The position numbers and the translations under genes are program-made. From Bacteroidota bacterium (lineage in GTDB: Bacteria > Bacteroidota > Bacteroidia > 2-12-FULL-35-15): a DNA stretch of 64,000 bases. The notes under the pieces are model-generated. The model was not told the origin of the DNA, ran no database searches, and saw nothing but the letters and a program-made list of their open reading frames with translations. This document shows, piece by piece, positions 1-64,000 of the stretch (position 1 is its first letter; each line of letters starts with the position of its first letter). The DNA lies in contig CANJYB010000018.1 in the NCBI GenBank assembly GCA_947479085.1, positions 1-64,000 of the forward strand, in the 5' to 3' direction.

Positions 1-24
1 CGCGACACGAAAGAAAAAACATCC

Positions 25-173
25 GATAACATAAGATTTATGAAATAAAAAAAAGGGGGGGCGACCTGCCAGTATGAAGTTTCAAGCATTTAATAACGTT
101 TGTCGCGGGGCGAAAGAGACGAGCTTTTAATCCCCCCTTTTTTTTACTTCATAAATCTTTCAAACGTTATCAG
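25..173 (+). repeat. attC-like 145-bp palindromic repeat, copy 1
   Basis: Imperfect palindrome running from ATAAC (26-30) to GTTAT (166-170). The arms pair over nearly 30 bp (AAGATTTATGAA, then a T/A-rich stretch, then a run of 6 G against 6 C) with one mismatch. The 5' arm has only 2 nt and the 3' arm 6 nt between the ATAAC/GTTAT core and this stem, giving an asymmetric bulge of the kind seen in integron attC sites. An inner GCGAC/GTCGC pair lies in the central part. Three more nearly identical copies follow in the same orientation at 2.8, 6.1 and 8.3 kb. Bases 16-30 would be the end of an earlier cassette mostly outside the window. The assignment to attC is inferred from structure, not from similarity to a known site. 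Confidence 0.8.
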
Positions 174-229
174 TAACCATTGCGAAACTCGAACGTACTT
201 TGTAAAACAACAACTTAATTAAAAGAAAA

Positions 230-898
230 ATGACAGTATATGAAATATTCACTTTAATTCACGTAACTTTTACAATCATTGCATTAGTAACTGGTATTAT
301 TGCAATGATAGCTACTCCCAAAGGAAATAAACTGCATAGAAAATCAGGATTGGTTTATTTCTATTCATTTATTGGAATAGCAATTTTCGGTTTACTTATG
401 GTTTTTATTAAATACAAAGATTTATTTCTTGGGGTTACTATATTTAATACTTACATTATTATTATGGGTTATAGAGCTGTTCAATATAAAAGTACTAAAG
501 CAAATTGGGTAGATTGGACGATGTTGACAATTTTCTTTTGCGGTGGTTTACTCTTTGTTTTCAGTGCTATAAAGATGTATGGTATTTTTTTTCAACCTGA
601 TTATGGTTGGGGAGTAATTCGTATCTTTTATGCATTGTTGGTTGTTTATATTTTCATTGGCGATTTACGGTATTTTAAAAACAAAGCAATTGATAAGAAA
701 GCTTGGTTGTATAACCATATGGAGAAAATGCTTATTACATTTACCTCTCTTATAAGTGGTGTTCTTTTACGCTTTTCTGATTATTTTTTTCCTGAAGATT
801 TTAAATGGACATTCTGGATTACTCCTTACATAGTCTGTCTTCCATTAATTGCATATTGGATTAGTAAATACAAACCCAAGACTACTAAACAAAAATAA
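230..898 (+). CDS. DUF2306-like seven-helix membrane protein
   Basis: The 222-residue product is almost entirely hydrophobic, with about seven membrane helices (roughly 8-28, 44-62, 67-85, 98-115, 128-147, 165-183, 193-212). The first loop carries KLHRKSG (34-40), resembling the HR(K/R)xG loop of DUF2306-type membrane proteins, whose function is unknown. It is the first gene after repeat copy 1, starting about 60 nt behind the GTTAT core. Its stop codon is followed one base later by the start of the phosphatase gene, so the two are probably co-transcribed within one cassette. Base composition is AT-rich like the other cassette genes. The membrane location is clear; the family call is from pattern recognition and is moderate. 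Confidence 0.6.
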   Translation: MTVYEIFTLIHVTFTIIALVTGIIAMIATPKGNKLHRKSGLVYFYSFIGIAIFGLLMVFIKYKDLFLGVTIFNTYIIIMGYRAVQYKSTKANWVDWTMLTIFFCGGLLFVFSAIKMYGIFFQPDYGWGVIRIFYALLVVYIFIGDLRYFKNKAIDKKAWLYNHMEKMLITFTSLISGVLLRFSDYFFPEDFKWTFWITPYIVCLPLIAYWISKYKPKTTKQK

Positions 899-899
899 G

Positions 900-2786
900 A
901 TGAGAGTAACACACTTTATTTTATTGCTTTTATTTCTGAATGTTAAGACTTCAGTGGCTCAACAATATAAGGAAATCCAAAATAAAGCCAACCAACAATA
1001 TCAAGCAAAACAATATGAAGTAGCTGCACAATTGTACGAAAATGCTTTTGAATTAGATGATAGCGAATACAGAACTGAAAATTTATATAATGCAAGTTGC
1101 TCATATGCCCTTTCTGGAAATAAAACTAAAGCTTTTGATTGTCTTGAAGAAGCAATTGATTTTGGATGGCAAAAGATAGAACAAGCTAATAAGGACACAG
1201 ACTTAAATTCTCTAAAGGATGATATAAGATGGCAAACACTGAAAGACAAAATACAAATACAATACGGAAAGAGTTACAAATTTTATTTTTGGGGTATGTA
1301 TTTAGGAATATTGTTCATTCTGTTTTTTTACAATCTTTTTTTATTTTTCTCACTCAAAGATATTTCATTATTATATTATGCTGTATTAATTCTTTTGTAT
1401 TCTCAATTTGAAGTAACACGTACACCTGCGTTTGCTTACTATTCAGAAAACATTTTTATATGGCAAAGATATTTTCCATTACTTGGAAATGCAGGTAACT
1501 TTTTTATTTGTCTTTCAATGGTCTTTCAATTACTTTTTACAAAAAGTTTTTTAAACCTAAAAGAAATAGCACCCCGTATTAATAAAACAATTGTTTTTTT
1601 TATTATCTACTTTATACTCTGCTGTTCGATAATACTAGTAAAAAGTAGTTTCCAAATAAGACCAATAATATATACATCTTCTCTTGTTGCTTTAATTTTT
1701 TCTTTCCTAACAGGTATCTTTTGTTGGTACAAAAAATATAGGTCTGCTCGCTTTTTTGTAATTGCCAACATACTTTACATTATAGGAGTTGTAATAGTGC
1801 TTTTGCACGCTCTTAATATCACAGATATATATTTCAGAATTTCAGTATTTCGCCCAGACAATATTGGTCAAATTGCCTTTTTTAGTTTATTATCTTTTGC
1901 AATTGGGGATAAAATAAATATTCTTAAAAAAGAAAAAATAGAAACACAAGAAAGGGCATTAGAAGTTTTGGAAATAAAAGTAAAAGAAAGAATGGAAGAA
2001 GTTGTAAAACAAAAAGAAATAATTGAAGAAAAAAACAAAGATATAACGGATAGTATTCAATACGCTTTGCGTATTCAAACTGCAATACTTCCTCCAAATA
2101 AAATAGTAAAACAATATTTAGAGAACTCTTTTATACTATACAAACCGAAAGACATTGTTGCAGGAGATTTTTATTGGATGGAAACAGTGAATGATTTAGT
2201 TTTGTTTGCTGCTTGCGATTGTACAGGACACGGAGTGCCAGGCGCAATGGTTTCAGTAGTTTGTCATAATGCACTTAACAGAGCAGTAAGAGAATTTGGT
2301 TTAACACAACCAGCCGCAATACTTGATAAAACAGCAGAAATAGTAATAGAAAATTTTAGTAAAAGCGAAGAAGATATAAAAGACGGAATGGATATTTCGC
2401 TTTGTGCATACAACATCAAAACAAAAAAATTACAATGGTCAGGTGCTAACAATCCCTTATGGTTATTGCAGAATGGAGAACTCATAGAAACCAAAGCAGA
2501 CAAACAACCAATTGGAATGACAGAAGATAGTAAGCCATTTACAAACCATACTTTCAACCTAAATGCAACAGACACAATATATCTTTTCACAGACGGTTTC
2601 GCAGACCAGTTTGGTGGCGACACAGGAGAAAAGAAACTAACAAAAAGACGTTTTAAAGACTTGTTATTATCTGTTCAAACCAAATCATTGCAAGAACAAG
2701 AAAGTACATTAGACAAGTTTATAACAGACTACAGAAAGCAAGTAGAACAAATAGACGACATACTTGTTATGGGCGTGAAAGTATAG
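900..2786 (+). CDS. TPR / 7TM-DISM sensor with SpoIIE-type PP2C phosphatase
   Basis: The start at 900 (MRVTHF) is preferred because it gives a signal peptide ending at VAQQ and sits just behind the previous stop; the frame is open further upstream. Order of the 628 residues: signal peptide (1-21), a TPR-like helical stretch (about 25-80), a block of seven or eight membrane helices resembling 7TM-DISM (about 130-345), a charged coiled coil (345-395) and a SpoIIE/PP2C phosphatase domain (about 400-628) with GDFYWME and CTGHGVPGAM metal-binding-type motifs. In Bacteroidota such proteins sense an external signal and dephosphorylate an anti-sigma-antagonist type partner; the partner is unknown here. 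It closes cassette I, ending about 20 nt before the terminal inverted repeat. Confidence 0.82.
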   Translation: MRVTHFILLLLFLNVKTSVAQQYKEIQNKANQQYQAKQYEVAAQLYENAFELDDSEYRTENLYNASCSYALSGNKTKAFDCLEEAIDFGWQKIEQANKDTDLNSLKDDIRWQTLKDKIQIQYGKSYKFYFWGMYLGILFILFFYNLFLFFSLKDISLLYYAVLILLYSQFEVTRTPAFAYYSENIFIWQRYFPLLGNAGNFFICLSMVFQLLFTKSFLNLKEIAPRINKTIVFFIIYFILCCSIILVKSSFQIRPIIYTSSLVALIFSFLTGIFCWYKKYRSARFFVIANILYIIGVVIVLLHALNITDIYFRISVFRPDNIGQIAFFSLLSFAIGDKINILKKEKIETQERALEVLEIKVKERMEEVVKQKEIIEEKNKDITDSIQYALRIQTAILPPNKIVKQYLENSFILYKPKDIVAGDFYWMETVNDLVLFAACDCTGHGVPGAMVSVVCHNALNRAVREFGLTQPAAILDKTAEIVIENFSKSEEDIKDGMDISLCAYNIKTKKLQWSGANNPLWLLQNGELIETKADKQPIGMTEDSKPFTNHTFNLNATDTIYLFTDGFADQFGGDTGEKKLTKRRFKDLLLSVQTKSLQEQESTLDKFITDYRKQVEQIDDILVMGVKV

Positions 2787-2816
2787 TAAACAAAGGGACA
2801 AAAAAAAATGGCTACT

Positions 2817-2965
2817 GATAACATAAGATTTATGAAATAAAAAAAAGGGGGGGCGACCTGCCAGTATGAAGTTTCAAGCATTTAATAACGTTTGTCGCGG
2901 GGCGAAAGAGACGAGCTTTTAATCCCCCCTTTTTTTTACTTCATAAATCTTTCAACCGTTATCAG
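2817..2965 (+). repeat. attC-like 145-bp palindromic repeat, copy 2
   Basis: Core ATAAC at 2818-2822 and GTTAT at 2958-2962, otherwise almost identical to copy 1. It separates cassette I from cassette II. The 16 nt ending at 2822 (AATGGCTACTGATAAC) are the reverse complement of the 16 nt starting cassette I at 166 (GTTATCAGTAACCATT), except for one position. Left and right flanks of this copy are not direct repeats of each other, which argues against a simple transposon insertion. Confidence 0.8.
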
Positions 2966-2988
2966 CAATTATAAAAAAAACCGTAACC

Positions 2989-5250
2989 ATGACAAACCGA
3001 ATCTTAATTTTTTATTTAGTCTTCAACTTATCAAACATAAGTGGACAAACATTACAAGACCAGTGGATGGAATGTAATAAAACTGGTTGTAAACTTTTAG
3101 ACCCATACTATTCAGACGGAGCAACCATAACTTGGGACGGTGATTGTAAAGACGGAAAAGCAAACGGCTTTGGAAAGGCAATAAAATATCAAAAGGGAGA
3201 GTACGAATCAACATTTGAAGGAAATTATGTAAATGGTATCCGAGAAGGAAATGGTAAATTTAAACACATAACTGGTTCTACTCTTGAATGCCCCTTTATC
3301 AATGGACAAGGAATTGGGCATGGAACATATACTTATGACGATGGGAACAAATATGAAGGGGACATACTAAATTATCGCGCTCATGGTACAGGTATATTCT
3401 ATTATGCCAACGGTTCAAAATTTGAAGGTTTTTTTGTTTCAGATAACCCATATACAGGAAAATTTACAAATTACGATGGTAAAATAAAATATATTCAAGA
3501 AAGGAAACCAGTAGAAAAAATTAAAGAAAACAATTCAAATTACCAACCAAATTGGAATGAAGTTGTGACAGAATATTTTGACGAAAAATGGAAAAGATGT
3601 GAACCTAAAAATGCTTCTTTTTATAGAAGAGTTACTTATGAATCAGAAAATAAACCAAAAGGTAGTGTTAAAGATTATTTTATCACGGGGCAACTGCAAT
3701 CGGAAGTAACGTTTATTTTTCTTGATTATGATGATGAGGGTAAAAATTTCCTTGAAGGCGAAGCAACATGGTATTATAAAAATGGAAAAATACAAGAGAA
3801 AAGGTATTATATGAATAACAAAATAAATGGTAAAAACACTACTTGGTATGAAAGTGGACAAAAGAGAAGTGAATGCAATTATGAAATTGGTAGATGGAAT
3901 GGTTATTATTACCAATGGTATCAATCAGGCAGTTTATATATTAAAGCTTATTATGAAAAAGGAATTTTATTTGATAATAAATATGTGGAATTTGATGAAA
4001 ATGGTTTTGGCAGTATTGTTTATAAAGAAACCTTTCAAAGAAATAAAGACTATTGGCAATACAAGGATGAACATTCGGAAGCATCTATTGATTTTGAAAA
4101 TAACAATGTAATGTTTGATAATAGAGGTATAGGCACAGTTAGTAGAGGCGTTTATATTCCTTTTAACCAAGAAGGAAGTTATTCCATTGAGGAAATAATT
4201 GACCGAAAAGCAATAGAAAAAACTAATGGAGTTGGACTCTCATTTGGTTTCAAAGATTGGGATAATTATTATTCATTTCTTATCTCCGGTAATGGTGAAT
4301 ATAAAATTTATGGCAAATACGAAGGGGTTAATATTATTATTAAGGATTGGACTTATTCTAGTTCTATTAATCCAGACAAGGGTTCACATAGAAATCTTCT
4401 AAAAATATTAAAACTGTCTGACAGTTTTATTTTTTCAATCAATGGTACAGTTGTAGACAAAGAACCTTCAAAAACATTGCGAGGAAATTATTCTGGTCTT
4501 ATGATTGGAGGCAAAGGAAAAGTAATTTTAGAATCGTTAACAATTCACGAATTTATTGAGAACTCTAATTCAAGTACCACAGATGAAAATACAAAAGGTA
4601 GTACTAATGATGGAGGTTGGCTTGGTAACGGTTCTGGATTTTTCATTAATGAAAAAGGTTACATCGTTACTAATTATCATGTAGTAAAAGATGCTTCGGA
4701 TATTCAAGTAGAATTTTTTCAAAAAGGAATACGGAAATCATATCAAGCTAAAGTAATAGTTTCAGATAAGGTAAACGATTTATCAATTATTAAAATCAGC
4801 GACCCTTCCTTTAAACCTTTTCCTAAATTACCTTATTCGTTTTCAACAAACACAAAAGATGTAGGTACTTCTGTATTTACTTTAGGTTATCCTATGGCAT
4901 TAGGCATTATGGGTGAAGAAGTAAAATTTACAGATGGTAAAATTAGTGCGAAGTCAGGTTACAAAGGAGATATAACTGTTTATCAAATTTCTGTTGCTGT
5001 TCAGCCAGGAAATAGCGGAGGACCTCTTTTTGATAACGCAGGAAATATAGTTGGTATTGTTTCATCAGGGTTAAATAAGGAAATTACTGAAAATGTAAAT
5101 TATGCAATAAAATCAAATTATCTAAAAAGTTTAATTGAAAGTATGCCCGAAAAAATATCTCTACCGAATGACTTAACTATATCTAGTAAAATACTTACAG
5201 AGCAAGTAAAAATTATTTCTGATTATATTCCAATAATAAAAATAAAATAA
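2989..5250 (+). CDS. Secreted MORN-repeat protein with HtrA-like serine protease domain
   Basis: The 753-residue product starts with a signal peptide (1-19, cut after ISG). MORN repeats follow (about 78-150; YEGD..., GxGxFYYANGSKFEGFF), then MORN-variant WYYKNG/WYESGQ repeats (about 250-320), a beta-rich middle (about 340-520) and a trypsin-like domain (about 545-725). The triad is readable as His564 (TNYHVV), Asp597 (NDLSII) and Ser676 (GNSGGP), so the protease should be active. No PDZ domain is evident. MORN repeats usually bind lipid or protein surfaces, so recruitment of the protease to a membrane or partner is a reasonable inference. It lies in cassette II, 9 nt before a DUF2971 gene. 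Confidence 0.82.
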   Translation: MTNRILIFYLVFNLSNISGQTLQDQWMECNKTGCKLLDPYYSDGATITWDGDCKDGKANGFGKAIKYQKGEYESTFEGNYVNGIREGNGKFKHITGSTLECPFINGQGIGHGTYTYDDGNKYEGDILNYRAHGTGIFYYANGSKFEGFFVSDNPYTGKFTNYDGKIKYIQERKPVEKIKENNSNYQPNWNEVVTEYFDEKWKRCEPKNASFYRRVTYESENKPKGSVKDYFITGQLQSEVTFIFLDYDDEGKNFLEGEATWYYKNGKIQEKRYYMNNKINGKNTTWYESGQKRSECNYEIGRWNGYYYQWYQSGSLYIKAYYEKGILFDNKYVEFDENGFGSIVYKETFQRNKDYWQYKDEHSEASIDFENNNVMFDNRGIGTVSRGVYIPFNQEGSYSIEEIIDRKAIEKTNGVGLSFGFKDWDNYYSFLISGNGEYKIYGKYEGVNIIIKDWTYSSSINPDKGSHRNLLKILKLSDSFIFSINGTVVDKEPSKTLRGNYSGLMIGGKGKVILESLTIHEFIENSNSSTTDENTKGSTNDGGWLGNGSGFFINEKGYIVTNYHVVKDASDIQVEFFQKGIRKSYQAKVIVSDKVNDLSIIKISDPSFKPFPKLPYSFSTNTKDVGTSVFTLGYPMALGIMGEEVKFTDGKISAKSGYKGDITVYQISVAVQPGNSGGPLFDNAGNIVGIVSSGLNKEITENVNYAIKSNYLKSLIESMPEKISLPNDLTISSKILTEQVKIISDYIPIIKIK

Positions 5251-5259
5251 ATATAAGGA

Positions 5260-6069
5260 ATGGAAATAACATTTGAAAATATAATACTTCCAAAAATAAT
5301 CTATAAATATAGAGATTGGAATATTCCTGAACATCAGCGGATACTAACTCATAATGAGATTTACTTTTCTTCTCCGCGAGGTTTTAAAAATGAGTATGAA
5401 TGTAATTTACCAAAAGATTATGATTCAGTAACTCAAGATATGCTTTACAAATATTTTTATCAGTCATCTTTAAATGAAGGTAAAACAGAAAAAGAAAAAG
5501 ATGAAATAGCCAGTGAAATGGTAAAAAATTCACCATTTCATTTAAAGTCGCATAGGGTGTGTGTTGAACAACTTTTCAAAGAAACTTTATACAGCCGACT
5601 TTCCATTTTTTGTGTTAGCGAACATAATAACAATTTAGAATTATGGAATAAATTTGGTGCGAACCAAACAGGTTTTTGTGTCGGGATTAATCCAATTCAA
5701 ATGTTTAAATCATCAGACACTTTTGGTAGTGGAGGCAAAGTACATTATTATCCCATTAAAACTCCGCCCAAGATTAGACCTTTCTGTTTTTCAGAATGCG
5801 AAAAGATTGAAGATATGCTAAAAGTTATTTATAATTTACCTGATAGTTTAAAAGAAGAAAATGAATATAGACTTACTAAAACAGATATAGAAAAAAGGGC
5901 TTTCACAATCCCATCTAAATGCTTTGAAGAATTAATATTAGGAAGTAAAATTAGCGAAAGAAATAAAATTGAAATTGTTAGCATAGTAAAAACTAATTTA
6001 CCGAATTGCCTTGTATATCAGGCATACTACGACATAAACAAAAAAACATTTACCTTTGAAAAAGAATAA
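5260..6069 (+). CDS. DUF2971 family protein
   Basis: The 269-residue soluble protein has the features of DUF2971: an N-terminal YKYRDW...ILTHNEIYFSSPRGFKNEYE region, then LSIFCVSEHNNNLELW and a GFCVGIN segment in the middle. Members are found scattered in accessory regions, and some lie in defence islands, but the biochemical function is not established. No signal peptide or membrane helix is visible. It is the second gene of cassette II, 9 nt after the protease gene, and its stop codon (6067-6069) lies inside the 15-nt terminal inverted repeat of the cassette. Confidence 0.75.
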   Translation: MEITFENIILPKIIYKYRDWNIPEHQRILTHNEIYFSSPRGFKNEYECNLPKDYDSVTQDMLYKYFYQSSLNEGKTEKEKDEIASEMVKNSPFHLKSHRVCVEQLFKETLYSRLSIFCVSEHNNNLELWNKFGANQTGFCVGINPIQMFKSSDTFGSGGKVHYYPIKTPPKIRPFCFSECEKIEDMLKVIYNLPDSLKEENEYRLTKTDIEKRAFTIPSKCFEELILGSKISERNKIEIVSIVKTNLPNCLVYQAYYDINKKTFTFEKE

Positions 6070-6074
6070 CTGCT

Positions 6075-6220
6075 GATAACATAAGATTTATGAAATAAAA
6101 AAAAGGGGGGGCGACCTGCCAGTATGAAGTTTCAAGCATTTAATAACGTTTGTCGCGGGGCGAAAGAGACGAGCTTTTAATCCCCCCTTTTTTTTACTTC
6201 ATAAATCTTTCAAACGTTAT
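6075..6220 (+). repeat. attC-like 145-bp palindromic repeat, copy 3
   Basis: Core ATAAC at 6076-6080 and GTTAT at 6216-6220. It ends cassette II and begins cassette III. The 15 nt up to 6080 are the inverted complement of 2958-2972 (start of cassette II) except at position 11. The 3' flank (GTTATGCCTCATTGT) differs from the GTTATCAG flank of the other copies. Confidence 0.8.
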
Positions 6221-6320
6221 GCCTCATTGTAAAGACGACAGCGTAAACATAAACCGACAGACAGAAAAAAAAGAGTAATAATTGCAAAACGAAAATAATA
6301 ACTAACAATCAAAGACAAAA

Positions 6321-6800
6321 ATGAAACACAAAAAAGTAAAATTGAGTGTTTTGTTGTTAGGCCTCGGGCTAACAACACAAGCACAACAAGCAACCACCGC
6401 CACGGGCGGTAATGCTTCGGGTAGCGGAGGCACCGTTGCTTATTCGGTAGGACAAATTGTTTATACCACTAACACAGGAACCATAGGTTCGGTAGCACAA
6501 GGCGTGCAGCAACCCTACGAAATTTCTATTGTGCAGGGTATAGAAGACAATTCTATTAAATTGGAATTAACCGCTTACCCCAACCCAACTGCCAATTTTT
6601 TAACTCTTAATGTAGGCAAAGCTGAACTTTCAACTTTGAATTTTCAACTTTACGACATTAGCGGAAAATTAATTGAAAGCCGAAAAATAATAAGCAGTAG
6701 CGAAACCATTGCAATGGAAAACTTACCTACTGCCACCTATTTTTTAAAAGTAACCAACAATAACAACGAAGTAAAAACATTTAAAATCATTAAAAACTAA
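6321..6800 (+). CDS. Small secreted protein with T9SS C-terminal sorting domain
   Basis: The 159-residue protein has a signal peptide (1-21, LGLTTQAQQ), a short Gly/Thr/Ser-rich mature part (SGSGGTVAYSVGQI) and a type A T9SS sorting domain (about 80-159; YPNPTANFLTL, YDISGKLI, TYFLKVTNNN). It would be exported by the Sec pathway, then secreted or surface-attached by the type IX system. It sits 4 nt before the variable-protein gene and so probably belongs to the same transcript. The mature part is too short to suggest an enzyme; a surface anchor or partner for the variable protein is possible but inferred only from position. Confidence 0.75.
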   Translation: MKHKKVKLSVLLLGLGLTTQAQQATTATGGNASGSGGTVAYSVGQIVYTTNTGTIGSVAQGVQQPYEISIVQGIEDNSIKLELTAYPNPTANFLTLNVGKAELSTLNFQLYDISGKLIESRKIISSSETIAMENLPTATYFLKVTNNNNEVKTFKIIKN

Positions 6801-6804
6801 AATT

Positions 6805-7671
6805 ATGAAAACAAAAATTTATTCAATCGTAGTAGGGCTTTTATTAACGGCAAGTGTATTTGCACAAGCCCCACAAAAAATGAGTTACCAAGCTGTAATT
6901 CGCAACAGTAGTAGTGTGCTAATAACATCAACTCCCGTTGGTATGAAAATCAGTGTTTTACAAGGCTCATCAACTGGAACTCCTGTATATGTAGAAACCC
7001 AAACACCAAGCACCAACACCAATGGTTTAGTAAGTTTAGAAATTGGAACAGGAACTCCTGTTACAGGCACATTTGCTGGTATTAATTGGGCAACTGGTCC
7101 TTATTTTATTAAAACCGAAACCGACCCAACAGGCGGCACCGCTTACACCATTTCTGGTACAAACGAATTAATGAGTGTGCCGTATGCTTTGTTTAGTGCA
7201 AACGCAGGTGTTGGTGGCTTTACACACTACCTTGGCGAAGCCTTTAATGGCGGAATAATTTATTACCTATACAAAGGCAGCGATGGTTTAGAACACGGGC
7301 TTATAGTAGCACTTACCGAAAGCACAGCTGCTTGGCAAACATCACCTACATCAGTATTCGCAGACCGTAGTTGGGACGGTGCTTACAATACAGCATTAAT
7401 GACAGGTAGCCCAGCGGCTACATACATTGCAGGATTAGGTGCTGGTTGGTATTTACCAAGTATTGATGAGCTTGGCAAATTGTATTACAACCGTTTTGAA
7501 ACAAACAAGGCCCTTTATACAGGCGGCAACACGTTACTTTCAAATACAGCTTATTGGAGCAGTACCGAGTATTACGCCACCTTTGCGTGCACCTTCCTCT
7601 TCGACCTTGGTTCCGCCTTCGACAGTGATAAGACAAGTACAACCATCGTGCGTGGAGTAAGGGCTTTTTAA
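6805..7671 (+). CDS. Secreted variable protein of a diversity-generating retroelement (lectin-fold)
   Basis: The 288-residue product has a signal peptide (1-20), an N-terminal domain (about 22-135; KMSYQAVIRNSSS, VPYALFSANAG) common in Bacteroidota surface proteins, and a C-terminal domain with GWYLPSIDELGKLYYNRF and the ending AYWSSTEYYA...VRGVRAF. That ending is characteristic of DUF1566/FGE-sulfatase-type C-type lectin folds that serve as targets of diversity-generating retroelements. In relatives the final ~40 residues are encoded by AAC-rich codons when templated; here these positions read Y, F, C, F, L, D, S, which is what adenine mutagenesis would give. An Avd-like gene follows. The family assignment is strong; current diversification is unlikely without a reverse transcriptase nearby. 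Confidence 0.82.
   Translation: MKTKIYSIVVGLLLTASVFAQAPQKMSYQAVIRNSSSVLITSTPVGMKISVLQGSSTGTPVYVETQTPSTNTNGLVSLEIGTGTPVTGTFAGINWATGPYFIKTETDPTGGTAYTISGTNELMSVPYALFSANAGVGGFTHYLGEAFNGGIIYYLYKGSDGLEHGLIVALTESTAAWQTSPTSVFADRSWDGAYNTALMTGSPAATYIAGLGAGWYLPSIDELGKLYYNRFETNKALYTGGNTLLSNTAYWSSTEYYATFACTFLFDLGSAFDSDKTSTTIVRGVRAF
7552..7671 (+). other. Probable variable repeat (VR) at the 3' end of the lectin-fold gene
   Basis: The last ~120 nt of the gene, encoding residues 250-288, begin with 21 nt that recur exactly at 8219-8239 downstream. Beyond this identity the first two differences (7573 and 7578) fall where the downstream copy has adenine (A to T, A to C). The stretch ends in the VRGVRAF codons, where the GC-richer initiation sequence of such repeats normally lies. 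The boundary is inferred from the family pattern because only the first ~29 nt have a surviving template to compare with. Confidence 0.6.
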
Positions 7672-7734
7672 CAATTTATCTATTTAACAATTTAATAATT
7701 ACCGCGAAGCGGTCGATTTTATTTTTTGAGAATT

Positions 7735-8079
7735 ATGGCTTTGTATTACGATTTACCAGTTTTTAAAGAAGTGTATAAATTAATACTCGTTTTGTTTGAG
7801 GTTACAAAAGACTTCCCCAAAGAGTATAAATACACGCTAGGGCACGATATAAAGCGTGATGGTATAAACTTGGTACGTAGTATTTACAGAGCCAATAAAG
7901 CAAAAAATAAGGTAGAATATTTAGAAGCGTTTTTAGATGATTTTGAATTGATAAAATTAGAAATACGCCTATGCGTAGATATGAAAATACTTTCCATAAA
8001 AAAGCAAGCCGAAATAAGTTTACTAATGGATAGCATAGGCAAACAGATTACAGGTTGGCGTAATGCCAACCTTGTATAA
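7735..8079 (+). CDS. Avd-like four-helix bundle protein
   Basis: The frame is open from 7726, but the ATG at 7735 (MALYYDLPVF) gives the usual start; the product is 114 residues, typical for Avd. It is helical and basic, with LPVFKEVYKLILVL, FPKEYKYTLGHDIKRD and a C-terminal ITGWRNAN, as in Avd and the related 23S rRNA intervening-sequence four-helix proteins. Avd binds the reverse transcriptase and template RNA of diversity-generating retroelements. The position directly after the variable protein and before a template-like repeat supports Avd over the rRNA-insertion relative. The preceding 60 nt contain an AT-rich stretch and a short GCGAAGCGGTCG hairpin. Confidence 0.75.
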   Translation: MALYYDLPVFKEVYKLILVLFEVTKDFPKEYKYTLGHDIKRDGINLVRSIYRANKAKNKVEYLEAFLDDFELIKLEIRLCVDMKILSIKKQAEISLLMDSIGKQITGWRNANLV

Positions 8080-8218
8080 TGCCAGAACTGTTGCCGTTAC
8101 GGTGGCAATGGGCGAGCAGGTTTTGTTTGAAAAAGGGCATAAGGACAATACATTTTTTGTGTTGTAGAAATGATGGAATTGAAAAGCAAAACTATCAATA
8201 CACTTATGCGTAGCTAAC

Positions 8219-8247
8219 TATTGGAGCAGTACCGAGTATAACGCAAC
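8219..8247 (+). other. Truncated template repeat (TR) remnant
   Basis: Bases 8219-8239 are identical to 7552-7572 in the variable gene. The next eight match except at two adenines of this copy, which are T and C in the variable copy. Read in frame it is YWSSTEYNAT, the template-type sequence with AAC. Similarity stops at about 8247, where the terminal inverted repeat and attC-like copy 4 begin, so most of a normal ~100-nt template and its initiation site are missing. The last few matching bases overlap the cassette end (8243-8257) and may be chance. Upstream, 8108-8167 is a 19-codon open frame of no evident meaning. Confidence 0.5.
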
Positions 8248-8252
8248 TGCAA

Positions 8253-8396
8253 CTAACATAAGATTTATGAAATAAAAAAAAGGGGGGGCGACCTGCCAGT
8301 ATGAAGTTTCAAGCATTTAATTACGCTTGTCACGGGGCGAAAGAGACGAGCTTTTAATCCCCCTTTTTTTTACTTCATAAATCTTTCAAACGTTAT
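8253..8396 (+). repeat. attC-like palindromic repeat, copy 4 (most diverged)
   Basis: Begins with CTAAC instead of ATAAC (8253-8257) and ends with GTTAT (8392-8396). It carries several substitutions relative to copies 1-3 (TTACGCTTGTCACGGGG in the centre, one C fewer in the C run). The sequence before it (GCAACTGCAACTAAC, 8243-8257) is NOT complementary to the start of cassette III. The sequence after it (GTTATCAGCCATTTT) is complementary to the end of cassette IV. Confidence 0.75.
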
Positions 8397-8440
8397 CAGC
8401 CATTTTTAGAACCGAACGTAACCGAACGAAACCGAACGAA

Positions 8441-9286
8441 ATGAATACAAAAATAAAAAAGACACTTGCTAAAGAGATAATTTATTTTTTCTCTGTTGTT
8501 ACTTTATTGCTTTTAATTTGGGCAGGAATTGAAATAAGAAATTCCTATTTGAGGAATAAATCGAATAATCTTTCTAAAGAGATTTCTGATTTGAATATTC
8601 ATATTGACTCAATTGAAAAAGCACGTCCATTCGTTGCTCCATTATCAGATATTGAAGGTAGAATAAGAGATTTACCATTAAAGAATTTCAAACCACCAGC
8701 AGATGCGGTAGAGGTAAAAATTACGATACAGCAAACCTTATTTGACTTTAATGCAACGATTAAAGCAAACCCAAACTTAACAGAAAAAGAGTTGTTGTTT
8801 AGATTTCCAGAATTTAATAATGATAAAAGGAAACTTCGCGCTGCCTTTGACTATTCAGCTACATTAAATTCGGGAAAATATAAAAATATTGGGGAGTTTA
8901 ATTATAAGTTTCCAGAGTTTTTTGGTGTTAGCAACGATAGTTTAGAATTGAAAAAATCAGATATGGAAAGATTAGATAGTATTGAAATAAAAATGCTCAA
9001 TAACAATGAAACTGATGCAACTATAAAATTTGTACAAAATGATTTCCTCCAAAAATATGGAATAAAAAAGATACGTATTCAAAACAAAACATTGGAAGAA
9101 CTTCAAAAATCAAAAACAGAACTAAACCAGAATCTTAAGGAAACAGAAACGAAACTGTTTTGTAAAGAAGATACACAAGAGTATGTTTTTTGGCTTGCTA
9201 TTATTTTCTTTAGTTTGCTATATCCTTTTAGATTTATTTACTTTCTACTTAAATGGGCTTTTAAAACAGTTAAACAAAAAGAATAA
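8441..9286 (+). CDS. Membrane-anchored coiled-coil protein of unknown function
   Basis: The family of this 281-residue protein is not recognised. It has a membrane helix near the N-terminus (about 13-29), a long charged extramembrane part with coiled-coil segments (about 35-60 and 205-235), two similar FPEF-containing segments (LLFRFPEFNNDKRKLRAA and YKFPEFFGVSND), and a C-terminal hydrophobic pair (about 247-272). The start follows three tandem copies of an ACCGAACG-type octamer (about 8410-8437), an unusual leader directly before the ATG. It is the first gene of cassette IV, followed 6 nt later by the next gene, so the two proteins probably act together at the inner membrane. Confidence 0.7.
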   Translation: MNTKIKKTLAKEIIYFFSVVTLLLLIWAGIEIRNSYLRNKSNNLSKEISDLNIHIDSIEKARPFVAPLSDIEGRIRDLPLKNFKPPADAVEVKITIQQTLFDFNATIKANPNLTEKELLFRFPEFNNDKRKLRAAFDYSATLNSGKYKNIGEFNYKFPEFFGVSNDSLELKKSDMERLDSIEIKMLNNNETDATIKFVQNDFLQKYGIKKIRIQNKTLEELQKSKTELNQNLKETETKLFCKEDTQEYVFWLAIIFFSLLYPFRFIYFLLKWAFKTVKQKE

Positions 9287-9292
9287 TTAGTT

Positions 9293-9985
9293 ATGACGAA
9301 TATAATTTTACTAAATTGGTTTTCTACCATTATTTCTTTCCTCAAAGATATTAGTGTATTAGTAGCGTCAGGAGTTGGATTATACGGAATCAATTCTTGG
9401 AGGCGACAAATAAAATGGAAAAAGAAACACGATTTAGCCGAAGAAACCCTGATTGCATTTTATAACGCTCAGGAAAGTTTTAATATTATTCGTCACCCAA
9501 TTTCATTTGGCAATGAAGGGAGTTCCAGACTGAAAAATCAAAATGAAACCACAGAAGAGAGTATGTTATTAAATGAAAGAAATATAGTAACCGAACGATA
9601 TGAAACATATAAAGAACCGTTTCTTAAACTAAAAGTATTAAAGCAAAGGTTTAAAACACTTTTCAATAAAGAAAGTTTAGAACCCTTTGATGATTTTAAT
9701 AGTATCCTCAATAAAATTCTACTTAGTAATTCATTGTATTACGACCGTAAAAGGGATAAAAAACTAAATGATTACAATGAGAGCACGCTTGCAACAATTA
9801 ATGGACATATGAGTGAATGTGAAAGTGTTTTCAGAGCTGTTTGGGTTTCATCAACAGAAGACGAAGGAAAGGACGACATAAAGAACAAAATAAATAAATC
9901 CGTTGAACAAATGGAAACCTGTTTGCAAAAGTACTTACAGGAGCAAGACACGCTGTACGAAAAGATAAAACGGCTGATAACATAG
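9293..9985 (+). CDS. Single-pass membrane protein with cytosolic helical domain, unknown function
   Basis: The 230-residue protein has one N-terminal membrane helix (about 6-32) followed by WRRQIKWKKKHDLAEETL and a long helical, charged domain. N-terminal membrane helix plus basic stop-transfer plus a long helical tail is seen in several uncharacterised accessory proteins; no function can be assigned. It ends in RLIT, with the TAG stop formed inside the truncated attC-like core (9972-9984), so the cassette end supplies the stop codon. It is paired with the preceding membrane protein, 6 nt apart. Confidence 0.7.
   Translation: MTNIILLNWFSTIISFLKDISVLVASGVGLYGINSWRRQIKWKKKHDLAEETLIAFYNAQESFNIIRHPISFGNEGSSRLKNQNETTEESMLLNERNIVTERYETYKEPFLKLKVLKQRFKTLFNKESLEPFDDFNSILNKILLSNSLYYDRKRDKKLNDYNESTLATINGHMSECESVFRAVWVSSTEDEGKDDIKNKINKSVEQMETCLQKYLQEQDTLYEKIKRLIT
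9972..9984 (+). repeat. 5' end of a fifth, truncated attC-like repeat
   Basis: GGCTGATAACATA repeats the first bases of copies 2 and 3 and then diverges; the remaining ~130 nt of the palindrome are absent. The 15 nt ending at 9981 (AAAACGGCTGATAAC) are the inverted complement of the start of cassette IV (8392-8406) except at position 11. This marks the cassette end and the decayed edge of the array. Confidence 0.65.
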
Positions 9986-10334
9986 GCCGTATGTTTGTAA
10001 AAAAATAATTCCAGTAAAAAGTTATTTGTATAAATTTAATTACAAATAATTTAAAACATGGAACAAATACAAACACAAAGCTTAGACAAGCTAAACAACC
10101 AAAAAGAAAGACAAAAAGTAAGTTATGAAAATCCCGCTGGCGCAGGCGTGTTTCGCCTGTGACAAATTATTCGGTGGCGTCCCGCCACCTGAAAAAATCC
10201 CTTCAGTTAACTTTCAACAAACACCAATCAAACATACCTATTTAAATAAACTTTCATTATTTACTATCTGGTGGTTTAATAAAAACTTCACCCAAACCTG
10301 TATCTTTTTTGAATTGCTGCGTTATGTATAGTAT
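9986..10334 (+). other. Intergenic junction between cassette array and chromosome, with two-hairpin repeat
   Basis: AT-rich DNA followed by a 34-codon open frame (10058-10162, MEQIQTQSLDKLN...) that runs into a repeat and is probably a remnant. The repeat has two hairpins, CAGGCG/CGCCTG (10143-10159) and GGTGGCG/CGCCACC (10173-10189), separated by about 13 nt. The same two-hairpin layout recurs at 19.83 kb and, inverted, at 19.92 kb. No other gene seen. Confidence 0.5.
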
Positions 10335-11396
10335 ATGAAGATACTTACACCGTTTCTGCTTGCCTGTTTGTTTTGTATTTCGTTTCCCGGTTTATCGCAA
10401 AACCTTGTTCCCGATTCCAGTTTTGAAATAGTGCACCGAATGCCTCAGAAAAGAGATAATGCCTTGGCATGCACCAAAAACTGGCTGGCTCCTGTACTTA
10501 ATTCGGCTTCAGATTATTATCACCGGGGCAGCAGCAGGCATTGCGGTGTGCCGCATAATATTTTTGGCAGGCAACAGCCACATTCGGGAGATGCCTATGC
10601 TGGCATTTGTGTGCGCACCGGGTTTCTGGAATATGTGCAAACCAAACTAACCGATACGCTTACAGCAGGGCAGGATTACCTGGTGGAGTTTTATGTAAGC
10701 CGGGCAGAACGATCTATAGGAAGTGCCAAGGAGTTTGGGGTGAAGTTCAACAAAAAGATGACCTGGGCGCTGGACGAGGGAGGCATACAGGAACAACCGA
10801 ATATTGATTTCCCGAAACCGAAAGGCTATAAAAACAAAAGAAAGTGGACCAAGCTTTCGGCTGTGTATAAGGCGGAAGGGTATGAGGCCACACTTATACT
10901 CGGTTATTTTAATTACGATAAGAAGAAACGTTACAGGGGATTTTGTCATTATTATATTGATGATGTATCAGTGACTCCGATAAAATCGAAAGCGGATACG
11001 TTGGTGAGCACTAAGCCGGAAGAGGTGGTTACCAAGCCTTTTGAACCTGTTACGGGAGAAGCGATTGCACTCAGGAATATTTTTTTTGTTACCAATAAAA
11101 GCGAACTGCTTCCGGAATCGTTTCCGGAATTGAATAAGCTGGTGAGTTACTTAAAGGAAAATGATAATTTCATTGAAATATCCGGGCATACGGACAATAC
11201 CGGTAACAACGACCAAAACAAACTACTTTCCAAAGCCCGTGCAAAGGCAGTAGCTGATTATTTAATTCAAAACGGGATAGTGAAAACCCGGATAAGTTAT
11301 ATAGGGTATGGAAGTTTTAAACCCATAGCCAGCAATGATACTGATGAAGGTAAACAACAAAACCGCAGGGTGGAGTTTACTATTAATAAAAGGTAA
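10335..11396 (+). CDS. OmpA-family outer membrane protein
   Basis: The 353-residue product has a signal peptide (1-21, FPGLSQN), an N-terminal beta-rich domain (about 22-215) resembling galactose-binding/carbohydrate-binding folds (LVPDSSFEIVHR at the start, YIDDVSVTP at the end), a linker, and an OmpA C-terminal peptidoglycan-binding domain (about 240-353; NIFFVTNKSELLPES, ISGHTDNTGN, LSKARAKAVADYL, QQNRRVEF). The residues that contact diaminopimelate in OmpA domains appear kept (Asp in HTDN, Arg in SKARA). It should sit in the periplasm or outer membrane and tether the envelope to the wall. It is a single gene, GC-richer than the cassette genes before it. Confidence 0.85.
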   Translation: MKILTPFLLACLFCISFPGLSQNLVPDSSFEIVHRMPQKRDNALACTKNWLAPVLNSASDYYHRGSSRHCGVPHNIFGRQQPHSGDAYAGICVRTGFLEYVQTKLTDTLTAGQDYLVEFYVSRAERSIGSAKEFGVKFNKKMTWALDEGGIQEQPNIDFPKPKGYKNKRKWTKLSAVYKAEGYEATLILGYFNYDKKKRYRGFCHYYIDDVSVTPIKSKADTLVSTKPEEVVTKPFEPVTGEAIALRNIFFVTNKSELLPESFPELNKLVSYLKENDNFIEISGHTDNTGNNDQNKLLSKARAKAVADYLIQNGIVKTRISYIGYGSFKPIASNDTDEGKQQNRRVEFTINKR

Positions 11397-11480
11397 GCGT
11401 ATTTTCATCTCATAAGAAAAATTCGAAAGCGTACTTAAAATTCATTCGAAGTGATAAGCAACCCACTTGCGCCCGACTCG

Positions 11481-11631
11481 CGCGAAGTATCCTTTTTTAT
11501 CTAGCTCAAAGGTTTGAAGAGGTGAAAACCTCCAAATGCGGAAAGGACCGCATTCGGAGTGGCAAGGTGGATAAAAAAGATACCGCGTGAAGGCGGGAAG
11601 ATAGGTAAATCAAAGTTGCAAACTTTCCGCC
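11481..11631 (+). other. Structured element with four stems upstream of the S9 peptidase gene
   Basis: An outer stem pairs 11481-11501 (CGCG..GTATCC then T6) with 11569-11587 (GGATA6GATACCGCG). Inside it are GAGGT-GAAA-ACCTC (11519-11532, a GNRA tetraloop) and AATGCGG/CCGCATT (11535-11554). A further stem GGCGGGAAG/CTTTCCGCC follows (11592-11631). It lies 100 nt before the next gene. It could be a leader RNA, a small RNA or a palindromic repeat; nothing in the sequence decides which, and no second copy was seen. Confidence 0.45.
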
Positions 11632-11729
11632 CTGATAATAATACCTACCTGCAAATCCACAACAATGAACCTAAACGCATTGTGCATTTTATTATATTTG
11701 CCACTTATTAATAACGTAAAAAATAAAAG

Positions 11730-13643
11730 ATGAAAAGAATAAAACTTGCCGCTGGAATACTGTGTTTAGGCTTAACAGCAGGCGCCCAGAAAGTAATGAC
11801 TCCCGAAATGCTGTTGCAGTTGGGTAAGGTGAACGCAATGGGGTTAACCAAGGATGGAAATGCTGTGGTGTATTCGGTTAAAACCTATAGTGTGGCCGAA
11901 AATAAAAGTACTACCAAGTCGTACGTGATGATGCTGGCTGATGGCAGGATGCGGGAAGGACAGAACGTGGAGAGCATGCTGGTCAATACTAAAATTTCGC
12001 CTGACGGGAAATACAGCATCAGCAGTAATGAGGTGAAGATGGAAAATGTATATGGAAAGGATTTTTATCCCGACCTTAAAAATTCGGATGTAATGATATA
12101 CGATAACCTGGCTTATCGTCATTGGGATACATGGGAAGATGGTTCTTTCGGGCATGTGTTCCTGAATACTTTGAAAGATGGAAAAGTGGTGGATAGCCTG
12201 GATATTATGGCAAAAGAATGGTTCGACTGTCCGCAGAAACCATTTGGAGGAGATGAAGATTACATTTGGAAACCGGATGGAAAGGAGATTTTATATGTGA
12301 CTAAAAAGAAAGCAGGAAAGGAATATGCCTTGAGTACCAATACGGATATTTATTCGTACAACATTGAAACCAAAACCACTAAAAACCTTACCGAAGGAAT
12401 GATGGGCTATGATATGCATCCTGCTTATTCTTCTCTTGGAGTACTGGCGTTTACAAGTATGAAAACAGATGGTAACGAGTCGGACAAGAATGATATTATA
12501 GTGGATAACGGAACAAACAAAATTAACCTGACCCGTGCCTGGGACGGAACAGTGGATGATTTTGTATGGAGCAATGACGGGATTAAGATTTATTTTACTG
12601 CACCTGTTGATGGAACGATACAGTTGTTTGAAGTGGATTATCCTGCAATGACAAAGAAAATGCCACAGGTAAAACAAATTACCAAAGGAGATTTTGACGT
12701 GCATGGAATAGTTGGCCAATCGGGTAACACCATGATAGTGGGCCGTACGGATATGAACCATGCCAATGAAATTTATTCAGTGGATTTAACAACGGGTGCT
12801 TTTAAACAGTTAACGCATGTAAATGATGATGTGTACAAAGGCATCAGCATGGGTAAAGTGGAAAGCAAAATGGTGACCACTACGGATGGTTTGCAAATGT
12901 TGGTTTGGGTTATTTATCCTCCTAACTTTGATGCAACTAAAAAATATCCCACCTTGCTGTATTGTCAGGGCGGACCGCAATCAGCGTTGACTCAGTTTTA
13001 TTCTTTCCGTTGGAACTTCCAGTTGATGGCAGCAAATGGATACATCATAGTAGCACCTAACCGCAGAGGTATGCCAGGAAATGGTGTCAAATGGAATGCA
13101 GACATAAGTAAAGATTATGGCGGACAAAATATGAAAGATTATTTATCAGCCATCGATGCTGTTTCTAAGGAAGCTTATGTTGACAAGGCCAGATTGGGTT
13201 GTGTGGGAGCTTCGTTCGGAGGGTATTCAGTTTATTTCCTTGCAGGTATGCACGAAAAACGTTTCAAATCATTCATTGCTCACGATGGTATTTTCGATTG
13301 GAGAACCATGTATGGAACCACTGAAGAGATGTGGTTTGTGAATAACGACATTGGAGGTGCATATTGGGAAAAAGAAAATGCAGCTGCACAAAAATCGTAT
13401 TCTGATTTTAACCCGGTTAACTTTGTAAAAAAATGGGATACTCCAATAATGATTATTCAGGGAGGTAAAGATTACCGTGTGCCAATTGAACAGGGATTGA
13501 GTGCTTTTCAGGCTGCACAGTTGCAAGGTATAAAAAGCAAGTTGCTATACTTCCCTAACGAAAACCACTGGATACTGAAAGAGCAGGATGCACTGGTATG
13601 GCAAAGGGAATTTTATAAATGGTTGAAGGAAACAATGAACTAA
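11730..13643 (+). CDS. S9-family (prolyl oligopeptidase / DPP-like) serine peptidase
   Basis: The 637-residue product has a signal peptide (1-19, LGLTAGAQK), a beta-propeller with WD40/PD40-type blades (about 30-380; SPDGKYSIS, DYIWKPDGKEILY, FVWSNDGIKIYF) and an alpha/beta-hydrolase catalytic domain (about 385-637). The triad reads Ser495 (GASFGGY), Asp581 (GGKDYRV) and His613 (ENHWI), in the family order. Such enzymes cleave short peptides, often after proline or acyl-residues, in the periplasm or at the surface. A TATATTTG element (11693-11700) fits the -7 box of Bacteroidota promoters, 29 nt before the start; no good -33 box was found. Confidence 0.9.
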   Translation: MKRIKLAAGILCLGLTAGAQKVMTPEMLLQLGKVNAMGLTKDGNAVVYSVKTYSVAENKSTTKSYVMMLADGRMREGQNVESMLVNTKISPDGKYSISSNEVKMENVYGKDFYPDLKNSDVMIYDNLAYRHWDTWEDGSFGHVFLNTLKDGKVVDSLDIMAKEWFDCPQKPFGGDEDYIWKPDGKEILYVTKKKAGKEYALSTNTDIYSYNIETKTTKNLTEGMMGYDMHPAYSSLGVLAFTSMKTDGNESDKNDIIVDNGTNKINLTRAWDGTVDDFVWSNDGIKIYFTAPVDGTIQLFEVDYPAMTKKMPQVKQITKGDFDVHGIVGQSGNTMIVGRTDMNHANEIYSVDLTTGAFKQLTHVNDDVYKGISMGKVESKMVTTTDGLQMLVWVIYPPNFDATKKYPTLLYCQGGPQSALTQFYSFRWNFQLMAANGYIIVAPNRRGMPGNGVKWNADISKDYGGQNMKDYLSAIDAVSKEAYVDKARLGCVGASFGGYSVYFLAGMHEKRFKSFIAHDGIFDWRTMYGTTEEMWFVNNDIGGAYWEKENAAAQKSYSDFNPVNFVKKWDTPIMIIQGGKDYRVPIEQGLSAFQAAQLQGIKSKLLYFPNENHWILKEQDALVWQREFYKWLKETMN

Positions 13644-13660
13644 TGTGACTTAAGATTTTG

Positions 13661-13733
13661 TCTCGCAAAGGCGCTAAGAACGAAAAGAAAAGGATTAATC
13701 ATTAGCCTTTGCGAACCTTGCGTCTCTGCGAGA
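13661..13733. repeat. Dispersed inverted repeat of the TCTCGCAAAGGCGC type
   Basis: TCTCGCAAAGGCGC (13661-13674) pairs with GCGTCTCTGCGAGA (13720-13733), 12 of 14 positions. It lies in the gap after the S9 peptidase gene. Such sequences are scattered through Bacteroidota genomes; a related type overlaps the 5' end of the VWA gene near 59.55 kb. Confidence 0.4.
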
Positions 13734-13763
13734 AATATTAAATAAGTATTACGAATATAACAA

Positions 13764-14459
13764 ATGACAAAAATAAAAATACAACCTTCAAGCTTAGAGT
13801 TTTTGAAACTTGTTAAGAAAAATAACAATCGCGATTGGTTCAATGCACATAAAGAACAGTATCTGAAAGAGCATGGAGAAATAGTTCTGTTTGCTGATGC
13901 ATTATTGGCTGAGATGAACAAACACGATAAAATAGAAACCGCTTCAGGAAAAAAGAGTCTGCACCGTATTTATCGCGATACCCGTTTTGGAAATGATAAA
14001 ACTCCTTATAAAAATAACTGGAGCGGAAGTTTTGCAAGAGCAGAAAAGAGCAGGAGAGGAGGTTATTACTTTCATATTGAACCGGGTAACAAAAGCATCA
14101 TTGCAGGTGGTTTTTGGGCACCTGATCCTAAAGATTTAAAACGGGTGCGTGATGAAATAGCTTATGATGCAACACCATTAAGAAAAATATTGAAAAGTAA
14201 ATCATTTGTAAATACCTTTGGCAAACTGGATGGAGAGCAGGTAAAAACTACTCCCAAAGGATACGATGCTGACAGTCCCGGAATTGATTTGCTTCGGTTC
14301 AAACAGTATCTTTTATACAAAGAGTTTACCGATAAAGAAGTGCTTAGAGATAACTTCCTGAAACAAGCCAATGATACTTTTAAAGCCATGCGTCCTTTCT
14401 TTGATTACATGTCGGATGTATTGACGACCGATATGAATGGAATTTCATTGATAAAATAA
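13764..14459 (+). CDS. DUF2461 family protein
   Basis: The 231-residue soluble protein has the DUF2461 signature: an N-terminal LEFLKLVKKNNNRDWFNAHK, then RIYRDTRFGNDKTPYKNNW and GGYYFHIEPG in the middle. The function of the family is unknown. No signal peptide. It is followed 8 nt later by msrA in the same direction, suggesting one transcript, although no functional link is known. Confidence 0.85.
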   Translation: MTKIKIQPSSLEFLKLVKKNNNRDWFNAHKEQYLKEHGEIVLFADALLAEMNKHDKIETASGKKSLHRIYRDTRFGNDKTPYKNNWSGSFARAEKSRRGGYYFHIEPGNKSIIAGGFWAPDPKDLKRVRDEIAYDATPLRKILKSKSFVNTFGKLDGEQVKTTPKGYDADSPGIDLLRFKQYLLYKEFTDKEVLRDNFLKQANDTFKAMRPFFDYMSDVLTTDMNGISLIK

Positions 14460-14467
14460 ATTGAAAA

Positions 14468-15121
14468 ATGAAAAAGTTACTGTTTCTATTTGCTCTTGTC
14501 GCATCCGGTTTTTCATTACCTTCATGTGCGCAGGAACAAAAGAAAAATGCAGAGAATGAACAGGAAGAACAATCAACAAATTCAATAAGTACTATGGATA
14601 CAGCAACGTTTGGAGCAGGATGCTTTTGGTGTGTAGAAGCACAATTTCAATTATTAAAAGGAGTCATTTCTGTCGAATCAGGTTTTTCGGGAGGGTTTGT
14701 TAAAAATCCTGCTTACCGTGAAGTATGCAATGGTACCACCGGCCATGCAGAAGTGTGTAACATTGTTTACGACCCCCAAATCATTTCCTATGACGAAATG
14801 CTTGCTGCTTTCTGGAAAACGCATGACCCTACTCAACTCAACAGGCAAGGGAATGATGTAGGCACGCAATATCGTTCGGTTATTTATTATCATACTGATG
14901 AGCAAAAACAACTGGCAGAAAAATATAAAAAAGAACTGAACGATTCAGGGGCATGGCCAAGACCTATTGTTACAGAGATAAGTCCTTTCACCGTGTTTTA
15001 TAAAGCAGACGATTATCATCAGGATTATTTTAAACTGAATGGCGACCAACCTTACTGTAATTATGTTATTCAACCTAAAGTGGAAGAGTTCAGAAGAGTA
15101 TTCGGAAGTAAATTGAAATAA
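14468..15121 (+). CDS. msrA: Peptide methionine (S)-S-oxide reductase MsrA, lipoprotein form
   Basis: The 217-residue protein carries GAGCFWCVEAQF with the catalytic Cys52 and neighbouring Cys55, and the later HTDEQKQLAEKYK and YYHQDY-like (DDYHQDYFKLN) motifs of MsrA. It repairs oxidised methionine in proteins using thioredoxin-type reductants. The N-terminus (LFALVASGFSLPSC) is a signal peptide with a lipobox, so the enzyme would be anchored on the periplasmic side, where it protects envelope proteins. It is longer than the cytosolic enzyme only by this leader and a Glu/Gln-rich linker. It is 8 nt behind the DUF2461 gene. Confidence 0.93.
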   Translation: MKKLLFLFALVASGFSLPSCAQEQKKNAENEQEEQSTNSISTMDTATFGAGCFWCVEAQFQLLKGVISVESGFSGGFVKNPAYREVCNGTTGHAEVCNIVYDPQIISYDEMLAAFWKTHDPTQLNRQGNDVGTQYRSVIYYHTDEQKQLAEKYKKELNDSGAWPRPIVTEISPFTVFYKADDYHQDYFKLNGDQPYCNYVIQPKVEEFRRVFGSKLK

Positions 15122-15214
15122 GCCGTTTACCAATATTTGATTAGTTTTGCTTCCACAGGTAAGATTATACTTTCATGAAGAAAATACAATTTGGTGCGCA
15201 TCGGTTATTAATAA

Positions 15215-16435
15215 ATGAACGCTAAGAAAATTATAGTTATAGGTGGTGGGGCTGCAGGCTTTTTTGCTGCTATTAATGCTGCAGAAAATAATCCGAAAGC
15301 AACAGTGTCTCTTCTTGAAAAAACAAATAAATTACTTTCTAAAGTCAGGGTCTCTGGTGGAGGAAGATGCAATGTTACCCATGCTTGTTTTGATAATAAA
15401 TTGCTTGTAAAGCATTATCCACGGGGAGAGAGAGAATTGTTAAATGTGTTCAGCAGATTTAGTACTGAAGACACAATCAATTGGTTTCAGCAACGGGGAG
15501 TGACGTTAAAAACAGAGCCTGATGGAAGGATGTTCCCTGATACCAATACATCCGAAACGATTGTGAATTGCCTGTTGCAGGCTGCAGAAAGATTAGGAGT
15601 AATAATTAAACAAGGAGCTGATATTGAGGAAATCATTAAAGACGAAAACAATTCTTTTGTTTTAATTGCAGGAAATGGCGGTAATTTTTATTGTGATAAA
15701 TTAATTATTGCTTCAGGAGGTAACTCCAGAGAAACTGCCTACAACTGGTTGCATAAACTTGGACATACTATTATTAAACCCGTTCCATCTCTTTTTACTT
15801 TTAATATTCCCAATCATCCCATTACTCAATTGATGGGAGTTTCGGTGCCCAACGCAAGGGTAAGAATACAGAACACCAAACTGGAAACAGAAGGTCCATT
15901 GCTAATAACACATTGGGGAATGAGTGGCCCTGCTGTGCTAAAAGCTTCTGCCTGGGGCGCACGAACGTTAAGTGATTTGCATTATGATTTTACAGCACAG
16001 ATAAACTGGTTGCCAAAACATACGGAAGAAAAGTTAAGAATAGTATTTAAAGATTATCGCGAGGAATATGCACCGCGGACCATTATAAATAATTCACCTG
16101 TGGAATTACCCAAACGTTTGTGGGAACACCTGGTAACCATGGCTGGTATTCCTGCTGACATGCGCTGGGCCGATTTACCAAAGAAGAATTCAAATGTACT
16201 CATCAATAGTCTGATAAACGATGAATACAAGGTAAAAGGTAAAACCACTTTTAAAGAGGAGTTTGTTACCTGCGGAGGCATTAGCCTGAAAGAAATTGAC
16301 CTTACTACCATGCAAAGTAAACTGGTTCCCAATCTTTTTTTTGCAGGAGAGATTATTGATGTGGACGGTATCACAGGCGGATTTAATTTCCAGAATGCAT
16401 GGAGCACTGCCTGGTTGGCGGCAACTAATGTATAA
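15215..16435 (+). CDS. HI0933/YhiN-type FAD-dependent oxidoreductase
   Basis: The 406-residue protein begins with a dinucleotide-binding motif (IIVIGGGAAGFFAA, 5-18), followed by KVRVSGGGRCNVTH, which is diagnostic of the HI0933 flavoprotein family, and ends with the second FAD segment (LFFAGEIIDVDGITGGFNFQNAW). It is near the usual ~400 residues for the family. The substrate is unknown. It stands alone, with a 93-nt gap behind msrA and a bidirectional terminator after it. Confidence 0.88.
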   Translation: MNAKKIIVIGGGAAGFFAAINAAENNPKATVSLLEKTNKLLSKVRVSGGGRCNVTHACFDNKLLVKHYPRGERELLNVFSRFSTEDTINWFQQRGVTLKTEPDGRMFPDTNTSETIVNCLLQAAERLGVIIKQGADIEEIIKDENNSFVLIAGNGGNFYCDKLIIASGGNSRETAYNWLHKLGHTIIKPVPSLFTFNIPNHPITQLMGVSVPNARVRIQNTKLETEGPLLITHWGMSGPAVLKASAWGARTLSDLHYDFTAQINWLPKHTEEKLRIVFKDYREEYAPRTIINNSPVELPKRLWEHLVTMAGIPADMRWADLPKKNSNVLINSLINDEYKVKGKTTFKEEFVTCGGISLKEIDLTTMQSKLVPNLFFAGEIIDVDGITGGFNFQNAWSTAWLAATNV

Positions 16436-16473
16436 TATAATGATAAGGAATTAAAAGGTGATTTTCCCATACT

Positions 16474-16508
16474 AAAAAGGCCTGACGTAATACATCAGGC
16501 CTTTTTTT
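16474..16508. terminator. Bidirectional rho-independent terminator
   Basis: GGCCTGA (16479-16485) pairs with TCAGGCC (16495-16501), with an A run before and a T run after. It lies between the convergent flavoprotein gene and the Lys-rich small gene and can serve both. Confidence 0.85.
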
Positions 16509-16520
16509 ATTTTTAATTAT

Positions 16521-16805
16521 TTACCGGTTATTCCACCATTGTGTTATCGAAGCAAATATTCCATGTGCTTTTGCTTTGCTTTTATCTGCCTTTTCAGTAT
16601 TTCCAGCTTCATAATGTTTAGCCGTTTCCAAGTGATGCTTAGCTGCAGTAGTATGAATTTGTGCAGCTTTTTTATGGTGAACTGCTCTTTTTTTTGTTTC
16701 AGCAGTTATACCTTTTGATTTATCTGCTTTTGTTTTTGTGGTTTTCACAGCCTTTGCAGGTATGGCTTTTGAAGCTTTTTTTGCAGTTTTCTTTTTGGTT
16801 TCCAT
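16521..16805 (-). CDS. Small Lys/Ala-rich basic protein
   Basis: The start METKKKTAKK at 16805 is chosen over an upstream in-frame ATG because the upstream part reads poorly. The 94 residues are very basic: a histone-H1-like N-terminal half (KKTAKKASKAIPAKAVKTTKTK) and a His-rich helical half (HHKKAAQIHTTAAKHHLETAKHYEAG). Similar short proteins occur in Bacteroidota and may bind nucleic acid or respond to stress, but no function is established. It stands as a single gene between a terminator and the STAS-like gene. Confidence 0.6.
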   Translation of the reverse strand: METKKKTAKKASKAIPAKAVKTTKTKADKSKGITAETKKRAVHHKKAAQIHTTAAKHHLETAKHYEAGNTEKADKSKAKAHGIFASITQWWNNR

Positions 16806-16918
16806 AATCTTTTTTTTAGGTGTGAATGAAGTTTCACAGCGTTGCAAATTTCGGAATAGGTTGCCACTTAACTTTTACATAAATAATGTAAAAGTTTGTA
16901 TAATTTTTGGTTTCGTTT

Positions 16919-17332
16919 TTATTTTAGTTGTTTCAACCATTCAACAGCAGGTTCTTCGGTGTTGAAAAAGCGGGTGGGGCGATTTGGTTTGTTTATTCGC
17001 ATATAGCCATTCATTAACAGTTTCAGGGAAAGACTTCTGATTACAAATGCATCTGCTTTTACAAGTTCTGAAACTGCTTCGCTGGCTATGTATTCACGGT
17101 TTTCTTTTGTTAGGGTGGCGTCAGCTTCGGCTACAACAATCAGTACCAGGCATTTTTCTTTTCCTTTCAGCTTTTCAAATGTTTTAACAATGTTAATCCC
17201 AACTTCCAGGTCACCGTAAAAACCATCGTACACCTGCAATTGTATAATTCCATCCTTCCTTTTAAATATGTCATGCTTGTCAAAATGAAACATATCAGAA
17301 GGAGCAATGGTTTCAAAATTGGTTTTATTCAT
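16919..17332 (-). CDS. STAS/SpoIIAA-like protein of unknown function
   Basis: The start MNKTNFETIAP at 17332 is chosen because codons upstream run into a repeat. The 137-residue product alternates strands and helices (DGIIQLQVYDGFYG, KCLVLIVVAEADATLT, AFVIRSLSLKLLMNGYMRI, TRFFNTEEPAVEWLKQL), with the layout of SpoIIAA/STAS-like proteins common in Bacteroidota. The end with FFNTEEPAVEWL is typical of that group. The role is unknown. It stands alone on the minus strand; its upstream region holds tandem hairpin repeats. Confidence 0.6.
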   Translation of the reverse strand: MNKTNFETIAPSDMFHFDKHDIFKRKDGIIQLQVYDGFYGDLEVGINIVKTFEKLKGKEKCLVLIVVAEADATLTKENREYIASEAVSELVKADAFVIRSLSLKLLMNGYMRINKPNRPTRFFNTEEPAVEWLKQLK

Positions 17333-17365
17333 CAGCCGTTTTTTTGCAAAGGTATTTTTTTTAGT

Positions 17366-17508
17366 AAACAAACAAACTCTCGATAAGTTTTTTATTTGCA
17401 ACTTAAAGTAACTAGCCGTTGTTGGTGAAAACACAAACAACGGCCAAAAACAAACAAACTCTCGATAAGTTTTTTAATTGCAACCTAAACTAACTAACCG
17501 TTGTTGGT
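17366..17508. repeat. Two tandem 61-bp repeats with TTGTTGG hairpins
   Basis: Bases 17366-17426 and 17448-17508 are nearly identical (ACTCTCGATAAGTTTTTT...CCGTTGTTGG), spaced 82 bp. Each is followed by a hairpin, best seen as GCCGTTGTT/AACAACGGC at 17415-17444. A third, weaker hairpin (GTTTGTTGGCGAAAAACACC) follows to about 17575. A related GCCATTGTTGGTG sequence lies near 19.8 kb. Confidence 0.6.
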
Positions 17509-17583
17509 CTTTTCCCCAACAAAGGCTGGTTTTTATTTATCACGTTTGTTGGCGAAAAACACCAATAAAGGCCGAAACCGGAA

Positions 17584-18462
17584 TTATGCCCCTCTTCCAA
17601 AACCTACTGTTTCCCTGTACATTTGAGGTGAAATGTCAGCATTGTTTTTAAAAAAGCGACTGAAATAATATTCGTCTTCATAGCCTAATTCATAAGCAAT
17701 TTCTTTAATGGCTTTGTTGGTAAGGTATAATTCCCGTTTTGCTTCTATAATTATTCTTTCGGAAATTAAATCGGTGAGGGTTTTGTTAAAATAGGATTTG
17801 GTTATTTTAGCCAATGCTTTTGCTGAAATGTTTAATGCATTTGCATAATCGCTTGCAGAATGTTTTGTTTTAAAATCCTTTTCGATAGCTTGTTTCAGGT
17901 TTTGTAAAATAAAAGGTTCTTTCAGTTCTGCAATTGCCTGCAGGGCTTGTGGTTCCTGTTCTGTTTTTAATCGCGAGGCGGTGATTAAAAATATTTTCAA
18001 ATACGAAATCAGCAATTCAAACTGAGCCAATGCAGGATTTTGCATCTCTGTTTTCATTTGTTCCATTAACATTTTAAATGTTAATGAGCTTTTTTCATCA
18101 ATGGTAATAAAAGGAGGTTGATAAATGTTGTTGAACAAAACACCGTTGCAGGCTACTTCTTTTTGATGTTTATGAATGCAAAAAAAATCAGGATGAAACT
18201 GAATGGTCATACCTGTAATGTTTTTATTGGCAGCCAACATAAACGGTTGGTAAGGAGAAAAGGCAAATAAACTATCCGGATTAAATTCATATTCCGAAAA
18301 ATCAGCTTTCACTTTTCCGGTACCTTGGGTAATCCATATTAGGGAATAATAATTGTTGCGCTGGATGTGATCAAAATAGCTGTTGTCATCAAATGCAAAA
18401 AGCTTGAATGCCAGATTTCCATTTTGAGGATTGACTAAAGTAAAAACTGCAGGTTCTGCCAT
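17584..18462 (-). CDS. AraC-family transcriptional regulator
   Basis: The 292-residue protein has a cupin-like N-terminal sensor domain (about 10-160) and a C-terminal double helix-turn-helix (about 185-285; SASDYANALNISAKALAKITK, then IKEIAYELGYEDEYYFSRFFKN), the AraC/XylS signature. The neighbouring minus-strand genes upstream encode a DUF1348 protein and an AhpD-like protein, 12 and 63 nt apart, so it may regulate them. The inducer is not evident. Confidence 0.88.
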   Translation of the reverse strand: MAEPAVFTLVNPQNGNLAFKLFAFDDNSYFDHIQRNNYYSLIWITQGTGKVKADFSEYEFNPDSLFAFSPYQPFMLAANKNITGMTIQFHPDFFCIHKHQKEVACNGVLFNNIYQPPFITIDEKSSLTFKMLMEQMKTEMQNPALAQFELLISYLKIFLITASRLKTEQEPQALQAIAELKEPFILQNLKQAIEKDFKTKHSASDYANALNISAKALAKITKSYFNKTLTDLISERIIIEAKRELYLTNKAIKEIAYELGYEDEYYFSRFFKNNADISPQMYRETVGFGRGA

Positions 18463-18474
18463 ATTACAAAGGTA

Positions 18475-18891
18475 TTATTTTAATTTTCGTTCCGTTTCCA
18501 TTATGGCTACATCATTGATACTTGCATATCTTTTTTGCATGTAACCGTCAGCATCAAATTCCCATAGCTCGTTGCCATAGCTTCTGTACCATTGTCCGGT
18601 ATGGTCGCGCCACTCGTATTCAAAACGGACCGCCATGCGGTTTTCGCGAAAGCCCCACAATTCTTTTTTGAGTTTATAGTCCAATTCCTTTTCCCATTTC
18701 CGTTTCAAAAATTGTTTTACTTCCTCTCTTCCGTTAATAAACTCGGTTCGGTTTCTCCATTCAGTATCCACGGTATAAGCCATGCATACCTTTTCAGGGT
18801 CCTTGCTATTCCTGGCATCTTCTGCGGCCTGTACTTTTTGTAATGCCGTTTCCATGGTAAAGGGTGGAACGGGTAGTCGTTTGTTTTCCAT
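18475..18891 (-). CDS. DUF1348 / NTF2-like protein
   Basis: The 138-residue soluble protein has the DUF1348 pattern: [56 protein letters not shown] and an ending YASINDVAI. The fold is NTF2-like with a central pocket; members are often annotated as nuclear transport factor 2 family, without known substrate. It lies between the AraC regulator and the AhpD-like gene on the same strand, probably in one operon. Confidence 0.85.
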
Positions 18892-18954
18892 AAATAGTTA
18901 TTTAAAAAGCAAAGCCAAAAATACTAATTTGGCCTTGCTTATTTTAGTTGGTTA

Positions 18955-19509
18955 TTAAATTACTGCTACATTTTCTGCTTCCACTAATGGGAAGTCAATT
19001 TCCGTATTAGCAGTATTGTTAAAATAGTTGGTAAGTGTATTCAATGCCACTTGCGCCACCACTTCTCCCACTTCTCCTGCTGTTAATCCTGCAGCTTTCA
19101 CAGCATTTACATCAGTATCTGTTACCAACCCTTTTTTGGTTACCAATGTTTTTACAAAAGTTAAAATGGCCTGAGTTTTTGCATCGTTCGATTTTCCTTC
19201 TCTTGCCGCTGCTAATACTGCAGCATCCATTTTCAAAAGGTTTATACCAAGATACGTGTGAATAGACAAACAATAGTTGCATTGATTACTTTCGGCCACT
19301 GCCAATGCAATTACCTTGTTTGTTTTAGCTCCTAATGTTCCATGGTCCAGTGCGCCACTGAAATTAAGGTAACCTTCCAGCACGGCCGGTGAGTTTCCCA
19401 TGGTTCTGATCATATTTGGTATTACGCCAAATTTGTTGTTTACAGCAGTAAACATTTCTTTTGTTTTGCCTGTCACTTCATCAGGGCTTAATGCTTTTAA
19501 TCTTGTCAT
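18955..19509 (-). CDS. AhpD-like carboxymuconolactone decarboxylase family protein
   Basis: The 184-residue protein has Cys77, Cys80 and His84 in CNYCLSIH, the redox motif of AhpD-type alkylhydroperoxidases, within an all-helical domain (about 10-175). It likely reduces peroxides or acts as a thiol adaptor. It is the first gene of a minus-strand set with DUF1348 and AraC genes, an arrangement that suggests a response to reactive compounds. The upstream 290 nt to the next repeat hold no gene. Confidence 0.85.
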   Translation of the reverse strand: MTRLKALSPDEVTGKTKEMFTAVNNKFGVIPNMIRTMGNSPAVLEGYLNFSGALDHGTLGAKTNKVIALAVAESNQCNYCLSIHTYLGINLLKMDAAVLAAAREGKSNDAKTQAILTFVKTLVTKKGLVTDTDVNAVKAAGLTAGEVGEVVAQVALNTLTNYFNNTANTEIDFPLVEAENVAVI

Positions 19510-19821
19510 TTATTTATTTATTTATTAATTGTTATGTCATTATTGACGGTACAAAGGTGCAATGACATGAGCAATTAGAAGATGGAGGATTAACGCAAGT
19601 TGATGGACAATTTTCTCAGGAGGCTTGAAACGTGTTAAAATTATTCGCTTTTATAAAAAAACTTTAATTTTCTTTTTTTCGTTATAACCAAAGCCTGTAT
19701 TGAAAAACAGGTTGTTTTTTATGCCCTTTGCATTAGTTTAAAGTTTAAACTAATGCAATAAAAAGCAGGTTTTTGCTGTATATTAGGAAATTTAGCCATT
19801 GTTGGTGTTTTCAACAACAAT

Positions 19822-19970
19822 CCGGCAGAAGCGAGCGTATTTTGCTCGTTTCGTTTATTCTGTGGCGTTCCGCCACACTATTTATTTTCTCTGTTTTTAT
19901 TTTTTAAATAATAAAGGTGGTGGGACACCACCGAATAATCCTCACGAGTTAAACAAACTCGCGCGAGCGG
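19822..19970. repeat. Pair of two-hairpin palindromic repeats, facing each other
   Basis: Left element: CGAGC/GCTCG (19832-19848) then TGTGGCG/CGCCACA (19861-19877). Right element in opposite order: GGTGGT/ACCACC (19916-19932) then CGAGTT/AACTCG (19945-19961). Stems differ in sequence but the architecture is the same as at 10143-10189. They fill the gap between the AhpD-like gene and the hydrolase gene and do not appear to encode protein. Confidence 0.55.
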
Positions 19971-19999
19971 GTAATATTTAATTTATTCATATCCCGCTG

Positions 20000-20854
20000 C
20001 TATTCCTGCAGTATGCTCTTCGATTTGTTTTTTCCGGTAAGGTGCAATCCGTTCAGGAAATTAAGGACCTGATGATTAAATTCTTTGGGTTGTTCCAGGT
20101 TGGATAAATGCCCTGCATCGGCAATACAATAAGAGGTCGCTCCTTTTATCGTGTTAAATAAATATTCATATTGGGCCAAAGGAATCAGCTTGTCTTCCAT
20201 ACCGTAAAGCACTAATGCAGGAACAGAAATTTCCGGCAAGGACGAACACATTTCATACCGTTCGGCCAGGGCAAGTAAAGTATTGGTAATGGTTTCGGGA
20301 GAGGTGGAAAGGATGGTACTCTTTATTTCCATCACCGGTTCATAATTGGTCTGAAGTGTCTGTTCACAAAAAATATTTTTTACATAAACCTCCGCAAATT
20401 CTTTTAAACCCAATGTTTGTATCTGTTCAATGGTGGTATGGCGTTTTTCTTTTCCTTCTGGAGTATCATCTATACATTGAGTATCCGCCAGTATGATGGC
20501 TTCAAATCGTTCGGGGTATCGATTTAGTGCGTTCAGTAAAATATAACCGCCCATGGATAACCCGCAAACCACCGCTTTGGGAATCATTAATACATCCATC
20601 AGTTGAACCAAATCGTCTGCCAGTAACGTTATGCTTATTTTTTCGTTGCCCGCAGTAGATTTTCCAAATCCTCTTATATCATAACTAATCAACCGGTGTG
20701 TTGTTTTCAGGAAATCCATTTGAGGTTGCCACATCGATTTATCAAACGGAAACCCGTGAATAAAGATGACTGGAATGCTTTCTTTGCCCAGGTCGTCATA
20801 ACACAATATTACCTCATTTACTTTTGCCTGCGAATTTTCTCCGATATACCTCAT
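20000..20854 (-). CDS. Alpha/beta hydrolase
   Basis: The 284-residue protein has the alpha/beta-hydrolase pattern: oxyanion HGFPFD (33-38), nucleophile Ser100 in CGLSMGGY, an acid in LYGMEDKLIP and the catalytic His in DAGHLSNLEQP. No signal peptide. Similarity is to the 3-oxoadipate enol-lactonase/haloperoxidase-like branch, but the substrate cannot be told. It stands alone on the minus strand; the ~300 nt upstream hold only weak palindromes (about 20975-21005) and the left edge of the transposase element. Confidence 0.85.
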   Translation of the reverse strand: MRYIGENSQAKVNEVILCYDDLGKESIPVIFIHGFPFDKSMWQPQMDFLKTTHRLISYDIRGFGKSTAGNEKISITLLADDLVQLMDVLMIPKAVVCGLSMGGYILLNALNRYPERFEAIILADTQCIDDTPEGKEKRHTTIEQIQTLGLKEFAEVYVKNIFCEQTLQTNYEPVMEIKSTILSTSPETITNTLLALAERYEMCSSLPEISVPALVLYGMEDKLIPLAQYEYLFNTIKGATSYCIADAGHLSNLEQPKEFNHQVLNFLNGLHLTGKNKSKSILQE

Positions 20855-21092
20855 TGTTTTAGTTTTATTAATTAAGGATGTAAAGTTCCTTCTTTAATCA
20901 AAAAACAATTTATATAACTTTTATTATTTGTTGCATAATTATGAGAGGGAAGGTGGTGCGATAAAAAAATAACTGCCGCGAGCGAAACGCTTGCTTCTGC
21001 GGGTGTGCTTGTTGGCTTAAGGCATACGTCCCTACCGTGCGGGATTAAACCGGACGCAGGGGCACCCAACTCCTAACGAGGATAATTATATA

Positions 21093-21720
21093 TGATGTCC
21101 TGTAGGGACAAAATATCGGTAGTAAATAATTTAACCCAACCCTTTCCAAAGTCCCTTTAGGGACGACATATTAGATCAATTCTTTAAAAATAGATTTCTC
21201 ATCATATTCAACCTCAAATTTTTTAAGGAATTCAAGAAACTCCTCTATAAATGTTTTCTTTGTATGATGTTGTTCTTGATTTTCAATATAATTTATGACA
21301 TCTTTTATTTGTGATTTGCCATAGGAGAAAGCTCGATAACCTTCCTGCCATTCAAATTTTCCTTCCACAAATTTCTTTTCATTAATCCATTTTGATGAAT
21401 CGCCCTTTATATCTTGCATTAAATCTGAAATTGATTGATGCGAACGCATCCCTATTAAAACATGAACATGGTCGGGCATTCAATTAATTGAAATTAATTT
21501 ATGTTTGTTGTTTTGAATTATTCCTGTTATATATTTATATAGTTCATCTTTCCATGAAGAATTAATTACTCCTTCTCTATATTTAACAGCAAAAATGAAT
21601 TGAATATGTATTTGAGTATAGGTGTTCGGCATAGATTATAATATATGTCGTCCCTAACGGGACTTTGATTTTGGTATGTTAGTTTTTTTTCTACCGATAT
21701 TAAATCCCTAACGGGATTAT
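21093..21720 (-). mobile_element. RAYT/IS200-like element with inverted palindromic ends
   Basis: The transposase gene is bracketed by a 24-nt inverted repeat: AAAGTCCCTTTAGGGACGAC... (21148-21171) against ATATGTCGTCCCTAACGGGA... (21643-21666), one mismatch. Outside this lies a second inverted pair containing GTCC..GGAC and ATCGGTAG/CTACCGAT (about 21096-21122 and 21691-21720). Each end is itself a GTCCC..GGGAC hairpin. Paired hairpins around an HUH transposase are characteristic of REP-associated tyrosine transposases (RAYT). Confidence 0.7.
21171..21632 (-). pseudogene. IS200-like (RAYT) transposase split by an in-frame stop
   Basis: Reading from ATG at 21632 gives MPNTYTQIHIQFIFAVKYRE...HKLISIN, then TGA at 21482-21480, then directly MPDHVHVLIGMRS...YIENQEQHHTKKTF to the end at 21171. 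The joined length (about 153 residues) is that of the family, and the HUH motif (HVH) and the catalytic-type Tyr in VINYIENQ are both after the stop. Family members normally read ..NGMPDHVH.. here, so one base change (GGA to TGA) explains the stop. Translation restart at the ATG after the stop would give a protein lacking the first strands, so it is probably inactive. Confidence 0.78.
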
Positions 21721-21883
21721 AGTTCATTGTTTAAATATATCGTTTTATTTAATATCTTATTTCAAATATTCTTAAAAAACCAATTGTATCTAAATCAATT
21801 AATTGTATGCAATTAATTGAAAATGATCACATTGTACTTGTTTGGTAAAGAAAATGATCTGATATTTGCATCAAATATATTTA

Positions 21884-22366
21884 ATGGATACATCTTTCGA
21901 ACGTTCGGTAAATACAAAAGTAGAGTGGTTAACTCCACCTGAACTTGTAAAAAAATTAGGAGTATTTGATTTAGACCCCTGTAGTCCTATCAATGCGCCA
22001 TTTCTTCATGCAAAATCTAATTTCACTATTGAGGATAATGGTTTAAATAAAGAATGGTTTGGAAGAATATATTGTAATCCACCTTATGGGAATGAAATGC
22101 ACTTATGGTTATCGAAACTTAAAAAGCATGGAAATGGAATTGCATTAATTTTTGCAAGAACAGAAACAAGATGTTTTTTTGAAAATGTATGGAACGATGC
22201 GGATGCTGTCCTATTTGTAAAAGGAAGAATAAGATTTTATCACGTTAGTGGTTTGCAGGGAGGGACTCCTGGCGCACCAAGTGTTTTTATAGCTTATGGA
22301 AAAGAAAATGCTAAAGCATTAAAAGAAAGTGGTATTGCAGGTCGCTATTTGGATTTGAAATTATAA
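21884..22366 (+). CDS. Phage-type DNA N6-adenine methyltransferase (Dam family)
   Basis: The ATG at 21884 (MDTSFERS) is chosen; the frame is open slightly further upstream only with a TTG. The 160-residue protein has WLTPPELVKKLGVFDLDPCS, the catalytic motif YCNPPYG (NPPY) and a C-terminal FVKGRIRFYHVSG, as in phage Dam-type methylases that act on adenine, often in GATC. It lacks its own AdoMet FxGxG motif in the classical place, as usual in this family. Its 3' end overlaps the convergent small gene by a few bases. Together with the DpnI-like gene it makes a striking pair, because DpnI cuts adenine-methylated GATC. Confidence 0.82.
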   Translation: MDTSFERSVNTKVEWLTPPELVKKLGVFDLDPCSPINAPFLHAKSNFTIEDNGLNKEWFGRIYCNPPYGNEMHLWLSKLKKHGNGIALIFARTETRCFFENVWNDADAVLFVKGRIRFYHVSGLQGGTPGAPSVFIAYGKENAKALKESGIAGRYLDLKL

Positions 22367-22564
22367 TATCTCGTATGCTATAAATTCTGCAACATTAAAT
22401 TCAGCATCTATAATCCATAAATTTTCCTTTAGCAATTTAATTAAGGCAGCATCTTCATTTTCTACGTTTTCTACAATTCCAATAACCTGCAAATTGTTAA
22501 TCTCAACATTTTCATTTGGCGCTATTGTATTTCCTTCTTTAGTTATGAATATGTATTTTTTCAT
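22361..22564 (-). CDS. Small acidic protein of unknown function
   Basis: The 67-residue product (MKKYIFITKEGNT...) is acidic, with a mixed strand/helix pattern and no signal or membrane segment. Its start overlaps the stop of the DpnI-like gene by four bases (ATGA), so the two are translationally coupled. I do not recognise the family. A role as partner or inhibitor of the endonuclease is possible only by position. Confidence 0.55.
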   Translation of the reverse strand: MKKYIFITKEGNTIAPNENVEINNLQVIGIVENVENEDAALIKLLKENLWIIDAEFNVAEFIAYEIL

Positions 22565-23331
22565 AATCTGATTTTTTTATAATTACCTCTTCCTGTAAAT
22601 TCAATAATTCCTTTATCTCTTAAGACCTGAAGCTTTTGCCTTATTTTATCTTTTATAAAATTGTTTTTGGGGTGTTTTAATTTCAAGTCCTTTTCAAATT
22701 TGTATACGTCATCTAATGAAAAGTTTTCTTTTGAAATCATATCGATACATTTCATTAAATCCAATAGCCAACCCTTGGAATCAACGTTGGCATCTCTTAA
22801 AAAAATCGTCTTATTAAATGATTCTTTTACAAATTGGCTGTCTACTTGTTTCGCATCTTTTACAAGAAAAACTTTCCCTGCTTCTGCAATATTTGAAATA
22901 TCAATATTGCAACCAATCCAACCTGCTCTTCTTGCAGAAGGAGAAAGAGGTTGCCTTTTTATTATAATATCAGTAGTGAAAAATTGTTTTGGAATAATTA
23001 AAAAATTATCTACAGACAATTGCTTTGAATAAGTTAAAAAAAAGAAATTAGGATTTTTATTTGAATTTATTCTTTGAATCATTGTTGAGTCAGCTCCGTC
23101 AGTTATACTATTAGATAACTTCCCGCTTTTACTTTTTAACTCAAATTCCTCATCACAACTTTTACAAAAGAAATCTGCAACAGGTCTGTTGTTTTCATAT
23201 TCATTCAAAGGAAGATTTCCACAACTTGGACAATATGAATTTTCTTAAACCCAGCTTTCTGTTAATATTCTTGCTATTTGAGAATTACTTGAATATCCTT
23301 CAGCTAACTTGATATTGAAATTCAAATTCAT
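22561..23331 (-). pseudogene. dpnI-like: DpnI-like methyl-dependent restriction endonuclease with premature stop
   Basis: From ATG at 23331 the frame reads MNLNFNIKLAEGYSSNSQIARILTESWV, then TAA (23247-23245), then ENSYCPSCGNLPLNEYENNRPVADFFCKSCDEEFELKSK... to 22561. The joined frame is 256 codons, very close to DpnI (254). The zinc-site CPSCG..CKSC, the ELKSK catalytic stretch and the C-terminal winged helix (about 185-256) are all present. DpnI has a lysine-rich WVK here, so a one-base change of Lys to TAA explains the stop. The first internal ATG after it (MNEYENN, 23208) would omit half of the zinc site. The protein would cut Gm6ATC if intact. Confidence 0.8.
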
Positions 23332-23440
23332 AATTCGCTACTGTATGTTTCCCACCTGCCCATTTTACAAAAGGTTTTGCTATTTTTAGTTTCCGGTTTC
23401 ATAAAAGCAAAAGTAACATAATTTAAATACCAAAAAAAGA

Positions 23441-23493
23441 AAACCATACTATAATATATAGTATGGTTTCAGGCAGGTAATAAATTACCTGCC
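23441..23493. terminator. Two adjacent perfect or near-perfect hairpins
   Basis: AAACCATACTATA..TAGTATGGTTT (23441-23469) is followed at once by GGCAGGTAAT/ATTACCTGCC (23472-23493). They lie about 110 nt upstream of the DpnI-like start, so they are not its terminator; they may be an operator or insulating element. The inner GGTAAT..ACCTG contains the TTACCTG that recurs downstream. Confidence 0.4.
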
Positions 23494-23782
23494 TCTTTAT
23501 TCCATTTGCTTTTTTATCTTCTCTGGTACCTTTTTTTAGGAAAAAATTACTTTCTATTAATATTACCTTTCTTTTCTTTATTTTTATGCTTCACCTATTA
23601 AAAAGGTGTCTAACCATAGTAACTTTAATAATTGTTCGTTCATTTTTATCTTTTTTACCTGAAAAAGCTAATTTACCTGTAATGTATATATATATGGTAA
23701 ACATGTATATTTATTAGATTAACATATATAAGTTTTGGCATACCAGGTATACCTATTTCAGCTCCAAACAATCCTGTTTATG

Positions 23783-24118
23783 CTCCACTTGTACTTGTAA
23801 GTGCTCCACTTAAATGTGTAAGCACTCCACTTCTAAGTGTAAGCACTCCACTTCTAAGTGTAAGCTCTCTACTTCTAAGTGTAAGCACTCCACTTCTATG
23901 TGTAAGCTCTCTACTTCTAAGTGTAAGCTCTCTACTTCTAAGTGTAAGCTCTCCACTTCTAAGTGTAAGCCCTACACTTCTAAGTGTAAGCTCTCCACTT
24001 CTAAGTGTAAGCCCTCCACTTCTAAGTGTAAGCACTCCACTTCTAAGTGGAAGTACTTCACTTCTAAGTGGAAGTGCTCCATGCTTTCTTGGAAGTGCTC
24101 CATGCATTCTTGTAAGTG
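23783..24118. repeat. 21-bp tandem array 1 (about 16 units)
   Basis: Unit CACTCCACTTCTAAGTGTAA+G, exactly 21 bp; the CTCCA/CTCTA marker recurs at 23783, 23804, 23825, 23846, 23867 and onward without a shift. Each unit has a dyad CACTT-CT-AAGTG. The last units decay (ATGCTTTCTTGGAAG). Because 21 is a multiple of 3 the array is open in several frames on both strands, giving seven-residue repeats (KCKHSTS, LTLRSGE), which I treat as non-coding. Confidence 0.85.
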
Positions 24119-24142
24119 AAATACATATAAGTGTTAACGCAC

Positions 24143-24310
24143 AACTAATATGTAGAAGTGTTCAACTAATATGTAGAAGTGCTTAACTAATATGTAGAAG
24201 TGCTCAACTTATATTTAGGAGTGCTCAACTTATTTGTAGAAGTGCACAACTAATATGTAGGAGTGCTCAACTAATAAGTCGGAGTGTTCAACTAATAAGT
24301 GTTGACATTT
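24143..24310. repeat. 21-bp tandem array 2 (8 units)
   Basis: Unit AACTAATATGTAGAAGTGCT+C; the AACT marker recurs at 24143, 24164, 24185, 24206, 24227, 24248, 24269 and 24290, exactly 21 bp apart. The sequence differs from array 1 apart from AGAAGTG. It directly precedes the first CCTTACCTG motif. Confidence 0.85.
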
Positions 24311-25464
24311 CCCTTACCTGCATTTGATTTTGCATAACATTTTAAAATAGAAATATGTTAAAAAATACCCGAAACGGGTATTTTTGGAGAAAATTCTATC
24401 AACACTATTTCCATTTCGGGCTTATTTTCCTGCCGGATAGATTTTGAGGGACATTAAACCAGAATGCATTTTTTGAGATTAAGAGCAATGAGAGGAATTT
24501 GAATTTTCCTCTGAAAGGGTTATAAATAAAGGGATGGTGGAAAAGATATTTTCAACTCTATCACTAACTGATAGAGTTGTATGATTTATTTCCCATTATT
24601 TCCCCCCCCCCAATTTTTTAAATATTTTCGCAAGGGGGTTTTGGGTTTTTATCCCCTTTTTGGCTTCTATCCCTTACCTGTATTGAATTTGAGCAAAAAT
24701 TTCATGAAAAAAAATAATAAAATTTTTTCATGAAATCGCCCTGCAGGGCGATTTTATTAATTTTTTTATGCTATAGAAAGTGTTTTGAAGAGATTTTTCT
24801 CTCATTCTTATTTTTGTTTCTGGTTGTTGGCTTTTGCGTTTTTTGCGATTTTTTATGATTATTGATGGTTTTTTAATGTTTTTTGCCCTTTTTGAGATTT
24901 TCCATCCTGCACTTTTTTTCCGACATGCACTATTTCCCTATCCCTTACCTGCATTGAATTTGATCGAAAAAAAACAGGCTAAAAAACCCGCGGTTCGCGG
25001 ATTTTTTTGTCATCCTTATTTCCATTTATACCTATACGTAGTGCGGGTTTGAGTAAAAATTCCGGGTTTGATAATCCAGATTTTTCTGGACAGAATTATG
25101 AAGTTTGGACAAATTTTGGACAAAATGTTCATTTTTTAGGACGTAAAACAGTAGTAAAAAAAGGAGGTTTAGGTGAAATTCGATAAAAAAAGAGCGCAAA
25201 GTTTTTTACCATAAAAACACCTTAAAAAGTTCAGTTTATAATTTTTTTATGCTATAGAAAGTGTTTTGAGAGATTTTTCTCTCACCATTATTTACATAGT
25301 ATGCTTATAATGCCCTGCATAAGAAATAAAAATTAAAAACAAAGGAAATTTTACATAATGAACCCCGAAAATTGTACTTTTTTATTGCCAATGCCTTACC
25401 TGCATTGAATAAGAGCTAAAATTTGCGAAAATCGTATGAAGCGTTTTGGCGGAAATTTCCGCCA
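24311..25464 (+). repeat. Four CCTTACCTG motifs, each followed by a different hairpin
   Basis: CCCTTACCTGCATTTGATTT-type sequences start at 24311, 24671, 24942 and 25393. After 39-62 nt each is followed by a hairpin: AAAAATACCCG/CGGGTATTTTT (24361-24385), AAATCGCCCTG/CAGGGCGATTT (24733-24754), CCGCG/CGCGG with flanking A and T runs (24981-25008), TGGCGGAAA/TTTCCGCCA (25447-25464). Stem sequences are unrelated while the motif is kept. Three hairpins are followed by T-rich DNA, as in terminators, so these may be short transcribed units. Confidence 0.5.
24759..25284 (+). repeat. Duplicated 46-bp sequence (24759-24804 and 25240-25284)
   Basis: Both copies read AATTTTTTTATGCTATAGAA... and end in a GAGA..TCTC mini-hairpin (AGAGATTTTTCTCTCA). 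They differ by one deleted base. Neither is inside a gene. Confidence 0.6.
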
Positions 25465-25733
25465 CAGGAAGGGTGTTTTTGGCTTAATATGAGTCGGGGC
25501 TTTATAAAACCTCAGAAAAAAGAAAAAAATATGAAACACATAGGTGCATAGAAAAAAGGAGGACAATAGTCCGCAAGCGGATTCACATAAGTCGGCTATG
25601 TGTAAAACGCAGTTTTCTATCCCTAACTTCTTAAGGAAATGGGACTATGTAACTATGTGGTTAAAATTTTAATCCCTTATGGGTCGGGACTTTGTAAGTA
25701 CTCAGAATAAAAATCGGTACCCCGAAAAAAACT

Positions 25734-26077
25734 AAAAAAATATGGAACGCAGATTTAACTTATTGGTGATGATGAAAAATGATTTGATTTGATTTATGAC
25801 TTTAGCCTTCGGCTATTATGATGGGCTACCGGTAAACATCCATTTGAATCATAACTCCAATCTTTAAGAGTATAAATCATTTTGTATAGTACCTGAAAAC
25901 ATATTAATCAGTGTACTGAAAATTTAAAAAAAAATATGGAACGCAGATTTAACTTATTATTGATGATGAAAAATGATATGATTTGATTTAGGATGTTAGC
26001 CTTCGGCTATTATGATGGGCTTCCGGTAAACATCCATTTGAATCATAACTCCAATCTTTAAGAGTATAAATCATTTT
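25734..26077. repeat. Pair of 150-bp direct repeats with internal hairpins
   Basis: 25734-25883 and 25928-26077 are both 150 bp and nearly identical (TATGGAACGCAGATTTAACT at the start). Each has a TAGCC-TTC-GGCTA hairpin in the middle and an outer inverted pair AAATGATTT/AAATCATTT. They lie about 140 nt past the 3' end of the T9SS protein gene on the other strand. A structured RNA is possible. Confidence 0.65.
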
Positions 26078-26216
26078 TAAGCCTAACTGAAAACTGAAAA
26101 CCAGCAACCAACCCTAACAAGTCGGGACTTGGTAAAAATTCATAATTCATAACTTATAATTCATAACTAAAATACCTAATTCATAATTAAAATACCTTAT
26201 TCAAAACTAAAAAAAA

Positions 26217-28220
26217 TTATTGTTTCACCAGTTTGGTAATGTGTTTTTTAGTATTCACCGTTGTTTCCACAAAATAAACACCTTTGTCGAGGTAGTGTAT
26301 ATCAATGCTTATTTTGTTTTGTTTTTCATCCGATTGATACACCAGCTTTCCGGGAACATCATAAATTTTAATTTGCTGAATGGAGGCAGAAGAACTTTCT
26401 ATCATCAGCTGATTTCCGGCAGGATTAGGGAAACAGGAAACTGTGATGTGGTCATCATTTTCGTTTACTGAAAGCGGAGCGGCAGGCAATAAATTAACGA
26501 GTTTGAAATCTTCCAATGTGTCGTTATTGTTGCTTCTTCCTACCAGTCTCAATACATAAGTTCCGGGGGTAAGTCCGCAGGTGTTCCATCTTCCAAGGCT
26601 GGCATTTCTTATTTCCAAAGCGGAGTCTATTACTATGGCGGTCCATGCGGTATTGCCCTGCAACTGGTAATACAGGCTGTAACTGGCAAAGTCCAGCCAT
26701 GCGCCTTGTCCGTTGGGTCCCTGGTCTATCCAAACAGAACCACCAATGTTTATAAGCGAATCGGCATGAGCAGTGCCGGAAGCAGAAATGTTTTCGAGCC
26801 AGGCTACGCTGCCATCATAAGGAAGCGGTTCGGCAGCCAATGTGTTTTGAATACTGGCAATAACACTGTTGCCAATGGATGTGGGTCCGGTATAAGGCAT
26901 AGTGCTGTATGCAAGTAAAAATATAGCATGTCGTTCGCTGCGGGCGGTGGAATATACTGTGGAATTAACTGCAATGGTAGTGCTGGTATCGGTAGCCCAG
27001 AAATAGCCACCACTGCCGTCTAACAATAGTTGGTTGGCATTAACTACCGAACGCTGCTGTGTGCCCACTTCTCCGAGGTTACAATTATTGATGTTGACAA
27101 TGCAGGTATCTGTTAAATAAAAACTCCAGGTTTGCACGCTACTGTTTATCAGGTGCAGGTTTCTGTCGGCCACCGGCATCACAAAATTGGTGTACGATGA
27201 ATTATCGTTTACTCCCGAAACGGAAACAGAATCGCCCCGTTCGAACAAGGCACCGATGGAACGAATGGTGGAATTGGAAATGGTAACATCCGAACCATTG
27301 GCAGGCATCATTCCCCACCATACCTGGTGACAGCTGTCGGCATTTACATTGTAATTAATACCCGCTATTCCGCTGATGCCATTGTTAAAATGGTACCCGT
27401 AAACAGTGTCGCCCTGCGGAAATGCATAGTTAACTACTGAAAAATTGGGGAACTGATGCCATAATAATAAGGTATCCACATGATTAAAATTGGCAGTGGA
27501 ATTACCACTCATAATGTATTCGCCACCCATGTTGGAACCATGAATGTTTACAGACGAATAACCATAAAGACCAGCTGTGGTAAAATCGTAATTATGAACA
27601 TTCACCATATCAATATGTGCCGAATCGCCCATGAACAAGCCATGCGACATGCCACTGTAATTAAACGAACAGAAGTTATAATACAGATAAGCATTTTGAA
27701 CAGCCAGCAAAGTACGCTGATAAAAATACTGTTGTGGAAAAGTAATGGAAGAAGAATCGGCAAACACTTTACCATGACCAAATACAAAGAGGTCGCCATC
27801 GTTATTTACTATCGCATTATGTATAACCAATACCGCATCGTTAAAAACAAATATGGGCCCCTGGTGATTGTACACACCCGTAATCCATAAAGTATCGTGA
27901 GGAACAAGGCCGACAAATACGGTATCGTACACTTTAGCCCCGCCAACAGGATGCGATAGTTTATTAAAGTCCATGGTTTTTACTTCTTCCATTTTTTGTA
28001 AAATGGCAGATGCGCTATGGAGAACTTGTGGTTTGGCTGTGTTTCCCAAAGGCTTGGTTAATTGCTGTTGCTGCGATTTGATAAAGGCCTCGTTTATTTT
28101 TTCATTTAATAGTTTAGTGTCAAATGCAGGATGAGTGGCAACTTTGCTTGACACTTGTTGCGCTACCATTATTTTTACAGAAAAAATAATGAGTAAAGAA
28201 AGTAGTAGTTGTTTTTTCAT
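26217..28220 (-). CDS. Large secreted protein with T9SS sorting domain
   Basis: The 667-residue protein has a signal peptide (1-20, KIMVAQQ), an N-terminal segment (about 25-90), a long beta-helix-like body (about 95-500; many short strands with Asn/Ser turns such as NNDGDLFVFGHGKVF and NINNCNLGEVG) and a C-terminal type A T9SS sorting domain (about 590-667; CFPNPAGNQLMI, IYDVPGKLV, GVYFVETTVN). Right-handed beta-helix proteins often bind or cut polysaccharides, but no catalytic residues can be named. It is followed on the same strand upstream by an NHL-repeat secreted protein gene. Confidence 0.82.
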   Translation of the reverse strand: MKKQLLLSLLIIFSVKIMVAQQVSSKVATHPAFDTKLLNEKINEAFIKSQQQQLTKPLGNTAKPQVLHSASAILQKMEEVKTMDFNKLSHPVGGAKVYDTVFVGLVPHDTLWITGVYNHQGPIFVFNDAVLVIHNAIVNNDGDLFVFGHGKVFADSSSITFPQQYFYQRTLLAVQNAYLYYNFCSFNYSGMSHGLFMGDSAHIDMVNVHNYDFTTAGLYGYSSVNIHGSNMGGEYIMSGNSTANFNHVDTLLLWHQFPNFSVVNYAFPQGDTVYGYHFNNGISGIAGINYNVNADSCHQVWWGMMPANGSDVTISNSTIRSIGALFERGDSVSVSGVNDNSSYTNFVMPVADRNLHLINSSVQTWSFYLTDTCIVNINNCNLGEVGTQQRSVVNANQLLLDGSGGYFWATDTSTTIAVNSTVYSTARSERHAIFLLAYSTMPYTGPTSIGNSVIASIQNTLAAEPLPYDGSVAWLENISASGTAHADSLINIGGSVWIDQGPNGQGAWLDFASYSLYYQLQGNTAWTAIVIDSALEIRNASLGRWNTCGLTPGTYVLRLVGRSNNNDTLEDFKLVNLLPAAPLSVNENDDHITVSCFPNPAGNQLMIESSSASIQQIKIYDVPGKLVYQSDEKQNKISIDIHYLDKGVYFVETTVNTKKHITKLVKQ

Positions 28221-28307
28221 AGTTATTGATTTTAGGATTCAAAGATAATTATTTTTTAAGTTAACATTTCATAGAAGAGCAGAATGAAAAATTACATTAA
28301 ATCATTC

Positions 28308-28357
28308 TGTCATTCCAAACAAATTGAGGAATCTAAATTTGTATAGTAGTTTAATCG
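28308..28357. repeat. Degenerate half copy of the TGTCATTCC...GAGGAATC repeat
   Basis: About 50 nt match 40128-40177 (TGTCATTCCxAACxAAxTGA..., continuing TATAGTAGTTTA) with a few changes. It is one arm of the long palindrome at 40027-40153. Confidence 0.55.
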
Positions 28358-28360
28358 TTA

Positions 28361-29707
28361 TTATTGAATCATAATCTTCTTATTGATTGTATTGTTTTGT
28401 TGGTCATTTGCCTGTAAAAAATAAATTCCTGCCTTCAATTCATTCTTTTCTATGGTTAGTTGTTTGCCTGAAAAAGCAAAGGAATGAAATTCCTTACCTA
28501 ATACATCAGTGATTTTTATAGTTGTGTTTTTTTGTTCTTCGCTGAATGTGATAACTGTTTCCGAAGAGAAAGGGTTGGGAGAAACAGTTAACCCCTGGGA
28601 ATTATCAGAAAAATTTTCGTCAATACCAATAGAACCAAGCGTAATTTTACGGATGGCACTGTTTTCGAAATCACCTATGAATACATTGCCTGCCGCATCT
28701 AATGCTACAGCCGAAGGATGATAAAACTGAGCAAGCAATGCCGGTCCGCCATTTCCTCCGTAACCACCAACCAAACCACCCATACCTGCAAAGGTGGAAA
28801 TAATTCCAAGCGCGTCTACTTTTCGTATTCTGTTGTATCCTGATTCACAAATGTACATAGTACCCCCTGCATCCACTGTTACCCCATAAGGATAAAACAA
28901 CTGGGCGCTGGTGGCAGCTGCTCCATCTCCACCACTTGCAGTACTTCCGTTTCCGGCAACGGTAGTAATAATGCCGGAAGTATTTACTTTTCTCACCCGC
29001 ATTCCACCTACTTCACCAATGTATAAGTTACCCGCAGCGTCTCTGAATACAGAAGCAGGAGCATTCAGCTGAGCATTTACTGCTAATATGTTATCGCCAT
29101 TATATCCGGCTGTTCCTGTTCCTGCAACAGTAGAAATAATTCCGCCTGTATCTATTTTACGAATGCAACTACCATTACCTTGTGTGGCAAAATATACATT
29201 GCCTGCAGCATCCACACATATACCGGAAGAAAAGCCAATATCAGCGCTGGTAGCAGCAAAACCATTTCCTGTATAGCCATTTGTACCTGTTCCTGCTATG
29301 GTATGTATGTTGCCTGAAACATCCACTTTTCTTATTCTGAAATTATCTCCATCGCATATATATAAGTTACCTGCTGCATCCACTGCAACACCTGTAGCTC
29401 TGTTTAACTGAGCATTTACAGCGGGAAAACCATCGCCTCCGAAACCTGCAGTTCCATCTCCTGCCACAGTGGAAATATTTCCTAAAACATCAATTTTACG
29501 GATGACATTGTTGTAGTCTTCTGCAATAAATAAATTACCTGCCTGGTCAAATGCCAGTTGGTTGGGATGATCAAGCAGAGCATTTATGGCGGGTCCCCCG
29601 TTTCCGAAATATCCGCTTGTACCATTTCCTGCTATGGTGTTAATAGTTTGAGATTGAATAGCCATTGATGTAACAACAGCTAAAATTAAGAGTACTTGTT
29701 TTTTCAT
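28361..29707 (-). CDS. NHL-repeat secreted protein with T9SS sorting domain
   Basis: The 448-residue protein has a signal peptide (1-19), then six NHL-type blades (about 20-355), each ending in IRKVD(V/T)xGxI(S/T)T(V/F)AG and containing VAVDAAGNLYI, enough for one six-bladed beta-propeller, and a type A T9SS domain (about 375-448; VSPNPFSSETVI, GKEFHSFAF, GIYFLQANDQ). NHL propellers usually bind protein or ligand. No enzyme motif is seen. It lies between two other secreted-protein genes on the minus strand. Confidence 0.88.
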   Translation of the reverse strand: MKKQVLLILAVVTSMAIQSQTINTIAGNGTSGYFGNGGPAINALLDHPNQLAFDQAGNLFIAEDYNNVIRKIDVLGNISTVAGDGTAGFGGDGFPAVNAQLNRATGVAVDAAGNLYICDGDNFRIRKVDVSGNIHTIAGTGTNGYTGNGFAATSADIGFSSGICVDAAGNVYFATQGNGSCIRKIDTGGIISTVAGTGTAGYNGDNILAVNAQLNAPASVFRDAAGNLYIGEVGGMRVRKVNTSGIITTVAGNGSTASGGDGAAATSAQLFYPYGVTVDAGGTMYICESGYNRIRKVDALGIISTFAGMGGLVGGYGGNGGPALLAQFYHPSAVALDAAGNVFIGDFENSAIRKITLGSIGIDENFSDNSQGLTVSPNPFSSETVITFSEEQKNTTIKITDVLGKEFHSFAFSGKQLTIEKNELKAGIYFLQANDQQNNTINKKIMIQ

Positions 29708-29917
29708 TTGTGTTTGTTTTTTAGTTTGTTTTGTTTATTGTGTAAAAGTACGAAAACATACATTATAGGATTGTATTCTTTCCCGTTTAAAGGCAGTTTT
29801 AAAATTGTTATTTAGCGTAATAAGTGGTTATAGTTTGATTGAATTATTTTTTCTTTATTGGCGTGATTATTATTTTGAGAAGTAAAGTTTAAAATAACAG
29901 GGGAGGGGAGGTGTTTT

Positions 29918-32900
29918 TTAACGCAGCACCATCACATGCCCCACCTTATGGGTATTGGTGCGTTCGGAGCAAAGGGTTTGGTAATCTACTGTCCATACAT
30001 ATACATCCTGAGCCACATAAGTGTTATGAAAAGTACCATCCCAACCTTTATGCTGGTTGTTGGTTTCAAACAGTAGTTCGCCCCAACGGTTAAATATTTT
30101 CATGTTAAAACTGATAATGTCCAACTCGTCAGCAAAGGCCGTAAAGACATCGTTCAGGCCATTTTCGTCAGGTGTAAAACAGTTGGGAATATATAATGGC
30201 GGATTGTTCATGATGCCCGTTACATTCATCGTATCATAAAAAACACAGTTGCCTGAAAATACTTTTACCCAATACAATCCTGCACTGTCCACCACTATGG
30301 AATTGGAAGTAGAACCGGTACTCCATAAGTAAGCACAGTTGGGCAAAACATTGGAGGCATGCAGCCGGAAATGTTCTGTATTACAAAGCAGGGTATCCAT
30401 GCCAAGGCTAGGTTTGGTAAGGATGCTGACATTAATGGAATCGCTGTCGGAACAATTGGCAAGCGTGGCCGTAACTGAATACATTCCACTGGTATCTATA
30501 CTAATGCTCTGTGTGGTTTGGCCATTGTTCCAGAGATAAGAGGAGCCTGGGTTTTGGGCATCCAGTTGAAGCAAATCACCGGGGCAGATAATAGTATCCG
30601 TTCCGAGATGTACCGAAGGAAGCGGCAAAAAGTTAACATTAATAGTATCCGACTGACTGCAGTTACCCGTGCTGGCAACCACCCAATAGGTTCCGGAAGC
30701 ATTTGCACTGATGGTTTGCGTAGTCATGCCATTGCTCCATAAATAATTACATCCGGGGTTGCCGGCATCCAGCATCAGCAAGGTTCCCGTACAAAGTGTG
30801 GTGTCACTACCCAGAGGTGGTTGGGTAACGACAAATACACTCATGGTGTCGGTTGCCGAGCACGTTCCGTTACTCATAGTCACCGAATAAGTGCTGGGAG
30901 CAGAAACATTAATGGTTTGAGTGATGGCGTTAGTACTCCATAGATAAGTCATCCCGGGAGCACCTGCATTCAGTGGAATGTTAAACGCTCCGCAAATGGT
31001 TGTATCATTACCAAGGTCGACCACAGGAAGGGGTAATACGGTAATGGTAAGAATAGTGGTATCCGAAAAGTTGCAGCTATTTGAATCAATGGCTACGAGC
31101 ATTACATTATATATTCCTGTTGCTGTAAAGTTATGAGAAGGAGCAGGGGTGGTTACGTGTGGGCTGCCATCAGCAAAATCCCAGATATAATTAAACGAAC
31201 CTGTACTTGAATTAACAAAATTAATATTGGTTCCAAGGCATATAGTATCATTTGGCGCTGCAGATGCGGCCGCAAAAAGATTAATTAACTGAAAATCCAT
31301 TTTGATTACAGCATTATTGCAGTTAAAACTATTATTGGTAGTTGACCATGCACCTGGGGTTGTTGGGAAATTGTTATTTCCATTACAAGCAGCGCAAACA
31401 GACTGATAAATAATTCCATTTTTATCGAACCTACTGGTACCTCCATCCACATGTTCTTCTGAAGGTACCCCTCCTCCAAAAAAAGACGCATACCATAGTG
31501 TAGTAGCATTAGAACGAAGGACAAAAAAGTAAAAATCACATCCGTCAGTAGTGGTTTGAAATGCATTGGGAGTGGTAGGTAAACCTGTTGTTGTTCCTAC
31601 ATTTCCAATAGGGATACATTGACCACCCCAACCTGAAAAATAGACATTCTGGCAATTGTCAACCAGGAAAGCACTTGGAGAGAGATTAGGATGAGGAGTC
31701 CCCGAACCGAATACAGTAGAATAAACGGTTGCATTCAAGGTCGGACTCATTTTATGAATAAACTGTCCGCTGTTGGGATTGGAGTAAACACCTGCAGTTA
31801 CGGGGTAAATACCTTCGGTAGTACCACTGATATATACATCCTGGTTAACATCCAATTGAACAAAATAACTCTGGTCGTAAGAGGAAGTACCAATATAAGT
31901 AGATTGAAGTATTCCGCTGCCGTTACTTTGTATCCTGGTTACATATCCGTCAGCAGTCCCTCCCTGGAAGGTGGGATGAAGAGTGCCGGGTGTCGTAGGG
32001 AAATTGGAGCTGTTGGTTCCACCTGAAACGTATACGTTGGAACTTGCATCCACATCCAAGTAATAAGATGCATCATCACTGTTGCCGCCCAGGTAAGTAG
32101 ACCAGGTCAAAGCAGTAAGGTTAGGATTCATTTTAAACACACACCCATCCTGTAAACCTCCCTGAAATGAAGTTTGGAAGGCGCCTGCAGAAGCCGGGAA
32201 ATTAAAGGACTGCGTGGAACTGGCAACATAACAATTTCCTGCATTGTCCACCATCACATCACCCCTTCCATCATCACCATACGTATATTTTAAAGAAGAA
32301 ATGGTGAAGAAGTCAGCAGCAATGTTTACCCCATCATCGCCAATACCTCCAACAAATGTAGAGCCGATTAAAGCAGTACCCGCAGGGTTAAATTTGGTAA
32401 CTATTATATCAGATCCACCATTAAAAGTATTGTCGTAACAGCCGGGAGTAACAGGATAGTTAAATGAGTAAGTACGCCCCAAAACAAAAAGGTTATCATT
32501 ATTATCCACTACAAAACTGGCAGGCTGCTCGTTGTCATTTCCTCCAAGGTAAGTAGAGTAAACTAAAGCTGTTCCGGTGGGATTAAATTTGGTAATGGAA
32601 ATATCGTAAGGGAAATTATTTCCACCTGCACCACCACCTGCAAAAAAAGTCTGGTAAGCTCCTGCTGTGGTTGGGTAACCAGTTGCAAGTGCTACTCCTC
32701 CTGAATAAATATTTCCTGCATTGTCATAAGTAGCTGTAAATCCCCAGTTATCCCCGGTGGAGCCAGTATAGGTAGAACAGATTAAAGTAGGGTCTATAAT
32801 TAAGGGCTTTGTTTTATTATAACCTTTTGGAAAGTGGAAAGATAAAACCGTTCCTGTAAGTTCATAATTGCAGGCTACTTCCGTTCTTTTTCCATCAATG

Positions 32901-33544
32901 ATTTGATAAGCAATTGGTTTTTGTTCAGTAATAATTCCGAGCGAAGTATGGACGTTGAGGTTTCCGTTTTCCATTTCCAGTCGTTCGGCCCCGGTATAGT
33001 TTATCTGCAGGGCATTTACGTTTGCCCCGGGATTAATGATGAAGTCGTATTCCAGGTTTTTATTTTTAGTATAGATATGCATGTCAATATTGGAATACAG
33101 TCCTGTATAATACACTTCGTTATACACACCCACATTGGAAGCCCATTTGGAAGGGTCGTTGCCAAGAAAGTAATTTTTGTAATAGGTTTCTTTGGATGTT
33201 GCGGTTACCAGTGCCGAGGTGTTGGCATTCAGAAATTCGGCCTTATACGAAAAATAATGAATGGCCGGAATTCCGGGAGGGGGAGTGGAAGTGGCAGGAT
33301 GATGCAAGGCTTCCAGTTCATCTGCATTCCAGAAAAGATAAGTGAACGTGTTTTTTTCGAGAAATAGTTTTCCGCATTTGGTCAGCTTGGCCTCATAAAG
33401 TACCCGTGCATCAAACTGGTTTTTATTCTCTGTAAACTTTAAGGTTTCTTCGGGTTGGCTTTTGGGTACTGGTGTATCTTTGCTATACAGAGAGCAGGGC
33501 AGGGATGAAATAATCAATAAAAAAAGAATCCTTAACGATTTCAT
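29918..33544 (-). CDS. SBBP-repeat / PKD secreted protein with gliding-type C-terminal domain
   Basis: The 1208-residue protein has a signal peptide (1-21), an N-terminal domain typical of SBBP-repeat proteins (about 35-250; FTENKNQFDARVLYEAKL), SBBP-type beta-propeller repeats (about 255-730; STYLGGNDNEQ, STYLGGNSDDASY), a PKD domain (about 740-830; WDFADGSPHVTT), several short Ig-like repeats with YLWSNGMTTQTI and YLWNNGQTTQSI (about 840-1110) and a type B gliding-motility C-terminal domain (about 1115-1208; IPNCFTPDENGLNDVF, IFNRWGELLFE, WDGTF). This class is secreted by T9SS and found as surface adhesins. No catalytic site is evident. Confidence 0.88.
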   Translation of the reverse strand: MKSLRILFLLIISSLPCSLYSKDTPVPKSQPEETLKFTENKNQFDARVLYEAKLTKCGKLFLEKNTFTYLFWNADELEALHHPATSTPPPGIPAIHYFSYKAEFLNANTSALVTATSKETYYKNYFLGNDPSKWASNVGVYNEVYYTGLYSNIDMHIYTKNKNLEYDFIINPGANVNALQINYTGAERLEMENGNLNVHTSLGIITEQKPIAYQIIDGKRTEVACNYELTGTVLSFHFPKGYNKTKPLIIDPTLICSTYTGSTGDNWGFTATYDNAGNIYSGGVALATGYPTTAGAYQTFFAGGGAGGNNFPYDISITKFNPTGTALVYSTYLGGNDNEQPASFVVDNNDNLFVLGRTYSFNYPVTPGCYDNTFNGGSDIIVTKFNPAGTALIGSTFVGGIGDDGVNIAADFFTISSLKYTYGDDGRGDVMVDNAGNCYVASSTQSFNFPASAGAFQTSFQGGLQDGCVFKMNPNLTALTWSTYLGGNSDDASYYLDVDASSNVYVSGGTNSSNFPTTPGTLHPTFQGGTADGYVTRIQSNGSGILQSTYIGTSSYDQSYFVQLDVNQDVYISGTTEGIYPVTAGVYSNPNSGQFIHKMSPTLNATVYSTVFGSGTPHPNLSPSAFLVDNCQNVYFSGWGGQCIPIGNVGTTTGLPTTPNAFQTTTDGCDFYFFVLRSNATTLWYASFFGGGVPSEEHVDGGTSRFDKNGIIYQSVCAACNGNNNFPTTPGAWSTTNNSFNCNNAVIKMDFQLINLFAAASAAPNDTICLGTNINFVNSSTGSFNYIWDFADGSPHVTTPAPSHNFTATGIYNVMLVAIDSNSCNFSDTTILTITVLPLPVVDLGNDTTICGAFNIPLNAGAPGMTYLWSTNAITQTINVSAPSTYSVTMSNGTCSATDTMSVFVVTQPPLGSDTTLCTGTLLMLDAGNPGCNYLWSNGMTTQTISANASGTYWVVASTGNCSQSDTINVNFLPLPSVHLGTDTIICPGDLLQLDAQNPGSSYLWNNGQTTQSISIDTSGMYSVTATLANCSDSDSINVSILTKPSLGMDTLLCNTEHFRLHASNVLPNCAYLWSTGSTSNSIVVDSAGLYWVKVFSGNCVFYDTMNVTGIMNNPPLYIPNCFTPDENGLNDVFTAFADELDIISFNMKIFNRWGELLFETNNQHKGWDGTFHNTYVAQDVYVWTVDYQTLCSERTNTHKVGHVMVLR

Positions 33545-33599
33545 TGCAGAGTGTTTTATGTAAAATGAAGTGTTTGGATTTCAAAGATAGTGATTTTTT

Positions 33600-34247
33600 T
33601 TATATCCTCATAAAATCCATTCTTTTCATGTTCAAAAAATCTTCCACATGTATCGGGTTCATTTCTCTTAACGCTTCCGGCAAATCTTTCATTTCAATGG
33701 TTTTGTTGTTCGATAAATCTTCTTCCACCAGGCGTTTTGTTTCGAGCGTTCTTAAGCCGATAAGGGTGGAACCATGCAGGTACACATTTTTTGGAGCAAT
33801 TTTGTATTTTCTTCCGATGCGCAAGGCACAATCATAAATTTCCAGTCCGCCAAATTTGGTGACTTTGTGTTTCTTAATGAATTCGTATAGCCTGTCAAAA
33901 TCTTTGGAGTCAATAGCTTCATTCAGCTCTTCTTCGTTTTCGAAAATACTTTCAATAACAGCTTTACTCACTTCGGGTTTTATTCCTCGGTCATTTCCAC
34001 CTCTGTCGCGCCAGATGGATTGATGCGGATGAACATATTCTTTTCCTTTGTAAACAAATATTCCTTTTACCGCATGATCGACAAGTGTAAATAAATCAGG
34101 CAAGGTGGTATAATAACCAAGGTAGTTTTCGAAATACTCTTTATAATCAGGAAATACTACCCATGTAGAAAAGTCGGTGCCCTTGGCTTGCACGCTTATT
34201 TTATACCGTTCGGTTTTGTAGTTATTTAAAATCTGCTCTAATGTCAT
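33600..34247 (-). CDS. Conserved hypothetical protein
   Basis: The 215-residue soluble protein has no signal or membrane segment. It is mixed alpha/beta and charged, with HPHQSIWRDRGGNDRG in the middle and a helical second half (EEELNEAIDSKDFDRLYEFIKKHK). Similar proteins exist in Bacteroidota without known function; I cannot name the family. It is the most upstream-facing gene before the LolA-like gene on the same strand, 39 nt apart, but may be independent. Confidence 0.7.
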   Translation of the reverse strand: MTLEQILNNYKTERYKISVQAKGTDFSTWVVFPDYKEYFENYLGYYTTLPDLFTLVDHAVKGIFVYKGKEYVHPHQSIWRDRGGNDRGIKPEVSKAVIESIFENEEELNEAIDSKDFDRLYEFIKKHKVTKFGGLEIYDCALRIGRKYKIAPKNVYLHGSTLIGLRTLETKRLVEEDLSNNKTIEMKDLPEALREMNPIHVEDFLNMKRMDFMRI

Positions 34248-34285
34248 AATGTGGAGTTTATTATTTGTTAACTGATATTTTAAAA

Positions 34286-34984
34286 TTATTTTTTAAACAC
34301 ACTGTCAGGAACACCCTTATTTACCTGGTATCCTGAAAGAGTAATAAATATTTTTCCTTTTTTGTTATCTTTTTCTTTATCGTCTTTTGAGGTGGAAGAA
34401 TTATTCATGTCGGCAGTTACACTTTTCGGCATTTTAAACTTTTTAATGTCCACCGAAAATATCATTTTATCAGGAAGGCCATATTCCATTTCAGTTCCGT
34501 AAGTGTATTCTGTCATTATCGTTCCGTTTGATTTGGTAGTAAACTGTGATTTCAGAATCACTTGCTGCGAGGCATCAATCCATAGTTTTCCAAGCACTAA
34601 ATCGCTGGTGTCGGATAGTGGTATTACATTTACCACATTGGTAAGTATAGTCCCTATTTTTTCGGAACCTTGCACCATAGCCGTATAAGAATTGGTATCG
34701 GCTAGCATCTTAGAAGCCTGGTCAAATCCCTGTCTCGGAACAATAGCAATGCTTTTTGATTCTACTTTAAATTTATCTTTTTGTTTGAAATAGATTTTTG
34801 CATCTATCGGCATCATGCGGATAAAAGGCATATCTACTTTAATATTTGCCTGTACAGAATAATCTTTTGCTTTCTGAAGTTTATTGTAAACAGCTCTTAA
34901 TATTCCGTTCGCATTGTTTTGAGCAACGGAAGCGGAGAACGAAAAAGCAAAAAGAAAGGCAATAAAAAGTTTAACAGGCTTCAT
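34286..34984 (-). CDS. LolA-like periplasmic lipoprotein-carrier protein
   Basis: The 232-residue protein has a signal peptide (1-21, ASVAQNN) and a LolA/LolB-type half-barrel: YNKLQKAKDYSVQANIKVDM at the start, DAKIYFKQKDKFKVES, then KLWIDASQQVILKSQF and TEYTYG later. LolA-like proteins carry lipids or lipoproteins across the periplasm. Its start overlaps the end of the ABC permease gene by four bases, so it is the last gene of a three-gene operon with an ABC exporter, which suggests a joint role in envelope transport. Confidence 0.75.
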   Translation of the reverse strand: MKPVKLFIAFLFAFSFSASVAQNNANGILRAVYNKLQKAKDYSVQANIKVDMPFIRMMPIDAKIYFKQKDKFKVESKSIAIVPRQGFDQASKMLADTNSYTAMVQGSEKIGTILTNVVNVIPLSDTSDLVLGKLWIDASQQVILKSQFTTKSNGTIMTEYTYGTEMEYGLPDKMIFSVDIKKFKMPKSVTADMNNSSTSKDDKEKDNKKGKIFITLSGYQVNKGVPDSVFKK

Positions 34985-35823
34985 GATAAAATATCTTTTT
35001 TGTTAAATTTAAAAACAGCGATACCTAATAAACCAACGATATGAACTAATAAAATTGCTACTGATTTTAAAATCTTTGCTGTTGGCAATGGGTCTTCAAA
35101 AAAGTTGCGCCAGGCCACCATGTGATTTGTAAACAGGTAGGGTTGTATGGGTTCCAATACAGGTACATTTAAAGCACCGATAATATTGAACAGAATAATT
35201 ATGGCCATGGTGGTGACAATTGGTCCTATAGAGTTTTCAGAAAAACAGGACAGGGTCAGCGAAAGGGTGGCAATCATAATTAACGAAAGAAAAGCAAGGC
35301 TGAAACCGCAGGCGAACCTCCAAACTAAGTCCTGCTGCTGCAATACAATTAATCCATCACTATTCAGTACCATCAAATCGCCTGTGCCAAACAACATCTT
35401 GCCAACTACTAGGGCCAGTATCATCAGCCATAACAGCATAACAAAGGTATAAGTTAGCCCGGCAAGGTATTTCGAAAATAAAATTTTGGTTCTTGAAATG
35501 GGTTTGGTAAGTAATAAACGGATGGTTCCCATTGCACCTTCACCGGAAACAAGGTCACCTGTTACCAATGCAATTAACAAAGGTACATGTATGATGAGCA
35601 TTTGAAGTATTATAAATGCAATCAGGTTTCCGTTTAATATGTTTCCTTCAAAAGACAAAGCTTGTTCGAAAGGCCTGGTGACAAAGGAAATGAAATTAAG
35701 CCCATCCACATACATAGCAAAAATAATGATACCGACTATTAAGGTAATGGCTCCAATCCCGATATAGCTGCGGGGTTTGGCGGCTATTTTAAGTATTTCG
35801 TTATAGGTGCTTTTCCAAAACAT
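34981..35823 (-). CDS. ABC-2 type transporter permease
   Basis: The 280-residue protein has six predicted membrane helices (about 16-38, 60-82, 110-135, 150-185, 190-215, 255-275), in the NosY/CcmB-like layout of ABC-2 permeases, with LLLTKPISRTKILFSKYLAG before helix three. It would form the channel for the ATPase encoded next to it, whose stop shares one base with this start. The substrate is not evident. Confidence 0.85.
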   Translation of the reverse strand: MFWKSTYNEILKIAAKPRSYIGIGAITLIVGIIIFAMYVDGLNFISFVTRPFEQALSFEGNILNGNLIAFIILQMLIIHVPLLIALVTGDLVSGEGAMGTIRLLLTKPISRTKILFSKYLAGLTYTFVMLLWLMILALVVGKMLFGTGDLMVLNSDGLIVLQQQDLVWRFACGFSLAFLSLIMIATLSLTLSCFSENSIGPIVTTMAIIILFNIIGALNVPVLEPIQPYLFTNHMVAWRNFFEDPLPTAKILKSVAILLVHIVGLLGIAVFKFNKKDILS

Positions 35824-36740
35824 TATGCGCTGATGAGTTTTAAAAAATAATCTTCCAGTTTTCTTTTCGCTTCAATTGAAAAAACACTAACGCCACTATC
35901 ACAAAGTAATTTGTTTAACATCGGTATTTTTTCCTGCGAAATATGAATAGAGATACTGGTACCTTCCACACTTTCTATTCCAAGATTTAATGAAGATGAT
36001 TGAATGATTTGTTTTGCTTTTTCAGTATCATCTACTTTAAAAGAAACTATCAGTTCCTGAGCATTTAACAATTCGGTTACAGAACCCTGAACAATGGTTT
36101 TTCCTTTATTGATAATCACCATACGGTTGGCAATCAATTCTATTTCCGACAGGATATGTGATGAAAGTAAAATGGTTTTATTGCGTTCGTTTTTTAATTG
36201 CAAAATTAAATTACGAATGTCTATGATTCCCTGCGGGTCGAGACCGGTGGTGGGCTCATCCAGGATAATTAATTCAGGGTCGTGTATAAGGGTTTGCGCT
36301 ATTCCTAACCTTTGCTTCATCCCGTGTGAAAAACCACCGAGTTTATCTTTTTCTCTTCCTTTTAAGCCAACAAATTCAATGATTTCATGCACCTTTTTTT
36401 TGGTAACATCCACTCCCGAAATACGTGCAAATATTTCAATATTTTTTTCTGCCGAAAGGTATTTGTAAAAGTCAGGTTTTTCGACAATACAGCCAATACG
36501 TTGAAGAATATAGTTGCGGTTGTCAGAAAGGTCTTTGCCGAATAATTTTAATTGTCCGCTGGTAGGTTTAATGAGTGATAGCAACGAACGGATGGTGGTG
36601 CTTTTACCGGCACCATTCGGGCCTAAGAAACCAAATACATCTCCCCGGAAAACATCAAAGCTTACGTCTTCAACAGCTTTAAATTTTCCAAAATGTTTTA
36701 CTAGGTGAGAGACTTCAATGATTTTTTCTTCGGCCTGCAT
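35823..36740 (-). CDS. ABC transporter ATP-binding protein
   Basis: The 305-residue protein has Walker A (GPNGAGKST, 40-48), a Q loop, a signature that reads GGFSHGMKQR instead of the usual LSGGQ, Walker B (LIILDEPTTGLDP) and an H-loop (SSHILSEIE), followed by a ~90-residue C-terminal extension common to the CcmA/DrrA branch. The FSHGM(K/R)QR variant is normal for this branch. It powers the permease encoded in the adjoining gene; a LolA-like gene completes the operon. Confidence 0.92.
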   Translation of the reverse strand: MQAEEKIIEVSHLVKHFGKFKAVEDVSFDVFRGDVFGFLGPNGAGKSTTIRSLLSLIKPTSGQLKLFGKDLSDNRNYILQRIGCIVEKPDFYKYLSAEKNIEIFARISGVDVTKKKVHEIIEFVGLKGREKDKLGGFSHGMKQRLGIAQTLIHDPELIILDEPTTGLDPQGIIDIRNLILQLKNERNKTILLSSHILSEIELIANRMVIINKGKTIVQGSVTELLNAQELIVSFKVDDTEKAKQIIQSSSLNLGIESVEGTSISIHISQEKIPMLNKLLCDSGVSVFSIEAKRKLEDYFLKLISA

Positions 36741-36931
36741 AAAATAGTATGGTGAACAAAGGTAGGGTTTATTGTCAGTCGCACAATGCTAAATCAATTA
36801 AGATTTAAGTTGAAATTTTGTGTTGTAATGCCCCTTTTTTGCTTTTGAAATCAGGGGTTAATTTTCACTCACAAGTCATAGCGGGTTTAAAACCGCCAGA
36901 CTGGTGACGTGAAATAAAAAGGAGTTATTAA

Positions 36932-37072
36932 TTACTCTATTAATACTGCATCAGGATACCGTTCCTTCCATGCTTTCCATGCTTCCATCGAACGCACAGT
37001 GATTGTTGTTCTGCTATCTATTTGTATTTTTATTTTCGGACGAAGGTCTTCTTTAACTTTCTTGGTTCTCAT
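36932..37072 (-). CDS. 46-residue basic small protein
   Basis: The open frame starts at ATG 37072 (MRTKKVKEDLRPKIKIQIDS) and stops at 36932. It is basic and amphipathic, with IQIDSRTTITV as a likely strand pair and MEAWKAWKERYPDAVLIE as a helix. The second half resembles small proteins that often accompany Bacteroidota housekeeping genes, but I do not recognise a family. It lies between the ABC ATPase gene and clpB on the same strand. Coding status is supported by natural-looking codon use and the lack of an alternative use of the gap. Confidence 0.5.
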   Translation of the reverse strand: MRTKKVKEDLRPKIKIQIDSRTTITVRSMEAWKAWKERYPDAVLIE

Positions 37073-37171
37073 ATTATTTGTTGTTTAATTAATTTTGTAA
37101 GTATAACGCAATTTATCAGCCAAAGGTTACAGGGTTAACATCTTTTAACAGCATTGTTAATAACAATTCAA

Positions 37172-39817
37172 TTAAGCTTTTGTTTTCTCTTTCCTTTCTT
37201 TTTTTTGTTTATTGTCTTCCTCTATCGGATTACGAAAGACGAACTCTTTGTCAAACACGTCCAATACCATTTTAGCATTCTTTTGAACTTTACCGGCAAG
37301 TATTTGCTTCGACAATTCATTCAAAACTCTTTTTTGCATTACCCGTTTTATGGGTCTTGCTCCAAACTGAGGATCGAAACCAAGTTGTGCCAGCCATTCA
37401 ATAGCTTCGGGAGTTGCCGTTAAATGAATATCGTTTTCAAGCAGCATTTTCGAAATGCCTTCAAACTGCAATTCTACTATACGATGAACATTGTCCCTTG
37501 TTAATGGAGTAAACATAATGGTTTCATCAATCCGGTTCAGAAACTCCGGACGTATGGTTTTCTTTAACAACTCAAACACTTCCAGTTTTGTTTTCGCCAT
37601 AATTTCATCATGGTTTTTATCATTTATTTTTTCAAAGTTCTCCTGGATGAGGTGCGAACCCATGTTGGAAGTCATAATGATAATAGTGTTTTTAAAATTC
37701 ACCACACGGCCCTTGTTATCGGTTAACCGGCCATCATCCAATACCTGTAATAATATGTTGAACACATCCGGATGTGCTTTTTCAATTTCATCCAGCAAGA
37801 CCACACTGTATGGTTTTCTTCTCACTGCTTCTGTTAACTGTCCTCCTTCATCATAACCTACATATCCCGGAGGCGCTCCCACCAGGCGGCTTACCGCATG
37901 GCGTTCCTGGTATTCACTCATATCAATACGAGTCATGCTGTTTTCATTATTGAATAAAAACTCTGCTAATGCTTTTGCCAACTCTGTTTTACCTACACCG
38001 GTGGTGCCTAAGAAAATGAATGAACCTATTGGTCGTTTTGTATCCTGCAAACCTGCTCTGCTTCTGCGCACTGCATCACTGATGCCTTCTATGGCTTCTT
38101 CCTGGCCTACTACTCTTTTATGCAATTCATCTTCAAGGTGCAATAGTTTTTCTCTTTCGCTTTGCAACATTCTCGAAACAGGAATGCCAGTCCATGCTGC
38201 AACCACTCCGGCAATATCTTCACTATCCACTTCCTCCTTAATCATCTGTGAGCCGTTTTGCTGCATCTCTGCCAACTTCACTTCAAATGATTTCAACTGC
38301 ACTTCTGCTTCTTTAATTTTACCGTAACGTATCTCTGCTACCTTGCCGTAATCACCATTACGTTCGGCCTGTTCTGCTTCAAATTTAAAATTCTCAATGT
38401 TCTCTTTCACTTTCTGAATACCTTCCACCACTTCTTTTTCACTTTGCCATTTTGCTCTCAGGTTAGTGCGTTTATCAGATAGTTCGGCAATTTCCTTATT
38501 TAAATCTTCCAGTTTCTTTTTATCATTTTCACGTTTAATTGCTTCGCGTTCTATTTCCAGTTGTCGGGTTTTGCGTTCCACCTCATCCAGTTCTATCGGC
38601 ATCGAATTAATCTGCATTCTTAATTTGGAAGCAGCTTCATCCATTAAGTCAATCGCTTTGTCAGGAAGGAATCTGTCATTAATATAGCGTTGAGATAATT
38701 CCACAGCCGAAATAATTGCTTCGTCTTTAATACGCACTTTATGATGTGTTTCGTATTTTTCTTTTATTCCACGCAAAATTGAAATGGCATCCTCAGCACT
38801 TGGTTCATCCACCATTACCTTTTGGAAACGTCTTTCAAGCGCTTTGTCTTTTTCAAAATATTTCTGAAACTCATTTAAAGTAGTTGCACCAATGGCACGT
38901 AATTCTCCTCTTGCCAATGCCGGCTTTAATATGTTGGCAGCATCCATGGCACCTTCGCCACCGCCAGCGCCCACAAGGGTATGTATCTCGTCAATGAATA
39001 AAATTATTTCACCTTCGGCAGAAATTACTTCTTTCACTACCGCTTTTAACCGTTCTTCAAATTCGCCTTTAAACTTGGCTCCAGCTATCAGGGAGCCCAT
39101 ATCCAATGAATAAATCTGTTTCGACTTTAAGTTATCAGGAACATCCCCATTGATGATACGATGTGCCAACCCTTCTGCAATGGCTGTTTTACCCACTCCC
39201 GGTTCACCTACCAAAATAGGATTGTTTTTTGTTCTTCTCGAAAGAATTTGCAATACCCTGCGAATCTCTTCATCACGGCCTATAACAGGGTCCAGCTTTC
39301 CTTTCTTTGCCTGTTCATTTAAATTAATAGCGTATTTATTTAACGCATTGTATGTTTCGTCCGCACTTTGGCTGGTTACTTTAGCCCCTTTGCGGAGCTC
39401 ATTAATAGCAGATTTTAAATCTTTTTCATTTGCCCCGTTATCTTTTAATAATTGAGAAATGGTATCCTTGGTAGAAAGAATGGCCAGCAATAAATGTTCG
39501 ATGGAAACATATTCGTCTCCGAATTCTTTTAAGTATGTAGAAGCTTTGGATAAAGCCTGGTTAGCATGATTGGAAAGAAAAGGCTGACCACCCGAAACCT
39601 TCGGATAGCTTTCCACTATTTTATCCAACGTTTTAGAAAACATCGGGATATTTACATTCAGTTTTTTTAAGATAAACGGAGTGACATTTTCATCCACTTC
39701 CAGAATACCTTTCAGTATATGTCCGTTTTCGATGGCTTGTTGCCCGTTAACGGTGGCTATCTGCATTGCCTGTTGCACTGCTTCCTGCGATTTAATGGTA
39801 AAATTGTTTAAGTTCAT
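37172..39817 (-). CDS. clpB: ATP-dependent disaggregase ClpB
   Basis: The start [14 protein letters not shown] at 39817 is chosen over an ATG 8 codons upstream because it matches the family N-terminus. The 881-residue protein has the double Clp N domain (about 1-145), nucleotide-binding domain 1 with Walker A GEPGVGKT and [15 protein letters not shown], a long coiled-coil middle domain (about 405-525) that marks ClpB rather than ClpA/C, and nucleotide-binding domain 2 with Walker [13 protein letters not shown] and [14 protein letters not shown]. It resolubilises protein aggregates with DnaK. The long upstream gap holds repeats rather than an evident heat-shock operator. Confidence 0.96.
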
Positions 39818-40026
39818 GTTGTTATGTTTTATGGTCCGCAAAGGTCAAAACTTATTCCAATGGCGGAATATGATAATGGTCATACATTATTTGACTGAAT
39901 ATTTTAATCCTAAGTGACGTTTTGTCGTGTAGGGCTTAATTTTGCTGACTTTTTGGCAATGAGATAATAATCGAGAATTAACAATTTTATAAGTCGATTA
40001 GTAATCTGCTGTACATTTTTTAATGA

Positions 40027-40153
40027 GATTCCTCACTTCGTTCGGAATGACAAGTCTTTCGGAGGTTGGAAAGGAGAGCAGGCGGCTGCGAAGCAGCCGC
40101 CTGCTCTCCCCCATTAATAAATGACACTGTCATTCCGAACGAAGTGAGGAATC
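40027..40153. repeat. Nested palindromes with a perfect 26-bp inverted repeat
   Basis: GATTCCTCACTTCGTTCGGA... (40027-40052) is perfectly inverted at 40128-40153. Inside it a 17-bp perfect hairpin with a 3-nt loop occupies 40073-40109 (GGAGAGCAGGCGGCTGC..). The outer arms are a repeat type scattered in Bacteroidota genomes; a degenerate half copy lies at 28308-28357. It is in the gap between clpB and the GloVer protein gene. Confidence 0.75.
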
Positions 40154-40378
40154 TAAATTTTTATAGTAGTTTAGTCGATTAGAGATAAAATGAAAGATTC
40201 ATTTCAAAATCTTCATCTTTTGATGCATTTACTATAACTTTTAACAGAAAACATTTTTCTTTTAATTCACCACCAGTCATTTATTTATTAATCCCCTGAG
40301 TATATTTATTAAAACCCTGAAGTTTCATTTTATAACCTTTTTCTTTCCAATCAAAACCCTAAGGTTTTGTTTCAAACC

Positions 40379-40570
40379 TTCCGAACTTTGGCCAAATCTT
40401 CCGAAGTTTTGCCGAATCTTCGGAAGTTTTGTGAAATCTTGGGAAGTTTGGAGCAAAACATCCGAGGTTTGGTTCAAAACATCCGAGGAATGGTTAAATC
40501 TTCGGAACTTTTGCGAAATCTTCGGAAGTTTAGCCGAATCTTCGGAAGTTTCAATTCAAACCTCCCGGGT
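40379..40570. repeat. 20-21-bp tandem array 3 (about 9-10 units)
   Basis: Unit TCTTCCGAAGTTTTGCCGAA-like; the C(C/G)GA marker recurs at 40381, 40401, 40421, 40441, 40462, 40483, 40503, 40523, 40543 and 40564, so steps are 20 or 21 bp. Several units carry CTTC-N-GAAG as a dyad. The 20-bp steps change reading frame between units, so the array cannot be a coding repeat. It lies about 260 nt upstream of the GloVer protein gene. Confidence 0.8.
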
Positions 40571-40826
40571 TTCGCTTTTATCCTTGTTTTGTTTGTTCGT
40601 ATTGTCTTTTCCTTCTCTGTTATCACTTCACGACTGATTCAGTAAACTTCCCAATTAAATATCTCTTTTCCATTGTTTCTTTCTTAATTCAATTCTTTAT
40701 CCTTTATATACGTCATGTTTTGGTAAAATATTTTCTATTTTTTTCATTTACTTTCCAGGTAATCTTTCCAAAAAAGAAGTTGTATATTTGTACATAATTA
40801 ATTATTAAACATAACACTATATTGCA

Positions 40827-42227
40827 ATGAAAGCAAAAATTACATTGTTGGTTTTATTCTTCGCATTATGCGGATTGAGTATGAAAGCCCAAACTCAACT
40901 TTGGGGAATTTGCACTCAAGGGGGAGTAAATGGACAAGGAACCATTTTTACTGCTAATGGCGATGGAACAAATTTTCATAAGGTATATGATTTTGTTAAT
41001 TCTACCGGAGCTTGGCCTCTTGGGAATATGACTCTTGCTAATAATGGTAGTTTTTATGGTGTCACTGAATTAGGTGGATTTGGGGATAGTTGTGTTTGTT
41101 ATAGATATGACCCTCTAACAGGTATTTATACCAATATTCACGATTTATTTCAGTTTCAGAGTCTTGGATACGGTCCCGTTTCAAGAATGCTGAATGCGAA
41201 TGATGGGAAATTATATGGACTTTGTCCTGGGGGCGGAGCTAATGGTAAAGGTGCTATATATACAATTGATCCTGGTAATGATATATATACGGATATTTTT
41301 GATTTTTCAAATGCAAATGGTTCTTATCCCTGTGGTAGTTTGATTCAGGGAAGCAATGGTAATTTATATGGCTTCACCAGTCATGGCGGAATAAATGACA
41401 TGGGGGTAATATTCATGTTTAATCCTGTGACAAATGTTTATACAATATTATATGATTTTATCCTTTCATCTGGCGGAAATCCCACTTACGGATGTTTGTT
41501 AGAAGCAAATGATGGGAAATTATATGGTGTCAATGATTATGGAGGCGCAAATTCAGATGGGGTAATTTATAGTTATGATTTATCAACTGACCTCTATTCG
41601 AATTTGTATAATTTTAATTTTCCGGGGAGTTACGCACCGCATCAAAGTGGTTTGATTCAAGCTAGTGACGGTAAATTATATGGCACATTCCTTTCCTCTG
41701 ATTCATCTAATTATGGTTTTATATATAGTTTTGATATTAACACTAACAACTTCGCAGATGTTTACGATTTTAATTTATCTGATGGTGCTTATTCTAAGCG
41801 GTCATTAAAGCTGGGAAGTAACGGTAAACTTTTTGGTACAACTATGGGAGGAGGAATTTATAATAAAGGTGTTGTTTACAGTTATGATATTAGTAATTCA
41901 ACTTATACAAAACTAACAGACTTTGACGGAACAAATTTAGGAATGAATCCGGATTGTGAACTTAATGAAGTACCTGCCTTCATGACAGTCGGGATATCAT
42001 CATTAAACTCATCAATATTAAAAATCTTCCCTAATCCGGCTGGAGATTTTATCAATATCTCGAACTCTGACAAGGAAGAAACAATAACATTAACTGATGT
42101 TTTGGGAAGAGAATTGGAAACCTTAAAAACAAATGCTTTCAGCAAAACGCATGTGGATGTAAGTAGTTTTCCAAATGTATTTTTTGTGAAATCAAGTGAT
42201 GGGGTGGAGAAGGTGATGAAGAGATAA
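40827..42227 (+). CDS. GloVer-repeat secreted protein with T9SS sorting domain
   Basis: The 466-residue protein has a signal peptide (1-21, LSMKAQ) and about seven GloVer-type blades (about 22-385), each with GKLYG(V/L/T)..GG(A/I)N..G(V/A)I(Y/F)..D followed by YDF, which should build a beta-propeller. A type A T9SS domain follows (about 395-466; IFPNPAGDFINI, DVLGRELETL, NVFFVKSSDG). A TATATTTG box (40783-40790) may be the promoter. It is followed by a strong terminator. Function beyond a secreted surface propeller is unknown. Confidence 0.85.
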   Translation: MKAKITLLVLFFALCGLSMKAQTQLWGICTQGGVNGQGTIFTANGDGTNFHKVYDFVNSTGAWPLGNMTLANNGSFYGVTELGGFGDSCVCYRYDPLTGIYTNIHDLFQFQSLGYGPVSRMLNANDGKLYGLCPGGGANGKGAIYTIDPGNDIYTDIFDFSNANGSYPCGSLIQGSNGNLYGFTSHGGINDMGVIFMFNPVTNVYTILYDFILSSGGNPTYGCLLEANDGKLYGVNDYGGANSDGVIYSYDLSTDLYSNLYNFNFPGSYAPHQSGLIQASDGKLYGTFLSSDSSNYGFIYSFDINTNNFADVYDFNLSDGAYSKRSLKLGSNGKLFGTTMGGGIYNKGVVYSYDISNSTYTKLTDFDGTNLGMNPDCELNEVPAFMTVGISSLNSSILKIFPNPAGDFINISNSDKEETITLTDVLGRELETLKTNAFSKTHVDVSSFPNVFFVKSSDGVEKVMKR

Positions 42228-42244
42228 GGAATCCATTAAACATT

Positions 42245-42277
42245 AAAGGTACTACCTTTTAAAAAGGTAGTACCTTT
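42245..42277. terminator. Strong hairpin terminator
   Basis: AAAGGTACTACCTTTT (42245-42260) pairs fully with AAAAGGTAGTACCTTT (42262-42277). It lies between the GloVer gene and the convergent pirin gene and can serve both strands. Confidence 0.85.
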
Positions 42278-42296
42278 ATTTAACCTGAAAAGTATT

Positions 42297-43007
42297 TTAA
42301 TTCATCGGCACATCAATCACCAGTATCTCCGCATCCGCAGTTACCGACATTGAAATTTTTTCCGTTTCCCAGATACCAATGGCATCTCTTTTTCCTAATG
42401 TATTTCCTTCAATGGTAGCCCCACCTTCAATCATAAAGATATAAGCACCGTTGCCTTTGTTTTGTATGGTATAATCAACAGATGAACCGGCTTTAAATTT
42501 ACCAAGGGAAAAATAAGCATCCTGGTTTATCCACATGATATCATCCGCTTTTACCGGTGCAACAATGGTTTTAAACTTCCCTTCTTTTTCTTCCGCAGAA
42601 AAAACACGTTGGTCGTATCTTGGTTCAATATTTCTGACTTTCGGAAATACCCATATCTGCAATAGATTGATAGGTTCTGTTTTGGAATGATTGTATTCCG
42701 AGTGCATCAATCCAGACCCGGCACTCATGGCTTGTATTTCGTTAGGCTTTATTACTCCTATGTTTCCCATACTGTCTTTATGTTCCAATGTCCCGGAAAG
42801 AGGGATGGTTACAATTTCCATATTGTCGTGCGGATGCATACCAAAGCCCATTCCCGGGGCAATGATGTCATCGTTTAATACACGTAATAGTCCAAAATGA
42901 ACTTTAGTCGGGTCCTGCCAGCTGGCAAAACTAAAAGAATGATGAGCGTTTAACCAACCATGATTGGCATGTCCGCGCTCTGATGCTTTGTGAAAAATAG
43001 ATTTCAT
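42297..43007 (-). CDS. Pirin family protein
   Basis: The 236-residue protein is of the YhhW-like pirin branch: KASERGHANHGWLNAHHSFSFASWQDP at the start, then GFGMHPHDNMEIVTI with metal-binding His residues and MSAGSGLMHSEYN, giving the His/His/His/Glu site of the N-terminal cupin. Members can oxidise quercetin in vitro. The C-terminal cupin has no clear metal site, as usual. It is 62 nt downstream of a small ferredoxin-fold gene on the same strand. Confidence 0.92.
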   Translation of the reverse strand: MKSIFHKASERGHANHGWLNAHHSFSFASWQDPTKVHFGLLRVLNDDIIAPGMGFGMHPHDNMEIVTIPLSGTLEHKDSMGNIGVIKPNEIQAMSAGSGLMHSEYNHSKTEPINLLQIWVFPKVRNIEPRYDQRVFSAEEKEGKFKTIVAPVKADDIMWINQDAYFSLGKFKAGSSVDYTIQNKGNGAYIFMIEGGATIEGNTLGKRDAIGIWETEKISMSVTADAEILVIDVPMN

Positions 43008-43069
43008 TTTTAGTATTGTTTTTTGTTTTAGTCTTTAAAGAACAGCCGTTGATTTTTGAATTTTTATTC

Positions 43070-43366
43070 TTAATTCATAATCAGCTTGGGCAATTCATTG
43101 GCAATGCTGTTATGAAAAGCCAACTGCATTATTTCCGGTTTCATGTATTCAATAAGGGGAAACTCGGAAAGAATATCCATCACCTTCATTTCTGAGGATG
43201 CTTTAATAGTTATCCATAACCTGGAACGGTCGATGGCAAGAGAATATTGTAAAACAATGTCCTTGTCCATTAAATCATCAATATGGTTTCTTTGTTTCGG
43301 GATTAATGAAACAAATTTTTCATCAATTTTATTCGGAAGCGAAATGCTTATCATGTATGTATTCAT
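43070..43366 (-). CDS. Small ferredoxin-fold protein (muconolactone isomerase-like)
   Basis: The 98-residue protein has the beta-alpha-beta-beta-alpha-beta layout of muconolactone delta-isomerase-like or YCII-like proteins: MNTYMISISLPNKIDEKFVSL, RSRLWITIKASSEM and EFPLIEYMKPEI. No catalytic residue can be assigned with confidence. It lies upstream of the pirin gene, 62 nt away, and may be co-transcribed with it. Confidence 0.6.
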   Translation of the reverse strand: MNTYMISISLPNKIDEKFVSLIPKQRNHIDDLMDKDIVLQYSLAIDRSRLWITIKASSEMKVMDILSEFPLIEYMKPEIMQLAFHNSIANELPKLIMN

Positions 43367-43459
43367 AGTTGTTTTTTATTTGCCGGATATGGGCAAAGGT
43401 AATGCCAATTAACATTACATGACATTTTTGCTACTATAATTAAGAATAGTGAAATCTTA

Positions 43460-43489
43460 TTTGCCTGTATTTAAAAACAATTATCTTTG
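43460..43489 (+). promoter_or_regulatory. Probable Bacteroidota-type promoter of the M14 peptidase gene
   Basis: TTTG (43460-43463) and TATCTTTG (43482-43489) are separated by 18 bp, fitting the TTTG / TAnnTTTG consensus of the Bacteroidota primary sigma factor. The gene starts 18 nt downstream. Confidence 0.6.
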
Positions 43490-43506
43490 GAAAAATTAAA
43501 TAATAA

Positions 43507-45234
43507 ATGAAAAGTCTCTTTCCCTTTTTTCTGTTGGTATTTATTTTCAGTGAAGCTTCAATGGCTCAGCAGGCAGGTGCTGTCCTGACCACAACACCTA
43601 CTTATAAGGAAGTAATTGATCAATACGAACAATTAGATAAATCATCCGACATTGCCGAACTAAAAACTATGGGCCCTACCAATAGCGGTTTTCCGTTGCA
43701 TGTATTTATTATTTCAGGTAAAAAATGCTTTACTAAAGCAGATGCAGACAAAAATCAATTGCCTGTAATTTTAATAAACAATGGCATTCATCCTGGCGAA
43801 CCCGATGGAATAGATGCTTCACTTCAACTGGCAAAAGACATACTGGCAGCACCGCAGAATTATACAGAGATATTGCAGAAGGTAGTCATCTGCATTATTC
43901 CTGTTTACAATATAGATGGAGCATTAAACAGGGGTTGCTGTTCGCGGGCCAATCAAAACGGACCCGAGGAATATGGTTTCAGGGGCAATGCAAAGAACCT
44001 TGATTTGAATCGCGACTTTATGAAACTGGATAGCAAAAATGCTGAATCGTTTGTAAGTATTTTCCAGGAATGGAAGCCCCATTTATTTATTGATACCCAT
44101 GTAAGTGACGGAGCAGATTATCAATACACCATGACCTATGTTGTTTCTCAGAAAAACAAAATGAATGCAAAACTTGCCAACTATCAGGATAATGTTTTGC
44201 TTCCTTTCATCCAGGAAAAGATGACGAACAAAAAAATGGAAATGACACCTTATGTGGAAACAATGGGTGAAACTCCTGAAACAGGAATTACTGCTTTTCT
44301 TGAAACAGCCCGTTTTTCGACAGGATATGCAGCCTTATTTGATTGTATGGGAATAATTACTGAAACGCACATGCTCAAACCTTATAACGATAGAGTAGTA
44401 GCTACCTATTGGTTGTTGTTTTCAACGTTGGGAAAAATGGCAAAAGATGCTAAACAGATTTTTGATTTAAAAAATGAGGCAATCAAGGAAACAGCTTCAA
44501 TGAAAAATTTATCATCAGGTTGGAAACTGGATACAACAAAGTATTCGGAGATTAATTTTAAAGGTTATGAAGCCGGACATAAACCCAGCGAAGTATCAGG
44601 TCTGCAAAGATTGTATTATGACAAAACAAAACCTTATACCAAAACTATTAAAAACTATACGGAGTATAAATCTACCATTGAAATTGCACTCCCTTCGTTT
44701 TATATAATTCCCCAAGCATGGGAAAGAACGATTGATAATTTAAAATTAAACGGAGTTCCTGTTTCCTATTTAAAAAGAGATACAACAATTGAAGTAGAAT
44801 CAACTTATATTGAAAAGTACGAGACCGTTAAATCTCCTTACGAAAGCCATTACCTTCATTTCGATACAAAAATCAGGCACGAGAAACAAACCATCAAATT
44901 CAGTAAGGGAGATGTGATTGTAAAAATGAATACACCCATGAATCGTTTTGTGGCAGAAGCTTTGGAACCTCAGGCCCAGGATTCTTATTTCAACTGGAAT
45001 TATTTTGATGGTACTTTACAACAAAAAGAATGGTTCTCAGACTATGTGTTTGAAGACATTGCAGCAGGTTTATTAAAAGAACATCCTGAACTCAGAACTC
45101 AACTGGAAGAGGCAAAAAAACAGGATGCCACTTTAAATGAAAATGCTAATGCCCAATTAATATGGGTGTACCGGCATTCTCGTTATTATGAAAAGACGCA
45201 TAACCGATTACCTGTTTTTAGGGGAATTCAATAA
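43507..45234 (+). CDS. M14-family zinc carboxypeptidase
   Basis: The 575-residue protein has a signal peptide (1-20, EASMAQQ) and an M14 peptidase domain (about 30-300) with the zinc ligands His95 and Glu98 in GIHPGEPDG and His198 in IDTHVSD, and DLNRDFMKL, which carries a substrate-binding Arg. The HPGEPDG variant groups it with the M14 peptidases whose C-terminal half (about 330-575) is a beta-rich accessory domain. It should trim peptides or peptidoglycan stems in the periplasm or outside. Single gene with its own promoter. Confidence 0.88.
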   Translation: MKSLFPFFLLVFIFSEASMAQQAGAVLTTTPTYKEVIDQYEQLDKSSDIAELKTMGPTNSGFPLHVFIISGKKCFTKADADKNQLPVILINNGIHPGEPDGIDASLQLAKDILAAPQNYTEILQKVVICIIPVYNIDGALNRGCCSRANQNGPEEYGFRGNAKNLDLNRDFMKLDSKNAESFVSIFQEWKPHLFIDTHVSDGADYQYTMTYVVSQKNKMNAKLANYQDNVLLPFIQEKMTNKKMEMTPYVETMGETPETGITAFLETARFSTGYAALFDCMGIITETHMLKPYNDRVVATYWLLFSTLGKMAKDAKQIFDLKNEAIKETASMKNLSSGWKLDTTKYSEINFKGYEAGHKPSEVSGLQRLYYDKTKPYTKTIKNYTEYKSTIEIALPSFYIIPQAWERTIDNLKLNGVPVSYLKRDTTIEVESTYIEKYETVKSPYESHYLHFDTKIRHEKQTIKFSKGDVIVKMNTPMNRFVAEALEPQAQDSYFNWNYFDGTLQQKEWFSDYVFEDIAAGLLKEHPELRTQLEEAKKQDATLNENANAQLIWVYRHSRYYEKTHNRLPVFRGIQ

Positions 45235-45323
45235 TAATAAACTGTTAAAAAAATTCTTTTGCTTTTTGAATAATCTATCTTAATTTAGCCACTTTATATT
45301 ATTTAACTCTAAAATTAACAACA

Positions 45324-47220
45324 ATGAAACAAACTAACCAACACAAAAAAAGGGGAACATGGTTTCCCAAACTACGCATTGCTGCAGCCTTCATCCCTGC
45401 ATTTGCAATGTTGTTCTTACATCAATTAAATGCACAAACCAGTATTCTGGCAGTTACTCCTTTTTGCAGCGCAATTAAATAATGTAGATGCTACCACCTT
45501 TGCTACTAATTCGGTAACTACTGTTACCATGCCCGGCTTTACGGTGGTAGGATTAAATTCCATTACCAAAAATCCACATAACGGATTGTATTACGTAATA
45601 GTAAAAGTAAATGGAGGAGGGGTTAACAGAAGGTTAGCGACCATTAATCCTGCCACAGGAGTTTGTACTAACATTGGTAGTTTAGGGGATAATTTTTCGA
45701 GCATTACGTTTACCACTTCAGGCAGATGTTTTGGAACTACCGGGAGTGGTTTAAATAATGGAGCAGGAACGCTGGTTCCTAAAACACTTTATGAGATTAA
45801 CATTACCAATGCGTCTAAAACATTCAGACAAACACTAAACAATGGAGCAGACGGGCAGGTGATTGCTTATAATCCAGAAGATGGTTTTATCTACCATTGG
45901 TCAGGTCACATCGTTAACATTATGGAGAAATTGGATACACTTACCTATACCCCTGTTAATATTCCTCAATCCGGTAATCCTCACTTCGAAGTTTTAGGTG
46001 CAGTATATAAAGGTGGTTCTTTTCATGTTGCAGACATTAATTTAGATATTCACAGTATTACCACTTCAGGGGTTGCTACTTTTGTAGGAAACAATTCAGG
46101 TGTAATTCTAAGAGGTATCGCTTACGCCCCTTGCACTGTAGCTCCTGCTTCACCATCCCTTGTTTCCGGACCGATTACTTTGTGTACACTTACAAGTGCT
46201 ACGTATTCTGTTCCTTACGACCCTATGGCAAATACTTATTCATGGACCGTTCCTACTGGGGTTACCGGGATGACTATTACTTCCGGGCAAGGTTCAAATA
46301 ACCTGAATGTAAATATATCTGCCGGTACCGTTAGCGGAAATGTTACTGTAACTGCAACCAATGCATGTGGCACAAGCGGAGCAACAATGCTTGCCGTAAC
46401 CAAAAAACCTCCTATGCCGGGAGCTATTACCGGCCCTACGGATGTTTGCGGATTAGGTTCAGCTACTTATTCCATTGCAGCTGTTAGTGGTGCTACTTCT
46501 TATACATGGACAGTTCCTGCAGGAATTACCATTACCGGAGGAGCAGGAACTACTTCCATAAATGTAAACATCGCTTCCACATTTACCACCGGCCTGGTAA
46601 AAGTAATGGCTGTGAATGCCTGTGGCAGTGTTCCCGGACCGTCTCTTACACTCATCGGGAAATTACCACCTACCAGCCTTACCGGACCGGCCAATGTATG
46701 CGGAATGTCTACAGCCTCTTATTCCTGCAATGTTGTTTCAAATGCAACAAGTTATGTATGGACCGTTCCTGCTACCTGGTCAATCCTTTCCGGACAAGGC
46801 ACAAACAATATGACAGCCACCATGCCTGTAAATGTAAATAATGCCACTTTTTCAGGAGTAGTTAAAGTATATGCAGTAAGTGCCTGCGGAAACAGTGCCA
46901 CAAAATCCATGACCGTTAGTTATTGTAAATCTGCTTTAGGTATGAATAATGGAGTAGAAGAGGAGAATGCTATTGCTATTTATCCTAACCCGGCAACATC
47001 TGAATTTGCATTAGATATTACTTCAGATTTAGAAAAAGAAGTGACAGTGGAGGTGTATGATATGCAAGGAAAACTGGTAAGCAACCAACAGCAAATCATT
47101 ACAGCTGGCGATACACGCTTAATTACCAATATTGAACAGCTTAATGCAGGAATGTATTTTGTAAGAGTAGTGGATACCGATATGAATGTGATGCACTCTG
47201 AAAGACTGATAAAACAATAA
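45324..47220 (+). pseudogene. PKD-like secreted T9SS protein interrupted by a frameshift
   Basis: The ATG at 45324 opens a frame encoding a signal peptide (MKQTNQHKKRGTWFPKLRIA...HQLNAQTS) that stops at 45482. The body is in another frame, open from 45430 to 47220: a YncE/propeller-like N-terminal domain (VVGLNSITKNPHNGLYYVIV), three PKD-like domains (TYSWTVPTGVTGMTI, SYTWTVPAGITI, SYVWTVPATWSI) and a type A T9SS sorting domain (IYPNPATSEFAL, YDMQGKLV, GMYFVRVVDTD). The two frames overlap at 45430-45482. Without joining them the 596-residue body has no export signal. A one-base shift in this interval (real, or an assembly error) explains it. Confidence 0.75.
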
Positions 47221-47250
47221 AAGAATAAACCTGCGTTTTATAAAATAAAG

Positions 47251-47279
47251 AAACTCCCGAATTATTTCGGGAGTTTTTT
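47251..47279 (+). terminator. Rho-independent terminator
   Basis: AAACTCCCGAA (47251-47261) pairs with TTCGGGAGTTT, followed by a T run, 30 nt after the end of the PKD-like gene. Confidence 0.9.
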
Positions 47280-47341
47280 GTTTTTAATGAGTCATTCTTA
47301 TTTTAGGGTCATTTGGTTAAAAGACGAAGAATAACAGAAAT

Positions 47342-47820
47342 ACCTGTTTTACTAACAGAAACACCTGTTTTACTAACAAAAACACCTGTTTCACTAACAG
47401 GAATACCTGTTGCACTAACAGGAATACTTGTTTCACTAACAGGAATACTTGTTTCACTAACAGGAATACCTGTTGCACTAACAGGAATACTTGTTTCACT
47501 AACAGGAATACTTGTTTCACTAACAGGAATACCTGTTGCACTAACAGGAATACCTGTTGCACAAACAGGAATACCTGTTGCACAAACAGGAATACCTGTT
47601 GCACAAACAGGAATACCTGTTGCACAAACAGGAATACTTGTTCCACTAACACCTCTTTGTTGTTCACTAACACCTCTTTGTTGTTCACTAACACCTCTTT
47701 GTTGTTCACTAACACCTCTTTGTTTTTCACTAACACCTCTTTGTTTTTCACTAACACCTCTTTGTTGTTCACTAACACCTATATGTTGTTCACAAATACA
47801 TATATGTGTTACATTAACAC
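47342..47820. repeat. 21-bp tandem array 4 (about 22 units in two blocks)
   Basis: Block one has 15 units of AATACCTGTTGCACTAACAG+G; the ACCTG/ACTTG marker recurs from 47342 to 47636 every 21 bp without exception. A 15-bp step leads to block two with 7 units of ACCTCTTTGTTGTTCACTAA+C (47651-47777, again every 21 bp). Block one units have a dyad CCTGTT-N5-AACAGG. Long open frames on both strands result from the period being a multiple of 3. Confidence 0.9.
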
Positions 47821-48010
47821 TTATTTAGAACCCTTTATCCTGCCTCCGAGCGAGGAGAGCCGACAGTGAGCCGGAATGTAAGTTATTACACAGACTTATT
47901 TTATATAACGCCTCATTCAGGAAATCAAAAGATGCTTTATCCTCTATCCCAAACGTTTTAACCTCTCTCAGGGTGGTTGGGAACGACCTCCCAATACCTC
48001 GGAGGTCTGG

Positions 48011-48199
48011 CAAAGTGATTCGGATGCCTAGCAAAGTTGATTTAACAAACAGCAAAGTCAATTGGAGGAAGAACAAACTCAATATGCTATTCAGAATAGT
48101 GATTAGGAGATGAAGCAAAGTGATTGGGAGCAAGGGCAAACTCAATGGGAGATGTATAATAACCTTCGGGAGGCGAGTTAAAGATTCCGGGAGAGATAT
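48011..48199. repeat. 21-bp array 5, highly diverged (9 units)
   Basis: Segments beginning CAAAG, CAAAG, CAAAG, CAAAC, AATAG, CAAAG, CAAAC, AATAA, TAAAG start at 48011, 48032, 48053, 48074, 48095, 48116, 48137, 48158 and 48179, all exactly 21 bp apart. The remainder of each unit (often TGATTGGGAG-like) is only loosely conserved. No insertion or deletion has broken the register. A minus-strand open frame (47825-48367) covers the array and reads as Leu-rich heptads; I do not regard it as a gene. Confidence 0.65.
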
Positions 48200-49040
48200 T
48201 CCATAATATATGAACTTTCTGAAATAACATTTTTGAACCATAGTTACCTCTAAGAATCCTTCCGTAATAGGTTTTTTATGCATGTTTCTTTTCCTGAAAA
48301 GAGTAAACAGTAAATTCATCTCTTTTAAAAAGCAGGAACGCCTTTTAAAAGAAGTGAGGAGTTCCATTAAAAAACAGTTGTTTACTCGTTCTCCATACTC
48401 CTGATACCATTCTCCAGTGTTCCCGGTCTTATTTTTAAAAGTAATCTTAGAACTGTATTAAGCGCGTTGGCCAAAACCACTATACTAAAGCTTACCCGAG
48501 AAAAAAAATAAACCCATGCAACCTTTTAACCCAAATTTGCGTCTTGTTAGTATAGAGCAATTCTAACTCACAGAAAATATATAGTTTTATTAACAATTCC
48601 GAAAAAAGAGGCAACCTGTTTTATTTATTTGCGTCTATTTAAGTAAAAGCTATAACTGTATTAATTTATCATCTGACGAGGTACTTTTAAAATGAAATAA
48701 GGTGTAAACGGAGAAAATAAGCAAATAAGTTCAAAAAAATTGCTTAACTATCAATTGATTACGATGGACACAAATGTAATTACGATTAAAGATTTGTTTA
48801 TGTCACTCAAAAGGCTTTATTTTGTGGTCCGAAAAAAAAGAAAAGGGATAATTCGATTAAAATAAAGTTAAGATTAAAATAAGTTAATATAAAATAATTA
48901 CCCAATTACTAACCCTAAAACCCAATAAAATAAGAAACAGAAAAACAAACTATCTATTGCGGTTGCTGTTTATTCAGAATAAGCAGCAACAACAAGAAAG
49001 AATTTTTTAAACAAATTATTTTTAACCAAAACAAAAAACA
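48200..49040. other. Long leader-like gap before the 1846-residue protein gene
   Basis: About 840 nt of AT-rich DNA. No gene, no strong hairpin and no further tandem array are seen. The last ~200 nt (A-rich, with AAACAAACTATCTATTGCGG) presumably hold the promoter of the giant gene. Confidence 0.5.
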
Positions 49041-52000
49041 ATGAAAAAATCAATTACAAAAAATCCAATACGAAATTTATTTCGGATATTGGTGTGTGCG
49101 TTTATCCTATTAGGATTTACAGCTACGAATGCGAGTGCGCAAACAACAGTTACCATTACCTGTACAGGTTCTGCCGGTTCTTTTAATTCCGGTGGAGTAA
49201 ATGCGGCTGGTACAAAAGTAGATGGTGATATGACTATCATCAATACAGGTGGAGCCGCACCAAGTAACAGAGGATGGGCTCACTTTAATTTAACGAGTAT
49301 CCCTTCAGGGGCTACGGTAACGGCTGTAACGGCTAACTTTTATACGTATTCATCTGCCACATCAAGTGCTACCAATAACGTGTATGGATTTACAGGAACA
49401 CCATCTGCTATTTTAGGTGCTACCCTTTATACCAATTGCGGTTCAGGAACTTCCTTTAATGCGGGTTCATGGTCGGCAACAGGTAATCAGGCAAAAGTAT
49501 TGAATGCTACAGGTATTGCTTTTATACAGGCAAATATCAATGCTAACACTGCCAATCTTGGTTATGTGAGAGGTTCAAGCAATACATACAATATTGCAGG
49601 TTATCCAGGAGTAAGTGCTACTGCACCAAGTTTAACTATTACTTATACAGGCGGTGCTCCTTGTTCAGGAACACCTGCACCGGGTAATACCATTTCTTCT
49701 GCAAGCCCTGTATGTGCAGGTGTTGCTTTTACTCTTTCATTACAAAATTCAACTTCAGGTTCTGGTGTAACCTATCAATGGCAATCGTCAACTGGCAGTT
49801 ATGCAAATATTGCAGGTGCAACTTCTGCTTCTTACGTAGTATCTTCACAAAGTGTTGCTACTTCTTATCGTTGTTTAGTAACTTGTTCTGGTAATACAGG
49901 AACATCTACACCTGTGAGTGTAACAATGAATACTCTTGCAAATTGTTATTGTGCATCTGCATTTACAAATGTTACTTATGAGTTCTTAACTAATGTAAAT
50001 TTTGGCGGTATCAATAATACTACTACGGGAACAATAGGTGGACCTGTAAATTACACAGCTCAAAATGCAAGTGTAACAGCAGGCAGTGCTTATACGTTAA
50101 GTGTAACTATTGACCCCGATGCTTTGGATTATGTATTCGCTTTTATTGACTGGAATCAAAATGGAACTTTAAATGATGCTGGCGAAGTTTATACACTTGC
50201 TTCTAGCGTTAGTACTCCTGGTCCATATACTCAAAGTATTACCGTACCAGGTGGTGCTACGGTTGGTGCAACAAGAATGCGTGTAATGTGTATTTATAAT
50301 AATGCTGTTCCAGATCCTTGCGTTAGTGCAACGTATGGCGAAGCAGAAGACTATACAGTTACTGTTGCTACTCCTGCACCATGTGTGGGAACACCTGCAC
50401 CGGGTAATACCAATACAACAGGAACATCCGTTTGTTCTGGTGGTTCTGTTACTCTTTCGTTACAAAACGCTACAGCAGGTGTTGGTGTTACTTATCAGTG
50501 GTACGATGGTGCAAGCCCAATTGGAGGTGCAACACTAGCTACTTATACTACACCTGCATTAACTATTTCTCATACGTATTATTGTGCGGTTACTTGCTCT
50601 GCAGGTCCTGCAACTGGTAATTCTACTGCTACCACCATTACTGTTTCGGCTACACCAGTTGGTGGAACGGCTACAGGTCCTGCTACAGGTTTAACAGGTA
50701 ATGCACTTAGTTATAACGTAACAGGTACAACAGGTAACTTACAATGGCAGGTTTCTACTACCGCTGCAGCTGGTCCATATACTGATATTGTTGGTGCTAC
50801 CACTGCTGCTGCAAGTTTAACAGCTTCAGGTGGAGGTACTTATTATATCCGTTGTAAAGCATACGGTTCAGGATGTACTGATGCGTTTTCTAACGTAATT
50901 ACTACAGTTGTAACCATTGCAAACGATTTACCTTGTAATGCTCTTGCTTTAGCTATTGGTACCAATGGTCCGTATAGCAATTCAGGAGCAACTGCAGATG
51001 CAGGAGAAGCAGTACCAACTGCTACAGCATCTTGTAATGTTCAAAATGCATGGTGCGAAAACGCGGCTCAAAATTCATTGTGGTTCACTTTTGTAGGTCC
51101 TGCCTCTGGTAAAGTAACCGTTCAGGCACCTGGTTTTGATGACCAACTTGCAGTTTATTCTGCAACTACCTGTGGAAACTATACTACTTATACTTTACTT
51201 GCCGCTAACGATGATGGTGGTGCAGGTATTAACGGTGGTGTTGCGTATTCAGCACTTATTACTACACTTTGTGTAACTCCTGGTGTTACTTATTATGTAC
51301 AATTAGATGGTTATACAGGAACTGTTGGTACTACCACCATTTTGTTAGCTTCTGTTGCTAATACCCCACCAGTTATTACAGGATGCCCGTCAAATATTTC
51401 TGTAGGTAATACTGCAGGATTATGTACAGGAACTGCAACATGGACTGCACCAACAGCGGCTGATGCTGATGCTTGTGGAGCACTTACTTTCACAAGTAAC
51501 TATGCTCCGGGAGCAACTTTCCCAGCAGGAGCTACTACCGTTACTTATACTGCTAACGATGGTGTAAACGTAGTTACTTGTGGCTTTACGGTTACAGTAA
51601 ATGATGTGGAAGCACCAATCATCAATGGAAATAACGCTACTGCCAACACAAGTGATGATGCTACAGGCGACTGTACATTTACTTCCGGAAGTGTAGGACC
51701 AAATGTAGGTTCTTATACCATCACCAGTGATAATTGTTCATCATCATTTAGCGTAACAGAAACATTCAACTGGAATGGTAATCCTGACGGAACTGCTACA
51801 TGGACTCTTGGAACAGGAACATGGTTTCCGGTTCATACCTATCAAAAAGGAGTTACTACAGTAACTGTAACAGTAACTGATGCTGCAGGAAATACTGCAA
51901 CCACTTCTTACACTCAAACCGTAATTGATAATGAGGCTCCTACATTAGCTTCCTTTAGCGGAACAAATGCAGATACAGAAGATGGAACAGCGGATTGTCA

Positions 52001-54581
52001 ATTAAATAACACAGGTCAGGCAAACGGAATATTTACTTTTTCTGACAATTGTTCAACCTCATTAGACGTAGATGTTACCTATTCAATTAATGGGGGAGCG
52101 CCTGTTTCTAATACCTATACTGCTATCCCTTCAGGATCGTATTATTCTATTGGAATGAACTTCCCTGTAGGTGTAACTACTACAATCATTGTAGTGCATG
52201 ATGCAGGTGGAAATACTTCAACTACTACTTATACTCAAACAGTAACTGATGACGTATTGCCAACCATTGTGCCACCTGCCGATGTTACTGTATGTGACGG
52301 AGCTGCCATTAATCTGGGAACAGCTACAACAGGAGATAACTGTGGAGTTTCTACTACAACAAATGATGCACCGGGTTCATTCCCTGTAGGAACTACAGTA
52401 GTTACCTGGACAGTAACCGATATAAATGGAAACAGTGCAACAGCAACACAAAATGTTACTGTAAACGCTTTACCTGATGCAACAATCGTTGCTTCAAATG
52501 GTTTCCATATTGATTGTAACAATCCAGTAGAAGTATTATATCCAACAGATATGTCCTACTCTTGTTTATGGATAGTAGACGGTTCATTCTGGGGAACATT
52601 TCCTTCTGGAATAGCAGCACCGATATCTGGAACATGGGGCTTAACTGTAACTGATGCAAACGGATGTACAGCATCTTCCACATCAACAATTACAGAAGAT
52701 TTTGTAGCACCAGATGCAACTATCACAGCAGCACCAGGCTTAACTTTCTGCCAGGGACAATCAACAGTGTTGAGCGTGCCAGTAACTGGCAGCACCAGCC
52801 AGGTATGGAATCAAAATGGAGTATTCTTTGCAACAGCAAGTAATCCATTAGTAACTGTAGGTGCAACTTATGATGTAACAGTAACAGATGCAATCAATGG
52901 CTGTACAGCTAGTTCATCAGTAACTACCATTGTAAATGCTTTACCAATCGGTTCAGCAGCTGATATCGTAATCTGTAATGGAGACCCAAGTAACTTGGCA
53001 TTAAATTCAGATATAACAGGAACCACCTTTACTTGGACTTCATCGGTAACTGCCGGAGGAGTAATCGGAAACGGTGCATGTCCTTCAGGATGTACTTCTA
53101 CTATTTCTGATGTATTAACCAATACAGGTTTTGTACATGGAGTGGTAACTTATACTGTTACACCAACATCACCAGACGGATGTGTAGGAGCAGACTTTAC
53201 ACCAACAGTAACAGTGGGAGCAGCACCAGCTACACCAGTTATATCAGGACCATCAGTAGTTTGTAACATGACCACTGCTACTTATTCAGTAGTACCGGTT
53301 CCGGAAGCAACACTTTACACATGGACCGTACCAACAGGAGTAACCGGAATGACTATTACCAGCGGACAAGGAACACCAACCATTACAGTATCTATTACAG
53401 CAGGAACAGTAATCGGAAACGTAACTTGCCAAACATCAAACAACTGTTTACCAAGCAATGCAGCAGCAAGTATGGCAGTGACCAAGAAACCGGCACAACC
53501 GGGATTAATATCAGGTCCTACCTCTACCTGCGGACAAACATCAGCTTCTTATTCAATAGGATCAGTGTTTGGAGCAACTTCTTATGCATGGTTAGTACCA
53601 GCCGGCATGACAATAGTAAGCGGTCAGGGCAGCACCAGTATCAATGTAACGATGACCACTGCATTTGTTTACGGACAAGTGAAAGTATCAGCGGTTAACA
53701 ATTGCGGAAATGTACCTGCACAAGCATTAAACGTAACAGGAAACGTACCGGGAACACCGGTAACCGTATCCGGACCATCTAATGTGTGCGGATTATCTAC
53801 AGCTACTTATTCTATTGCACCGGTAGCCGGAGCAACCGGATACAACTGGACAATAACAGGAGCAGGAACCATAGTAGGTTCTAACACCGGAACATCTGTA
53901 ACTGTTGCCTTAAACGGAACAACAGGAGGAAGTATCTCTGCTGCTGCAACCAACGTATGTGGAAACGGAACAGCAAGAACATTGAACCTGTCAGTAGCAG
54001 CAATACAGCCAGGATTAATATCAGGACCAACCACTTTATGCGGTGTAAACACAGCAACGTACACTGTAGCATCAGTAGGAACAGGATATACCTATAACTG
54101 GAGTTTAGCAGTAGGTTCAGGATGGAGCATCACAGCAGGTCAGGGAACTAACTCTATCACTATTAGCGGAACATCAGTAACTACCAATCCATTAACAGGT
54201 TCAGTGAAAGTAACTTCTGCTAACAGCTGCGGAATGACCAGTGCATACAGAACATTGGCAGTAACGTATTGCCACGATGGAATTGCAATGAACAATACCG
54301 AAAGCAACAGCAATACCTTCTCTAACATTTATCCTAATCCAACATCATCCGAATTTACAATCGATGTGATTTCGACAAGCTCAACCACCGAAAATCAGGA
54401 GGTAACTGTTGAGGTGTATGATGTGTTGGGTAATCTTGTTATCCATGCAAAACACCAATTGGTGAGCGGAACAAACACAATGAAAACAAACATTGAAGAT
54501 TTCAAAAACGGAATGTATTTCGTGAGATTGTTAGATGTTAATTCAAATGTTATCCACTCTCAAACGGTGATTAAACAATAA
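49041..54581 (+). CDS. Giant multidomain secreted protein with T9SS sorting domain
   Basis: The 1846-residue protein has a long signal peptide (1-34, NASAQTT), a DNRLRE-like beta domain (about 35-205), Ig-like segments (about 210-300, 450-540), a GEVED domain (about 310-445; FAFIDWNQNGTLNDAGEVYT), a second beta domain (about 625-770), HYR domains (about 775-860 and 1070-1150; PPVITGCPSNISVGN, VTWTVTDINGNSATA), further repeats, three or four PKD-like domains (about 1390-1740; YTWTVPTGVTGMTI) and a type A T9SS domain (about 1760-1846; IYPNPTSSEFTI). It is probably a surface adhesin. The PKD-like units and C-terminus resemble those of the frameshifted gene at 45.3 kb. Confidence 0.9.
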   Translation: MKKSITKNPIRNLFRILVCAFILLGFTATNASAQTTVTITCTGSAGSFNSGGVNAAGTKVDGDMTIINTGGAAPSNRGWAHFNLTSIPSGATVTAVTANFYTYSSATSSATNNVYGFTGTPSAILGATLYTNCGSGTSFNAGSWSATGNQAKVLNATGIAFIQANINANTANLGYVRGSSNTYNIAGYPGVSATAPSLTITYTGGAPCSGTPAPGNTISSASPVCAGVAFTLSLQNSTSGSGVTYQWQSSTGSYANIAGATSASYVVSSQSVATSYRCLVTCSGNTGTSTPVSVTMNTLANCYCASAFTNVTYEFLTNVNFGGINNTTTGTIGGPVNYTAQNASVTAGSAYTLSVTIDPDALDYVFAFIDWNQNGTLNDAGEVYTLASSVSTPGPYTQSITVPGGATVGATRMRVMCIYNNAVPDPCVSATYGEAEDYTVTVATPAPCVGTPAPGNTNTTGTSVCSGGSVTLSLQNATAGVGVTYQWYDGASPIGGATLATYTTPALTISHTYYCAVTCSAGPATGNSTATTITVSATPVGGTATGPATGLTGNALSYNVTGTTGNLQWQVSTTAAAGPYTDIVGATTAAASLTASGGGTYYIRCKAYGSGCTDAFSNVITTVVTIANDLPCNALALAIGTNGPYSNSGATADAGEAVPTATASCNVQNAWCENAAQNSLWFTFVGPASGKVTVQAPGFDDQLAVYSATTCGNYTTYTLLAANDDGGAGINGGVAYSALITTLCVTPGVTYYVQLDGYTGTVGTTTILLASVANTPPVITGCPSNISVGNTAGLCTGTATWTAPTAADADACGALTFTSNYAPGATFPAGATTVTYTANDGVNVVTCGFTVTVNDVEAPIINGNNATANTSDDATGDCTFTSGSVGPNVGSYTITSDNCSSSFSVTETFNWNGNPDGTATWTLGTGTWFPVHTYQKGVTTVTVTVTDAAGNTATTSYTQTVIDNEAPTLASFSGTNADTEDGTADCQLNNTGQANGIFTFSDNCSTSLDVDVTYSINGGAPVSNTYTAIPSGSYYSIGMNFPVGVTTTIIVVHDAGGNTSTTTYTQTVTDDVLPTIVPPADVTVCDGAAINLGTATTGDNCGVSTTTNDAPGSFPVGTTVVTWTVTDINGNSATATQNVTVNALPDATIVASNGFHIDCNNPVEVLYPTDMSYSCLWIVDGSFWGTFPSGIAAPISGTWGLTVTDANGCTASSTSTITEDFVAPDATITAAPGLTFCQGQSTVLSVPVTGSTSQVWNQNGVFFATASNPLVTVGATYDVTVTDAINGCTASSSVTTIVNALPIGSAADIVICNGDPSNLALNSDITGTTFTWTSSVTAGGVIGNGACPSGCTSTISDVLTNTGFVHGVVTYTVTPTSPDGCVGADFTPTVTVGAAPATPVISGPSVVCNMTTATYSVVPVPEATLYTWTVPTGVTGMTITSGQGTPTITVSITAGTVIGNVTCQTSNNCLPSNAAASMAVTKKPAQPGLISGPTSTCGQTSASYSIGSVFGATSYAWLVPAGMTIVSGQGSTSINVTMTTAFVYGQVKVSAVNNCGNVPAQALNVTGNVPGTPVTVSGPSNVCGLSTATYSIAPVAGATGYNWTITGAGTIVGSNTGTSVTVALNGTTGGSISAAATNVCGNGTARTLNLSVAAIQPGLISGPTTLCGVNTATYTVASVGTGYTYNWSLAVGSGWSITAGQGTNSITISGTSVTTNPLTGSVKVTSANSCGMTSAYRTLAVTYCHDGIAMNNTESNSNTFSNIYPNPTSSEFTIDVISTSSTTENQEVTVEVYDVLGNLVIHAKHQLVSGTNTMKTNIEDFKNGMYFVRLLDVNSNVIHSQTVIKQ

Positions 54582-54598
54582 GAAACTCTCTCCTCAAT

Positions 54599-54684
54599 CC
54601 TCTCCCCGAAAGGGAGAGGGTGTTAGGTGAGATACTTATAGAACTCCCCCTTCCGGAATATCCGGGAGGGGGAGTTTCTTTTTT
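54599..54684 (+). terminator. Double hairpin terminator region
   Basis: CCTCTCCC/GGGAGAGG (54599-54619) is followed by a longer stem, CTCCCCC..CCGGA/TCCGG..GGGGGAG (54643-54676), ending in a T run. It lies directly after the giant gene. Confidence 0.8.
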
Positions 54685-54785
54685 AGAACAAACTTATGTT
54701 AAAACTCAGCCTCCTTTTTCCACTTTAATTCTTCAAATAAACAATGAATGTTACTGTCTTCCCGAAACTTTTTTAGTTTCCGAGG

Positions 54786-54900
54786 GAATCAGTCGCGTTC
54801 CCGAAGGAATCAGTCACGTTCCCGAAGGAATCAGTCGCGTTCCCGAAGGAATCAGCCTCGTTCCCGAAGGAATCAGCCGCGTTCCTTCGGGAATCAAGGG
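54786..54900. repeat. 21-bp tandem array 6 (5-6 units)
   Basis: Unit GAATCAGTCGCGTTCCCGAA+G; the GAATC marker recurs at 54786, 54807, 54828, 54849, 54870 and 54891, exactly 21 bp apart. Units share TTCC-N4-GGAA as a dyad across the junction. It lies between the terminator of the giant gene and the 3' end of parE. Confidence 0.85.
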
Positions 54901-55171
54901 GGTTTTGCACGAACACAGGTTTGCAGTCGTTTGTTAGTGATAAGTAATAGATGAAAATAAGCAAGGGTGAGGATGGATAGGCTTTAAGTACCCCACGAAA
55001 GTAATTTATAAGCAATAAATCCTTCTGTGGATAGCTACAACCTAATATATTCTTTAATATATGCAATCCAATTTCGCCTGATTTTATAATCGAAATGGTT
55101 TATTCATAATCAATATCGACAACCAGGAAATAACTGAAAAAGCAAATGAAAAATGGAGTCTATTAAGTAAA

Positions 55172-55203
55172 AAAGGCTCCAAACAGATTTGTTTGGAGCC
55201 TTT
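55172..55203 (-). terminator. Terminator of the parE gene
   Basis: AAAGGCTCCAAAC (55172..) pairs with GTTTGGAGCCTTT (..55203), with an A run on the left that is a T run on the minus strand. It is 40 nt beyond the parE stop codon. Confidence 0.85.
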
Positions 55204-55243
55204 AATTTATCACTTAAATGGTAATTGAATTTGAACCAAAAGC

Positions 55244-57091
55244 TTATTCCTCCACCACATCTTTCTCCACCACCAGGTTATCAATAATAAAATCCTGGCG
55301 TTCCGGGGTGTTTTTACCCATATAATATCCAAGCAGGTCAGCAATGGTACGGTCTTTACCTATAATAACAGGGTCTTTACGAATATCTTTACCAATAAAT
55401 AATTTAAACTCATCAGGTGAAATCTCTCCTAATCCTTTAAATCGGGTTATTTCCGGCTTTGTTCCAAGTTTCAGAATCGCTGCTCTTCGTTCCTCTTCGC
55501 TGTAGCAGTAGATGGTTTCTTTTTTATTTCTAACTCTGAACAGGGGAGTTTGAAGAATATATACATGCCCGTTTTTTACCAGGTCCGGGAAAAATTGCAA
55601 AAAGAAAGTCATTAATAATAAACGGATGTGCATACCATCCACATCGGCATCAGTTGCTACTACTATATTATTGTAACGCAAATTCTCTATCCCATCTTCA
55701 ATATTTAAAGCAGCCTGCAGTAAATTAAATTCTTCATTTTCATACACAATTTTCTTGGTCAATCCAAAAGCATTCAGGGGTTTTCCTTTTAAACTGAACA
55801 CAGCCTGTACGTTTACATCACGTGTTTTGGTAATGGAACCACTTGCCGAATCACCCTCACAGATAAACAAAGTAGTTTCCAATTTACGTTCATCATTCGA
55901 AGTAAGGTGTACCCGGCAATCTCTTAGTTTTTTATTATGAAGATTGGACTTTTTTGCACGCTCTCTCGCCAGCTTCTGTATACCCTGCAAATCTTTCCGT
56001 TCGCGTTCACTCTGTTGTATCTTATATAAGATAGCCTGCGCGGTTTCCGGGTTTTTATGCAGGAAATTATCCAGTTCCGTTTTCAGGAAATCACCTACAA
56101 ATGCCTTTACCGAAGGACCTTTAGGAGCTACTTCCTGAGAACCTAATTTGGTTTTGGTCTGCGACTCAAATACAGGTTCCTGTACTTTTATACTGATGGC
56201 AGCTATTATAGAAGTACGCACATCCACAGCTTCAAAATCTTTTTTAAAGAACTCGCGAATGGTTTTTACAATTGCTTCACGAAAAGCACCTTGATGCGTT
56301 CCGCCCTGAGTTGTATGTTGTCCGTTTACAAATGAATAATATTCTTCCCCGTACTGTGCATTACTATGAGTCAATGCCACTTCTATATCGTATCCTTTCA
56401 AATGAATGGTAGGATAAAGAATAGAACCGGTAATATTTTGAGTTAATAAATCAAGTAACCCGTTTTCTGAATGAAATTTTTGCCCGTTATAGTTAATGGT
56501 CAAACCTGTGTTCAGATAAGCATAGTTCCATAACATTTTCTCTACATATTCATTGATGAAATGGTAGTTTCCAAAAATAGTTTCATCAGGAATAAAGGTT
56601 ACCAATGTTCCCTTGCGCTGGTCAGATGGAACTATCTTGGAATCTTTTGTGATATTCCCCCGGCTGAATTCTGCTTCCTTGGTTTGGTCATCACGAAACG
56701 ATTGTACTTTAAAATAAGAAGACAATGCGTTCACTGCTTTTGTTCCCACACCATTCAACCCCACGGATTTTTTAAATGCTTCCGAATCGTATTTTGCACC
56801 TGTATTAATTTTAGAAACCACATCCACCACTTTTCCGAGTGGAATACCTCTTCCATAATCCCTTACACGAACACTTTTATCTTTAATGCTGATGTCAATG
56901 CTTCTTCCATTGCCCATCACAAACTCATCAATACAGTTATCAATTGTTTCCTTGAGCAAAATGTAAATTCCATCATCTCCTGATGAACCATCGCCCAACT
57001 TACCAATATACATTCCCGGACGTAAACGAATATGCTCGTTCCACTCCAGCGTCCGGATACTGTCTTCGTTATATTTTACTTCTTTAGTCAT
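55244..57091 (-). CDS. parE: DNA topoisomerase IV subunit B (ParE)
   Basis: The 615-residue protein has the GHKL ATPase domain (about 1-215; [37 protein letters not shown]), the transducer domain (about 220-380) and a Toprim domain (about 395-530) with CEGDSASGS and DADVDGMHI. It has the short length of Bacteroidota ParE and lacks the longer GyrB insertions. It decatenates daughter chromosomes with ParC, whose gene is not in the window. GyrB is the alternative; length and the ATPase sequence favour ParE. Confidence 0.87.
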
Positions 57092-57190
57092 TTTATTTTG
57101 GTATTGGAGGTTAGATATTGGATTTTAGAAATTAAATAAAGGATGGATGTTTTTCCTCTAATATCTAATATCTAAAATCTAACATCTTTT

Positions 57191-58291
57191 TTAAACATTA
57201 AACCTGAAATGCATCAAATCCCCGTCATTCACCACATATTCCTTTCCTTCCACACCCATTTTACCTGCTTCCTTACAAGCTGCTTCCGAGCCAAGTGTTA
57301 TAAAATCATTGTATTTAATTACCTCTGCACGAATAAATCCTTTTTCAAAATCGGTATGAATAACTCCTGCTGCCTGTGGTGCAGTCATTCCCTTAGTGAT
57401 AGTCCATGCACGCACTTCTTTAACACCTGCAGTAAAGTAGGTTTGTAAATTAAGAATGCGGTAGGCTGCTTTAATTAAATAGTTTACTCCGGGTTCTGTT
57501 AGTCCTATTTCGCCCAGAAACATCTGGCGTTCTTCATACGTATCCAAACTTGCAATCTCTGCCTCCATAGCTGCAGTAATAATAAGTACTTCAGCATTTT
57601 CTGTTTTTACAGCTTCTTTCACTGCATCCACATATTTATTACCTGTTTTTACGGAAGCTTCGTCCACATTACAAACGTAAAGTACCGGTTTAATGGTCAG
57701 TAAACAACAATCTGCCACATGCACCATATCATTTTCAGATAGGTTGGCAGTACGTGCCGACTTACCTTGTTCCAGCAAATCTTTTATTACTGATAAAACT
57801 TCATACCCTTTTTTTGCATCCTTATCATTACCGGTTTTAGCCTGTTTTTCCAATCGTTTAAGTTTGGTATCCACAGTCTCTAAGTCTTTCAACTGTAATT
57901 CAGTATCAATGATTTCCTTATCTCTAACCGGGTTAACAGAACCATCCACATGCACCACATTAGGGTCATCAAAACAACGCACCACATGAATAATGGCATT
58001 AGTCTCCCTGATATTGGCAAGGAACTTATTACCCAATCCTTCACCTTTGCTCGCTCCTTTTACCAGACCTGCAATATCTACTATCTCAACCGTGGTAGGA
58101 ACAACTCTTTCAGGATTTACCAGTTTCTCAAGAGCAAGGAGGCGTTCATCAGGCACTGTAATTACGCCTACGTTTGGCTCAATGGTACAAAACGGGTAAT
58201 TAGCCGCCTGCGCTTTTGCATTCGATAAACAATTAAACAAAGTTGATTTCCCCACATTCGGTAATCCCACTATTCCACACTGTAATGCCAT
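57191..58291 (-). CDS. ychF: YchF/OLA1-type GTPase family ATPase
   Basis: The 366-residue protein has the G1 motif GLPNVGKST (9-17), SNAKAQAANYPFCTIEPNVG, the switch DIAGLVKGASKGEGLGN and a C-terminal TGS-like domain ending AGKMGVEGKEYVVNDGDLMHFRFNV, all diagnostic of YchF. This family prefers ATP and binds ribosomes, with a link to oxidative stress. Length is as usual (363-366). Single gene on the minus strand, upstream of parE with a 100-nt gap that holds an inverted TTAGATATT-type repeat. Confidence 0.96.
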   Translation of the reverse strand: MALQCGIVGLPNVGKSTLFNCLSNAKAQAANYPFCTIEPNVGVITVPDERLLALEKLVNPERVVPTTVEIVDIAGLVKGASKGEGLGNKFLANIRETNAIIHVVRCFDDPNVVHVDGSVNPVRDKEIIDTELQLKDLETVDTKLKRLEKQAKTGNDKDAKKGYEVLSVIKDLLEQGKSARTANLSENDMVHVADCCLLTIKPVLYVCNVDEASVKTGNKYVDAVKEAVKTENAEVLIITAAMEAEIASLDTYEERQMFLGEIGLTEPGVNYLIKAAYRILNLQTYFTAGVKEVRAWTITKGMTAPQAAGVIHTDFEKGFIRAEVIKYNDFITLGSEAACKEAGKMGVEGKEYVVNDGDLMHFRFNV

Positions 58292-58598
58292 AAATTAATT
58301 TTAGATTTTTAGATTTACTGAATTTTAGAATGAATTACTGAACTGTTTTTTGTAATTCTACAAATCTGCAATTCAAAAAATCTTACTTGTTTTTTCAGCC
58401 TGCAAATATACTTAACTGAACAAGTTTAGAAAGTGGTTATTCCTCTTAAATTAGTTGAGTTTTCAACAATGAACTAATATTTTCAACAATCCATGATGCT
58501 CTTTCATTAAATATTACTTTTGGTCAATTTTATACAATTACTGAAATCAAAGAAAGCAATTCTTCATTTCTTTAATCAAAAATCACTAATCACAAATA

Positions 58599-59447
58599 AT
58601 GGATTCAACAACAGAATTGGAAAAAATAGTTCCACAGGTCAGAAGAGACATTGTAAGAATGGTACATGCAGTAAATTCAGGCCATCCGGGAGGTTCCTTA
58701 GGTTGCACTGAATTTTTTGTTTCGCTTTACTTTAAAGTAATGAAACACAATGCTAACCAATTCAACATGGATGGAGTAGGAGAAGACCTTTTCTTTCTTT
58801 CGAACGGGCATATATCTCCTGTTTTTTATAGTGTTTTGGCTCGCGCAGGATATTTTCCGGTAAAGGAATTGGCTACATTCCGCAAATTAAATACCCGTTT
58901 GCAGGGGCATCCTACTACTCACGAAGGTTTGTCAGGAGTTCGTATTGCCTCCGGTTCATTGGGTCAAGGATTATCCGTGGCCATTGGTGCTGCTTTGGCT
59001 AAAAAATTAAACAAGGATGAAAATATCGTTTATACCCTTCATGGTGATGGAGAATTACAGGAAGGGCAAATATGGGAAGCCGCTATGTATGCGACAGCAA
59101 AAAAAGTAGATAATATCATTGCTACTGTTGACATGAATGGGCAACAAATTGATGGTTCGACAGACAGCGTCTTACCAATGGGTAGCTTAAAAGCAAAGTT
59201 TGAAGCATTTGGATGGGATGTTATTTCTAACGATAACGGAAATAATATTGCCACTGTTGTAGAAACTTTAGCTACAGCAAAAACTCATCTTGGAAAAGGT
59301 AAGCCGGTGATGATTTTGATGAAAACAGAGATGGGAAATGGGGTTGACTTTATGATGCACAGCCACAAATGGCACGGTGTTGCGCCAAATGATGAGCAAT
59401 TGGCACAGGCTTTGAAACAGAATGAGGAAACTTTAGGGGATTATTAA
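58599..59447 (+). CDS. Transketolase, N-terminal subunit
   Basis: The 282-residue protein is the thiamine-diphosphate-binding half of a two-subunit transketolase: SGHPGGSLGCTEFF (27-40), TRLQGHPTTH, SGSLGQGLSVAIGAAL and the metal/ThDP motif GDGELQEGQ (from about 149). The pyrimidine-binding half is encoded 1.5 kb downstream (60982-61935), with a VWA protein gene in between. Together they carry out the sugar transfers of the non-oxidative pentose phosphate pathway. A TACTTTTG box (58515-58522) may be the -7 element. Confidence 0.92.
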   Translation: MDSTTELEKIVPQVRRDIVRMVHAVNSGHPGGSLGCTEFFVSLYFKVMKHNANQFNMDGVGEDLFFLSNGHISPVFYSVLARAGYFPVKELATFRKLNTRLQGHPTTHEGLSGVRIASGSLGQGLSVAIGAALAKKLNKDENIVYTLHGDGELQEGQIWEAAMYATAKKVDNIIATVDMNGQQIDGSTDSVLPMGSLKAKFEAFGWDVISNDNGNNIATVVETLATAKTHLGKGKPVMILMKTEMGNGVDFMMHSHKWHGVAPNDEQLAQALKQNEETLGDY

Positions 59448-59508
59448 GAAAGAAGCTTCTTAATTTTGATGTTATTTTACTTAAGAACGGATTAAAGCGA
59501 TATAAAAT

Positions 59509-60957
59509 ATGAAACTAAATAAATTAGAAAAAAAATATTTTTCCTCTGTGGTTCTCCGTGTCTTCTCCGAGAAACTCTGTGTAATTAAAAAATATTCTTT
59601 CTTAATTATTTTGGCTTTTGCCATTTTGCCTTTTTCCTCATTTTCCCAATCCAAACAAACCAAACCACTTACCCGAATAGAGTTCGTTTTTGACGCATCG
59701 TTCAGTATGTTCGGCCAATGGCAAAGCGGTATGAAAATGGACATTGCTAAAAAGATGCTCAGCGAATTTCTGGATAGTATGCAGGGAAGAGATAATATTG
59801 AAATTGCATTACGCTGTTATGGTCATCAGCATTCTTTAAGGCCTGAAAGGGATTGCAAAGACTCAAAACTGGAAGTGCCTTTCGGGAAAAATAATTTGGC
59901 TGCTATTAAAAACAGGTTGAAAACCATTATGCCTAAAGGAACCACTCCAATTGCTTATTCATTGGAGCAATGTGGAAATGATTTCCCCACACCAACTTCT
60001 ACCTATGTACGGAATATCATTATTCTGATTACTGACGGGATAGAAGAATGCGATGGTGACCCTTGTGCTGTTTCTCTTGCTTTACAAAAGAAAGGCATTG
60101 TTCTCAAACCTTTTATTATAGGTATTGGTCTCGACCAGAGCTACCTCAGTCAGTTTGCCTGTATTGGTAAATTCTATGATGCCTCCAGCGAATCCACTTT
60201 TAAGAACATCCTTAATATTGTAGTTTCCCAGGCGTTGAATAGTACAACTGTTCAGGTTAATTTAAACGACATTGCCGGAAGACCTACCGAAACAGATGTC
60301 GATATGACTTTTTATGATGAGCAGACAGGAATCATAAAATACAATTACATGCACACCATTGGTAACAAAGGAGTGCCTGATACTGTTGTTATTGACCCGA
60401 TTGGAACTTATAAAATGGTAGTACACACCATTCCTGAAGTAGAAAAGAAAGGAATTGTATTAATACCTGGAATTCATAATATTATTGCAGTGGATGCAGC
60501 GCAAGGTTATATTACCTTAAAAATGGGAGGAAATGTTAGTCCAACTTGTATTGTTAGGAAAAAAGGAGAAATGCAAACACTGAATGTTCAACAGTTTAAT
60601 TCAACAGAGAAATACCTCATAGGGAAATACGATTTGGAAATATTAACGCTCCCCAGGATAAAATTAGATAAAGTGGACGTATCGCAAAGTAAAACCACAA
60701 CTGTTGAAATCCCTCAGTCGGGTAACGTTTCTATTTCCAAACCGAGCGAAGGCCCGGGAAGTATTTATGTGGAAGAAAATAATAAAATGGTATTCGTTTG
60801 TAATCTTAACAGCAACATTACTCAGGAAACCATTGTGCTTCAGCCGGGAAGATACCGTGTGGAATACCGTCCTAAAAACGCAAGAGAATCTATTTATACA
60901 ATAGAAAAGACATTTAAAATAGAATCAGGTAATTCCACTTCCGTTAAATTATTTTAG
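59509..60957 (+). CDS. Secreted or envelope VWA-domain protein
   Basis: The 482-residue protein has a signal peptide (hydrophobic part about 29-45, SSFSQ), a von Willebrand A domain (about 52-240) with the metal-ion site DASFS (Asp62, Ser64, Ser66), Thr in PKGTTPI and IILITDGIEEC with its Asp, and a beta-rich C-terminal part (about 245-482) of PEGA/Ig-like strands. VWA domains bind proteins through Mg2+. The first ~25 codons lie on a repeat of the CTCTGTGGTTCTCCGTG type, so the natural start may be later, or the repeat has been adopted as the gene start. It sits between the two transketolase genes, 61 and 24 nt away. Confidence 0.82.
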   Translation: MKLNKLEKKYFSSVVLRVFSEKLCVIKKYSFLIILAFAILPFSSFSQSKQTKPLTRIEFVFDASFSMFGQWQSGMKMDIAKKMLSEFLDSMQGRDNIEIALRCYGHQHSLRPERDCKDSKLEVPFGKNNLAAIKNRLKTIMPKGTTPIAYSLEQCGNDFPTPTSTYVRNIIILITDGIEECDGDPCAVSLALQKKGIVLKPFIIGIGLDQSYLSQFACIGKFYDASSESTFKNILNIVVSQALNSTTVQVNLNDIAGRPTETDVDMTFYDEQTGIIKYNYMHTIGNKGVPDTVVIDPIGTYKMVVHTIPEVEKKGIVLIPGIHNIIAVDAAQGYITLKMGGNVSPTCIVRKKGEMQTLNVQQFNSTEKYLIGKYDLEILTLPRIKLDKVDVSQSKTTTVEIPQSGNVSISKPSEGPGSIYVEENNKMVFVCNLNSNITQETIVLQPGRYRVEYRPKNARESIYTIEKTFKIESGNSTSVKLF

Positions 60958-60981
60958 GAAGAAAAACTTATTAATTACAGA

Positions 60982-61935
60982 ATGAAAAAATACACCTTTA
61001 CAGAAAAAAAAGATACTCGTTCAGGCTTTGGTGCTGGTTTATCTCAATTAGGAAAAACGAATGAAAATGTAGTGGCATTGTGTGCAGATTTAACAGGTTC
61101 ATTAAAAATGGATGCTTTTGCAAAAGACCATCCGGAACGTTTTTTCCAGGTGGGAATTGCTGAAGCCAATATGATTGGTATTGCAGCAGGTTTAACCATT
61201 GGTGGTAAAATTCCTTTTACCGGAACATTTGCTAACTTTTCTACAGGCAGAGTGTATGACCAGATTCGCCAATCTGTTGCTTATTCGGGAAAGAATGTAA
61301 AGATTTGTGCTTCCCATGCAGGACTTACTTTGGGTGAAGACGGTGCAACGCATCAGATATTGGAAGATTTAGGTTTAATGAAAATGTTACCGGGCATGGT
61401 GGTAATTAATCCTTGTGATTATAATCAAACCAAAGCCGCTACCATTGCAATTGCAGAATATGAGGGACCGGTTTATTTGCGTTTCGGTCGGCCAACAGTA
61501 CCTAATTTTACGGATGCTGAACAGAAATTCGAAATTGGAAAGGCTGTTATTCTGAACGAAGGAAAGGATGTAACTATTTTTGCTACCGGTCATTTGGTTT
61601 GGAAAGCAATTGAAGCCGGTGAGCAATTAGCCGCACTTGGAATAGATGCTGAAATAATAAATATTCATACCATTAAACCTTTGGATGAACAGGCTGTCTT
61701 AACATCAGTTAGAAAAACAAGATGTGTTGTTACTGCCGAAGAACACCAGATGAACGGAGGCTTGGGAGACAGTATAGCTCAACTGCTGGCCAGAGAGTTA
61801 CCATCACCGCTCGAAATGGTGGCTGTTCATGATAGTTTCGGGGAAAGTGGAACACCTGACCAGCTAATGACCAAGTATGGTTTGGACGCGGTGAATATTG
61901 TGGATGCTGTAAAAAAGGTAATCGGGAGGAAGTGA
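60982..61935 (+). CDS. Transketolase, C-terminal subunit
   Basis: The 317-residue protein has the pyrimidine-binding domain (about 8-175; FFQVGIAEANMIGIAAGL with the catalytic Glu, FANFSTGRVYDQIRQS, HAGLTLGEDGATHQ) and the C-terminal domain (about 190-317; VVTAEEHQMNGGLGDS). It pairs with the N-terminal subunit encoded at 58.6 kb. It lies 24 nt after the VWA gene and 28 nt before the ECF sigma gene, so these genes may share a transcript. Confidence 0.92.
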   Translation: MKKYTFTEKKDTRSGFGAGLSQLGKTNENVVALCADLTGSLKMDAFAKDHPERFFQVGIAEANMIGIAAGLTIGGKIPFTGTFANFSTGRVYDQIRQSVAYSGKNVKICASHAGLTLGEDGATHQILEDLGLMKMLPGMVVINPCDYNQTKAATIAIAEYEGPVYLRFGRPTVPNFTDAEQKFEIGKAVILNEGKDVTIFATGHLVWKAIEAGEQLAALGIDAEIINIHTIKPLDEQAVLTSVRKTRCVVTAEEHQMNGGLGDSIAQLLARELPSPLEMVAVHDSFGESGTPDQLMTKYGLDAVNIVDAVKKVIGRK

Positions 61936-61963
61936 TGACAGCAGCAGATTTTAAATATAATAA

Positions 61964-62509
61964 ATGGATTTATCAGATAAGGAACTTTTAGAACAATTTA
62001 ATAATCCCGACACGCAGAACTACGCGTTTAATTTATTGGTGCGCCAATACCAAAAAAGACTCTACTGGCATATTCGCAAAATATTGATTGACCATGACGA
62101 TACAGATGATGTATTGCAGAATGTATTCATTAAGGTCTGGAAAAACCTTCACAACTTTAAAGGCGAATCGCAATTGTTTACCTGGCTGTTTCGCATAGCT
62201 ACCAACGAATCCATTAATTTTCTGAATCAAAAGAAAAAAAGAGCCGGTGTTCCATTGGATGCAGTTTCTTCTTTTCTGGCAAATAATCTGGAAAGTGATA
62301 GTTATTTTAAAGGGGATGAAATACAGGCTAAACTTCAAAAAGCTATTTTAACCTTACCCGACAAACAGCGGATTGTTTTTAACATGAAATACTTTGATGC
62401 AATGAAATACGAGGAGATGAGCGGCATATTGGAAACTTCTGTTGGTGCCCTCAAAGCTTCTTACCATCATGCAGTAAAAAAAATTGAAAATTATTTAACT
62501 TCTCATTAA
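61964..62509 (+). CDS. ECF-type RNA polymerase sigma factor
   Basis: The 181-residue protein has sigma region 2 (about 20-88; DDTDDVLQNVFIKVWKNL) and region 4 (about 122-178; LPDKQRIVFNMKYFDAMKYEEMSGILETSVGALKASYHHAVKKI), the sigma-70 extracytoplasmic layout. It is followed by a gene for a protein with one membrane helix that probably is its anti-sigma factor (33 nt), and a periplasmic Spy-like protein gene (12 nt further), a common stress-sensing order. Confidence 0.92.
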   Translation: MDLSDKELLEQFNNPDTQNYAFNLLVRQYQKRLYWHIRKILIDHDDTDDVLQNVFIKVWKNLHNFKGESQLFTWLFRIATNESINFLNQKKKRAGVPLDAVSSFLANNLESDSYFKGDEIQAKLQKAILTLPDKQRIVFNMKYFDAMKYEEMSGILETSVGALKASYHHAVKKIENYLTSH

Positions 62510-62542
62510 ACCTTTTCCGAAAATACCAATCAAACTTCCGAA

Positions 62543-63133
62543 ATGAGCAATAATAATAATATAGAAAATCAGGAAGAAGATTTAAAAGGATTAGCTCCTC
62601 ATCTTTTTAAGGTGACAAACAATGCTCCTTTTAAAGCTAACGAAGATTATTTTGAAAACTTCACTTCTAAACTTCAGAATGAAATTGTGGATTATGAAGA
62701 AATAAAAAATGAAGCACCTGTTCTCTCAGCAATTCCTAAATATAATCCGTTTACCATACCTGCTGATTATTTTGAATACTTGCCGTCACGAGTTCAGCAA
62801 AATGTACTTAATGCAAAGCAATCATTTTCTTTTATCGATTGGTTGTTATTATTAATCAAACCGCGTTTTGCAGTTCCTTTTATTGCCACCGTTTTTATTA
62901 CTGTTGCAGGAATTAATTTTATGAATAAAAACGGGGATACTCCGAAAGCGGAAACGGCAGAGGAAATAACAACGGAAGAGCAACTTTATAATATTGATGA
63001 ATCAACTATACTGGAATCACTTTACGCAAATCAGAATGAAGCTGTCAATAGCACTTCTGCAGATGAAGGTAATATTCAAAACTATTTGATGGACAACAAT
63101 ATTGATGAATCTAATTTGAATTATGAATTATAA
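62543..63133 (+). CDS. Putative anti-sigma factor with one membrane helix
   Basis: The 196-residue protein has a soluble N-terminal part (1-105) with two similar segments (APHLFKVTNNAPFKANEDYFENF and YNPFTIPADYFEYLPSRVQQNV), one membrane helix (about 110-126, FAVPFIATVFITVAGIN) and an acidic C-terminal tail (about 130-196). Position after an ECF sigma gene and the membrane layout suggest an anti-sigma factor, although no ZAS zinc motif is visible. Function is inferred from context. Confidence 0.65.
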   Translation: MSNNNNIENQEEDLKGLAPHLFKVTNNAPFKANEDYFENFTSKLQNEIVDYEEIKNEAPVLSAIPKYNPFTIPADYFEYLPSRVQQNVLNAKQSFSFIDWLLLLIKPRFAVPFIATVFITVAGINFMNKNGDTPKAETAEEITTEEQLYNIDESTILESLYANQNEAVNSTSADEGNIQNYLMDNNIDESNLNYEL

Positions 63134-63145
63134 ACTGAATAAATT

Positions 63146-63667
63146 ATGAAAACCATGAAAAAAGTGAAAGCTGTAATGTTAATAGGAATAATAGCCTGTT
63201 CAACTTTATCATTTGCTCAGAAAGGCGACCCTGAAGCAAAAAAGGAAAAACGTGCGGAACGCCAGAATGAAAAACGTGAAGACATCGAAACATTAAAAAT
63301 TGGCTTCCTTACCAAAAGATTGGATCTGACTCCTGAAGAAGCACAGAAATTTTGGCCGGTATACAATCAGTACAGTTATAAATTGCAGGACATTCGCAAA
63401 AAGCGCAGAGAAGATTTTCGTGACACAAAGCAGAAATTCGATGAACTTTCTGATAAAGAAGTGGAAGCTGCAGTAGATAATGAAATTGCTTTTCGTCAAA
63501 AGGAGTTGGACATACAAAAAGAGTATCATTCCAAATTTAAAGGTGTATTGCCTATTAAAAAGGTAGCAAAGCTATATGCATCGGAAGAGCAATTTAAAAT
63601 GGAACTTTTAAATAAACTGAAAGATAGAAAAGATCCACCACCTCCTCCTCCAAGAGATAGAGAATAA
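63146..63667 (+). CDS. Periplasmic Spy/CpxP-like helical protein
   Basis: The 173-residue protein has a signal peptide (1-25, LSFAQKG) and a helical, highly charged mature part with LTPEEAQKFWPVYNQY, the LTxxQ-like pattern of Spy/CpxP and periplasmic metal-sensor proteins, and a Pro-rich tail (DPPPPPPRDRE). Such proteins act as chaperones or stress sensors in the periplasm. It is the third gene behind the ECF sigma factor, followed by a terminator. Confidence 0.72.
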   Translation: MKTMKKVKAVMLIGIIACSTLSFAQKGDPEAKKEKRAERQNEKREDIETLKIGFLTKRLDLTPEEAQKFWPVYNQYSYKLQDIRKKRREDFRDTKQKFDELSDKEVEAAVDNEIAFRQKELDIQKEYHSKFKGVLPIKKVAKLYASEEQFKMELLNKLKDRKDPPPPPPRDRE

Positions 63668-63692
63668 CAACATCCCCACATAAAAAAACATG

Positions 63693-63722
63693 GCCCTGCT
63701 TTTTAAAAGCAGGGCTTTTTTA
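63693..63722. terminator. Bidirectional terminator
   Basis: GCCCTGCTTTT (63693-63703) pairs with AAAAGCAGGGC (63705-63715), followed by T6. It lies between the Spy-like gene and the convergent dehydrogenase-like gene, overlapping the stop codon of the latter. Confidence 0.9.
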
Positions 63723-64000
63723 TTTTATTGTTTCTTCAAATTTAACTCCGAGCGTTTCCAACTCCGTTAGCAATGGTTCGTATATTTCTTTGATGGTAGG
63801 TATAGTAACTCCTCTTGCGGAAATCTTTCCTTGTAAAATTAATTTAGTTGCTATTGCTAATGGCAACCCTACTGTTTTTGCCATGGCAGTATACGTTTGG
63901 TCTTCTCCTTTTACTGCCAATGATGAAGTGATTGTTTTCGTCTCTCCATATTTGTTTTTGAATTGAAACTGGTGTTGCATCAATATCATGTCTTTATCAT
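63720..64000 (-). CDS. Saccharopine dehydrogenase-like protein (C-terminal part only)
   Basis: The frame stops at 63720 and stays open to the edge of the window, so only the last ~93 residues are seen. DMILMQHQFQFKNKYGETKTI, then YTAMAKTVGLPLAIATKLILQGKI and RGVTIPTIKEIYEPLLTELE match the C-terminus of the lysine-forming saccharopine dehydrogenase/LYS9 family. The Rossmann domain lies outside the window. The apparent ATG at 63989 is internal. Confidence 0.82.
   Translation of the reverse strand, partial: DKDMILMQHQFQFKNKYGETKTITSSLAVKGEDQTYTAMAKTVGLPLAIATKLILQGKISARGVTIPTIKEIYEPLLTELETLGVKFEETIK

Follow-up and report, generated by a model that had tools for sequence, protein, structure and literature searches.

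Why should the two ends of a gene cassette match each other over 15 nucleotides, differ from those of the neighbouring cassettes, and be mismatched always at the same place? The question is raised by the beginning of the window, that is, the whole stretch of 64,000 nucleotides that was analysed, which is contig C18 from the contig's first base in a Bacteroidota genome of 4.28 Mb and 50 contigs. Contigs C48 and C50 (both reversed) connect to the window start via exact 149-bp overlaps. The cassettes, their arms and the attC bodies between them are arranged as follows:

16..30, plus strand: 15-nt arm on the R'' side that ends the upstream cassette, which starts outside the window; its mate, the start arm GTTATCGGATATTTT, is on C50 1388-1402, minus strand
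31..165, plus strand: 135-nt type-A attC body belonging to the upstream cassette
166..180, plus strand: start arm of cassette I, with A at 176 as the odd base
166..2822, plus strand: cassette I, with ORFs 230-898 and one ending at 2786
2808..2822, plus strand: end arm of cassette I, GTTATCAGTAGCCAT when reverse-complemented, with C at 2812 as the odd base (reverse complement G)
2823..2957, plus strand: type-A attC body between cassettes I and II
2958..2972, plus strand: start arm of cassette II, with A at 2968 as the odd base
2958..6080, plus strand: cassette II, with ORFs 2989-5250 and 5260-6069
6066..6080, plus strand: end arm of cassette II, with C at 6070 as the odd base
6081..6215, plus strand: type-A attC body between cassettes II and III
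6216..6230, plus strand: start arm of cassette III; its mate end GTTATGCCTTCGTTGT is on contig C22 instead
6216..8257, plus strand: cassette III, probably chimeric, with ORFs 6321-6800, 6805-7671 and 7726-8079; start and end arms unmatched
8243..8257, plus strand: end arm of cassette III (GTTAGTTGCAGTTGC); its mate start GTTAGTTGCAATTGT is in the homologous cassette C42:14724-17214
8258..8391, plus strand: type-A attC body between cassettes III and IV
8392..8406, plus strand: start arm of cassette IV, with A at 8402 as the odd base
8392..9981, plus strand: cassette IV, the last of the array, with ORFs 8441-9286 and 9293-9985; no complete attC follows
9967..9981, plus strand: end arm of cassette IV (GTTATCAGCCGTTTT), with C at 9971 as the odd base

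Pairing of the cassette ends

The arm sequences and coordinates given in the initial annotation proved correct when the window was read again. The start arms are GTTATCAGTAACCATT (166), GTTATCAGCAATTAT (2958), GTTATGCCTCATTGT (6216) and GTTATCAGCCATTTT (8392), and the reverse-complemented end arms are GTTATCGGATGTTTT (30), GTTATCAGTAGCCATT (2822), GTTATCAGCAGTTAT (6080), GTTAGTTGCAGTTGC (8257) and GTTATCAGCCGTTTT (9981). As had been noted there, A occupies position 11 in 4/4 starts, and G does so in 5/5 reverse-complemented ends. The further claim, that each cassette matches its own partner, stands for three of the four window cassettes and fails for cassette III (6216-8257), with which the strict inverted-repeat reading for every cassette was dropped. 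The start predicted for the cassette upstream of the window, GTTATCGGATA, was found: the cassette that ends at position 30 is on C50, because the exact 149-bp overlap joins C50 (reverse) to the window start, and it begins there with GTTATCGGATATTTT. Full or partial copies of the type-A repeat are also present on C40, C42, C44-C47, C50, C22, C7 and C1, and the repeat occurs in 9/35 congeners; an Rfam scan of the window gave no match. At 9982-10025, 3' of the last cassette, a complete attC is absent and the end of the array appears decayed. Two IMG/VR contigs filed as viral (L119 and L120) were also seen to have the type-A right arm CATAAATCTTTCAAACGTTA.

Beyond the window, it had been proposed that starts and ends co-vary while position 11 stays A/G, and this held across 25 independently defined cassettes, a non-redundant set with a type-A attC on both sides that was picked without use of the arms. 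The identity between a start and its own reverse-complemented end was 1.0 at positions 1-4, 0.96, 0.88, 0.96, 0.96, 0.88 and 0.76 at positions 5-10, 0.00 at position 11 (A/G in all 25), and 1.0, 1.0, 1.0 and 0.92 at positions 12-15; past the arm edge, at positions 16-20, it was 0.04-0.20. The own-partner mean score was 13.22/14, against 9.20 for shuffled partners (never above 10.30 in 2000 rounds) and 9.05 when each end n was compared with start n+1, its opposite in the array, and chance is therefore excluded as the source of own-partner matching. A search of the genus loci that was blind to position 11 returned 136 near-matching arm pairs, 69 with A/G and 62 with the mirror G/A, and its reversed-sequence control showed no such bias (4/51). 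Around the odd position the end arms take three forms, a simple one (A10/G11), one with T10/G11 and, in a minority of ends, one with an extra base next to position 11. One apparent half-matched cassette, C40 2968-5880, was discarded, as an inner second start at 4556 matches the end fully.

The arms of cassette III point to an exchange. Its end arm matches the start of the homologous C42 cassette, its start arm has its partner at the end of a C22 cassette, and over 194 bp its 3' part and the equivalent region of the C22 cassette share 91% identity; the mismatch probably arose when similar cassettes recombined. Homologous cassettes at larger distances are instructive as well. At 37-75% amino acid identity the arms differ, yet start and end match once more, with changes at the same positions: the cassette that ends at window position 30 and its homologue from another family (74.6% amino acid identity) differ at 6, 7, 9, 10, 12, 13 and 14 in the start and at 6, 7, 9, 12, 13 and 14 in the end, and two other homologous cassettes (L016 and L081) differ at 5, 6, 9, 12 and 13 on both sides. 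A cassette shared by two families at 94% amino acid identity has identical arms. Since diverged homologues carry different arms that match once more at the same positions, the comparison favours a pairing that is maintained, and joint replacement of both arms could produce the same pattern.

The neighbouring recombinase and its attI-like site

On contig C42 of the same genome a cassette start, GTTAGCGGCAATGAT, stands at C42:10075, downstream of a tyrosine recombinase gene (8839-9975); this first cassette is closed at 11691 by the end GTTAGCGGCAGTGATT, and the array tiles onward. On C44 a partial recombinase precedes a cassette start at position 700. The 209 nt after the recombinase are identical between this locus (G000-C44) and that of G032 up to GTTAT and divergent beyond, a pattern that marks a site-specific junction. 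Among 48 recombinase loci with enough flank, 31 have the start motif 75-125 nt after the recombinase stop codon, against 5.0 expected, and 17 are without it in that interval. The motif is preceded by an attI-like consensus, TATAAACAA, in many families. It was also observed that the 30 nt upstream of the attI-like junctions (27 distinct sequences) contain a self-complementary stem whose letters vary by species, with a paired fraction of 0.61 vs 0.47 in shuffled sequences (maximum 0.55 in 2000).

Relatives of the recombinase, counted at E <= 1e-95 and not all necessarily of integron type, are present in 175/395 sampled Bacteroidia genomes and 98/196 genera. Extension of 20 loci that have the start motif after the recombinase and lie outside the genus, in other Bacteroidia families, gave 32 cassettes that could be chained from attI or from one another, and since 31/32 of them are A/G, the A11/G11 rule is by no means confined to the type-A repeat. 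The same layout of recombinase, attI-like site and cassettes, with the same arms, recurs on a Chryseobacterium plasmid. Arrays in which no cognate enzyme was detected exist too, namely in seven congeners (G033, G025, G021, G012, G020, G026 and G002) that have type-A attCs and only distant Xer-like recombinases, possibly as a result of assembly gaps. Among the other loci, L095, L098 and L126 (13132-13911) contain short recombinases of the same superfamily followed by or paired with IS91-type transposase genes. On the minus strand of C40 (22300), a cassette-like start, GTTAGCCGTAATTTT, follows ATATATATAT with no recombinase found adjoining, and may be a secondary-site insertion.

The C42 protein scores 180.5 bits against the IntI model TIGR02249 (cut-off 265), 194.1 bits against the NCBIfam XerA model NF040815 (cut-off 220), and 165.7 and 169.4 bits against the curated XerC and XerD models, both under their cut-offs, and nothing in the window's genome exceeds the cut-off of the curated IntI model. 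The best PDB match is XerA (5hxy). The IntI-specific insertion (~40 aa) is missing: in the Bacteroidota recombinases that could be measured, some alignment rows being unreliable with the first motif matched elsewhere, KGxKDR and HxLRH are 58-62 residues apart, vs 100-101 in IntI1 and Vibrio IntIA. The C-terminal SPLDKL/SPFDxL tail is IntI-like and is missing from the Xer-like proteins of the genome. A phylogenetic tree of the recombinases had long branches and gave no placement relative to IntI and Xer.

Proposed recombination and the role of position 11

The arms are probably the long R''/R' stem of single-strand attC sites in an integron-like system of the Bacteroidota. The XerA-like recombinase would insert circular cassettes between the G and the TTA of GTTA, beside an attI-like site (TATAAACAA directly before GTTA) located ~100 nt past the end of its own gene. 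Within the circle, the attC body would lie between the start and end arms, which would fold into a stem of ~15 bp, about a full recombinase half-site, made of ~9-10 bp, a fixed distortion at 10-11 and a further 4 bp; the distortion, which in some ends includes an extra base, would be a G.T wobble on the bottom strand and an A.C mismatch on the top strand. The letters of the arms would be free but obliged to pair, and each cassette would therefore have its own pair. In the array the end arm stands opposite the start arm of the next cassette and the stem would be broken, so that insertion would be easier than excision. The fixed A/G would help to hold polarity, the bottom strand folding better. 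Directly seen in the sequences and calculations are the arms with their co-variation and fixed A/G, the closeness of recombinase and attI-like site, the insertion boundary and the folding energies; recombination through the folded bottom strand, the bias toward insertion and the part played by position 11 are inferred from them. That these are integron-type cassettes, whose private pairing is possible only in an excised circle or a folded single strand, had been suggested at the outset and is supported.

Folding was carried out with DNA parameters, the circle-form attC consisting of the end arm, the attC body and the cassette's own start arm. In 53/55 attCs the bottom strand gave the more stable circle form, by a mean of 3.86 kcal/mol. 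Compared with the array form, the circle form was the more stable in 55/55, by a mean of 8.25 kcal/mol; the 55 sites are not independent, as 20 share one body length and family. The R stem alone favoured the bottom strand in 52/55 (mean 0.81). When position 11 was restored to a match the bottom-strand bias was kept in 50/55 (mean 3.07 kcal/mol), the repair taking away only ~0.8 of 3.9 kcal/mol. Position 11 thus reinforces the bias given by the rest of the site, without being its main source. The initial annotation had pictured the odd base as a fixed unpaired base that could act like an extrahelical one; this does not hold for both strands, position 11 being A.C in the top strand and a G.T wobble in the bottom strand. 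A role for position 11 in strand choice fits the folding bias but is unproven, because most of that bias remains without it.

It is quite conceivable, if somewhat less than probable, that the pairing serves recombination while the A/G at position 11 is a sequence-specific contact of the recombinase, or a kink for protein bending, rather than a strand selector. The invariance of A11 in starts and G11 in ends among variable neighbours is in line with this proposal, as are the small shift in strand bias upon repair and the prevalence of T at position 12 (30/37). The polarity of the mismatch, A.C on top and G.T on the bottom, nevertheless agrees with the whole-site bias in 53/55, which a pure contact would not need. 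As for the matching itself, the arms could be relics of cassette birth, for example through copying of one end, with no present role. They do travel with the cassette, as its near-identical copies in two families indicate, and both could have been replaced jointly by a gene's move into another cassette; yet such relics should decay, whereas matching is 0.92-1.0 at positions 12-15, and homologues at 37-75% amino acid identity have different arms that match anew, which makes this origin improbable.

The arrays might also be moved in trans by the housekeeping XerC/XerD or by a classical IntI, the neighbouring recombinase being a bystander. The seven congeners that have attC copies and no close recombinase speak for such an arrangement, but the first cassette lies 75-125 nt after the recombinase in 31/48 loci, across many families and behind a conserved attI-like sequence, and the window's genome has no match over the IntI cut-off, so the suggestion is rather unlikely, slightly more so than that of relics. 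That each cassette is an ordinary transposon, which the 15-nt inverted repeats at both ends might suggest, is scarcely credible and was rejected, as the repeats are private to each cassette and not family-wide, the cassettes tile head to tail with attC hairpins in between, and no transposase gene was seen per cassette.

Resistance cassettes and comparison with known integrons

The blaVEB-1 cassette of class 1 integrons starts with GTTAGCGGTAATTTA and has the reverse-complemented end GTTAGCGGTAGTTTT, which is the full A11/G11 signature, and its attC body of 119 nt has the length usual for Bacteroidia bodies, mostly 116-119 nt. In public records, cassettes with this start arm are located as follows:

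L131 and L132, around 1505-2440; L127, 5142-6763: blaVEB-1/blaVEB-3 cassettes

A Klebsiella plasmid has blaVEB-3, with the same start as blaVEB-1, directly behind a recombinase relative that is 51% identical to the Chryseobacterium protein. On Acinetobacter plasmids a relative precedes a cassette-like tet(X3) unit (L124 6799-8008, L125 3804-5013), whose boundaries have a partial signature, matching at 8-10 and 12-15, with A/G at 11 and a mismatch at 5-7. BLAST of the blaVEB attC against the Bacteroidota loci in the analysis gave no significant DNA match, and the argument for its origin therefore rests on the arms, the body length and the neighbouring recombinase. A Salmonella plasmid (L128 5019-5600) was seen to have a recombinase fragment (70% identity to the Chryseobacterium one) beside mphG/mef(C), with the attI-like CATATAAGTAA joined to GTTAGCTGCAAGGCT.

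Taken together, it seems somewhat favoured that a separate integron lineage is widespread in the Bacteroidia, with recombinases lacking the IntI domain, a private 15-bp stem and an invariant G.T/A.C at position 11, and that it has already been the source of blaVEB, and probably of tet(X3), for Gram-negative pathogens, including the capture of blaVEB by class 1 integrons. The A11/G11 arms are a fingerprint, readable from sequence only, of a gene-capture system beside recombinases in many Bacteroidia families, and offer a route to trace resistance cassettes back to the Bacteroidota, as in blaVEB-1 with its signature and 119-nt body and in blaVEB-3 beside a recombinase relative. A survey with IntegronFinder 2.0 found a complete integron in the Bacteroidetes proper only for Salinibacter ruber (PMC9024848), and the Bacteroidota system therefore seems to have been overlooked. 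No earlier description of it was found in the open-access literature, and an earlier account may exist elsewhere.

For comparison with classical integrons, the Vibrio sp. HDW18 superintegron (41 cassettes, on a replicon from a plasmid collection) was used; a search for VCRs in viral contigs found none. Its own-partner identity at positions 5-13 is 0.95, 0.95, 0.93, 0.88, 0.80, 0.61, 0.54, 0.44 and 0.29, near the shuffled values from position 13 on, and its 41 cassettes show no A/G pair at position 11. The initial assumption that only a ~7-nt R box matches in classical integrons was too low, most classical cassettes having 9-11 paired nt (PMC2727003) and the 41 Vibrio cassettes ~10-12 nt. Cassette-private pairing is therefore general. 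Unusual, and particular to the Bacteroidota system, are its sharp 15-nt length, a pairing that carries on past the odd position, and the constant A/G there. The attC sites differ too: in the window family the L stem is uninterrupted and has no extrahelical base, whereas classical attCs have a conserved extrahelical G in L''. The L stem of type-A attC (e.g. window 43-51 vs the right arm) was seen to have a further A/G position, GAAATAAAA vs GAAGTAAAA, that is A.C on the top strand and G.T on the bottom, as at position 11.

The Bacteroidota recombinase differs from XerA, XerC and XerD by an N-terminal extension, an IntI-like C-terminal tail, and a downstream attI with cassettes. The pdif (Xer) modules of Acinetobacter plasmids are likewise small gene modules of Xer-type recombination; their borders are double-stranded dif-like sites instead of arms private to each cassette and attC hairpins.

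With classical integrons the Bacteroidota arrays have in common the head-to-tail cassettes with genes in one orientation, the insertion between G and TTA, the cassette-specific R''/R' pairing and an attI beside the recombinase, whose SPLDxL/SPFDxL tail is also that of classical IntI. The functional layout was found, with attI next to the recombinase and then the cassette array, and between the cassettes lie palindromic attC sites with R''/R' and L''/L' arms and GTT/AAC termini. The attI follows the 3' end of the recombinase gene and the cassettes run in the same direction, whereas the Vibrio integrase is divergent. The additional domain around patch III is regarded as a defining feature of IntI (Messier and Roy, cited in PMC9668308); IntI1 and Vibrio IntIA have it and the Bacteroidota recombinase does not, which puts in question the need for this domain in cassette recombination. 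Judged by its sequences, the system resembles an integron in its anatomy and stands outside the IntI family by the defining domain.
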